Source of the DNA: Pomacea canaliculata
Taxonomy: Eukaryota > Mollusca > Gastropoda > Architaenioglossa > Ampullariidae
Length of the DNA: 64,000 nucleotides
Direction: 5' to 3'
NCBI RefSeq assembly: GCF_003073045.1
Contig: NC_037593.1
Location: 3,649,525-3,713,524 of the forward strand
Below, in pieces: positions 1 through 64,000 of the stretch (position 1 is its first letter; the number at the start of each line of letters is the position of its first letter). The notes below the pieces were generated by a model that searched no databases, had not been told where the DNA came from, and saw only the letters and a program-made list of their open reading frames with translations. A program made the translations under genes and the position numbers.

Positions 1-717
1 CCCGGGTGGCTCCGGTTGAAGCCAGCTTTCTGCCATGTTGAAAGTCATACTTATATAAATTTCAGTACTTTTAATTCCTACTGCTGTAGTTTTGCACACT
101 CTTTTGCATTTCCTTTGCTTTTAAAACTTGTTGAGTTTTGGTCCTTATTAAATTTATGATGAGTTAGGTATAATATAATAAAACTGTAAATTTGTAGAGT
201 TCCATATCCAGGTCCAATGAACAGGCTCATGGCGCTATACTTAAAAATAAAAAAAATATGCAACATATCATGCAACATTGTTATCTAGAGAATGCCAGAT
301 GATGTGAGTGATATCTAGTAAGTAGCATGCACAAATCATTTTAAAAAACTGTGATCTAGGCTGCAAATGTTCCTGTTCACACCAAAAGCCCAGTCATAGA
401 GCAATAGCTTGCTTGTTTTTGTCTGCTCATTGAGTTCCCTGCAGAATGCGTATTTGAAAAACTGAAATGAGGATAAAAGCAGATCATCATATGACTGGAA
501 ATAGTTCTTGTCCTTAGAGTAAATCATTGGAGATAAGCTGGGAACCTAATGATCACATAGCAAATACTCTAGCTCTACCTTTTACATGCAGTGTCCTAGA
601 CATGGTTAGTCAATGTGTTTTCAAGTCCTTATTTGGTGTTTTATTACTGTCATTTGTAGATGATTAGATTTATCTGTTATCAGGTCCTAATTTCAGTTTC
701 CTAATTGTTTTCATTAG
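1..717. other. Probable intron of the left P450 gene
   Basis: No exon, repeat family or RNA gene is visible. The first P450 exon in the window begins at 718 after a TTAG acceptor and starts in mid-codon, so this stretch is most simply the end of an intron. In the complete sister gene the matching intron is about 1.4 kb, so the missing first two exons should lie just left of the window. Confidence 0.6.
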
Positions 718-5390
<4,673 letters not shown>

Positions 5391-5524
5391 GCCATATAGG
5401 ATGACAGCATCTGCATGCTCCCACAGCGCTACATGGCCAACTATTTCCAGAGGAAAGTCAAAGAGTGCTATGAGACTACTTCAAAAATTAGATTCTCTTT
5501 TTAAAATAATTCAAAAGCTGATAC

Positions 5525-5530
5525 AATAAA
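5525..5530 (+). terminator. Poly(A) signal AATAAA of the left P450
   Basis: A canonical AATAAA lies 135 nt after the stop codon of the left P450, implying a short 3' UTR. No competing signal is closer. Confidence 0.5.
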
Positions 5531-5985
5531 ATGCTTACTGAGTTGTTTAGTTGTGTAGATGTGATTTTTTTTGGTTGTAAATGACATGGACACCATTGCT
5601 TGTGACAAGTATTTTAGAAGACAATCAAAGATAAATGGGATCATTTTTTGAATCTGTTGCCTGTGTGAAATGTGGAGTAATGAGATGATTGCACAAAGTC
5701 CAATGGTACTGCGTTACTGCTTCATATTAAAGATTCAACAAACAGGTTTTGTTTTGCTAGTGGGTAAAATCATTATTGTCTGTTGAATTAATATGTAAAG
5801 CAATAACAACTGATTTTTTTCCCTTCAGGCATGGAAAGATGAGGATGAAAATATACATGATTCAGTTTAACAAATGTAAATAGTCCAGGCTCTTAAGTTA
5901 AAGCAAGGATTCTGCCACACCAATCACCATCTCATTGTAAAAGTAATGTAATTTATGTGTAAAACATTAAACAACTCTTGTCCCA

Positions 5986-6112
5986 TCTCCTCTTTTTTAT
6001 ACAGCATGACAACCCCCTTGTTAACATTTGTAACATTTGCTGTTTCTTCATCGTTTCTGTCAGGTCTCCTCTTTTTTATACAGCATGACAACCCCTTTGT
6101 TAGCATTTGTAA
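5986..6112. repeat. Tandem duplication, period about 79 bp, two copies
   Basis: The string beginning TCTCCTCTTTTTTATACAGC recurs 79 bp downstream (5986 and 6065). Both copies continue with nearly identical sequence for about 45 bp. It is a short local duplication with no evident function. Confidence 0.7.
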
Positions 6113-6572
6113 CAAATTAACCTAGTTTTTGTATCAAGCGCTGAGTGCATGCTCATGTGACCCTCACTCTGTGCAATGTAAATCGTACATTTTTGTTGTA
6201 GTATTATGAAGTAGCCGGAGTTTGTATTTTCATGAACCATAACTTCAACAGGTATGCAAGTCAGGTGCAAACATACTAGTTGGTTGCTTTGGCGGGAGTG
6301 CTTCCACCCACAGGTAATTTTGATTATGTGGAAGGGGAGTTGGTGCCATAAGAAGTCTCTTTTTTATTGTTAAAAGAATCATTAATTTGATTTTCATAAA
6401 AGAATCAATTATTTTTTTCTTTTGAGGAGCATGCTCTTAGCACCTAAGAACAAGAACATGGATAGCATACGAGGGACAGAAAAACAGAATAACACATGAA
6501 CTAAGAAAGAATAAACAACGGTACTAACGACGAATAAAAACAAGTACAGAAAATGCAATGAGAAACCAAATA

Positions 6573-7377
6573 CAGTGATACCTCGGTTCTCGAACGCCTT
6601 GACTTTCGACCAAATCGGTATTCGACCAGGAAATTCGAGAAAATTTTGTCTTGGAATCCGAACAAATATTTGGAACTCGAACATCCGAACGTCCGAGATG
6701 AGCCTTGCTTGCGTCATCAGTGTGAGTGCAGAGAGAGTCACGTTTTTGTGGAGAGAGTCACGCTTTGTGTGTACTGTACTGCAAATTACTGATAAAGTGG
6801 TAGCAAATAGAGCAGTTAACATTTTTAATGACAATGTTATGTCCACTTTCCGCAAAATTTTGCAAAGGAGAAAAAAACAGCAAACAATTGACAAATTCTT
6901 CCGTAAAGAAATCAGACAAGCAACTGCAGAGCAAGATTCTGATTCTCCTCAGCAAAAGATACAGAGAACAGAAACACCCGAAAAGCAGTTACCCTCTGTT
7001 TTTATTGAAGAGGACTCCCCTTCAAAACAATAACCATCCCCCTTCCCTCCTCCCTCCACATTCATTCCCTCCTGCCATAAAGTTTGGTACAGGTACAGTA
7101 AATGAAACACAATTAACTGTACTGTACAGTACATTTTATTTTATATTTTTTGTTTTGTTTTAATAAATACACTTTTATTTCTTATTTCTTGTTGAGACTC
7201 ATGTTTTTCTACATATTATATACAAATTAGGCCAGTAAATAGGCATTTTCTGGGGCTTGGAACGAATTAATCCAGTTTCCATTATTTCCTATGAGTTTCA
7301 TTGCTTCGGTTCTCGAACAATTTGGTTCTCGACCGTCCTCCCGGAACGAATTATGTTCGAGAACCGAGGTATCACTG
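6573..7377 (+). mobile_element. Tigger/pogo-type DNA transposon, internally deleted
   Basis: An 805-bp element is bounded by inverted repeats (CAGTGATACCTCGGTTCTCG at the left, its complement at the right) and flanked on both sides by TA, the target duplication of the Tc1/mariner-pogo superfamily. Subterminal copies of the GGTTCTCGAAC motif recur inside the right end. About 6797-7032 encodes only the C-terminal tail of a Tigger/Jerky-like transposase in the + frame, including ILQRRKKQQTIDKFF and an acidic tail ending at TAA. An AATAAA follows at about 7161. The DNA-binding and DDE domains are absent, so it is non-autonomous. It sits inside an older dispersed repeat. Confidence 0.85.
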
Positions 7378-8698
7378 TAACAAGAACTGAGAGTGTCATG
7401 ATAAAGACGAGCAAGGAAGGGTGTGACAATTATAAAGGACTTGCATTATGGGAAAGGTTGTTAGGAGAAAGGCTTACGGAAGAGATGCGTTTTCAGTGCA
7501 CATTTAAACGATAATTGTATATTTGTAAATATATGCATGTGTTTTGAATATATAAATATAAAACTGATTTTCATAAAAGAACCAATCATTGTTTCATTTA
7601 AAAGATGCTGTAAGAATGCAAAAAGCGCTGACCACTTTGCATTAACTTCTGGCAAGCATAGAAATGCAAAAAGATAAAATCAATTTTTTTATTGGACACA
7701 AAAACTATTGCATATGCTAAAATAGTTGTAAATATATGCATATATTTTCAATATATGAATATAAATCTGTATTAAACAATTTAACAAAATCATTGAACAA
7801 TTTAATTAACAATTTAACTGATGATTCAAAGTGTGATTTTAAAATATGTATCACTTGTAAATAAACTGTCATGGCACATTAAGACTAGATACAACATTTT
7901 AAAATCATCTTCAAAAATGAAACCTCAAACAAAAACAACTTTCTTATGAAAAAAGTGCTGCAGCTGTTGGTCATGTTGTCTTCTACTATAAAAAGACAAA
8001 AACCACCGCAACTGAAAACAAACTTACAAGTAAAAACTTTATGCAAAGGACATTGTTGGCTCTTAGCCCTATTCTGTCCCAGTTATCTTCTGTGTGGAAA
8101 TGACTTGTGCAGGTCATCAGTTCATTTATTTCATGCTAATGTTGTAGCTATACTCTGAATGTGTGGGTTCAGGAGAAATAATGGTCTGTTGCCCTTGCGG
8201 ATTAATAAAGTACACACGCTTGCATAGGAGATAGTTGGGCATGTCTTTCATTTAAAGAACCAGATTATTGAGGACTGTGGTCCTCTTGAACTACAGAAGG
8301 TGCAAAATGTTAAACCAGAGTTGACAGCTGTTTGATTATAAATATACTGAGTTAAAGAAATTTCAAAAACCCTAATCTCAATGAAGGCAAAACATATGTT
8401 CCTCCTCTTTTCTATTAAAATAATACAGAACAAAATATTTTTGCTTCCTTTCTCAGCTGTTCTTTTTCCCCTATACCCCTGTTAACAGTTACACTATAAA
8501 TATTTTAAAGCCTATTTTTAATGGTCTGTAACCTTTTATTTAACTTTCTATTGAGCTCACACAAATTCAGGGTTACTTGCTGCACAAAAATATTTGAAAG
8601 GGGTATGATCTGTATGTCAAACAATAATGCTGGTTACATCACAAAGTAAAAATTGTTAGTGTAGACCAGCTTTTTTATTTCCTGGTGGTTTTCACAGT
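7378..8698. other. Spacer downstream of both P450s
   Basis: The sequence is AT-rich without coding exons. The first 130 bp look like the right-hand continuation of the repeat split by the Tigger insertion. At 8191-8213 there is a short block, CCCTTGCGGATTAATAAAGT, that recurs at 63247-63266 and resembles the 3' tail of a retroposed element. Confidence 0.45.
8674..8679 (-). terminator. Candidate poly(A) signal of the right P450
   Basis: On the minus strand AATAAA occurs 20 nt past the stop codon of the right P450. This would give an unusually short 3' UTR, so another AATAAA about 160 nt past the stop (near 8536) could be used instead. Confidence 0.35.
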
Positions 8699-11600
8699 TC
8701 ATGCAGGCTTTCGAGGAATGACTTTCATTTGTATGCCTGTTTTAGCTTTCATCACGAGAGATTCAAGCTTCTCAACTTTATGGCCAGGATCAAGCACCAA
8801 GGTAAATCTGAGACATCAGAAAATAAAGTAACAAATTACTACAGTTGGATAAACAATCCTCTGACAGACTAAAAGTGGTCCAGAAGCTCAGACAGAATGA
8901 GTCCAGAAAAAGTTTAGCATAAAACAATTTACATTTATGTTATGTCATCCTCCCCAGCTACAAAAATACACAGATGCCAGTGACAGACAAAATATACCTT
9001 GGAAAGAAAAAGTTGGTAGCAGAGGTGATCCCAAATCTAAACAGCTAAAATAAACTTTGGACTGATAGCTTTGTGATAGAAATCTTACCTGTACAACATC
9101 TTTGCAAGAACAAGTTTCATCTCATCCATGGCAAAGTTTTGGCCAATACAGTTCCTAAAGTTCCAATAAAATGTATGAAATGTTGAACAATAAACATTTT
9201 GCATTCTAATGAAGTAGAATTTTTAAACTTTGCCATGTATTATAATCATATTAATACATAAATACATTGTTTTGGTATGTATACAAATATAGTGTGTTGG
9301 CATGTGTATAAACATATACTTACATTAAATCAGCAGATACTTTAAAATCTTTAACTTCTGACCACTGAGAGCTCTCACTTTATATAAATTTGGTTTATGC
9401 AAATTTAACATTTTATAAAGAATACTGTAAAAAAAAAATCTGCATTCTAAAAATTGTCTGCTTAAATAAGCAAGATGTGTTTGAATTAGAATAACTCTCT
9501 AAATGTGAAATAATGAATGATCCTTAGCTGCTTTTGTTGCAGTGTTTATGGCAATGTGATGTTTCCAAATTATCCATGTCACAGAAGATTGTAATGTTAC
9601 GGATAAATTAACCAAACAGTGATTTATGACTGACCTTGGCCCAGCTGAAAAAGGAATAAAAGCATAAGGACTGCGGGCATTGATATTCTCTTCAGTGAAT
9701 CTCTCTGGGCGAAATTCCTGCAAAAAACAAAACAAATTATGAATAATGACTATAAGGTTTGCATCTGCATTTACTTAATCACTGTTTCTGCTAATCCCAC
9801 GATAAGCATAAGATGAAGACTAACAACACCTTACCAAACTGTCCTCCCAGACTGTGGGGTTGTGATGGATGTTGTAAACGATGATGTTGACAAGCATTCC
9901 CTTTGGAGCAAGAAAGCCATCAAGATCTGTGTCTTGAGTGAGCTGTCGCTGAATGAAGGGGACAGGGGAGTGAAGGCGGAGAGCTTCTTTGATGCACATG
10001 GAGAGGTATGGGAGATGAGACAAATCTTCCCTGTGATCAAAGTTAGAAATGTAAAATACCTTGCAAAGTGTGTGTTTGTGTCTTTGTATTTTCATCTTCA
10101 ACATTTTGCACTCAATACAAGTATTAACTGGTTATGTAATCATCTCCTCAAAACCTTTGTTAAGAGCTTCCCATCCATTTTCCATCAAGCTTTGCTCCTT
10201 TAATTGCTGTTTATGTTAAGAAAAATAAAATAAAATAAATTATTAATTAATAATCAATATATAGAGAATGTTGGTTTCATCGAATTTATTTTTCTTTCTT
10301 TCAATCATCTAATGTGTAGACTTCCAGGAAAAGAATAGCTGATGATCTTCACCTTCTCCTACTTGTGCGCCAGCTGATTATATCAGAAATGGTTTCTTTA
10401 TTATTGTTTATCAAACTCAGTGAGCTACCCAAGTAAAAGGTGCGAAGTCTAATGTTCTATGACATTTCATATTTCATGATGAGTCTCTATGGTCATTTAT
10501 GCACTGAATATCTTTATCCCTAATACTAAGGAAAAATGGGGTACATCATATGAAGCCAACCTAGCATATTTAGGGAACATGCATATGAATTTTTCACAAG
10601 GTCCATGACATTTAACATGGAAATAACGGATGTTAACCTGCTGCAGGACTGTGGGTGCAGTTTATGTTGTTTTTTATGTAGTGGTAAAGGCTGTCCTTAC
10701 ACTTTTCAGTAAATCTGTCTCAATATTTGTGTTTCTCCTTGTGATTTCATGTTGGGGCATTATTAAGTGATATGAAAGGAGTTTTTTGAGTGTGATATGT
10801 AACACAAATCGGGTAGGTCTTTAAATATCCACATAATAATATAGAGAATCTTACCAAAGAATATCATCTGTTTCTCGAAATCTGAGCAGCTCATCAATCT
10901 CTTCATGACAAGTGGCCTGTATATCAGGATGTTGAGCCAAAGAATACATTGTCCATGAAATTGCACTAGCCGTTGTATCATGGCCTGCCCACGAGAGTTT
11001 TTTTAAACTTTAAGAGGTATCCTGAGGTTCCTACAACTAATATCAATCCTCCTTCAAAATAAAAAAAGGTGTGCTCCTTCCTTTCACATACATGAATATG
11101 TTTGCATGCATACAGGTATATGTGCACACACACATACACCCTACCCACACACAAAGATATAAAATATCTTCGAACACAGTTATCTGCGTGTGCCAAGAAA
11201 AGTGAACTTTAACCTTCAAAAAGGAATGTGTCCACCTCAGCTCTTATTTCATCGGACTTGAGACCCTCTCCATTCTCATCTCTGGCTGTCAACAGAATGT
11301 CCAGAAAATCTAGACATCTTTTCTTCTTGGCGACTTGTTCTCTTACAGATGAATCAGTCTTGGAAGAACAAAGCCATGATAAAGCAGCAGTATTTCATCA
11401 AGTATAGCCAAATTACTAGTGGAATGCAAAGGCAAAATCCTTCACATATTGTGCTAAATATGGTTTTGTGAATGATTAATAAGTTGTTGAAAGGTTTTAA
11501 ATATTGTGAAACGTTGGTAATCATCTACGTAAAAGTATTATCTTTCCATCTGGAAACAATACTTAGTTAATAAAACTATTTTATTATTAAAACTATTTTC

Positions 11601-14600
11601 AATTGTGTTGACATAAATGTTAATTTGAAGGTATTCAATTCAAAAAATTAACCACATTGATAAAGCTCTTAAAAGGTATTTCCAGAAGCAGATTTTGTGC
11701 TTCTTATTTTATCTCTACCATTAAAACTACTTATGACAAGGTCAAACTTCAAAATGTAAATAGATTAAACTAATTAAATTTAGTCATTTAAGTTGCAAGA
11801 AAAATGTTAACTGACTAGGGCTTCTCTGCGTTTGCTGATAACTTCTTCAGCCACCTTGTGTACTAGATAACAGTTCTTAAGGAACTTGCGTCCAGCGGGT
11901 GTCAAAAAATAGATCCAATCTGAGTGAAACCACGGCTGACTGAAAAATTGCCAAAAGACATACACAAAATAATTGCATAATTTTGTGATGTGTCATGACT
12001 TATTACAGGACCTTTGTGGAAATAACTTATTAGTAACAATGAAGAGATTGCCACTCTAAAACATATTTGTGTGTTGTAAATAAACATCTCAATTTTATTT
12101 TTGGACCAAGCATGCTACTTTAAAAAAAAAAAATAAAGTTTAACCTGCTTTATATGATGACCACAAACATTTGCTAATGTTATAAATTGTAAGAATGAAA
12201 ATGCCAACACATGCAAACAGTATAAACAATCTATAATAAAGAAATAAGATGCTCACAAAAATCTTTTCAGAGCCATTTCTGAGAGTGAGTACACAGCCTG
12301 AACATAGGGATGCTGATCTCTGAAACAGGTAGAATAAGCATTGAACTGAGAGAAAATATTTAATGTTTAGAAGGAGACATAAATGAGGAATACGAATAAT
12401 TTCTGACAATGCTGTAAGTAAAACTTTTGGCTCACAGACATGCTCTTCACTTATGATTAATCAAAAACCTAATTTTATTGGCTAAATATTGCTGTAGTGA
12501 TGACAAAACACACACACACACACACAAAGAGCTCCAGAATAAAAATAAATAAAAAAGCCAAGGGTGTCTACCAAAGACTCAAAGGGAAAGTTTTTTAAAA
12601 AAAAAAAGAACTTGCAATGTTTGCACTGAAGACTACTCAGTTTACTACACTATAGCAGTCACTAAAGTACTTCATTTTCATTTGACAAAATGAAAGGAAA
12701 AATTAAGTAATGGCACTTGCATATGTTACAGACAGAAATAATTGCATTTAGGACATAGTGCTCTTTCACTTGACTGTTAATGGCTGTCATTGAAATGGCA
12801 ATTTTTCTTGAGTTTACAGCTGTGCAAATTTTTCATAATGTCTGATCTATATTAAGAAAAGACACGTATCTTACTACCTGAAGCTATTTTATAATTCATC
12901 TATATTGCTGGTTTGTGAGTTAGGAGGAAGAGGCCAAGAAACTGAAACCAAGAAAGGTATATTAATGGTTTACCCTCCTCTTTGGCAGTCTGTGTCATAG
13001 GAAAATGCACACTTGAGAATGACATCAAGAGTAAATTTACTGATGATTGAGAAGACCTCAAAGTACTCATCCTTCTTGGCATGATCTGCCATTCTTGCCT
13101 GCAAACCAGAATTTATTTACATGGCATATCAATATAAAGACAGACAAGATATAGAGAAAGCATAAGTGTAAAGTATGCAGGAATCACAGGGCTAGACCAA
13201 CTATAAAACATATACTTACAGGTGACATCATCAGCAAATTATAAGCATTAATGTATCACAATAACAGCAGACATAAATGCATAAATAATGTCAACATATC
13301 ACAAGTATAACATAAATCATAAAAATGTTAGCTGTAAGTCTTAATGTCCGCTGTCAGGCTAAAGATAGGTAGGGGTTGGACAAATTGATTGTCTTCCAGC
13401 ATCATTTGTCAATCTGGTCTTGGCAGGAATTGGGTTGTCTTTGAGTTAAGGTCTCATTAACAATTGCTTCTGAGTCAATTTTCCGGGTGACCAAGATATA
13501 ATTTAGATGATTTGAAACTTAAATTCTCAAAGTACAGTTATCATACAATATGACAAAGGGAATATTAATTATTAGCCCAAATCATGTCAACATTTTTGTT
13601 TGTCACTTTAAATCATTATTTTTACTACAATAATTGTAAGAAATTCTAAAGTATTCACCACTAGGCTGAGTAACTATTGTGAAATAATCTCTTTTCTTAA
13701 GGCGATAAGCAGTGAGTCACTGTAGATACATTATATTCCACACAGAAGCTATCAGTAACCAATATATCAAGGGGACTTTAACAGCTTCTTGCCGAATCTT
13801 ACACTCTTCCATGGTTTCTAGATCTAAAATTGACAGGATGTAATAAATGTGAGTAGATCATCATGACTATATATATATATACACACACACATGCACACAC
13901 AAAAAGAAAACATGCACTATCATGCAGCTCCTCTTTCCATTTCCATCTTACCAGCAATACATCAGCTGCTTTGTTCTTGATGCCAAGGTAAGGCTTGAGG
14001 ATATCGAAGTGGAAAGCTGGTGTTAGTAGGCGACGGTTGCGCGCCCATTTTTTACCTTTACTTAGCAGCAAGCCATCACCAATCCATGGTTCTATTAGAT
14101 GGTATATGCGCTGACCCTTTGGCTCTAAACCAAAGATTAAGAAATACTTAGGAGCTCAGAATTGTGCATCTTCGAATTATTTTTCTTTACAGGCTTAAAC
14201 TGAGTCCAAAGAATTATTTCATTTGGGAAACCACATGGTCACCTAAGCTAGGGTGATAAAAGCAGCACATGGCAGTTCAGTTGAGGGTAAGAACCACACA
14301 GACACCTCAGCATTTGTAAATTTCCCTGATCTTGCCAATTCTTTTTCATTTTTACCTTCTCAGTTTGTTTCTCAAATGCCTCTTCTTGTGTAAAATATGC
14401 CTTACATCATTTAGTGCAATGATGATGCAATTTACAAGGTGGAAAGAACTGTGGCCCATTCACATTTGTGCGTCTCACTACTGTCATTCTCATTATCCTA
14501 TTTTCCTTCCTATGTCAGGGCACACATGCTCATGACAATAAACTAGATTGGATACACAGTAGTAATGTGTCTTGAAAACCATCCAACTATAATTTTTTGG

Positions 14601-16465
14601 GGTCAACTTTTTACCTTTCATTTCATTTAAGGCTATGAGTAACTGATGTGTGATTTCAAGGGAAGGAAATGGCATAACAACTGTACTCATTCACTTGCTG
14701 CGCTCCTGCTGTCCCTTTCCCGCTCGTTCAAATTTATCAGCTTAATTTGGGCAATGGTAAGAGGGAAAGGGAAACTGATGTTTTGGATGTAGGGGAGATA
14801 ATGCAATGATGTGCTTGGGTGACACCCTGTGTCCTCACTCTGGAATAAACAGCAGGAGGGCAAGGGTCAGACACTTACTGGTAGTACAGGGGAAGACAAC
14901 AGTTGCCCCACTTGACTCACCACCCTATTATCTTCCCTTCTCTCTCTCTCTGTACTGTCAGTACCATCTCAAATTACATCAGAATTTGCCCTTCATAGTG
15001 AGAAATATATCACAATTTCTTCTCCTAGTAGATTGGGTTCTTCTTGAATTTGAAGCAACTGGCAACAACTTAGAACAGAGAAAATAAGCACCTAAAATAA
15101 ACACACTTCAGAGCAACACACACCAACCATGTGTAGACTACAAGCTTCCAAGGGGGTGGGGCTGAGGGATTGGCATTTTATGTAGAGCTAGCAACTAAGG
15201 CTATATCACGGAAGGCGGCTAGCCCTGTAAACAGAAACCACATGCAGAAAAAGAACAGCATGCCCGAAACAAAAGCTGAAACCAGGACAGCCCACCTTTA
15301 CTGTGTTGTGACAGGTGCTAACTGTTATACTATGAAGCCGCCCATACAAGCTTTCAGAGAAAAAAAAATTCATGCCAAATCATGACAGTGATGGGACAAG
15401 CAATGTGAATTTGTATTAGGATAGACTGAAAAAAACAGACAAACAATGCCTTGTCAGTCGCCACACAGTTTTATTTGTAAGATTGTAGTCATGGGTACAA
15501 ATAAATAAATTACCCGAGGTTTTGAGGATAAGTTTGACTGTATCTGGATGAGACACCATAATCATGGGTACAAATGGACCCATCCATCCTGCAGAAACTC
15601 GAGGGTACTTTCCCACCATTTCACGCTGGTATCTAAGTCCTTTCTCATCTGGCCCTGGATACTAAAATATAATCATAAACAAGGTTGTATTTTAATTACA
15701 GTACATTTACAAAAATAAAAATGAATTTAAAAGTGTAAAGAGCTGTTTAGCGTCAAAATAATGACTAACAGTTTTTGGTTCCAGAGAAACTGCTCTTTAG
15801 GTTTAAATGAAAATGACAAGAAAATTGTAATTGTTTAGCTGTATTTCATGCTCTTTAAAAACACGTCATGCAGTTTAACTTTGTAATAAAAACAGATGAA
15901 AATTGCAAGTTTATTGACTCATGTAAGCGCTTAAGTGTGTATACTATATATATATAAATGCACACATGCATGCATACACCCATGCCTTTATGTGTATTTA
16001 TATCATCTTATCTTCTTTTATATAAAATATTGCACAGTTCTCTTTGTTTGCATGTCTTCATTTAATATATGAGTATAATTGGCATATGTGTGTGCATGCA
16101 CCAACTAGTGCACACGTATAAGGATGCATGTATGTGCATGAGTATGGGAATGAATATAAGGGCGAGTGTTCATGAATGCTGGGCTCACTTTATCCGTCCT
16201 CAAAAATAAGAAAAATCTTACAATTAAATGTTTCATTTTTTTTTCATTGTCTCAAACAGATGAAAGTACAATTATCATTGAGGGAATAGTGTATGCTGGT
16301 TACCTGAAACAAGTGACCCCAGATAAGATGAGGAGGATCCTGGGGGAACTGGCTGACACGGTAGCAGAGCTTTCTGTATTCCTTCATTGCCAGCATCAAC
16401 TTTATCACACAAAATACAGCTATAGCTACTACTGCCACTGAAAATGCTGTTGCTGTAATGGCCAT
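8699..16465 (-). CDS. Cytochrome P450 CYP4-family gene, right copy, complete
   Basis: Twelve exons in transcription order: 16465-16304, 15661-15514, 14124-13952, 13098-12974, 12319-12257, 11939-11816, 11358-11214, 10984-10855, 10030-9835, 9717-9635, 9154-9089, 8807-8699 (TGA). They sum to 1524 nt, exactly 507 codons plus stop. The ATG at 16465 is the first after an in-frame TAA. Residues 1-32 form an N-terminal membrane anchor. The CYP4 signature is intact ([15 protein letters not shown], Glu313 and Asp316). K-helix Glu372-Arg375 and haem-ligand Cys452 (FSAGPRNCIGQ) are present. The family role is omega-hydroxylation of fatty acids or eicosanoids at the ER; it looks CYP4F-like, but the substrate cannot be read from sequence. 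It is a paralogue of the 718-5390 gene in inverted orientation with the same exon structure. Its start faces the SEC14-like gene. Confidence 0.95.
12505..12527. repeat. (AC)n microsatellite
   Basis: A run of about eleven AC units in an intron of the right P450. Another TA/CA tract lies at 13868-13901 in the next intron upstream. Confidence 0.8.
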
Positions 16466-17462
16466 GTTTGCAGTCAAGAATAGCTGAAAACATTAAACAA
16501 TACACATTTTAAAAAGTAGATTGTCATTAGGGATGCAGATAGCCGAATTCTAAGGTACATACCCATTTGATGTAGTGAACTATGTATCCCACCTTCAGTG
16601 GCCTCCAACTATATAGATCAATAGGTGGCGGGGGAGGGGGACAAAGTAAACCAGACTGAGACACAAATAACAAATGGGCACCGCCCTCACAACACCTGAC
16701 CCCCGAGAGAAAAGTAAGCTCCCTTACACCTCATCCTTTAACCCAAAATGGTTAGGGGATGACCTTTTATCTTTTATCTTCAAACAGATGAAAACATAAC
16801 GACCAAAAGTTAGAATAAAAAGATTTTACAGGTAAAGGCAAACATGAAATAGACAATGATATGTTTACTGCTTGTTACACAAGCGAAGCAACCGTGATTT
16901 TTAACACAATACACACTGATAGAGAAATCATGTTTGTATTTGAAACTACAGGGTGAGCCATTCACCAAAAGGTGCAATAAGTGTTTTCAATAAATAAAGC
17001 AAATGCCTTTTAATTTGATAACTAATATTACTTCGCACTTAGTATCGAAAGAGAATCTTACTCTAGAGAAGTAAGTCACAGTACCTGTCAAAGTGTCGTG
17101 TTAATCTGGTGTTGATCACGGCGGAGGCTATTTTCATATATTTGGGGTCAGATAGGCTTCGTCTGGCCTTGGACAAGTAACGTCCAATGACTGTGTTCGG
17201 TACGTCTGAACTCTCAAAGGTCAAAAGAACTTAAATTTAAACGAAAGGAGTTTTATTTTTTTCCTAAGGGAAAGGATGGGTAGGAGAAAGAAAGAGAGGA
17301 GGAAGAACGTTCAGGGGCAGCTACTAGACAACCTTAGCGTTGAAAGGGCGGCAACTCTGTGCAAGCAGTTGGTGTGGGCGTTGTGGTCAATGTGTTAATA
17401 ACAACAGAAGTAGAAGAAAGTTGCTTCTGTGCCGGTTTAGGAAAAAGTGATAGATAGCAAGA
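16466..17462. promoter_or_regulatory. Shared head-to-head promoter interval of P450 and SEC14-like genes
   Basis: The two start codons face away from each other across 997 bp, so this interval must contain both 5' UTRs and promoters. No coding exon is seen. About 16620-16770 holds a G-rich tract and a stretch resembling a degenerate retroposon. The part next to the SEC14-like start is purine-rich (17270-17460). I could not identify a TATA box or initiator with confidence. Confidence 0.5.
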
Positions 17463-20400
17463 ATGAGTGGAAGACTTGGTGATTTGAGCCCCAAGCAAGA
17501 GGCAGCTCTGAAACAGGTTAGTTTTTAGGACAGCAGTAGTAGCCGTTTGCTAGTGTATGGCCGCAGTGCTGCGTTACACTATGTCATGTTTAAAATGTTT
17601 CTGTTTCAATCGTAATGTTAGAAACCCACGGGATGAGACTGAAATATCGTCTTGCAAATAAAATGCTAAACAGTTGAATTCTTTGTTCCATATTCCAGCT
17701 AGAGTAAAGAATAAGGGTCAAATGATTCACGCTGGACTTCGATCCCTTGAGTGGAGAATAATAGTCATAGCTAGAAGACTAAACAGCAGGCTAAATAATT
17801 TAATGACTGTGATTTGATGTGATTGCACTGCTGTAAATACTTTCTAGTGAAAAATATTCTTTTTTAATCACAGGGAGAGCTATGCAAAAGTATTAATGGG
17901 TAATCAAAGGTTCGTTTTACGTTGGACATATTGGTCACGTGCAGCTCAAGAATGCATTAAATGTTCTTTTTATGTTTGTGAAAAAATACCTTGCAAACAG
18001 TAGGTGAAGCCATAACCTCAAAGGCATTTTGTGTAGACAAAGCACTGATGTTTATGTAAAAGCATTATGAATTGTTCTCCTCTTCATCCCCCACCCCAAA
18101 AAACAAAATGCAGCAAGATATAGCAGTCCCCAGTCAAATCAATCATTTGCCAATTTGACGACTGTGTGTAATGCAATGATGACCATGACCGTACAATTTG
18201 ACCATAAAATAAATAAACTTTGATGTGGTCTTTATTGTCATTGGCTGACCTGTGCATACTATCTTTGTCTTTTTCATTTTGTGTGTGCTTGTCAGAGAGA
18301 GAATGAGAGAATGCTAATACTTAGTAATGGATACTGAGTCCTGTTTGTCATCTACTATAACACAACATCAATTATGACCTAATTTAGTATTTTATATATA
18401 TATGTGTTTTTACTACCATTTTTCTTTACTTTTCCTTGTAGTCATCTACTGTTTCAATTGTTAATAAAAGAAATCAATGAAAAAAGGGGTTCTTCATTAC
18501 TTCAAGTGTCCTGCATAAAGGCCTGTGATAAAGTTTGAACAGAAAGAAATATTACATTTGATATCAGCCACTCAATGTAAACTTTGCGTTATCAGTGCCT
18601 ATATCTCTAAAGAGGCAAGTAGCTGGGTTTTTGGAACAGGGCTGTTATTAGTTGGAAAGTAGGTTATCAGACTGGAAAAGTCAAAGAGTCAAGGACTTTA
18701 GTTTTATGGTCTACATGGTCGTCACTGTGCAATTTGTAATACATATTTTATCCTCACACAGAAAATAAAAGAAAAGGTTCTTATATAGGAGTGTTTCAGT
18801 TCTGCTTTCTTGTCTTTTAAACAAGCATTATGAAAGACATGCTTTTCTTCATATTTAGCAAGCTGAATTTTTAAAAGGAAGGCACAAGAATAATGTATAA
18901 ATGATAAAAAAGAGATATATTATTTATAAAAGATTGGTTTCTAAATGTTTGTATCTCATTTTTTATCAAGGTCTAATAACTATTCTTTCAGATTCGTGAA
19001 ATTATGAAAGATTTGTTAACACCTGAACATGATGATCATTTTGTGCTTCGCTGGCTTAGAGGTGAGCCAAATATGAGGCAGTTTGCAGTGTTGATTATTA
19101 TCACTATGATGTACTAAAATGTTATTTTATCTCTCATGCATACTCACACGCAGACTCAGAATATGCACAACTTCCAAATTCCTCTTAAGCAGAATGGCAT
19201 TAAATGATATCAAAAAAGATAAGACTATATTCATCCAGAGGGCAATTAGAGACAGCTTTTCATGGACACACATTTACAAAATAACAATACCACAACATAT
19301 TCACTTCTGCTGCACCAAACTGATTCTCATACATTCATGATTCATGCTTACATAATAGCTACATTCATTTGCACACAGTTAGATGTTGCATCATGGCTGA
19401 AACAACTAAGGACAGTATCAATCTGTTGGTGCTGCCTGCAGGTACACTTAATCAGCAGCCAGATGGAAGTTGAAAAATTCTCCTGGCAGGATAGGCGTGT
19501 GATCACAAAGAATTTTAAACACTTTTAGAAGTGTCTGCCTGCTATATGGAGTCTGAAGAGCAAGAGCTAAGATTGCACTTCTGTAGCATTTTGTAAATAC
19601 TTATTACTGCAAATAAATAATACAAGTTTTATTTCAGTTGAGTTGTTCTTATATTAGAAAAATGTCAGTCTGAATCTTTCCAGTTCTTCTGTACTCTGTG
19701 CGTTCTCTCTTTTCCTCTGCAAAGCCAGGAACTTTGATCTCAAGAAGACAGAGCAGATGATGCGAAGTGATTTTGCATGGAGAAAGCATATGGGAGCAAA
19801 CACCATTCTAGATGACTTTGTTGTGCCAGAAGTTTTGCAGAAATACTATCCAGGTGGCATATGTGGTCAGGACAAGCAAGGTGCCCTGGTATGGATGGAC
19901 CCTGTGGGACGTATTGATAGCAAAGGCTAGTTTTTCAATATAGTTTAAATGTATGGTTACTGTTGTACACTAGGCAGTAAAGTATAATATTTGCAAGTAG
20001 TATTAACTTTAGTTTTCTTCAGTTTTTCTTTGTTTTTCTCACTCTAACCTTTGTGTGTGTGTGTGTGTGCACACACTGGTCTGTGATGCATTATTTTGTC
20101 TTATCTTGTAACTGAGCACTTTCCCAAGTTATAATTGTCCTTTATTATTAATAAAGTTGATCTTCATTGTTGTTGTGATGGGAAGTAAAATGTGATGATT
20201 TCAACAAGTTATTGAATTGCATTCTAAAAAGTCTATGACATTCTTTTTTTCTTTTGAGCTCTTTAAAAAAAAATAAAAGGAAACATTTGTACTTTACCAT
20301 CCTATATGTTGAGGAAAAACATCCCACCTATATTTTTTCTGTCTTGTGTCATAACAGGCATGTTGAAGTCTGCGAGGAAATTGGAAATTTTGAAAAGCAA

Positions 20401-23400
20401 AGTTCATCTTCTGGAGTCTCTCTACAGACGTTTTGCAGTTCTTACAAGAGAGGTGAGCCAGCTTTGTTTACTGTTGCAGGCTTTGGAATACATGAAAAGT
20501 GAGGCAAAAATATACATCCTTGCTTTGTGTAAGCAGCTGTGCTCAAGAACAAATTCACCCCACCTCACATTAGATCACAAAAGCAAATATTTTTTAAATA
20601 AATAAAAACCCTAGCTGCCCTAGAAGCCCACAGGATAACACCTTGGCTTTGTATAACACCCTGTCCTTGTTGGGGGAGACTTGTTGACAAGTTATGCATT
20701 TTTGGGCTGTACAGGTTACTCTTTAAATTTGTAACATGCAGTTTGGATGCTTAAGTTCTATATAATTATCATTCGCTCAACGCAGTATTTATTTAATTTG
20801 CTCATTTTTTAACAAATTATTTTAATAATAATAGGATTTTTCTAGCACATTTCCCAAGACCATACAATTTGACCGTAAAATAAACTTTGATGTGGTCTTC
20901 CTTTATTGTCATTGGCTGACCTGTGCATGAGAGCATCTCTTTCTTTTTCAGTGTGTGTGTGTGTGCTTATAATAATAACTTATTATTGGCTGTTAAGTAT
21001 CGTTTGTCATCCACTATAATACACCATCAGTTATGACCTCATTTATTATTTCACATATATTTTTACGACCATGGCTCTTAACTTTTCCTTGCTTTCATCT
21101 ACTGTTTCAATTTTGCTTAATAAAAGATTTCTCTGAAAAAAAGTTGTTTTTTACTTTAAATGTCATTTAAGTACTGCATAAGGGTCTGTGATAAAGTATA
21201 AATAGAAAGAGAAATATTTCATTTGATTTCAACCACTCAGTGTATACTTTGTGTTATCAGTGCCTATCTCTCAGGAGGCAAGTAGCTGGGTTTTTCGAAC
21301 AGACCTGTTACTAGTTGGAAAGTAGGTTATCAGACTGAAAAAGTCAAAGAGTCAAGGACTTTAGTTTTATGATGTACATGATTGTCACTGTGCAGTTTGT
21401 AATATATTTTTTATATTCACCCAAAAAAATAAAAGAAAAAGTTCCTATATGAGAGGGTCTCAGTGCTGCTTTTTGTCTTTTAAACAAGCATTGTGAAAGA
21501 CATGCTTTTCTTCATATTTAGCAAGATGAATTTTTAAAAGAAAGGCATAGGAATAAAGTATAAATGTCAAATGATTTAAATTTGTATATTCAGTTTGTAC
21601 ACTTAGTCTAAAGTTCTGTATGATTATTGAGCACTAAACTAAGTGTTCATTTAATTTGTTAATTTTTTTTAACAAATTATTTCTAATGATAAATAATAAT
21701 AGGATTTTTTATAGCACATTTCCCACATGGAGTCAATTTCAGTGTGCTTCACAAGAGACAATTAAGGGGCAGTAAGTAGTGATGCCTTATGACAAGGCAG
21801 CATACCCAAGCAAACACACATCCACATATGCACACATACACATGCTCATATATGCACAATGAAAATTGCAGGAACATGAAGGAATGCAGAGATAGGATGT
21901 AGATAAACAGTGTAGATCAATTACAATAGGTTTTTCCAAAAAAGGTTTTAAAAAAAAAATATGTAGCATCCCCATTTTACAGAGAGACAGAGGCAGGGCA
22001 TTGCAAGTAGTGGGGCTAGAAACAGAATAAGCAGCAGCCGAAGCTCTCCAGTCTGCCTTAATGTTTCATGTTTTATGATTTCATTTTATGCTTCAAAGGC
22101 TAAACTATGTTCAGTTTATTTTCAAATGGCTGGGTTTACTTTGTTGCAAGATATTAACTTCCTAAATCTCAGTGGATATATTTGTTGTGTTTTTCAATCA
22201 CAATTCTCACCTGTTGTTTTCGAATGAGGTCAACTAATTACAGTCTTAATATCATGTCTTTAATGATGTTGAAATTTAAGCAAGCATGTTCAGAGCTATG
22301 CAGTTTTAATTTGATAATCTCTTATAGTCTCTTGTATTTGTGACTGCTGCTAAATGTATATTCCTACTGCTATTTATTGTTGTTGTTGCTTTAGAAATCA
22401 TGTTGGCATCATATTTCATCTCCATTATTAGTTCTTCTTAACATTAGACTTTGAATCCAAAGGAGGAAAATCTAAGACAATTTCTTTTTCAGCAAGGACG
22501 TTTAATAGACCAGATAGTTATTGTATTTGACATGGAACACTTTGGTATGAAGCATCTATGGAAACCAGGTAAATTTAGCTAGTCATCTTTATTTTGCTTT
22601 TTTAAAAATTTAGTTTTGTATTTTGCTTTGGTATTTTTTTTGGTCATCTCTACCTTTTTGAAAGCTGTATGTTTCTAAAGACTTAAAAGTAGTTTCTGAT
22701 TATTGCATATTTTAAGTCTTCATAGATTGATTGATTAAATAATTGACTCATGACCAGTGGATAAATGGAGAGAGAGACTTATTGACCAACCTGACTAAAT
22801 AATAATAAATGTGTGATTTATACAGTTCGTAATCACGCTCATAAAGGAGTATGCTCTTTGCACTTAACACAAGTAGGAGACATGGACAGAATATGAAGGA
22901 CAGAAGGAGAAACAACTACGAAGACAAGTAACAAAAGGCAGACATAGAAGATATAAAGAGGAATCAGGGAATCAGGATGGAAAGCGTAATAAATCTGCAG
23001 AGGATGACCAGCAGGAGCACTAGTCAATTTGCTATAATCACAATTATTGACAGCTACATCAATTGGTGCAAGAAGTGATGCCCACGATTCACTATCCAAC
23101 TGACCAATATAATTATTGCTTGATCTTGAATGTGAATCATTGGGTGTGATTGATTGTGAGTGATTATGAACTATTAAATGAATGGAGTAAGTCAGTGGAA
23201 TGAGTGGCTGAGTGTTCACAATTGCTGTGAATATATGGATATGAAATCCTACTTTTTTTCTTTCGATTTTCAGAAATTTCTTACATTATGCAGTATATTT
23301 TGTATCATATGCCACATCTTTCATAGGTGTGGACGTATTCATCGAGATAGTGCAGATGTTTGAAGCACATTATCCAGAAACACTTAAAAACTGTTTTGTC

Positions 23401-26400
23401 ATAAATGGTGAGTATCAAACTTTGTGCACATGGGTGAGAAGGTGAGAGCAAAGAACAATAAACAAAAGAGACTTTTCTAAACCCTTCCAAAATAGCTGAC
23501 CATCGTGAGTGAATGCCCCTGATGATAGTCTGACGAGTGTGAAAGAGTGCATGCTTGCATGTTTGTATGTACATTGGTGTGACTAGAGGAGGAGGGAAAG
23601 ATGTCTACCATGTTAATTGGCAATGCTTTACTAAGGCTTTTATAAACATAATGTTATATTTGAACATTTAAGACCCTGTTATGATTTTAGAATATTGTAC
23701 TTGATTGATTGCTCATTTTCATTTCTCCTTATGAAAAATGACAAACTTTCACGGTTAGTCCTTAAAGCCCCTTCTCAACTAGGCTAATGTTAAATAAACA
23801 TTGACCCAAGTGGCAAAGTTGTGTGCGACGGTCACAGGAAAACAATGTTGGTACGAACAGCTCAGGACTGTGGAATTTTGGTCAACATTCTAAGTGAAGA
23901 CTTGTTTGCTAATACATTTGCTTTATAGCACTCTAGAAGTTTGATGTTTTGGCACTCTTCTTGCTTAAGCAGAGCCTCAAGGAACATGATAAGGTCTGAT
24001 GATGCCATGGTGTGGTGATGTGGCTTCTGGGCTCAGTCAGCAGAAGGGCGAATGACTGCCTGAGCAATGAAGGGACTTCTTTTCTGCTGCTTACATTGAA
24101 ACAACTTACGCTGATTCTTGTTTGCGTTAAATGTACAAATTGGCTGTATTTTTCTTTTTTCTTTTTTTCTGCAGCTCCTAAGATCTTTCCAGTTGCCTTC
24201 AACATCATTAAACCCTTTTTAAGTGAGGATACTGCTAGAAAAATTCATGTTATGGGATGTGAGTACACAGATTGTGGTTTGTATTATATATAAATAATCC
24301 TGCTCTGAATTCTGTGGGAGCTTTGTATGTATATGAAAGTTGCAAGATTCAGTTGTTACATCTTTTGTTAACAACTGTATAAAGGTATAATTAAAGCTTT
24401 TTTTAATAAAAAGAAAAACTACTTTTAACTATTTCTCGAGAGATCGGATAAATTCAGATCCTTTTTTTATTGTCTTTTCTAGCCCAGTATAAAGAAACAC
24501 TGTTAAAGCACATAGATGCTGACCAGCTTCCTGAGCACTGGGGAGGTTCCCAGAGGGACCCTGATGGCAATCCTTACTGTGTTTCTAAAGTAAGCCCTTT
24601 TTATCAATTAAATTAATTTTTACCAGAAGCAATAGTGCATTTTTCTTTGTTTTGGTTTTTGTGTTTTTTTTTCTGGGGGTTGATCACTTTTAAGTAAGTG
24701 CTTTTATAGACTCATTAAAGAATACCTAGCCAAAGGGATCATCTGTATGATTGTATGCTGATGGAAATTATGACTGTTAATTTGCAATGATGTTTACTCT
24801 GCTTATCATGTCACAGCTTTCTTAGAGAACAAGCAAGAGCAGTGTTCTGTGGCCAGCAAAACGTTTTTTGGCTTTTGGGAAACAGCAGTAGACTATATTT
24901 TACCGAAAAGCATGTTCTTGTTTGCATGCACAATTAAGATGTGACAAGAAAATGTGCCCATAAAGAACTACACCCTTGTCTTGCTTCAGGTGTGTATGGG
25001 GGGAGAGATTCCGGAGGTGTACTATAGCCAAGACCTGTCTGATCTCAGTGGTTTCACAGAGGCCTCCATAGGGCGTGGCTCCACACTGAAAGTGCCGATA
25101 GAGCTGAATAAAAACAACAGCATTTTAAGGTAACATAATCGCCTCCAACAGAGCTGGAAATGTAGTAAAATTAGCATGCAAACCACAGATTCAATTTACT
25201 GTACTGCATCAAGAGAGAAGTTTGATTGTGATCATATATGCTTTCAAGGGCACAAATGATGCTCAGACACGGACATGCATAGACACCTCCCTCCGCATGC
25301 ATGTCTGTCTATCTATCTATTCCTCTTCATGCATCAGGTTGCACATAAGGCCTCAACCAGAGTCCGCCACCGATGTCGATCGGCTGAAACCCGCTCTAGG
25401 TGACCCCATGTCCAGCCCTTTCCCTTCATCTCCCTTTCCACTGTTCTTCTCCAAGTTTCCTTTGGGCGGCCTCGTTTTCTTCGGCCGTCTGGAGTCCATC
25501 GTAGGGCGACTCTGGAAAGGTCTGCTGTCTGCTGGCGGAGCACATGTCCAATCCATCGCCAACGCCTTCGTTGAACCTGCGTGGTGATGGACTCGGTTTC
25601 AGTTCTTCGGTGGAGTTCTTCGTTGGTGATGGTGTTTGGCCAAAAGATGTTAAGTATGCGCCTGAGGCATCTGTTTTGGAAGACGTCAAGCTTGTTACTG
25701 ATGGTTTTGGTCATCTTCCAAGATTCTGATCCGTAAAGGAGGGTGCTGATCACATTTGACTTGAAGATTCTCAGCTTGATCTTCTGGCTGATGTTTTTTG
25801 ACCTTCCATGTGCTCCTGAGTGAGGCGAAGGCCTGGCTGGCTTTCGCCAGTCGAGCTCGAATCTCCACCTCCGCATCCCCGGTGTTTGACATTTTGGACC
25901 CAAGATAGGTGAAACTGTAAACTTCCTCAATCTCTTCTCCATTTAGTTTGATGCTGTCTTGGACTCTGGCGTTCACTCTCATACTGTTTCTTTTTTTGCT
26001 GACCTTCAAGCCAAGGTTTCCAGCTCTTTCTGAGAAGGCCTTTGTTTTTTCCTGCATGTCTTGGTGGCGGTGGGACAGCAGGGCAATGTCATCAGCAAAG
26101 TCTATGTCTTCCAGTGTTGTTGTTGCTGTCATAGTCATGGTCCATCTGATCCCTCTCCTCTCACTGTCGGTGGAAGTCTTCATGATCCAGTCCATGGCCA
26201 GGATGAAGAGGAACGGCGACAGAATGCAGCCCTGCTTCACCCCGGTACTGACGTTGAAGGGGTCTGTGAGCTCTGTGTCACACACAACCTGGGATTTGAA
26301 ATCGCTGTACAGCATTGCAATGACCTGAACAAGTTTTGCAGGGACTCCATAATGCCTCAGGATCTTCCATAAGGATTCGCGGTGGATGCTGTCAAAAGCC

Positions 26401-27917
26401 TTCTCCAAGTCAATGAAATTGATGTACAGCGGTATGTTCCATTCGTTGCTCTGCTCCAGAATCTGTCGCAGAATGAAGATGTGTTCGGAGCAGGATCGCC
26501 CAGGGCGAAATCCTGCTTGCTGTGGTCGGAGGTCTTTCTCAAGAGTTGCCGTCAGTCTTGACAAAACAATCTTGCTGAAGACCTTGCTGGTGAGGGAAAG
26601 AAGTGTTATGCCCCTCCAATTATTGCAGTCTCCAAGATCTCCTTTCTTGGGTAACTTGAAGATGAGCCCTGTCTTCCACGCAACAGGGACCTGCCCTGAT
26701 TCCCAAATTTGCCTGAAGATTTCAGTCAGCTTGGGAGCTGTCACATTTATATCTGCTTTCAACATCTCTGCTGTTATTCCATCTGCCCCTGGTGCTTTGC
26801 CGCTCTTCATTGTCTTGACTGCTGCTGTCACTTCTTCCAGGCTTGGTGGGTCTGTGCAGATGTCAAGGTCTATAGCTGCTGGCTGGATGTCTGCAAGCTG
26901 AGGGGGATCTGGTCTGTTCAGAACCGACTCAAAATGTTCCCTCCAGCGCTGTAGTTTTCCTGCCTCGCATGCATGTACATGCCTCCATATACTTCCTACA
27001 CCCCTTCACGCACAGGCTTTAAATGTAGTTTCATTATTAGAGTCTACTATTATAATAATGAAAAAATTGATAGCCTTTTCCATCTATCCAGTTTAGGGAT
27101 TGGAATTAAAACTGACAAAATATTGTTTTCATGGCATGGTATAGACTTTATTATAGTAATCCTCAATCCGCAGTTTACCATAGATAACAGTTTCTGATAC
27201 ATGCAGAGAATACTTTAGTAATAATTTTAGTGAGTATACATATATATCCATTTTTTTTAAATGTTGACAATAGAACTGTGAAGTAGGAAATATTTGTTCT
27301 TAGATGGCAGTTCAAGACTGATGGCTTTGACATTGGCTTTGGTGTTTTTCGCAAAACTGTGGAAGGCCATCAGAAGACTGGAGACATGGAGGTCATTTTA
27401 CCGTCTGATCGTGTCAATAGTCACTTAGTGCCAGAAGATGGATCTGTCACTTGCAAGCAAAGTGGAACATGTGAGATGTTGTTTTATTGTGGCATGGGGA
27501 GGTTGTAAGAGAAGTAAATGTATGCTTTGTGCTTGTTTTCATCACATTAACTGATGCAACAAAATCAGTAAAATAAAGAATTTTGTAAAACAAGGAGCAA
27601 AGTACTTCCCTCCCCCACATCCACCATCAAAGTGAGACCCCTTGTTGTTTTGGTCACTTGTTAATCTTGTAGGACAATCTGATACTTGCAACTTCAGGAC
27701 ACTGGAGTAATTTTTCATATGACCTTTGGTTTTGTTTTTTTTTTTCTTGCCAGATGTGTTACGCTTCGACAACTCCTACAGTTGGGCCAGAAGCAAAAAA
27801 GTCTTCTACATTATTGAAGTTCTTGAGCCTGACACTGACATGGATCTGTCAAAGGATTTATCGTTTAGTAATTTGAATGATAATGATGCTGATTATGACT
27901 CAGAATCTTCTCATTGA
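17463..27917 (+). CDS. SEC14L2-like: SEC14-like protein (CRAL-TRIO plus GOLD), SEC14L2-type
   Basis: Eleven exons: 17463-17516, 18992-19061, 19725-19925, 20358-20452, 22493-22568, 23327-23407, 24175-24258, 24483-24589, 24990-25129, 27304-27470, 27754-27917 (TGA). They sum to 1239 nt, giving 412 residues, close to the vertebrate length. The protein starts [16 protein letters not shown] as in SEC14L2/3/4. Residues about 10-60 are the CRAL-TRIO N region (FVLRWLRARNFDL), about 75-245 the lipid-binding CRAL-TRIO fold ([33 protein letters not shown]), and about 260-380 a GOLD domain ([31 protein letters not shown]). Family members bind tocopherol, squalene or phosphoinositides and move lipids between membranes; the ligand here is unknown. 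The acidic C-terminal tail looks lineage-specific. Intron 3 has a GC donor (19926). Introns 1 and 4 share a repeated block and intron 9 carries a LINE. Confidence 0.95.
18186..18903 (+). repeat. Roughly 0.7-kb direct repeat, copy 1 (SEC14-like intron 1)
   Basis: This block aligns along its whole length with 20858-21566 in the same orientation. Shared landmarks include ACAATTTGACC, TCATTGGCTGACCTGTGCAT, AAAGTCAAAGAGTCAAGGAC and CTTTTAAACAAGCATT. Copies differ by scattered substitutions and small indels, so the duplication is not recent. I see no coding potential or terminal repeats. Confidence 0.9.
20054..20072. repeat. (GT)n microsatellite
   Basis: A short GT run in intron 3 of the SEC14-like gene. 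Confidence 0.75.
20722..21732 (+). repeat. Roughly 0.7-kb direct repeat, copy 2, flanked by a smaller duplication (intron 4)
   Basis: The second copy of the intron-1 block occupies 20858-21566. It is bracketed by a shorter direct duplication: 20722-20857 and 21577-21732 both run from an AAATTTGTA start through ATTTAATTTG and AACAAATTATTT to ATAATAATAGGATTTTT and CACATTTCCCA. The bracketing implies that the large block was inserted or copied together with a local tandem duplication. Confidence 0.8.
21733..22040. repeat. Degenerate interspersed repeat in SEC14-like intron 4
   Basis: After CACATTTCCCACATGGAGTC the sequence (stretches such as CAGTGTGCTTCAC and CCCCATTTTACAGAGAGACA) has the composition of a decayed SINE-like repeat with an internal CA-rich segment. 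Family assignment was not possible by eye. Confidence 0.35.
25305..26965 (-). mobile_element. 5'-truncated non-LTR retrotransposon (RTE-like LINE) in SEC14-like intron 9
   Basis: Antisense to the host gene. Reading the minus strand from 26965, the open frame enters at [15 protein letters not shown] and continues through reverse-transcriptase blocks: [18 protein letters not shown], a [10 protein letters not shown] catalytic block, [10 protein letters not shown], and FADDIALLS with the second catalytic pair. It ends with the WIGHVLRQ and [11 protein letters not shown]-terminal region and a stop at 25334. The endonuclease domain is missing. One frameshift near 25795-25810, in an A6 run, separates the RT part from the C-terminal part. 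The 3' end carries a short (TAGA)n-type tail. CGCATGCATGT flanks both sides (25294-25304 and 26966-26976) as an 11-bp target duplication. Clade assignment as RTE-like is by resemblance of the C-terminal motifs only. Confidence 0.85.
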
Positions 27918-29239
27918 TCTTAATTGCTTTGCAAAAGTATATGGATGCGAAATGAAATTTGGATGTGAAATAGTAAGGTTATTTTCAATGAGTGATGCAT
28001 TCAGTGACCAACAAAAGATTTGTAATTTTGTTTTCAAGCTATGGCTGCAGTAATTAATCAAGACTAGACTCAATTTAAGTGATTTGCTAAATTAAAAGTA
28101 TTTGATGTTTTGTTTAATAATGTACTTAGATAAACTGCATCAGCATTTATTAGGGATTTGATTAAACAACGACAAACAAAATATATGAAACAGAATACGA
28201 AACTGTAAACTTGGTGTAATTTTGAACCATTATACAAACCTTTTAAAAGAATATGCATGTCTAGTCTACCAGGTACACATTTTAACTGCCGACTCCTTTT
28301 ACTTACGTTTAATGCTATCCATCTGAACTACGACAAACTGTTTCATTGGAGATTTTCTTCCTTTGGCATTGAAAGTTAACATTTAGACAGCAAATGGCAG
28401 GGGAAGAGATATTGACATAAAAATGGAGAAAGCACAGCATCTATGGCATTTAAAAGTCTGTTATCTTAATGTTGTCTATGATCACCTATTTATATAAGGT
28501 AATAGATGTAAAAACGTTATTGTGGTCAAGTATTTGTTTTGCTGGCATCATGGGATTTTTCATTTACAAGAAAAATTGTGATTTGACAAATCACACAAAA
28601 CAACTTAAAAAAAAAATTAAAATCTATAATTTTTTATCTTTGCAAGGATGATTTTCTTTTTCTAAATTGTTGCTTTATGCTTAATAATGATGATGATGAT
28701 GATGACGAAGATGCTGAGCAAAACAACTCTGCTCATTTGCTTGTCTTTTTATTTTTTTTAGTTAATTCTGTCAAATGTTACATGTCAATTACTTTTTATT
28801 GGCATAATTTCTTCATAATGTTATTGTTGTGCCTTTCACTTTGAAAATATTTCATAAGAGCAAAGTGTCTAGTTTTTTCAAATGCTTTGTAAAAGATGAG
28901 CTGTTTAATTATTGTCTGACGAGATATTTACCAAACCCTCACAATTTTTGTCCCTTTGCCATTCAGCCTTGAGTCATCCTGGGGTAGAGATGTGTTTTTT
29001 AATGCAGTAATTTTGATGTTGCTGGCTCCATGACAAAAATAGACATGGTACATTCAAAAGTGGAAGAGGAAACATCGAACTCCGTTTTGGCAGAGATGAT
29101 ATGAATTAGAAACCAACCAAGAATGTGTGTGTTTGTTCATCATAAACTTCTTGAAATTACCTCAATGTGCTTTACTTAAAAATGATAGTGAATCCAGACT
29201 GTGATCTGTTTAGTATTATGAATTTATCATTTCAAAGGG

Positions 29240-29432
29240 TTTTTCTGGTGGCGCAACACTTAGTGGCCATCATCAATACAGCGAAGGTTGGCTGTCCTGG
29301 GTTCAACTCTCGTCTCGGGCATGCTGTTCTTGCTGTGGATGTGGCATCTGTCTACAGGACTGGCTGTCTTGCCACAATATAGCCTTAGCTGCTGGCTCGG
29401 CATAAAACACCAATCTTCCCCAACCACCTTTT
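29240..29432 (+). mobile_element. tRNA-derived SINE, family 1, longest copy
   Basis: The 5' part has a tRNA-like pol III promoter: an A-box-like TGGCGCAACACTTAGTGG and a B-box-like GGGTTCAACTC, spaced as in a tRNA. The body (GTGGATGTGGCATCTGTC, TTAGCTGCTGGCTCGGCATA) recurs in partial form at 41610 and 45655, which makes it a dispersed family rather than a tRNA gene. No target duplication was delimited. Confidence 0.7.
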
Positions 29433-32400
29433 TTGATCATTCCAAAGTCAATGAAAACAGTTTGTCAGTGTGGTAACCAAAAGTCATATGTTTGTTTCAA
29501 GATACCAACAGTGATTAGTGTTCATTTAAAGTAGAATGGATGAAAATGTGTGTGGAGCTGGTGGTGGTGTATGTGTGTTGGTGGTGGGGGGAGTTTAAGG
29601 CGGATGTGTGTGTGTGACAGTAGATAACATAGCCTGCGACAGATTATGCCTATTTTATAGCCAATGACAAATAAGATATAATATATATAAAATGAGAACA
29701 TTCCATTACGGTACCATCTTGGAATTATCAAAAGATTAAAAAGAAGTTATGACAAATTCTGCTGAAACCCTGTGAAGCATTTTATTGAGAAAAAATTGCC
29801 TTTAGAAGGAAACTTAATAGAATAATACTAGTAGTATGTCTGAAAATCTCAAAGTGGTTTAAACAAATGGTTAGTTATCTAACAACATATCAGCAATACA
29901 TTAAAAATATAATGGTTTTTGGTTGCTTGTGTGTGCTTTTTTTTAATTTTCTGTAGGCATACAATAATGTTACTGAATTGACAGCTGTAAGTTTTCGTAA
30001 AAGTTTATCCAGCTGAGCGGAAAGGTTCTTGATAAATTCTTACAATGGTGAGAAAAGAGTGGAGTTATATTTTTTATCTTTTTGATCCAATATTAGAAGC
30101 TTGAAAAAGCACTTTTTTATGGTGAAAGATCCATTTTTTCCTATGTGAATATAATGAGAATTGTTTTCAGTTCTCAAAACAGGGTACTTGAAAAAAAATA
30201 GTGATGCTCAATCTTTGTTTATGTAATGACTCCCTGAAAGCGGCAAATGACCTAAATTGTGCTGCAGATTTGAAATAGAATGATGGCTGCAAAAGATTTC
30301 AATTATAATCAGGTCTTGGCTACATTTATATCTTTGGTAGAAAGGAACAGCCGATGGGTCCAAATTTTAAAAGTGGTGTGGCTGGAAACTTATGTCATGA
30401 ACAAGGCATTCATGAGCCTATTTACAGTTTCCAGAATAGACCACCACCCTAAGTTCCAACCTCCATCCCATGTGTTTACCCAAGACCTGAAGTTTCAGGA
30501 TTATTGAAGCATCATGTTCTGTGGGTATTCATGTTTTATGTCGGCCTTTTATATCAATTGCTAACTGATGATTTCATCTCTTTAAATATTTTTCTCATGA
30601 ATAACAGATGAATGTTGATATTGGAGAGTTATTTGTTAGAAAATGGCCTTTATTATGAATGAAAGTTGAACAGCAGTGCGTTGAAGATGTTCCATGCTTC
30701 ACTCTTTTTGAGTTCATGAATGAGATACTTTGAAGATTTCATATTTTAAGACATTATTTATGTTCTAGTTTCTAATACATTTTAGTGAAACTATGTATGC
30801 CATCAGGATCTGGCAATGAGACTTGCAAAAGCACAAAAGCCGAAAAGACAGAGAAATTATGTATCCTAACAAATAAAATTTCATTCCAAAGCAACTATTA
30901 TATATATTTTCTAAAAGTTTGACGTCAGGTGGGCATTGGCAATGTACATAGTTCTTTATTTTGTGGTGCATGTCTTTTAAATTTGGAACATGGAACAGGT
31001 ATTTGATTCCCATATGGGACCATGGTATTGTTAATTTTTAATTTTGTCATTGATCTTTCTTTTTGATCTTCATTGCAATTTTGTCTTTGAATTGTAGTAC
31101 AATCAGGAAGAACATTGTCAGTGAATTTTATAAAATTTCTTTGATCATTTCATACAATTTTTAGTTTTTGCTAATATTATTGAGTTTTTGCTAATATTTT
31201 CATTGCTTTGAGAACTAAATTACCTTTCGTCAAAGAGTAAATTTTGTGACATGAGTGTCTGTCATATTTATGAATTATTTTCTGATGCATTCAGAATTTC
31301 TGTGGTAATCTTTATTTTGCTTTGGGTTTCCTCCCATGAAGATTGTGTGAGTATTACAAGTCAAAATGCTTTTTTGTGGCAACAAAAGACGTTTGTACTG
31401 GGCTTATCGTGTGTGTATGCTTATTATCTTTAACTTTTATCGTTATACATGTTTTCTTGCTGAGTGCACAAGTGGCCTGTATTTTGTGACCTCATATAAA
31501 GGAGTGGAGTAAGTTTTCCACTTTTATCCCATCGACCAGTTGTTTCCCTTTGTTTTGTGTTTTTGTGTTGTCTTTGAGGGGAGGGTGTTCATGAAGATGA
31601 AGAATGTTAGAGGTTTTGCTCTGGGAATAAAAAATGTGTGGTGTGATAAGTAAATGTTTTAGCTTAAAGGATAAAAACTGGTCAGCAAGAAAAACAACAC
31701 CCGAAACCCAACAGTTTTAAAGCCCCTTCATTATATTTGTTATTTTTAATAAGACACTGTTAAAAGTGACACTGACTAAAGTAGTTTGCAGTTTGATAGA
31801 AAACAGCACCAATGTCGCATTCACCATGATAAGCCAGATGCATGAAATGGTTTTCAAAAGTTTGCACATTTTGTCAATATTTGAACCAGCAACTCACCAT
31901 AGTCAACACTCTCCATCCCCACAAGGAAACCAGAGCGGCAAATTGACACTCTTGAAAAGATTTGGTCCATAATTGTTGACTTCACCATGGTTCCAATGTC
32001 TTTAAAACCCAGCACCAACAAAGTCAAATCAAGGACCAGTCTAGGTCTGACATAGCCAGCTTCATAACTTTAAGAAATTGAAATTGAAGGTGAAAAACAG
32101 GGTGGGTTGGGGAGAACAAAGACCCTCCGCGCCAAAGAATGTAGGAAAAGACTGGCCCCCAAGAACAGATGCAATCATTAGTTTTACCCCATTTAAAAAA
32201 GGAAACAAAGATGCCACAAGTGCAGAATCGCAAGCATAATAAATCACCCAAGCATAGTTATACTGAAAGCATTCCAAAATCACACCAAAGCCACCGCTGA
32301 GGAACTGCCAGCAGAACAGGATAGATTAAAACCAGGAAGGAACACCGTTAAACAACTCTTCAACTGTCAGATTCTAATATGAAAAATATCTGCAGCACCA

Positions 32401-32630
32401 GCGGGATCCCTTCCACAACGCAAATAATTTTAAAAGACAATCTGACCCAAGGCACGTGGCTTACGATGCGAAAATAAAATTGCAACGAAAATCTTGTTTA
32501 ATTCATTGAAGCACTGTACAAGAGTTTAGTCACCTCAGTACTGGTCAGGAAGCAAGTGAGAGACTTTTTCAGACTAACAGTTGGTGTCCCCCAAGTGTGC
32601 CTCTCATTGTCTGTTCTGTTCATTTTAGAG

Positions 32631-32849
32631 GGACGCCCGGTGGTACAGTGTGTAAAACATTCGCTTGTCTCATTCAGTGAGACGCTCAAGGTTCAGATCT
32701 CGTATCGGGACACTATTTGTGACACCTTTTGCTGGGGTGGGCGTCTGGGCTTTTCTCCAGGTACTCTGGTTTCCTGCCCCTCCCTCTCCCGCATACATGC
32801 GAAGTCATCTTAAACACTTTCCTGTTAAATCAACTAACCAACCTTTGTA
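32631..32849 (+). mobile_element. tRNA-derived SINE, second type
   Basis: It begins GACGCCCGGTGGTACAGTG (A-box region), followed by GGTTCAGATCTCG (B-box region). A body then carries TTTCTCCAGGTACTCTGGTTTCC and ends near AACTAACCAACC. The layout matches a tRNA-related SINE, but the body differs from the copy at 29240. Confidence 0.65.
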
Positions 32850-33639
32850 GAGAATATCACACAGAACTGAATCAGCGACAGCAGCAGTGGCCAAACACTA
32901 TCACAGATACCGGTACAGATTGTCCTACCTACTCTCCATCCTGTTGTGCGGACATGAGATGGATCTCCTACAGCTAGTAGTCTAAACATTCGAGAAGTGC
33001 CTGAGGAGGTTAGTCCGAATGTCTTATAGTGAAGGCGAAATGTGACTGTGTACATGTGACCCAGCTGCCAGCCTCATGGGACACCAGGAACCCTCTGATC
33101 ACAACAATGACACGGTGCAAGTAGGTCTGGTTTGGCCATGTGACCCGGCACGACACTTTGTCTAAGACTGTTTTTTATACCTTGGAGGAAAATACTTGCT
33201 TGCAAGCGTGTACAAGTGAACCTGTCCTCCACACAGCACAGGTCAAACAGTCAACCTTGTCAGGCGATGTGTTTATTCAGTTGTTACTCTTGACGACCAA
33301 TACAGGCAGACCAGCTTAACCACTCGTCTTCTGGTACCATGAAGTGCACGATTGATCTGACTGATTTATTAATCATGTTTAATCTTGTCGAAGTATGTTC
33401 TCCAAAGGCACGACTTGGCTGTCTGTAACACCTGTTCATCAAGAAAGACAGGCTGCTTTTATACGAACTCATAGTTTGAATATACACTAACAGTCACTGT
33501 GTTCTCTTTGAGACTTGGCTTTTTCCAACTGTATTTTTTGCAAGATCTGTTCTTATGTTGAATCAAAACTTGTCAGACATGGTCTTTACCAAGCTTTAAT
33601 ATGTGTAATCATTTACATTTTTTTCTAATTACAGAGTAA

Positions 33640-33890
33640 AACACCGCAAGGTATATTTTCCCCAAATCTGGAATAATTGCGTATTTCTATCCTCGAGATA
33701 CACACCTACAAATATCATCATGGACTGAAAGAGGTCAACAACGCAGACATCATGATGCGTCTACGTCATGAGGGCCTCAGCCAATGGGAGAACTAGAATC
33801 ATATGTTAATGAGGTGTAACTGTATACACACGTGACGTCATGATTTTGAGTGGGGAAGAGGTATTGTAGGAAAGAGGATCGTATGTCTTA
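33640..33890. mobile_element. Palindromic MITE-like element, copy P1
   Basis: It contains CTCGAGATACACACCTACAA followed by a region whose reverse complement (AGTTACACCTCATTA, TCTCCCATTGGCTGAG) matches the copy at 50310-50640. The two ends are weakly complementary to each other. A TGACGTCA palindrome is near the right end. There is no coding capacity, and the boundaries are approximate. Confidence 0.5.
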
Positions 33891-35464
33891 CCCGGTTATT
33901 ACATTTTTTAAAAGCCTCTGACTAGACCTTTAATGTTTAGGTCAGTGAACACGTCTTCTCCCCCGTCGACCCTGAGGGTATTTGCAGGTTGTACTTTTGT
34001 AGCAGTTGCATGAGGGGCAAACAGTGAGAATGACTGAGAGATCAGGTCGTTTCACACTAAACACACAAGGCTGCTGATCGATGTAAACCACACACACACA
34101 CACACGAACGCAATAAAAACAGAGTAATTAAATTTGTGATTTTTTAAATTTTATTGCGTTTTTTGTATTTATTTTTGAAAGTTAGCAGTAACGACAAGGC
34201 TACGAAAAGTTCCCCACGCCCACATCCACTCACACCACCAGCACACACGATCGTATGTCTATATTTGTCTTAACACATTTTTTTTCTTCATTTATTTTTT
34301 TGAAAGCGCCTTTCTCTTCAAATCCATTTACACGTGCAGCTAGTGACTGCACAAACCAGTCTGGCTAGCCTACATTGACATAACCTCAGCTACGAGTGCA
34401 CCAACTGTATAGTCTATTCTTCTTTGAAGATATGTTGTTGGAAACAGCGATGAAAAGAGCTGTTGTGGCCCACACAACGAGTGGTCAGGGGAGAGAGAGG
34501 GAGGGAGAGGCTCTCCGCCACGTGCTAAGTGGCTCACCAGAACGCGCGCGAGGTCTTGCGAAATCAGAGGTCTTGAACTCGCATCACACGACCTCTGTTT
34601 GCTCTGTTGCTAGGTTTGAGATTCACAGACAACGGCTCACTTACTGAAGAACTAGAAGCACAAGGTTTCCATGTTTGCTCAGTCGCTGTATTTGCCGGGG
34701 TCCATATTTGTGCTCTTCTCGATCAATGAGCTGCGAGGCGTTATCAGTAGCTGACTACTGATACTATTTTCTACTTTTAGCTCGCAATTCAAAAATATTT
34801 TGTCTGGCCCTGCTGGCCCTGTTAATGTTACTAATAATGCTTTTTGTTAGTGTCATCGTCTGCTGTTGAACGATCGAACGCCATTCACCAGGATTCCAAG
34901 TACATGACGTCACATCTTTTCAAATTGAAACGTGCACGTGCTGCTCTCCTATTGGCTGGTTGTTGTCGAGAAGATTCAGCTTTGTGTGCTGATCGTGCTT
35001 CCTTCTTTGTCTTCTTCCTTTCCGTTGTGTGGTCAGGAGAGATAAAGTTACTAAAATGCTCTGCAGTCATTATTTTCAAATTTCAAACTTGAAGCACAGT
35101 AGGTTAGCTTACATTACCTTAAATTACTATCACCACCAACCGGTAATTAATGCGTTGCATTATAATTATATTTATATCATGACGGCTATGCTGTCACTAG
35201 TAGGAGATAGGAATTGAGTTTCATTATACTATTATGGGAGTAGCAGTAGAATGTGCGGTCTGTCGTTGACTGAAAGGTGTACTTCATTATGCGTTTTTTT
35301 ATAATGTTGTGATAATGCGAGACATTTGTAAAAGTTCGTGTTTACACAAGTACTCAAGTTTGACAACAGGCTAACAGTCAGACTCCACAGAAATGGTCAA
35401 ACCTGTACCAGGATACAGAGTGTTGTTAAAGTGCATGGTCTTTGTGTTTAATGATCGTGCTGAT

Positions 35465-35910
35465 ACTGAAAATATTTATAGGTCTGTAGACAAGAACGGA
35501 CATGAAGGTAGTTTACCCACATTTTTTTCTAAATAATTACTGAAAATCTAGGTAAACTATCCTCTTTTCATGCCCATTCTTCGTATGCAGACCTATAAAT
35601 ATAACTCAGCACAGAATGTGGTCAGAAGCGCTGGCATCGTGCACATGGAGTGGCTCACATTGTCAAGAATACAGTCAATGAGAGTCGGGGATGAAATATT
35701 CATTAGGAGAATTCGTTGCGTCTAGAGTCTGACCTTTTTGTGGTGGTTTTTGTAGGTTTGTCTCTGAAACCTGAGACAGGGACAGAATATTCAGATTTTT
35801 GGAAAAAGCAATTTGTACCGATGTCAACCAAATATACATTATTTATATACACACAAATTACTGTGCGCTCTTGCAAGCCGTTAACATCTCATCGTGCCTG
35901 AGAGACAAGC
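35465..35910. mobile_element. Palindromic MITE-like element, copy P2
   Basis: The left arm 35472-35518 (ATATTTATAGGTCTGTAGAC to GTTTACC) and right arm 35551-35602 (GGTAAACTAT to GCAGACCTATAAATAT) are inverted repeats of about 45 bp around an AT-rich centre. Sequence to the right (GTCAATGAGAGT, TATTCATTAGGAGAA) resembles P1. The right boundary is uncertain. Confidence 0.5.
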
Positions 35911-36467
35911 ATGGCCATTCCTGAGGAGTCTCTACCCAGGGCTTTGACACAAAAAGTAGAAACTTTTGCACAAATTGCACTCATGTAGACCTTTAATGAT
36001 GCAGACAATATCGAGTGGTAAGGACTGGCATTGTTGCCACCTGTAGAGGTCCCCGGTCCCAGCACGTGTGTAGTGCAGTTTACTCTGGCTTGCACAACCA
36101 TCTTGACCCACATCATACATTTGCTCCGCAATCTTTGTAAACATTCTTTTCAAATTCAGGATTTTCCCCCTCAGAGTATCTTCCGTGAAACACTGATACC
36201 TCACAAACCATAAGGTAAACTTGAGAGTTCCGGGTAAAAAGTAGGATAGATGAGGGTAAAAAAAAAGAGAGACAACTTTCATGCCATCTTAAATTCCAAA
36301 GGAAAAAAAGGGGGGAACATGTATGACGGGAATATTTTGTTGGGGAAGACGGGAGGAAGGACGTTTGGGTTAGAGAACCTTGAGCAAGGGGTGAGTCAGG
36401 GACGAAGAACTGTCGGGACTGCCTGCTGTCGCCATGGAAACCAAAGGACTTTGTGATTGTACTGTTT

Positions 36468-36628
36468 TATATTGTCACTGTATTGTATTATCACTGTATT
36501 GCATTATCACTGTACTTTAATGTGTATTGTATCGTCACTATATTGTATCGTCACTATATTGTATTGTCAGTGTATTGTATTGTGCCTGTATTGTATTATC
36601 ACTGTACCTGTACTGTATTGTCCCTGCT
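36468..36628. repeat. Minisatellite, 16-bp unit
   Basis: About nine imperfect tandem copies of TATTGTATTATCACTG. Variants change ATT to ATC and CACTG to CACTA. Confidence 0.85.
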
Positions 36629-37377
36629 GAACGCCTGCAATGAGTCTGTTTTAGTACACCCCGGGTACACAAGAACAAGTAAAGTTGCACTATGACCTCA
36701 GCTACATGTGCTGCAGTCATAAAGGACTTGCTACACTGTGTACAGACTTCAAGCTACCACCAGACGGTCATAAAAAAACTCTCACAACCTTCATAAATTT
36801 TATTGTTCTGTGAAGATTGTTCCTGTTCGTTCGAAGTTTTTGTTGTCAAGAGACTCTCAGTGTATGTGAAATGTACCAAACCTCTCATTATTTCCAAATG
36901 TCACCTTTAAAATTAAAAAAAAAAAATTAGTCGACGTTACTATGAATAGTTATGTAATGTCGACTGAAGTTGGATGCATTCCCCTTCACATCCAGGAATC
37001 TGACTTAGAGGATCTGTTGATTGCTTATTTATGATGGTGTTAGTTATTTATGGAGTGTTTTCTTGTGTGGACACGTTTCCAGGTCGAAGAAACTTTGATA
37101 AAGTATTCATGAAAAGGGCGATAGAGTAAGTTCCCTCCCATCTCTCAATGCTTGTAGGGGGCAAAGGGCAAGACAGAAGAACATTCGTAGGTGGCAAAAA
37201 GTTTTTTGAAGAACTACACAGTTGGCGAAAAACGTCGTGGCAAAAATGTTCAAAGATGACAAAGAACTATGTAGATGAGAAAATAATTCATATGTATGCA
37301 TAGTGAAAGACGGTATAGGTGGCGAAGAGCTTACAGGGGAGTTAACAATTACTTACCTGTAATCTCTGATCCGTTGA

Positions 37378-37805
37378 CTATCTTCTTAGAAACCACACCT
37401 ACACACGCACAGAGTGCAAACCCAGCCGACGACATATTTCAATGACCACAGGGTAGTAACTGAATAATTGGGGTGATAAACACACACACACATGTACCAG
37501 GTATCTACGTCATTACGTGGGAATTTATCCCCTCTCTAAGTCTCAGACCTTTGTCTTTATCTCTCCGTTGACCACCTCATAAAAAACACACATACGCCCC
37601 CACAGATTGCAAACCCAGTGAACAACATACTTATATTTAATTGCTCACCTAAAGCTGACCAGGCCAGTAACTGTATAATTGACTCTATAAACACACACAG
37701 ACACACCTACGTACTCAGTGCCAGGTCTATTCACCTCATTGTCCGAGCTTTTATTCCTCCCTCGCCAACACTCAAACCTGTGTCTGCACCCCACCGCCTG
37801 GTGTA
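37378..37805. repeat. Diverged tandem duplication, about 200-230 bp per unit, two copies
   Basis: Both units contain in order a CACACAxACGC tract, TGCAAACCCAG, ACAACATA or GACATATT, AGTAACTG(A/T)ATAATTG, ATAAACACACAC, an ACGT-containing segment, then CTCxxACCTxTGTCT. The copies are clearly diverged. No function is evident. Confidence 0.6.
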
Positions 37806-39074
37806 AAGAACGACAGGGTCACTACTTAAGTATCCTGAGACATTGCGAGCTCTTCCGTGACTGGTTTATTGTCAGGTGTTTGGAGGAGCGCGTGCCTTTA
37901 ATTGCTCCCCTAGATCACCGAGGAGACGAGACACCTAACATGCCGATTCCTAGTTTTGCACCAAAGTCTTGCTTGGACCTGTCTGGCTTTCCTTGTAAAA
38001 CATAGGGGACTAATATTAAAAATAATGAATCATCCAGCTTAACGAAATTTTAAAATGTTTGGCAAAGCAAGAATGCAAAATCTGTTCTTCATACATAGAA
38101 AAAATTGTTTCTTTTCTGTTAAAAATTGATTAACTGTCAGAGTCTGGACCACATATACTTACGTTGGAGCAATAAAAACACTTCGTCCTATCACACTGTG
38201 TGAACAGCATTTATACACAACACTAAGTGGTTTTCTTTGTCACGTGACCGCTGCTGCACCGTTAGCCTGTCTCGCCCACGTCATGCCCTCCACACAGAGG
38301 TCAGAGGGTAAAAGTGCATGTGCAGTTTAGTGTCGTGCTTCATCATGCAACACTCGACAGACTTCTCCTCTTTCACACCCCTTCGGATGCAGCTGTGTGT
38401 TTCGTTTTTTTTTTTTTTTACCCCCGAAGTTAACAACTACCCACAAGCGTAGCTCGATGTTTTATTTATTCAGAAAACAAAAATGTCTGTCATCTTGTTA
38501 TAAACGTCTGCAGGTTCCTCTGTCTTCGACCAAAAGCACTCGCCATTTTACAGTTCCCGGAGTAGAAGGTTTGTCTACCACGAAAAGGCAGACGCAGACG
38601 TTTCCCTGGAAACAAATGGTTTTGTATAATATTCCCGGCAGGATTTTTACTTTATTGCCAACCCACAAACCGCAGTTTGCCCTCGTATTACCTGCAGCTC
38701 GCGCTGACTGACCTCAGTGTAAACGTGATAACACGGAACATAATTACATTCACTTGGAAAAGACGTGGAGCGTGAACGTTTACAGCCAATCAGCCAGTGG
38801 ACGGCTGCCCCGAGAGGTCATGGCTAGCATTAGTTCCACCACTTATTTCGATGAAACAAAGGGGTTGGTGGGTCTTGTGTAGGATTTAGTTCACAGCATG
38901 TGCCTCAAGTAAATCCCGTTAAAACGTAGATATAAAGAGATTTAACTTCCCCCCTCTCTCATCATAGAAGGTGGATTCAAAGCACTTGCCCACCCTTTCT
39001 ATTTCGCTCTCTCTCTCACACACACATTTTACTTGCAGAAAAAAAAATCACTGGTTTTCCCTGTGAGCAGGCGT

Positions 39075-39180
39075 CGAATCCAGAAAGGCGCGTGACGGAG
39101 CCGAGATCCGAACCCCATGCCCTAGGTTCTCAATTCCGCGGTGACAAACGCTTGAGCCTCCGCACCACACCAACCATTAG
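39075..39180 (-). mobile_element. tRNA-like SINE head, minus strand
   Basis: On the minus strand GGTGTGGTGCGGAGGCTCAA (A-box region) is followed by GGGGTTCGGATCTCGGCTCC (B-box region) with tRNA-like spacing. A tRNA gene is unlikely because the acceptor-stem ends do not pair. Confidence 0.6.
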
Positions 39181-39570
39181 AGATACTAATAAAGAGGAGT
39201 CGAGACACAGGGGTGATTACAAACAGTTAAAGGTCAGAATAACAATAGTGCTAAGACGATAGAATGTGTAAGATATGCTTATATATTATATATATAAGGT
39301 GACCAGACGTTTCCTGCCGAGTCAAAGAACGCCGAAAAAGTGATTTTTAAAGACAACCGGGACATTTGATGGACTTGCCAGAAAGTGTGGGTGTGTGGGT
39401 GTTGCAAGCAATACATATGTTCATATTTTAAAATAAAAATCTAATTCAGTTTCTTGGATTGCTTAATTACTTTTTTTAACATTTAATTTCAGATACTCGT
39501 TGCTTTTCCAATTCGCACGAGCAAAACCTTTTCCACGTGACATAAAACTGATCACATTCGAGTGAACCAT

Positions 39571-39690
39571 GGACGTGTGTAGGTGGACTGCTGTCTGTCT
39601 GCCGAGACTAACGCTTAGCTCTTGTGACGTTCTCCGCTGTTAGTCTCGGCGAGCCTGAACAAAGACTGTGACTAGACCGGAAGCTTTGTA
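39571..39690 (+). repeat. Hairpin-bearing repeat, copy A
   Basis: About 120 bp that recur at 47503-47613 in the same orientation. It contains a perfect 12-bp stem, GCCGAGACTAAC (39601-39612) with GTTAGTCTCGGC (39639-39650), around a 26-nt loop. The stem is followed by a conserved flank GAGCCTxAACAAAGAxTGTG and CCGGAAGCTTTGTA. No open frame is shared by the copies. Confidence 0.75.
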
Positions 39691-40119
39691 GTAGCCTGTC
39701 TCGTTTTAGTAGCTGAGTGGAAAAAAAATCGTCTGCCAGCAGTCCAGTAATACAAGTTCGTGGCCGCTACCCGCTCTCCCCCGCCCTCATTCCCCCTTCC
39801 CACCCAGCCAGCGGCTTCCCTAACGACGTGGGCAACCCCCGGCATCGCACACTCACACACACAGCTCCAGCACGCGCAGGCCAACACAGACGTGCATGCA
39901 CACACGGCTGGCTGCCCCTATCGCAATTCGCTGGCCCCTCAACTCCTGTCTAGGAAAAAGCAGTGGGACCACTGTCAGCGCACTAGTCGGCTGACACGGT
40001 GCACCACTCACACTTGGCCAAACTTGCAGCGCGTGAAGTACGCGTGTGTGCGTGCATGCGCTGTGTATGTGTGTGCGTGTGCTGTGAGCGCGTGCATTGA
40101 CCTGCCTTTCATCACACGC

Positions 40120-40234
40120 AGGATAAACAGTTTTCTTGAAGTTCTCTCAACAGACTCCTCCATTCACATGGCCCTCGCTCCTCTCGTCTGTCTGCGACGC
40201 GCAAACAAACTTCTGTGTGCGCTGCACGGCCAAG
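40120..40234 (+). other. Orphan exon-like segment (low confidence)
   Basis: A pyrimidine-bearing acceptor context ending in CGCAG precedes 40120 and a strong CAAG|GTAAGT donor follows 40234. An ATG at 40168 gives 22 codons beginning MALAPLVCLRRANKLL, basic and hydrophobic like an organelle presequence. Joining it to the PEP mutase exons breaks frame, and no partner exon is recognised. It could be chance or part of an untranslated or unrecognised gene. Confidence 0.2.
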
Positions 40235-41609
40235 GTAAGTCAATGTTCACAATAAATATATTCCTGGAAACACTCCTCTTTGTTTGTCTCTCGTGTTTCT
40301 GTCATTGTTTGAAAACATGCCTCTCTGTCTACTTTTCTCCTGTGAACTCCTCCCTGTTGCTAACATGAATTTGATATCGCTTTCGTCATCACACTCGCTA
40401 ACCCTCGTTGTCATTCTCTTCTCTCTCCTTCCATTTCTGTGTCTGTCTCGCTTTGTTTCCGTGGGAATCTCTTACCTTCTCCCCCTCTCTCTCTCTCACT
40501 CTCACACACACGTACACTCACACTCTCTCACGCAAGCTGACGCATTTATCTGATTGTCTGTGCACGTGAGTCAGAACATTCAGTTCACAGAGTCTGCGGC
40601 CTCGTGTCCCGTTACCTGATGTGCACCTGTTCTTCCACTGTTAACAGGTACACTTACCGCCACTGAAATATTTAAAGGGGAAGGCGAGTCAAATGGTAAC
40701 ATGCACTTAAATGGTACTGACGATGAGAAAGGGCAACATCGGGTTGCAGGACGATCGTTTATTTACAATCGTATACTGACACCGGCTAAAATATTCTCGG
40801 GTACACGCTGAGTATTCTAGCTCTGTGGTACATGCTCCATGCACTCGTTTAGTGAAACTCAATACTCCATAGCTAATCCAGAAAGATGTGAAAATTAGTA
40901 AAATTTCTGTCCACGACTGACAGTCTTTGCTTTCCATATTCTCACACACTGGATGGGACGAGGAAACGAACTTTACTCGTTTATCAGCGAAGAAGGAATC
41001 GCTACACAAGATAAGAACACGTGGCTTTGCGCTTCCTCAGGGTTCGTTAGCGTAGCGGTCTCGGCTCATCACTACTCTTACGATTACGATAACGATAAAG
41101 CATCCTCGTTCTCGAGCCTACAGCATGCACAGAACGATTTACAAAAATTGTATCCCGAATATACATTACCTTGGTGTAGCTAGAGGGGGACTACTCTTTG
41201 CCCGTGGATGTGAGTCAAGCTGTGGTTCTGTTAAGCCACTTACTGTCTCTGAATAGTGTTCCTGTGCCTGCGCCATGTTGATTATTTTTTTATGGACCAC
41301 TTCCTTGATTACAGGTCTCAACTTCCACATCCTCGCCATTTTCTCTGCTTTGATTTTGGATCTTTGTTTCATGGCATGGACTTAATTCTCTGGTATCTTT
41401 GCTCCATAAATGTTCTGGACTGTTAATGCAGGTTCTGTGCTACATATCTCTGTGAGAGCTGGAACAGGCAGTCATGTGTTCCTCAGTTCCTCATGTCAGG
41501 GACCATCTATGATTGCCATACTTCGTGAAAGGTTCATATCTGTTGGTGTATCTCTCTTTTCTACTTACTGACATATTTTGATGTCTGTACGTGTGAGTGT
41601 GTGTAATGT

Positions 41610-41735
41610 GAGGACAGCCCTGTGGGATGGTACCCACAGTGCTAATTGGTTGTCCTGGGTTCATATCTCGTCTTGGGAAAGCTGTTGTTTCTCTACATGT
41701 GGCATCTCTATCTAGACCTGTCGGAATCTGTAGAC
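41610..41735 (+). mobile_element. SINE family 1, partial copy
   Basis: It shares TTGTCCTGGGTTCATATCTC (B-box region) and the downstream CATGTGGCATCT block with the copy at 29240. It is truncated after about 125 bp. Confidence 0.6.
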
Positions 41736-43309
41736 TTGTGGTATCAAACAGAAGCTAAATATAGCGAAGTTATCTCAAGCGGAAAGGAGTGTATATTTAC
41801 AGCTACAGTTCCATTCATAACCATCGCGCATGCGCAGACTAAAGCCAGTTTTTGGATCATCACGTGACGAGCGAACAGGCCAATAGAAACATTCTTGGCT
41901 ACAACTGGGCGAAAAAAAAAACTTGACTGAGCTCCTCTCATTGCCCTGAGGAAACAGTATTGTCTACTGATCGAGTTTCTCAATATTTTATGAGGAATAA
42001 ATGTTACACTCTTCAAGCGCCCTTAAGCCCATCAGGTATACGCGACTACAACACCGCCATTGGGCCAAACACTTATGGAGAGGTTGAGGGGGGAGACAAC
42101 GAGGTCGTTTTGTGGGGCGAGACAGGGAGGTTACTTTATAAGTATTTAGAGTAGGTGCCACAGATCGAGTGAGATCACAGACACGAAGAATGAGGAGTGA
42201 ACACGAGCGCGCATGTACGTGCGTGCGACCTCTATACAGGGGAAATGGGGCAGCGATTTGGCAAACGGGTGGGTGGCAATGAGTTCTCTCCCCAGTTCAA
42301 ATAAACTCACAGAGTGCACTGCTACCCGCTGTGATGTGGCCCGTGTACCTGTAGTCGTGACCTCATCTCTTCATCTAAACCTGAACATCGGAATCATTCC
42401 TCAGTTTGCTTACTTGCGACCTGGCACGTGCTGTCGGGTGTGGACGTGAACCAACATGCTTGCCCACCCAATCGAAGACTTTGCATGTCTATCTGGGTCT
42501 GTAGAACAATTATCAGTTCTCTGAACACAAGCAGAAGAACCTGTAATCACATCACGTGATACATCCGGGACTTTAGTGGAAGCAATCACCAGCCTACGCA
42601 CCCGTTTGATACCCGGCTTGGCAGCTGCAGCATATCACTGACCTGTCGTAACCACCAGCTCATTATTTTCTATGAAGATGTTAGCTAATCAGATGTAAAA
42701 TAATGTTAAATAGGTCTGAGTCATAAAGTGAACGAGAATGCGCGCGCGTGCATACAAACATTTGAAGCTGTACATGGCGCTGCTTCACATGTATGAAATT
42801 AGAGAGACGGCTGTATATTTAAGGTGAGGGGGATGGACCGGTGTTTTCACTACGGGTATATCACCAAGTCTAGCGAACCCCTCAACAAGTTCTACGGTTT
42901 TGCATGCGAGGTAGAGACAAGTGAACAATGGCGCCATTGACTCACAGAGAGAGATCGGGGTGGAGTCTGTTGGCGGTTCAGTTGGACAGGTCAAGGTGTT
43001 CGTGTACAAAGATACTAGATCACACTATTGGTGAGCTAAAACCGTTTGGTGTACATTACTGTCTGCATCACGCAAGCTGTTGCATGGTGTTCATATTTTC
43101 TCTCCGCTGTTCATTGGACCTTTGCGTCGAGCTGTGGCGCGTTGACGTCTGCTGGCCTGGCATATAATAATAACAACAATAAAAATAAAAATAAAAAAGC
43201 GCGTATATCGCTCAACATTTCAACCCAAACAGGTCGCACTGACAGTGTTTTTAGTGAACACTGCATTTGAATGAGAATGTGAATGTGGTCAGGTAGAGCG
43301 CTCCACCGT

Positions 43310-43719
43310 TCAGACCCGTGGAGGGCAAACTGCGGCCCGCGGACATCTTTGGACCTGTCCGTCTGCCAAACTGTGAAGTGCACTTCTTTACATTTCTTTT
43401 TTATTCAGCCTTGGCTAATTTTGTCGACATTCATTTTATAAAGTGCAACAGCTTTAGAACTGGGCAGTCCGTAACATTATGACATCCGTAGTATAAAGAT
43501 AACAATTAACACGGCTGACAGAACATCCAGGCCGGCTGCCTTCAAAGAAAAGGCTGGTTTTAAGTTTTATTGTCAGCGAATTCAAACAGATGCACTTTAA
43601 ACAAGAAATTTGGTAAATGAACACCATCATGGAACGTGTTTTTCAGTATTTTACCGGCTCGCCGCCTGGCTTAGAATTTTGAAACCAGCCCGCAAACAGA
43701 AAAGTTTGCCCACCCCTAG
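43310..43719. mobile_element. hAT-like non-autonomous DNA transposon remnant
   Basis: The left end GGAGGGCAAACTGCGGCCCG and the right end, read on the minus strand as CTAGGGGTGGGCAAACTTTTC followed by TTTGCGGGCTGG, form the imperfect terminal inverted repeat typical of hAT elements. The 350-bp interior lacks a transposase domain. I could not find the expected 8-bp target duplication, so the exact ends are uncertain. Confidence 0.5.
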
Positions 43720-44649
43720 AAGCACAGACAGAGAACATACGTTGTCCATGTGTAACTTTGTCGGAGATATTAATAGAATTCGAAAGTCAGATGAGCAGCA
43801 GAGGTTCCCGGCAAGAGTGTGGACAGATGGCAGAAAAAATAGAAAGAGGAGGGAAGCAGTGAAGAACCGAGAGCAGGAAGGCGAGAGTTCTAATCAGTTC
43901 TTGTTTCAGTTGGAAGCCAGTGAAGAGCGGGTAGAAGTGGTGTAACATGTTTGGATTTGCAAGTTTGGTAAAGATGAGGCCTTTTTATTTTATTTTTTTT
44001 ATCTTCGCAGAGTTTTAAGCTTATTTTTGGTCATCCATTACCTGGCATCCAAACACAACACGCTGGAGGACCGATGCCGGTCAACACGACCTGACAACAT
44101 CAACACCGGATAATGACAGGTTTCCGTCCCGCTAGTTCAGATTCTTGCCACAACTTCTCCCCTACAAGTGCACAGCAAGCTGTTGCCACCGACTTGCACA
44201 GAATGTTCGAGATTTCGACTGTAGCGCTGACTAGCGGGTGAGACTTTGCGAGGACGTCTTGGGTTGCAGATGGCCATCGATCATCCGGGCATCACATGTC
44301 AAAATCCTGTTGTAAGCCGGACAACAAGATCCCGGCCCCAAGACGCAAGCTGGCGGAAATCCCTTCTTGTCTACTTGGATCCCTAAGTATATCTGTATTG
44401 ACCAAGCTGTCAGTGGTCTGACCTCTGACCTTCTGAGCTGTTCAGATGACTGCTTGTCAGCTGCTTGAGTCGTGAGCTTTATTATACTTTCGTTAGAAGC
44501 ATGATTATCTCTTCCTAGAATTGAATTTCAAAACGTGGTATAGCTACTTCCTGTCGTTTATATGAATCTGCATCTTTAAAAATCCGTTAATGAATTGTCT
44601 GTCAGCTTTGACGCCTCTCAGCAAATATCAAACGGCATAATTGTAATTA

Positions 44650-44855
44650 TAATTATAATGTTTATTTATAGAGCCCCAACTCCGCCAGAAGAACGATAGG
44701 CTCGGGTTCCTTTAAACAAATGAAGTCGCACGAGCACACACTTATCAGCAGAACTCCAGAGAAATGTGTGCCGAGGTGGAGATAAGAACTCACGACACCA
44801 GAGTCTCATGGTGACAGGCACTTTTAGCCAGTGAGCCACTCACCGTCCTGCTTGT
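44650..44855 (-). mobile_element. tRNA-like SINE, minus strand
   Basis: On the minus strand GGTGAGTGGCTCACTGGCTA (A-box region) precedes GTCGTGAGTTCTTATCTCC (B-box region). The 3' end is an AT-rich TTATAATTATAATTACAA tail. Confidence 0.55.
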
Positions 44856-45654
44856 CTCTAGCGCTTGTCGTTATTGGCCAGCAACAAAACCAACAACGAT
44901 TGCTATTAACCAAAGCCAAATTTTAAGCTGTTGAATGCTAATTGGTTTTCGAAATGTATTTAAAAACGGACAATCTGGAGCGTTAGTCTGATCTCACCCC
45001 GGAAGTAGCAGTTATAAAGCGGGATGTTAATTATTGTTCTTACAAACCTGAAAACGAGGCTGAAAAAAAAACCTCCCAGCGAATTCGCTTTTATGTGGAG
45101 AAGCTGCAAGACACAAAGGTTACAGAAGTCCTCGAGACCACAGTTGGAGGAAAATTCGTGGCACCGAACCTGATGAGGCTGGAAACACCAAGGAGGTGCT
45201 ACTGTCAACAGCCCAAGAAATTCTAGGGCGACAGGGGAATAAGGATTGGATACCCCGTCTGTGTTTAGGGGAATGGGAGGATGTTGGCTGGATCCTATGT
45301 ATCCATCCTTTTGTACAGTTATGTTACGAGAACTTTGAATTTTCTCTTGGGATCTGTCCCCATGCACGAAATACCTCAGGGACATGTACCAGGTCACTTG
45401 TTCCTACAAAGATTTATTGCTGAGGATTGAAAACCTGGCTTCCTTGTTGCCTTGTGACTCTTCGTCCTCGCTGATGAGGCCTCGGTGCAGACTGAACGCT
45501 GGAGGTAAAAGTAGACAAAAATGTTTAACCGCCCATTGGATATAACCGAATGGAGTGTTCACCCTCAAGGTGAGCAATGGTGCACGACAAGTCTGTGTCA
45601 ATCCGGTCTTTGTGTCCCACTCTGGGCTTGTAGCCAAATAAAGCAAATAAAAAG

Positions 45655-45785
45655 TAAAGTGCTCTCTCTCTCTAGCACGTGGTTCTTCTGTGCACGTGGC
45701 ACTTGTTCACAGGGTCGGCCGCTTTCCTGTCATGTACTCTTAGTTGCTGGATCGGTGTAAAAAGCCACTCTGCCACCACCCGCTC
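45655..45785 (+). mobile_element. SINE family 1, 3' part
   Basis: It matches the 3' half of the copy at 29240: GTTCTTCTGTGCACGTGGCA corresponds to its GTGGCATCTG block, and CTTAGTTGCTGGATCGGTGT to its CTTAGCTGCTGGCTCGGCAT. A tRNA-like stretch upstream (45540-45640) may be the rest of the element. Confidence 0.55.
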
Positions 45786-46974
45786 TCTTTCAAAACCTCT
45801 ACACACACACACTTACCTACAAACTCACCTGCTTGCATACACCCTACTTATGCGTATACACACACACACACACAAAACAAAACAAAACACACACACAACC
45901 GTCAACACCTCGTCTGTCGATGAGAACAGACATCAGACCAACGTTGAGAGCGAGGAGAGACCAGGATGAAAGTTCAGTTTTAAACTCCATGTCCCTGACC
46001 TGAGGACAAACTCAACAGTAGGTGTTGTGACGTCAACATAAGGTAACGGAAATGACTGACGTAGGTCACGTAGGACGCCAAAGGTCAGAGTTCGCACACA
46101 CACCCCGAACCACAATCCGCAGCCCAAACACAACATACAACCCGGAACACACTCCATAGCAAATGTAGTTCCAGCACATCCAACAGACGGCGCCAGTCGC
46201 ACTGGAACGATGACTGAGCCAGCACGCGCAAAAGTTCACTGATCAACAAAGGTCAAGCGGACGCGAAGCTCTCGGATCGATTCTCCTCATGAACCGTATT
46301 CCTCCCCTTGATTCATTTGATGAAATGGGAGGTGGAGGTGGTAGGCTGGGGTTGGGGGTAGGACACTGAACGACCTTTGTCCGCCCGGTGCTCTCCCTGT
46401 TGAAGGGAGAGAGCAGAATGCCGCACTGGGTTCTTGTACAGAAACTGTGTTTTGCTAATGGCGAGGGCCTTGTTTTTCTAGGGGGAGACCTGCCCCCGAT
46501 TAAAAATAAAAAAGCAAAGTAACGACAGGTGTAATGCGTGCGCAATATCGGGTCGGCTGGTTGCTTGGTTGGTTTCTTCGAAAAAAGAAAGAATTCACGA
46601 ACATTGACATCAGAAGCTAAAGGGTGAGGAAACTGAAAGACGGGGAGACAGTCTTGGACGGTCGGTCCTGAGAATAAGTCACACGATAAGTCACCCAGGG
46701 ATAAATTCACGACCCAAAAGATCAGGCCTGAACCTATGTCTTTACGACCCTCGGTGTAATGCTGACAGGAGCTCTGCTTCCGGTCTACTCCTAGGCTTTT
46801 GATTGGTCAGTTCGTCTGGAGGGAGAAATATTTTCGCCTATTGGTCAATTCTCGTTTAATGTCGGGATATCCTCGGGATAACATTCCTAGGGCTCATGAA
46901 CTTTCGTTTCAACCAGGTCTTCAACAGGTGAACATTGTATGCAAATCTCTCTTCTTCCTTATCCTTCTTTTCTG

Positions 46975-47035
46975 TCACTTGTACTTCCGCGGCTTCAGGA
47001 CTGATCCCAGCTTCCCAACAGCTCAAAGGCACTTC
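46975..47035 (+). repeat. Related 60-bp block, copy 1
   Basis: Shares TGTACTTCCG, CTGATCCCAGC, TCCCA, CAG and TCAAAGGCA in order with 47815-47885. Both are preceded by pyrimidine tracts, and both can be read as LIPASQQ(L/V)KG in the + frame. Confidence 0.55.
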
Positions 47036-47502
47036 CAATATTTTATATACATATAACATTACTCGAGAAAACTCTGCAGAGAACCTAAGCCTGTTGTAGG
47101 CGTTTTCAAGTGTAAGACCTTCTCGTATGATGAGGATGATCAGTGTCTCACTCGTTAGAAGTTAGAAGTGAGAAGCCCCATGAACACACAAAAGTAGTTT
47201 GAATTTGAATACAAAATTCTGTTAGATCACTACGCGTGCACACACACACACACACGAACACAGGAGATGCGACAGCTCGTCACATTCTCTCTCTCACACA
47301 CACACACACGTGCAAACACACTTTTGACTGGTGGAGTGGTCTAGTACTTACCAACATACACATGAGGGCAACAAGAATGAGTGCCAGTCACGGCCTGTAT
47401 ATATCTATATCAATGACTTTGTTCCCCAGTCGCTCTCTCTCTCTCTCTGTGAATGCGGATGTATTTGTATGCACTACAACCTTTAGTCTTGTGTCTCCCC
47501 GC

Positions 47503-47613
47503 GGACGTGCACAGGTGGACTGCCGTCTGTCTGCCGAGACCAACGCTTAGTCTCTTGCCGCTGTTAGTCTCGGCGAGCCTCAACAAAGAATGTGACTAAA
47601 CCGGAAGCTTTGT
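47503..47613 (+). repeat. Hairpin-bearing repeat, copy B
   Basis: Second copy of the 39571 repeat. Stem arms lie at 47533-47544 and 47563-47574 with one C-A mismatch. The loop is 18 nt instead of 26. The flanks AGGTGGACTGC, CTGTCTGTCTGCCGAGAC and CCGGAAGCTTTGTA are retained. Confidence 0.75.
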
Positions 47614-47814
47614 ATATGCATATCTAGGTTCACCATCTAGATGACGACCCACATTGAATAACTCAAATTCTCTTTCTCTCTTTCTCTCATATCAACGCAC
47701 TACTTTGTGTGCGGACTGACCCAACATCCGCGTGTACACGCAGCAAGTTCAGACATCACTATGACAACTACTAACACCCACCACCCCTTTATCCGTCGCT
47801 ATCTCTCTCTCACA

Positions 47815-47985
47815 TGTTGTACTTCCGTTGAAAGACTGATCCCAGCCTCCCAGCAGGTCAAAGGCAGGTCTCAGCACTTCATGATCAACGTCTCTGCTTC
47901 CGGCCACCCATCTGATGCTCCAGTGCACGTGAAAGTTCACGACCTCTTCGTCTCCTACTGCAAGCACGCGCACTGCAAGGGGTAG
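47815..47985 (+). repeat. Related 60-bp block, copy 2, in a short open frame
   Basis: Counterpart of 46975-47035. The open frame running through it continues past the shared part for about 34 residues, including a DLFVSYCKHAHCKG end before TAG. I do not recognise it as a protein family and would not call a gene on this evidence. Confidence 0.35.
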
Positions 47986-48053
47986 AAGGGGTGGGGGACT
48001 CTCTAACATCTATTTCGCAGCATTCTTCTGTTTCTGTGACATTCTAGAGACTT

Positions 48054-48112
48054 TGTCTATCAGTCTCTCTGTCTGTCTGCCTGTCTGTCTGTCTGTCTGC
48101 CTGTCTGTCTAA
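48054..48112. repeat. (CTGT)n microsatellite
   Basis: About fourteen imperfect CTGT/CTGC units just upstream of the PEP mutase first exon. Confidence 0.85.
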
Positions 48113-48312
48113 ATCCATGTTTTGTGTTCTGTGCGTGTATTACCTGTTCAGTTAGCTGTCTAATTAGCTGTGTTCAGTCTAATTAGCTGTGTTCAGTCTA
48201 GTTATGTCTGGCTGCCTGGTTGTTTTGTTATATACAAAAAGGAATTTTTTCTCCCATTTTCCAGCAAAGCGGGTCACGTGTTTCAAGTGTCAGGAGCGGC
48301 ATTACGTGACGA

Positions 48313-51300
48313 ATGGCGGCGAAAAGGTGAGTTGTTGACAGCTTGTCACTCGTCAACACAAACACACACTATGGAACTTTATACAAAACATCCATATGAG
48401 TGGTGACATGAAATTTGGCGAATCTGTGTTAATATGTGTGTTGTATGTGAAGTTGGACACATCACCCAGACAAGTAGAGAAGGACAGGAAGACTCGCTCT
48501 CTCCCTCTGTGTGTGTACACGTGCGTGCGCCGGTCTGTGCCAAGGATATATCCAACAAAGAACATGCAGCTGTCTCCCTCTCCAAGCAGTTTTTCTTCTT
48601 TACTGCCCTCTCGTTGTGAGTGAGGGGCAGCGGTGTCCCCAGGTAGCTGTCAGGATCATGGATTAATTAAGTCTGAGAAGTTACGGCCATTGCAAACTAA
48701 TGTTTACTGCGGACATCGCATGCTCACCTCCCTGCCCGTCCTCTCAACCCTTTGCCTGTTGTCTTTATACAGGCGGTAATAAACCTAGTATTCACGCGCT
48801 AACGTATGTAATCAGGAGATCAAGCACACACACGCACATAGGTAATCAGGCACGCACGTGCACATAATCAGATGCTCACAGGGGTCATAGGGCATGCACT
48901 TACACAAGCTATCTTCCACAATTGCGCGTTCACGCACACACTCACTCGGATGCATGGTCATGAAGTTCACTAATTCATTGAATTAAATTAAACAGTGCAA
49001 GCCTTTGAAGAGTCATAGGTCCCGACATTTTAAAAAAAACCTATAATGAGCGAACATAAACCTGTCCTTCCTTGCTGGCCACACCTGTGATCAACGACAG
49101 ACACAAGGTTTATGGAAATCAGTGTGTATAATTTTATTCCCTTAATTCTCTTTTCGCCCAAGCTGTCTGTGTGTAGGGGGAGGAATCTGGAGGGTAAGAA
49201 AGTAGAAAAGACAGGTAAATGGGACGCCAGGTGTCGTTAACGGGCGACCTCGTGAACCTTTGTGAAGGCTGATCGATGACAGGTTGACATCCACACGTTT
49301 ACACTTTACCTGTGACTGGAGGTTGTATGGCCTCCGACTTACCCCGCAGCCACATTTACAGGAACAAAAATCATTCAGTTAATCTGTTTTAGAATATTTT
49401 TTAAAAGAAAGTCTGCAGGGGAGAATTTTAAGGAAGTCCTGGTTTTTTTTGTTTTTTGTTTGTTTTTTTCTCTCTCTCTCTCTACCATACCTCCTACTAT
49501 CCATATTTCGTCAAGCCTTTGCAGAAGCGAAGACGAGGGGACGGTTGGGAAAACAGAAAACGTGAGAATAATTAAATTTTAAAGGATATATCGGTTTAAT
49601 AGGCATATTTGTTGTTTTCATGCCTTTTTTTCTCGCAGGAAATCCCCGGTCGGTCAAGAGCTGTTGAGAATAATTTTAGAGTTTTTTATTTGTGTCCAGA
49701 AATCAACCCGGCTGAAGAAAATGCTGCTGTCCTCAGACCTGGAGTTTCTGATGGAAGCCCACAGTGGCATCAGCGCCCGCATCGCAGACGAAGCAGGTGA
49801 GTGCAGCCATCCCACCTGAATCATCTCCCCCTGCCACAGCACAATTCTCTCCCTTACCCTTTCAACAAGCCGACACGGCTGAACAAAGCAGACAATGACA
49901 GCCAGAGGCACTTGACACAGAGAAGAAAGGGAGAGGATTAAATTAAACAGAAGATGAAAGGGGCGAGAATGAAGGACAACAAATAAACAGAGAAAAATAA
50001 TATGGTCAAAGAAGAACATCTGCAAACACGCATGGTCTGTTACCATGGGGCATTCACAACAACGTCATTAAATATTTACCCGGTTAATTGTGTGCTTTAC
50101 TCTTTGGCCTATTAAAATTTTTATAACCCCCTCCATTCAAGGGAAAAAACTACAAACGAAGAGTTTTCAAAACTTCTTCAAATAATTTGTATGGACAGCG
50201 CTAAAGTTTTGTTGCTTTATGTATACCCACGGTGCTAGGTAGCTTTGCCTTAGTGAGAACAACAGGAGGTGATGCAAGTTCCCACTGGTTGTAAAAAGTT
50301 ATTTTTTTTTAATGATTGGGTAAAGCTCAGTGCACGATACTCTTTCTTCAAATCTGGGTAAGTATTCCGCTTCCATTCTCGATATGCAGGCCTACAAACA
50401 TTGCTATGTACAAAATGCAGTCCAGGTTGTGACCTCACCTTTGTACAGAGTTACACCTAATTAGCATGAGGTCCTAGCTCCCCCATTGACTGAGACCTTC
50501 ACATCCTATACATATCCAAGTACAATCCTGACGTCAGTGCTGCTGACCACCTTCTGCGCATAGTGATGTTTGAGGGCATGTATCTCGAGAACAGAAGAAG
50601 GGTGTTTGGGGTGTGTCGGGTGGAATAGCATTGTGCATCTAGCTTTATTGTTAGACAAATTGACATCTTACGAGTCCCTTAAATAATGAACAATTAATTG
50701 AACAACTAATTAATGAACAACTAACCCTGTGATTGGAAGGTTTCAAAGGAATCTGGGCCAGTGGTCTGTCCATATCAACACAGCTAGGAGTGCGCGACAG
50801 CAACGAGGCGTCGTGGACACAAGTGCTGGACGTGCTGGAGTTCATGAACGACGCTTGTGATGTCCCCATCCTCGTGGACGCCGACACAGGCTACGGCAAC
50901 TTCAACAACGCCCGGCGGCTGGTCCGAAAACTTGAAGAGCGTGGAATTGCGGGTACTTATGTCCAGGGGTATTTTGTGGATGTGGCGCCAATGATTTTTT
51001 GAGGTTTTTTCGGAAATGATTGAATGATAGAGTCTGGGTGATTGAGTGCTTAAGTCTGGGTGAATGTCTGTCAGCAAGAGAAAGAAATGAGTGGAGGGGA
51101 GAGAGAGAGGAAGAGAAGAAGAAAATCTGTCATTGTACATGATAAATTTTCTGGTGACATTTACACGAACTTCTTTTGTAACACCAGAGGACTCAGAAGA
51201 GTACCTTGTTAATAAGGAGTACTTTATTAAGCAATGAAATGAAATAGCATTTACAACTGCGGGGTTTGTTTGTTTGTAGAAGAGAACAAAAGAGTGTGAG

Positions 51301-53007
51301 CTTTTTTTAAAAAAAAAATAGAGATTAAATAGGGAACCACTTGTCTAGGTGCTGCTGTGGAGGACAAATTATTTCCAAAGACAAACTCCTTACTGGATGG
51401 ACGGCAACAACCCCTGGCAGACATCAAGGAATTTTCTCTTAAAATAAAGGTATATTTCCTAAAACCTGCTAGCTTTGAGGCCTGTAATGTCTTAGAGACC
51501 ATGTGTAATAACTAAGTGCTTTAGTCACAGCCACACTTAAAGCAGTTTTAATATTTATGGTTGTGGAGGTAAAATACTTCACCTTTCATAGTTTATTATT
51601 GTCTGTAGTGGTTTTAAATGCGTTACTTAGTTTCTTTATATTGAAACAACATACTGTTTCTCCTTTTTTTTTTACAAAGTACAGCCAACATTTTTTTTTG
51701 AAAGAAATATGCTTTTCAGTTTCTAAACCTGTCACAGACTTGTGTATCGCAACAAGAAGACGAAAGTAGATGATGTCAATAGGTCATAGTTTCCTACCCT
51801 TGTGATTAAGTCGTCAGCAAACACTATCAATCTAACCCTATAAAAATCATTAATATTTACAGTACACCCGTGACTGTAACTAATGAAGACTCTCTACAAA
51901 CTAAGTATTGAGTGTAAATAAAATATTTGGATTGTTTGCAGGCCATGAAGGACACGGCTCGTGACCCTGATTTCTGTGTAGTGGCGCGGGTTGAAGCCCT
52001 GATAGCAGGCTGGAGCATGGAGGAAGCCCTTAAACGGGCTGATGCATTCCTGGAGGCTGGAGCAGATGCCATTCTGATGCACAGCAAACGGAAAGATCCC
52101 TCTCAGATAGAGGAGTTCATGAAGCTGTGGAACAACAAGGTCGGTTCATTTGTGTGCTTGCAAGAAATATAGGTGTGTGCGTGCGTGTGAGAAAGAGAGA
52201 TGGAGTTATGCTCTCCTGTTTTTTTTTTACTTGACTAAATCCTTGAATTACATTCCATAGTAATTGTTAATGACAATGATGATTTATTCATTGACCAGAC
52301 ACCAAAAGAGCTCCATGAATATTTATAATTATGGAATTCCAGAGTTAAGTGTTTTTCTGTGGAAAGATAGGTTTACATGACGAATACTTATAATTTCTTA
52401 TACAAGTGTACCATTGTTTTGGTGAGTAAAAATGTGACTTATTTTCCCAAACATCAGGGGCCTGTTGTCTTGGTACCCACAACCTATTACACAACACCAA
52501 CAGATAAGTTTCGAGAATGGGGTGCATCAGTAATCATCTGGGCCAACCACTCTGTGCGGGCATCAGTTCTGGCCATGCAAAATTTGACCTCGAAAATCTA
52601 CCGTGATCAGTCAGTGGCTAACGTGGAAAAAGAGGTATAAACATATCAAGCTTCAGGACTTAGAATATATATTCAACCACGAAATATACTGCTTTTTTAA
52701 AACCATTTTATGCAAAGTTGAAAGTCACCAATAATCATTTGTAATAAACTTTGCTTCTTTTGCAGACAGTTAAAGGTATTCAATCAATGGAACTGTTTCA
52801 ATAACCTGAGATGTCACCTGCTTGCACAACAGCACACAATAATAAACTATTATAAATGGTTTTATGATAATCAGGATTTTTTTCTTTTAGTTCTTCCTAT
52901 CTTTTAATTTTTTTGCCTGCAGATTGCCACTGTAAAAGAGCTATTTCCGGCTGACACGTGACGATGAACTGAAAGAAGCAGAGGAAAAATATCTTCCCAA
53001 AGCTTAG
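48313..53007 (+). CDS. pepM: Phosphoenolpyruvate phosphomutase (PEP mutase)
   Basis: It isomerises phosphoenolpyruvate to phosphonopyruvate, the C-P bond-forming first step of phosphonate (2-aminoethylphosphonate) synthesis. Seven exons: 48313-48326, 49639-49796, 50740-50952, 51349-51449, 51942-52139, 52458-52634, 52923-53007. Exon 1 is only 14 nt (ATGGCGGCGAAAAG, then GTGAGT); it joins exon 2 in frame. All catalytic residues known from Mytilus PEP mutase are present at a constant offset of 19: Asp77, Asp104, Asp106, Glu133, Lys139, Asn141, Arg178, His209. Motifs are [35 protein letters not shown] and ILMHSK. The last exon has one extra C at 52947-52948: as written it stops at 52959-52961 after KELFPADT (299 residues), whereas family similarity (RDDEL, EEKYLPK) resumes in the next frame and ends with TAG at 53005. 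This is a sequencing error or a real C-terminal truncation. Confidence 0.92.
50310..50640. mobile_element. Palindromic MITE-like element, copy P3, in a PEP mutase intron
   Basis: Its left end (TTCTCGATATGCAGGCCTAC) is mirrored on the opposite strand near its right end (TTCTCGAGATACATGCCCTC). The interior AGTTACACCTAATTAGCATG and CCCCCATTGACTGAG match P1 in inverse orientation. It lies in intron 2 of PEP mutase. Ends are approximate. Confidence 0.55.
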
Positions 53008-53681
53008 CAAACATCATCTCAAAACTTATATTAAAAACTGCTTAGAGTTTGGATCAGCAGCCAAAAGCTGGGTTTGATTTTAGAACGGAAAAAACCCCAA
53101 GCATGTACAGATCTAACGCTATTTAAAAAAAAACCCTGAGGCATATGCAATGGTGATAATGGAAATGTCAGAATACATATTGTTTCTCCTTTTGTGAAGA
53201 CATTTATGCTGGAGCCATAGTTATGAAGTGAGGGTAAGTCATTGTCACGGAGCAAAATGGAGAAATTAAGGGTGTCTTCTTGTGTTGTGAAGTGGTCTTC
53301 AAAGCCAGTAGGTGTTTATTCTATTTTACCTTATAACATCTTTGCTACTGCTTTGTAATTATGACTCTAAAGGAAAAGCAATATCAGTGAATTCTGGACT
53401 ATGCTTCATCTCTATGGAGACAAAACTCCGATGCTCTTGATTTCCTCATGTTGCCCTTGGGCAACAACTTATTCTCACTAATAACTATACCCTGGCAGAA
53501 ACAGGATCAAAATTTTAACATTCCAGTTCTGTTTGTGTATTTACTTTATGTCAAAACTACATCTACCACCATCTGAGAAGTCAAGGGGAGAGAATTGTTT
53601 TCTTTTATTTTCCCAACACTCATTCAATACCTAGTATTTCTTATGCACATTAAAAAAAAAAAAATTTTCATTGATGGAACA

Positions 53682-53687
53682 AATAAA
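53682..53687 (+). terminator. Candidate poly(A) signal of PEP mutase
   Basis: AATAAA about 675 nt after the family-consistent stop. No nearer canonical signal was noticed, so the 3' UTR may be long. Confidence 0.35.
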
Positions 53688-54832
53688 TGCGAAAAGAGCC
53701 ACTTCAGTATTGAAATGTATGCACTTAGACTACCATAAAACAGGAGCACTTGATTCCTCTAATACAAGATGTTATACATTTGAGTAGCATGGTATCCGAC
53801 AGATGTGATGTGAGGTGATATGGCATCATATATGATATGAGGGCTAATGTAAGGCAGTAAAACATGCATGCAAGTGTGTTTGTTGCACATGAAATACTTG
53901 ATCGGAATAAAGAACAAAAGGAAATCATGGGAAATAAAAGAAGAAATGGATGTTAACATAGGAGATCAAACTTTGAGAAGAGTTGGGCAAGTTGGGCAAA
54001 CAAAAATAAGTATTATCAGGAAGGACTATCCTATGGGGATAGTAAGGCTATCCAGTTAATAAGCTTGCATGGTAGCCCTCTGTAGTACTTTGTAAATGAC
54101 AATTGTAAAGTCTGTATTAATTTAATTTAATTTTATTTTATTTTAGTCCATCATGAGGAAGAAAACTTTTGATGCATTTATTGGTAAATAATGGTTCTAC
54201 ACACAGTGTAGTTTGTTGTAAGTTGTGTTGCAGAATTTTTAGGGTTCTCGATAGGTAGACCACAACATTTGTTAGCAGATGTACTAAAGTCTTTACTTCT
54301 AATAAAGCTAATTTTACCAGAGCAGTAGCACAAGCATAAGAATGAAATATTATTTCAGGACTGTTATTTTAGCAACATTTCAATCAACTCACAGGTCTGT
54401 AGAGTCTATGTCAAAATACTACCAGCAGTGTACTTGACTATGTTCATTATGTGTATACTGTTATTCTCAAATTCTTTACACATATTGGACCAAGGATGCG
54501 TATAGGATATAACAAAAAGAAAAAGGGCAATCTTGGTGTATTAATTCACAGAACAGTTTACAAAAGATGTATCTCACACAGTGGAGTCTTACTTTACCAT
54601 CAGCCCTTTTATATATGTGTATAAACTATTTTTTTTTTTTTACCTCAAACATTCTGTATATTCTCACAGGTCAAAGTGAACACTATATGAGCTGTGTTTG
54701 ACAGTTTGAAAAGTCAGTTTTGTGCTTTATTGTATTTTGTTGCATCTAATATACCAGATCCTTCTCATGATGGCAGATGCCCTCATGTGTATATGTCAGA
54801 TATCGTAAGCTGAGAAAGAAATTCGACTCAAA

Positions 54833-55170
54833 TACCGTAAACTTCAGGGACTTTTTACCCAGCGTGCGGTTCAAAGAGTGATGCGGCTTGTTTGCGGAAT
54901 TATTCCGCTTCCAGGAGCATCAATCGTCTGTTGTAGCTTCTCTGTAACTTCAAATCTCGTGTTTACTGTTCATTAATTTTTGGTGTTCCTTGCTCATATT
55001 TTAAAAATCAAAGCCGCATACAATAGAAGTATCAGTCGCTGAAGCAGACACACACTCATCATGCCGAGCGCGATATCAAAATGCTCACGATACAATTTTC
55101 TAGATGCAGGTGATCGATCAGGTCATTAAAAAAGGCAATCGAGCCGCTGCACAGGAGCTTGGAATAATGA
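54833..55170 (+). mobile_element. Decayed pogo/Tigger-like transposon fragment
   Basis: It starts TACCGTAAACTTCAGGGACT, like the ends of pogo-type elements. After about 270 bp it reads QVIDQVIKKGNRAAAQELGI (55107-55166), the N-terminal helix-turn-helix region of pogo-type transposases. Upstream of that the frame is broken and the sequence stops resembling a transposase after 55170. A right terminus was not found. Confidence 0.45.
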
Positions 55171-57724
55171 CGATGACGATACTTAATGAATGTGATTAAC
55201 ATAAGAATATTTTTGTTGTATATATTTGTGGCTTATTTTTGTGAATAGAGAGTTTAAAAAAATAGTGGGCGTGCAAGTCAGGGTTGTCTCTCTTTAGATG
55301 CTTAATTACAGATTTACAGTTACTCCTAGAACTAATTAGAAACATTTCCCTAGAGTCCTTTATACAAGTCTGTTTGCAACCTGTGTGAGTGAAAATTTCA
55401 TTATAGGAATACATTTAGTAGAAAGCTGTAATTTGAAAGAGAAAATAGTAGCCAACATGCTTACATGAGAGAGATCTTAATGGACTTCTATCACAAGCAA
55501 AATCATGGAGAATTAGTGATACAGGAGTAATTTCCAGTCTAGATATGAAACAAATACAGAGCTTTACTGATATTTTGCCTTAGCACCATTGTGCCTCATG
55601 TTGATTTATTGAAACTGTTTCCAATGTGTGAAACCTGCTCATAGTTCATTTTGAAATCATATTTGCCATCCTTTGTGCACCTACATATTACTTTCTGTAA
55701 TACTGTCTTGCAAAGGCAGTAAATAACTATATCAAAACATAAATTATAAAAAAAGCTAAAATAAATGTATTTGAACTTTAAATGTATTGTGTCTAAATTT
55801 GTTTTGACACAGTACTGTATATTCTTTCACATGAAACCAGCCAGTGGGTATAATTACATGGTACTTTGTGTTTTTTGATGTTCATTTTGCAATACGTCTT
55901 TTTATGCTAAATTCAGACCATCATAGCATAACAAGTTGGTGATGCTGTCTTCCTCAATTTTTATCTTGGATAAATATCATTTTCTAGTAGCTTATGATTT
56001 GTATTTTCAATTGTGTCTTCTATGTGAAATACCATTCCTGCTAACTGTATGTAAAGATGGGCAGGGAAAGTATTTGTTAAAGCAGTTGATACTGTTTTTA
56101 AAAGGGAACTTCAGTAATGATTGCTAAATGTATTGGGCATAAATAAGTTAATGACTAGAGCACTAACATCCAGGGTGAAGGCATGCACAGCAGAGAGTTA
56201 AAAACCTGCTTTTTTCCCCCAAGTAGACTCGTTTGTTAAACAAGTTCATGACTCCCTGAGAGTGAAGGGGGTTAGAAAAAAATGACAGCGAGGAGCACTA
56301 TCCTTACAATAAAATGACACATCACTCCCCAGATTTAAAGGCTTCTGTACTACCTTTACCAGTTTTCATCACCAATTTATCATCAGTTGTTGTTGGCACA
56401 CACAAGTATTGATGCATCTGCTTTTGACGTGTTCATTTACATTTCATGTCATACTCACCTGAATGTTTCATATGCGGGGTTTTACATAATTTTTTGGTCA
56501 TTTTAATGTTGTAGTGTACTTTAAAAAAAACAAATCTCAAAGTGAATGTTGAGACCAAGGGAAAAACAAGTTCAATGGGAAGTTTTTTTCTGATGGGTAA
56601 ACAATAAAATCAGCAAATCACCCACTTCCCAGGTTTTGTATCATTTCATGGCATGTTGACTGAAATTGTTTCAGACGAAAATGTTTTTCGCTTGCGTTTT
56701 TATAGAGTGAAAATTTTCAAACTATATTCAATTAGGTTTTAAGGAAATTATCCCATTTATTATGGGATACATTAAATCTAAAAAATATGGAGATATTGCT
56801 GCCCTCAACATCTATATTGATATTAAACAACACATTAGCTGCCTTAGAAACTGCTCATGGTAAGTAAAGTTTTGAATACAGCTAGAGAAAAAGAATTAAC
56901 CACAGTTAATTGTTCAGGAAACTAGTATGTCATCTATTTGTCCCATCCTAATGGTGCTGTTAATAAGTTTCTTTTTTAAGGTTGTCCACCTAAAATAGAA
57001 CAAAGCCTTAATAATCTTTCATTAAAAGAGCACTTATTTTAATATTTGGATTAGAGCATTGAGAAACTGCCTTGCTATTCTGTGCCTGGTTCTAGATCAA
57101 AATGCTTTGACTTGACCTCAAATGCCAGGACTCGCTAAAGGTCTAAATGTGATTAGATGTAAAAGTAATAAATCTTTCAAGCAGCCTCAGTGTGGATGCA
57201 TGGACTAAAAAAATTAATACAAATATTAAGAAAAAAGCTGCTGCTAATAACCAAAGATGTGATGTTGAAAAAAGTTACTTTAAAATTTTGCATGTTATTG
57301 CTGCATCTCTCTCATGGCGTTTAGTATTAACTTTAACTATTACCAAGTGGTTCTTTAATTTTCCACTTAAGCACAAGAAGTCTTCAAGTACACTAGCATC
57401 AATGGTGACATGGTCATTGGTGCTGAATCTCTTTTTGTGAGGTAAAAAACTGGAGGCAAATCTGATTAAGAAAAATATGTACAACTGAGCTGAAACGATA
57501 GAGTGATGTATATAAATTTATATATGGTTTTAACCAATTTCAAAGCTCTCATTCAAACACAAGCAGTAGCATGACCCTTAATCCATTTTAATGCAGTCCA
57601 TTCAACCAACAACAACAAATTATGATGGAGTATAAACACATTATCATGAGCTATATAGTTTCTTACATATGTACACGCAAGCGGTGGAGGTAAATAATTA
57701 TCTCCCCTCCTTCACACCTAAACC

Positions 57725-60399
57725 TCACAATAAAGAGGGAAACAATTCTGTAAAAGACTCTTCCCAAGTGTCATCTCCCAATACAGAAGAAATGTCACTA
57801 CTAGGTGAAGGGGCATCGCTAAGATCAGAACTCATGCCTGAATCACTCAAGTTCTCTTGGGGGATGTCTTCATACACGGACAGGTCTCTAAAGCTAAGTA
57901 TTTCAAAACTGCTGACATCCTTCTTGGGGGATGGGGGAGTGCTGCCTTTACTTGGGTTGCGCTTCCTCTTGCGTGTTGGGGTTTTGTCTCCCATGACAAC
58001 TATGTTTGTTCCCACATTCATTACTTGCTGTTGCGGTTCAGAACGCACTGGGTGTTCCTGAGTCTGCTGCTGGTTATGCAGAGATGGATCTTGAAGCTGA
58101 ATCTCGGAAGTTTCTAGTTCTGCCAGGCCAAGCAGGCTCTCAAAGTCCAGAAACTCGGCACTTGGGTCATACTCCATGTCATAGCCCATATCCTGTTTGC
58201 TGATATCCTTACCGGTGGGCTTGGGTACCGATTCCAGAAGTCCATCTGCTGCCTTTGGCAGGAGTGACACCATATTATTGTTAGTGTTATCCCACATGCT
58301 GGAACCAGTTGTCAAAACTATAGACCCAATGCCCAAATCTTCTTCACAGCTTGCCACAAGCATCTGGCCAGAAGAAACTGTCTTTGGCCTGACAGACACT
58401 GGAAGTACCTTTTTAACTGTGGAGGACAGCACAAGACTTGGCTCAAGTGAACCACTACACATGGTATTGCTGGAGGAGTTGGAAGTACTACTAGCACTGG
58501 GAGCAGGAGGCTCCTCTTTGTAGTAAATGTGGTCAAACTTGATCAGTTCATTGAGGGATTCCAGCTCTGCTGCTGTGGGCCCCACCAATCCTGTGTCTTG
58601 TGGCACCTCTCCAAAGTTGGCTCCAGAGCTACTGTGTTCTGTGAAGAGCGTCGTGCTGGACGTGTCTGTTTGCGCTTCCGGCTTGATCCCTCCACTTTCT
58701 GCAGTGAGCTGTTGTAGCAGACTAAGCAGAGCATCAGACTGGAAACAAAGAGACCCCAAAAATTATGTATAGACAATGTGAATATTTTAATATGAGTGAA
58801 ATTTAAAATGTTAAGTACCCTTATACATAAACACCTTAGAAAGCAAGTAGCTACACTCTTTAAATCATTTTCAGTAGGATCCAGTTTACCAATTAACTAT
58901 TTTATTATTATTATTTTCTCATCTACATTTTGCTACCTGTTCAGCAAAATAGACCCAATTTTCACCATTCAAAAAGCTCCAAATACATTCTTGTCCAATT
59001 AATGTTTAATACAATAAAATAAGTCTAAGTAAAAATACTTGTCCTGATTTTTCCCTGATTTGAAAAAACATCATAAATGGAAGTTTCAAATGATCACTAA
59101 GACACACACCCCTCAAGATGTGTGAAATCTCTCTTACCTCATTGTCAGAGCACAGGCCGCGTAGTGCATCATCAAGCGAGACAGAGCCTGAATCTGTTCC
59201 TTCGGCAGAGAAACAGCAGGTACTGCAGACCCGGGGGAATCAGGTTCTGTCTTGCAAAATAATGAACTGGCATCTGTGCTGGTGATTCTGTTGCCTGATG
59301 CAGCTGTGTTTGCTGGAGGTGTAGTCACTGGGGAATTTAAGCTTTTTTTTAAACGACAGTTTTCTTGCTGAAGAGATGATCGGCTGACACGAAGTTCTGC
59401 ATTCTCTTTCATCAGTTGTCTGTTCTGCTCCTGTAGCTGTGCAACCTTCTCTTCCAGCTCCACCATCAGGGCTTTTTTCCTGTCACGAGCTGTTTGTGCT
59501 GCTACACGATTCTTCAGCTTCCTATAATCAGAAAAGCTTAGTTTAGTATTTAATGAATAAATCATTTTCTCTAATTTGATCACAATGATTTTAGCCAACA
59601 ATAGGTGCTCTTTTCATATTCTGCCATTCTGAATTAAATTTAGTACCTGTAACAGATATGTAACTTAGGTTTATTCTCTCATGTTGAGTCTGCCTCCCCT
59701 TAACTTTCTGGTGCAAGATCTACATAAATCATAATTGTACTGATTTTCAGCCTAATCATAAACCAACATGACCTGGTTTCATAATATAGTGCTAATGCCT
59801 GCTGCAACATGTATAAGGAGATTAATTCTGCCAAAAAATCAATTACACAAGAGCAATGGAGGTCTTACATACTTTTAGAAAGTACTCAGCTCCAGCCCCT
59901 CCCGCACAAACAATGAAACAATTTGAATAAATATTTTCAGGGATCTAAAATTAGAATATTTTTTGTACTTCTGGAATAACCGCCCGAAGCTGTTAGAGTT
60001 ACATATAACGTCAGCTAAAAAAACCGCTATCAGCCTTTTGCGTCACCGCCACGTCAGCGCTGTTGCAACTGTGAACACTTCCCGTTATCGACATTTTGAC
60101 ATCCTGGTTCTAGAAGCCACCACGCCCACAAAAATGACACTAACCCTGCCACGGCCAAAAATCATTCAACGGTTTTAATATATGACACAATATTTACGAT
60201 CATAAGCCTAGCGATAAATAAACCTTACTTACCGTCTCAGTATTTTTTCATCGGCTGACAGATGTGTCAGTCTCTTTCTTTTCCTCGGCTGCCCACCGCC
60301 ATCAGTGAACACCTCTTCGATATCTGACATCGCGAACGAATTCACGTTTTTTGTTCCGAAAGCGGTGATGACAATTGCCTTTGGTGGAAGCAGCGACAT
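57725..60399 (-). CDS. XBP1: X-box binding protein 1, with IRE1-spliced and unspliced frames
   Basis: A bZIP transcription factor, the effector of the IRE1 arm of the unfolded protein response. Exons: 60399-60233 (ATG after an in-frame TGA), 59521-59138, 58738-57725 (TGA). Residues about 56-115 are the basic region and zipper (KLKNRVAAQTARDRKKA, then leucine heptads). Without IRE1 cleavage the frame gives XBP1u, 248 residues, ending at 58543. Removing the predicted 20-nt segment 59225-59206 shifts into the long frame and gives XBP1s, 514 residues. This frame has the expected GSAE junction as in vertebrates, the SDNESDALLSLLQQL and ESLNELIKFDHIYY blocks, and an acidic C-terminal activation domain ending WEESFTELFPSLL. 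XBP1s is longer than human (376) because of a Ser/Gln-rich middle. Both nuclear introns are GT-AG. Confidence 0.95.
58543..58738 (-). CDS. XBP1: XBP1u-specific C-terminus, overlapping the XBP1s frame
   Basis: In the unspliced reading frame the last exon encodes 65 residues and ends in WGPQQQSWNPSMN before the stop. Vertebrate XBP1u ends with the translational arrest peptide WGRHQPSWKPLMN. The preceding stretch across the nuclear intron (LMMHYAACALTM joined to SLMLCLVCY) is strongly hydrophobic, in the place of the vertebrate HR2 segment that brings the nascent chain and its mRNA to the ER membrane. The same nucleotides encode XBP1s in the other frame. Confidence 0.75.
59194..59233 (-). promoter_or_regulatory. 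XBP1: Paired IRE1 cleavage hairpins and 20-nt cytosolic intron of XBP1
   Basis: Two abutting RNA stem-loops are readable on the minus strand. The first (59233-59217) has a 5-bp stem CGGGU/ACCUG and a 7-nt loop CUG|CAGU. The second (59216-59194) has an 8-bp stem CUGUUUCU/AGGAACAG and a 7-nt loop CUG|CCGA. Both loops fit the IRE1 consensus CNG|CNGN. Cleavage would release 59225-59206, 20 nt, which begins CAG and ends CUCUG like the human 26-nt intron. Confidence 0.85.
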
Positions 60400-60535
60400 T
60401 TTCACTGTCACTGTCAATGCCTGGTCAGCATCAAGTCGTCAAGTGCTACCGTCGGGGGGTGAAAAATCACGAGCGCTTCGCTTTCATGTCATCTTTCCTG
60501 CTTCGTCCTCCCAAATGATAGCTGGGGAAGGCTGA

Positions 60536-60554
60536 CGTGGTCTGTATCGATTGG
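60536..60554 (-). promoter_or_regulatory. ER stress response element (ERSE)
   Basis: On the XBP1 sense strand the sequence reads CCAAT, nine bases, CCACG, the exact ERSE consensus bound by NF-Y with ATF6 or XBP1. It lies 137 bp upstream of the XBP1 start codon. The CCACG half overlaps a TGACGTGG (UPRE-type) site on the plus strand at 60533-60540. Confidence 0.75.
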
Positions 60555-60564
60555 TCGTTGCTGC

Positions 60565-60580
60565 TGACGTCATGTGACGT
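60565..60580. promoter_or_regulatory. CRE-like TGACGTCA and adjacent TGACGT
   Basis: A palindromic TGACGTCA (60565-60572) is followed by TGACGT (60575-60580). A second inverted CCAAT lies at 60593-60597. ATF/CREB and XBP1-type bZIP factors bind such sites. Confidence 0.5.
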
Positions 60581-62519
60581 TTCTGAGCTCCGATTGGCTT
60601 GAACGGATACAAACAACAACAACAAGACAGCTGGGGTCACGGTGGTGAGCCACAGTATTGAGGACGAGAGGTGTGCTAGTTGTATGCAATAATAGCTTCC
60701 ACCGCCAGCCCGCGTGACCTACGAGGCACTTGACTAGTCTGTACATGCATGATGAAATCCAAGGAATTTATTTCACTATTCTGTACGTATCTCCACACAG
60801 GATCGAAGTCTTTTTTTTGGGTGCAATATGGCTGCCATATATCTGCTGAAAATATAATATTCATAATATGAACAGTTCAGAACCTAGATAATTACTATTG
60901 GTACGACATATGGATTGTACATTCACTAATCCACCTTTGTACGATTTGAGGTGACTTCGATTTGGCACCGTACGCATGCGCAGACGGTCCTGTGAAGTAC
61001 TATACAATGAGACAACGAAATCATCTGTGATGACTGATGCACGTTGCACATTATACAGTGCATATGCATTCCAGTGACTGTGGAGTGTTTGCATCTATGT
61101 CAACATCGACAAATCTCTCTGTCATCAATCCTGACAGCACATGAAGCTCATAGTTGGTCCTTCTTTTCCAGCGAACTGGAAATATATTCGTGAGTTCACG
61201 CTTACACTTTATAAATAGTTTACAAAGTGCAGTTCAAACTCGACAGCATACAACACGTATATGCATATATCACATGCGAGCATTTCCATTGGCAAGCTCA
61301 CTGACAAATTACTCGAGCACCAGTAAAGTGCAGAAGCTCATCTATATACAGTATACACAAGCGTTTCCTTTAAAAAAGATGCCTTCTCACCTGTTACACC
61401 CTATAGCTTTAAAGACTCGATAGATTGTGGCGTGAATAACATAATGCAGATCGATCTAACAGCCAGTTAAGGGTCACTTTGTCGATGGAATCACACCTGT
61501 TCCAACTATACATATTATACAGACCACGTGTGATGATAAGAAACATCAGTGGTCGTTTTAGCGGTGATGGACTTTACCAACATGAATCACACACTGATAT
61601 CTATGACTATCAAAAGACGGTCACACACACTCATACGCACCCACGAACGAACAAATTCAGTGGTGTGATGCAACTCGTGACACTTGGGCCTCTTGCACTA
61701 GCGGCGAGTTTTGTTTGTCAACGAGTTGGGTGAAACGTGTGCGTGCATTTTTTTTTTGTTGTTGCATCTTTGTAAGTAATTATATGATCAGCCTCAAATC
61801 TAGTCCCTATATATATAGCATTAACCCTAGCCTTTATCTTAACCGTCACCCAAACCTAAACCATAACCCTATATATAACAATAACTCAAAGCCCTCGAAC
61901 CCGTAACTTTAATATAAAACGCACAAACAGGTTTTTTTGTCATAGAGTGACAGCAAGCTAAAAGGAAAAAATAAATAATTATCAGTGTGACGCCGAACTC
62001 AGCAGGAAAACAGAAGATGCGTACAAGTGTACCTTTGACAAAACGCCTTGTGACTTGTTTTATGCTAATTAAGAGCTGCAGTCTCTTTGAGAGCGATCAC
62101 GTGAAGATACGGCACTCCTACAGCGCTCGATCGTTCCTTCACACACAGCAGAAGCTTTAGCGACGAGGAGCGCATGCAGGTGAGTCAGCGTTGTTAAAGC
62201 ATGTCATGCAGACGATGTGCTGGAGGATGCATGACTTTTTCCAACATGGTAAAAAATAATCTGACATAGTACAAGTCAGCCTTTAACATTCTTCTTGCAG
62301 TGAATATTGACAAAACAGTGCTGAACGTGGAAGATTTTCTGTTGTACTGATATAGGCCGGTACCCTGGTAAAGAACTGTTTTGTTTGTTTTTTTTTTTTT
62401 TGGGGGGGGGGAAGCCTCCCTTAAAAAAAAATTGAATGAGAATCGTTCACTCTCAGGATGATGTTTACAGACCCCCGCCACCACCACCTCGCAAATTTTC
62501 CTACGCCACTGCATTATAA

Positions 62520-62831
62520 TATAAAGGGGCCATTTTATACAATGTAATATATCATGGCTATTACAGACATTGTGATACACCATATACACTATGGAGACTG
62601 TAACATACTATAGTTCTTATAGACACTGCAATATACCTTGGTTATTATATATGCAGTAATATACCGCATATAGTCATTATATACATTGTAATTATACCAT
62701 GGATCCTATATACAGTGTATGCCATAGATATTACAGACCCCATAATATGCTGTATACATTATAGACACCTTAGTATATTGCTACATTATAGACACTGTAA
62801 TATACCATAGACATCACAGAAACTGTTGTTG
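62520..62831. repeat. Minisatellite, unit about 28 bp
   Basis: About eleven imperfect copies of a unit close to CCATAGATATTATAGACACT followed by GTAATATA, with unit lengths of roughly 25 to 33 bp. Confidence 0.8.
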
Positions 62832-63246
62832 ATTTTAGGAGGGAAAAATGCTTCCATCTAAAGGCAATTCTGTGGGGAAAGGAAAATGAATCTGAGGGAA
62901 TATGGGGAGTGGAGGATGGGAGAGGAAGTGGTTAGGGTAGTTGTGGGAGGAGGGTCAGTGCTCATGCAGTAATGCTATAGGTGCTGTATACTGTTGCTAA
63001 TGCCCTCTTTTCTTGTTGTGGTCTCTTACTCTGGGTGTCCAGGAAATCTGTATGTCTGCCATGGTGGTGTGCTATACCAGCCTGAGGTGACCTTGTGCGG
63101 GGTGCCCACTGAACCTCCTGTTGCTGTGTTACTATATGAGTGGGTGTGTGTGCACATGTGTGTGTGTATGTCGCTAGAATCTATTCCCTTTCATCTCCTA
63201 CATAATCTTCCCTCTAGTGTGCTGGCGTTGCATCATACCTGTAATT

Positions 63247-63275
63247 GCCCTTGCGGATTAATAAAGTTGTATTGT
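63247..63275 (+). repeat. Shared retroposon-like tail
   Basis: CCCTTGCGGATTAATAAAGT, followed by a TTGTATTGTA tail. The same 20 bases occur at 8194-8213. The AATAAA plus simple-repeat ending is typical of a LINE or SINE 3' terminus. Confidence 0.5.
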
Positions 63276-64000
63276 ATACTGGTGGTCAGATCCCTTATGT
63301 TGCACTGTTCCTAATGTTCTAGAATTCTATTTAGTTTTAGATACCATATTTGTTTCTACTGTTATGGATTGTAAAGGACTGTAAAGGACTGTCAGTTTGT
63401 TACAGTTTTATTTTTATTATAGTGTATATATAGTATTCTTTTTCTTTATTCTTTTTGTTTGTATAAACCGGGTATTTGTATGGTTTGCCAATATCTTTAC
63501 ATTTTGTGTTTGTTTGTGTTATAGTTGTCGCGTGGTCGCGACGAAGCCAGTCGAACTTCAACTGAGCGCAGACCATTTTCACGTTAATTTAATAGTAATA
63601 CTGATAGGAATCAGGCATATTTACTTAAGCTTCTGCTCGAAGGTTCCTGCTCTAGGTGTTCAGTCGAAAGCCTTTCCGCACACTGATGCAGCAGAGTCGC
63701 GAGTTCACTCGCCGACGAGATGATGATGATCTGACGGACAGTAACGCGAACAAAGGCAATTCTTACAATTGACACATAGTTGATCTTATACAAATCCATA
63801 CAACGGGAAACGAGTACGCGCTACGAGCGTCGCGACCGGCAATCATGAACGTTAACCTAACAAAGTACAAGTCTTGCAATCAAACGTCGGACTATGGCTT
63901 TGAACATAAAAGGATTCTTTCACTTGCACTTCCACCGCCACCAAAGGCCCTTACAGACTAGAATGGTCTGGGTCTCTACTCACCCAAACGGCTTGTGGAG

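Follow-up and report, generated by a model that had tools for sequence, protein, structure and literature searches.

Does the minus-strand gene at 57725-60399 of this Pomacea canaliculata DNA (64,000 nucleotides, analysed as a whole and hereafter called the window) encode an XBP1 transcription factor, and does its mRNA carry an intron of only 20 nt to be removed by IRE1, as the initial annotation proposed? We consider it highly probable (about 0.93) that the gene is an XBP1 with a 20-nt intron cut by IRE1, the removal of which would change the reading frame to that of XBP1s, and that the unspliced product, XBP1u, carries a tail for pausing and membrane targeting. Papers are cited below by PMC identifier.

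The gene consists of three coding exons with GT-AG borders, as read from the translation and the sense of the splice sites:

60399-60233, minus strand: XBP1 exon 1, coding part, with the donor GTAAGT (translation, donor site)
59521-59138, minus strand: XBP1 exon 2, with the bZIP domain and the candidate IRE1 intron (translation; PF00170, 4.5e-10)
58738-57725, minus strand: XBP1 exon 3, coding part, ending at the XBP1s stop 57727-57725 (translation)

Translated without IRE1 splicing, these exons give the XBP1u frame of 248 aa, with its stop at 58545-58543; when 20 nt (59225-59206) are taken out, the XBP1s frame of 514 aa is obtained, with a CDS of 1545 nt. As in IRE1-type Hac1/Xbp1 introns in general, excision changes the frame towards a longer bZIP protein (from 248 to 514 aa), and the frame-switch arithmetic of the initial annotation holds. 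That the total CDS length becomes a multiple of three, which had been counted in its favour, is true but follows from the frame change; hence, it is no independent evidence. The bZIP domain (Pfam PF00170, 4.5e-10) occupies residues 52-110, upstream of the frame change as in metazoan XBP1, and this region, like several other parts of the long frame, probably resembles human XBP1s. Frames, exon joins and the bZIP match agree with the naming of the gene as XBP1. Pattern scans of viral and bacterial collections (39 viral and 122 bacterial-contig matches) retrieved no relevant relatives; one of the viral matches (L001) is a coiled-coil stretch of an apparent phage tail protein and is irrelevant. 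A search of the PDB with XBP1u returned 52 sequences with E values of no more than 10, mostly bZIP and coiled-coil chains, with no arrest-peptide chain among them.

The frame change falls within exon 2, where two hairpins bracket the predicted intron (a slash in a loop marks the cut):

59217..59233, minus strand: 5' hairpin, with a 5-bp stem of CGGGU and ACCUG (one G-U) and the loop CUG/CAGU at 59228-59222 (stem scan, folding)
59194..59216, minus strand: 3' hairpin, with an 8-bp stem of CUGUUUCU and AGGAACAG (one U-G) and the loop CUG/CCGA at 59208-59202 (stem scan, folding)
59206..59225, minus strand: predicted 20-nt IRE1 intron, CAGUACCUGCUGUUUCUCUG (Rfam alignment, translation, loop scan)

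Cuts after the third base of each loop bracket 20 nt (59225-59206), which is the excised length that had been predicted, and this piece is composed of 4 loop, 5 stem, 8 stem and 3 loop bases. The twin 7-nt loops on back-to-back stems are present as described: zero bases separate the two hairpins, which adjoin without a linker and fill 59233-59194 exactly. Two 7-nt CNG/CNGN loops on stems, with a G/C cut, are those of IRE1-type introns in general, the stems here being different from the minimum-energy fold. The initial annotation had called both loops perfect, which is correct with respect to CNG/CNGN; with respect to the CNG/CAGN rule of mammalian XBP1 loops (PMC8674358), the 5' loop fits, whereas the 3' loop, CUGCCGA, has no CAG, lacking the A. 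CNGCNGN sites are common in the window (170 per strand), and a stem of at least 4 bp accompanies 5 of them on each strand; a twin pair 14-32 nt apart occurs once, at XBP1, and in none of 60 first-order Markov shuffles, both strands being considered.

The excised piece starts with CAG and ends with CUCUG, as had been noted, and the human XBP1 intron has the same ends. The string GSAE at the junction, which had been likened to human XBP1s, does not bear on the splice: in human XBP1 the whole of GSAE precedes the 5' cut, and both isoforms contain it. The parallel is coincidental and the junction is not tested by it; we rejected it as splice evidence. Since the removal of 20 nt shifts the frame by whatever route, a spliceosomal micro-intron or an alternative splice, rather than IRE1, might be held responsible for the change; the piece, however, starts with CA and ends with UG instead of GU-AG, and 20 nt is, as is generally known, far below the usual spliceosomal removal, so that we regard this explanation as exceedingly improbable.

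The predicted IRE1 intron finds a counterpart in an Rfam model:

59182..59249, minus strand: match to Rfam RF04247 (Hac1/Xbp1 intron), including the closing helix (Rfam scan)

RF04247 picks the same place as the twin hairpins with 30.6 bits (E 0.0045 for 3 kb against all 4227 Rfam families; E = 0.0006 when 401 bases were searched), and 11 of the 13 positions of its closing helix are paired at XBP1. The layout of a closing helix with two hairpins bearing 7-nt loops is common to both, whereas 22 nt separate the cuts in the model consensus (counted on the alignment) against 20 here. The gathering score of RF04247, 41, is not reached, and no Rfam family reaches gathering anywhere in the window. 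Because the score lies below this cut-off, the XBP1 element is not filed as a member of RF04247, though it looks like one and should work like one.

A third full IRE1 consensus, CUG/CUGU, is located inside the predicted intron (59219-59213, minus strand). It fits CNG/CNGN, and if it were cut together with the 3' loop, 11 nt would be removed, which likewise opens the XBP1s frame, in this case with 517 aa; such a splice might replace the 20-nt one, or both outcomes might occur. This middle site, however, forms no separate stem (0 bp) and sits in the stems of both hairpins, and in the RF04247 alignment the outer pair takes the place of the two model loops. We judge its use very unlikely, and the outer pair of cuts, releasing 20 nt, is retained in what follows.

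Single-sequence folding gave a mixed picture of the twin hairpins. A fold of 63 nt did not stand out from shuffles (z -0.75), 46 of 200 being as good. In a 72-nt piece the probability was 0.03 for the 5' stem and 0.60-0.96 for the 3' stem; when at least 10 nt were added per side, the values became 0.40-0.42 and 0.30-0.48, respectively. The minimum-energy fold differs from the twin hairpins and is lower by 2.0-2.2 kcal/mol at 68-71 nt and by 1.3-1.5 kcal/mol at 91-161 nt; with added context, it pairs both exon flanks near the cut sites. Folding of this kind was rejected as proof of the twin hairpins, which are not favoured at 63 nt and each stem of which makes up less than half of the ensemble with longer flanks.

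The excess of fold stability around the splice site is modest. With flanks of 45, 60, 75 and 90 nt, the numbers of shuffles out of 300 that reach the same stability are 1, 1, 0 and 1, respectively (z -2.7 to -2.9); with 25-nt flanks, the number is 11 of 300 (z -1.77). Among 130-nt segments taken along the coding mRNA in 20-nt steps, the top two ranks belong to those beginning at 400 and at 420, respectively, both of which contain the intron (at 463); their z values are only -1.97 and -1.82 (60 shuffles each). Once the intron is out, folding predicts a single duplex between the exon flanks, of -24.9 kcal/mol (28-nt arms), and this prediction agrees with the "zipper" model for XBP1 that Peschek reportedly proposed in 2015, as mentioned in PMC6037481. 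Imposing the twin hairpins gave -51.1 kcal/mol against a free minimum of -52.6 kcal/mol, together with the following feature:

59150..59279, minus strand: predicted extended outer helix of 33 bp, enclosing both hairpins (folding with the twin hairpins imposed)

This predicted helix is longer than the closing helix of RF04247.

The unspliced product provides evidence that the initial annotation had missed and that is stronger than the points it raised. The features concerned are:

58543..59205, minus strand: 87-residue XBP1u tail lying over the XBP1s frame, with exonic parts 59205-59138 and 58738-58543 (translation, recoding)
59137-58739, minus strand: spliceosomal intron inside the span of the XBP1u tail
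58543..58590, minus strand: XBP1u C-terminal sequence resembling a pausing peptide, DWWGPQQQSWNPSMN, plus stop (translation, recoding; residue list of PMC8152447)

Past the intron, the unspliced frame is open for 87 codons, a condition kept by 615 of 40,000 synonymous recodings of XBP1s; the third frame, in reality closed by stops, is open in 5 of 40,000. The most hydrophobic 19-mer of XBP1u, at residues 172-190, has a hydropathy of 1.85, while the best of XBP1s reaches 1.09; a hydrophobic HR2-like segment is present in XBP1u and absent in XBP1s, as in metazoan XBP1, and, taken as residues 172-192, it ends 56 residues from the XBP1u C-terminus. An equally hydrophobic segment arises in 1,472 of 40,000 recodings; being only mildly unusual, hydrophobicity alone is weak as evidence of HR2 and was not used as such.

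For the C-terminal peptide, PMC8152447 draws on fly, zebrafish, mouse and human to name six residues as the likeliest to be critical for stalling, namely Pro at -2, Trp at -4, Ser/Ala at -5, Glu (as printed) at -7, Gly at -10 and Trp at -11; we read the Glu at -7 as Gln, human residue 253. All six are present in the XBP1u tail, in which Met and Asn would occupy the P site and the A site, respectively. The six residues and the stop, on a list that we met after the tail had been seen, are kept in 101 of 100,000 recodings drawn with the codon usage of the gene and in 28 of 100,000 drawn uniformly; with the additional condition that the frame be open throughout, the figures fall to 1 and 0 of 100,000, respectively. 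An earlier test of the retention of seven residues (19 of 40,000 with stop) was set aside, the residues having been chosen once their match to the human sequence had been seen. Because recoding so rarely keeps the six residues and the stop, the unspliced tail looks selected.

Not every position agrees with the human peptide: those of human L246, Y241 and P244 are occupied here by Gln, Arg and Lys, and those of R251 and H252 by Pro and Gln. Among the eight positions given as optimal for arrest in PMC6624018 (Y241, P244, W249 to H252, W256 and P258), four are kept, as counted on the sequence. At position 246, where a Leu might be expected of a metazoan XBP1, the tail thus has Gln. According to PMC4138184, the mutation L246A abolishes pausing in human XBP1u, and the residue is conserved in four vertebrates and Drosophila, while section 11 of PMC6624018 counts it among the positions not optimal for arrest; we have taken position 246 as variable and not defining.

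The tail also bears on whether the frame change could be an assembly indel or the mark of a dying gene, with the loops arising by chance, a suspicion to which the availability of a single assembled sequence lends itself. The unspliced frame looks constrained, which an assembly error would not produce; moreover, the twin hairpins are absent from the 60 shuffles and XBP1s runs for 514 codons. The odds of such an artefact or of such decay appear negligible.

With an IRE1-spliced XBP1 as the preferred reading, the following sequence of events can be depicted. In unstressed cells, the mRNA would be translated as XBP1u; the nascent chain would expose the HR2-like hydrophobic segment (residues 172-192), and the C-terminal peptide would pause the ribosome at Met-Asn, so that the mRNA would be delivered to the ER membrane. 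When the ER is stressed, IRE1 would cut both 7-nt loops, the flanking exons would pair together and release the 20-nt intron, and a tRNA ligase, presumably of the RtcB type, would join the exons; translation would then shift frame and yield XBP1s (514 aa), the active bZIP factor.

Upstream of the gene, a motif search found one further element:

60536..60554, minus strand: perfect ERSE, CCAAT-N9-CCACG, 137 bases upstream of the XBP1 ATG (motif search)

An ERSE occurs in 15 of 20,000 shuffled 500-nt promoters, and on average 0.03 times per shuffle of the whole window (100 shuffles, both strands). The ERSE of XBP1 shares bases with a UPRE-type sequence, TGACGTGG, at 60533-60540; also upstream of the gene, at 60565-60572, lies a CRE palindrome, TGACGTCA. 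Human XBP1 also has an ERSE. From these motifs, self-induction of XBP1 in ER stress is probable.

Other parts of the window hold the following:

50733-52640, plus strand: three ORFs matching phosphoenolpyruvate mutase (PF13714; the third below the curated cut-off)
25334-26831, minus strand: reverse transcriptase ORF (RVT_1, 9.6e-33, 25695-26831) and an overlapping ORF with a weak, sub-cut-off match to DUF6451, probably a retroelement
3768-4124, plus strand: ORF matching cytochrome P450 (PF00067, 5.2e-21), probably one exon

A piece of the first phosphoenolpyruvate mutase ORF or exon (50733 onward) is identical at 62 of 74 residues to PDB 1m1b, which we take to come from the mussel Mytilus edulis; on this indirect ground, the label "molluscan" that the initial annotation gave to the XBP1 gene is likely.

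Regarding intron length, the Xbp1 intron of Drosophila has 23 nt, and the main survey of Hac1/Xbp1 introns is reportedly that of Hooks and Griffiths-Jones in 2011. Among the matches listed in the literature on molluscs, invertebrates and intron length, including the excerpt of PMC13362341, none gave the length of a molluscan XBP1 intron; that survey, which is outside this scope, may include a mollusc or an animal intron of 20 nt. According to PMC2606855, the intron measures 26 nt in mammals and 23 nt in C. elegans; among fungi, it measures 19 nt in Candida albicans and 20 nt in the filamentous species, and PMC6627864 gives 20 nt for Aspergillus niger, A. nidulans and Trichoderma reesei. To present 20 nt as a shorter class is to overstate the case: 20 nt is not new for IRE1 introns as such, because filamentous fungi have it, and the intron of Candida albicans is shorter still, at 19 nt (PMC6627864, PMC2606855).

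The device has been described mainly in vertebrates, flies, worms and fungi, and the locus adds a case of lophotrochozoan type. Provided that the splice does occur, an intron can be reduced to nothing but the halves of its loops and stems, and the spacing of IRE1 cuts would be set by the stems and by the frame rule (remainder 2), not by a fixed length. Judging from the overlap of the XBP1u tail with the XBP1s frame, selection seems to maintain the pausing peptide in this gene as well. At positions 246, 247, 251, 252 and 254 (human numbering) its residues are not the human ones, which offers a natural test of the published map of mutations in human XBP1u arrest. A broader reading is offered tentatively, as one that we find somewhat more doubtful than convincing: an animal XBP1 intron would have the fungal length of 20 nt, consisting only of loop and stem halves (4+5+8+3) with no linker and with a departure from the CAG rule in the 3' loop; its RNA, according to the predictions, would be poised almost equally between twin hairpins ready to be cut and an already zipped duplex of the exons, under a 33-bp helix; and, together with the intact pausing tail, this might mean that the ancestor shared by molluscs, flies and vertebrates already had the complete XBP1u delivery device.

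To our knowledge, the hacA/hac1 genes of filamentous fungi have no XBP1u-type tail. They are alike in having a 20-nt intron excised in ER stress (PMC2606855, PMC6627864) and unlike in being fungal genes, some of which are also controlled by changes in the 5' leader (PMC6627864). Xbp1 of Drosophila and C. elegans shares the same mechanism, with 23 nt instead of the 20 found here. The HR2 and the pausing region have already been reported as common to vertebrates and Drosophila (PMC4138184); the pause site Met-Asn is here as in vertebrates, whereas the fly differs (PMC8152447), and the fly is said to keep the Leu (L246) that is missing from the present tail (PMC4138184). Compared with vertebrate XBP1, several residues of the pausing peptide are changed, the intron has 20 nt rather than 26, the hairpins have no linker between them, and the 3' loop is CUG/CCGA instead of CNG/CAGN; the two are alike in the twin 7-nt loops with G/C cuts, the frame change, the bZIP domain upstream of it and the XBP1u tail with HR2 and pausing peptide.
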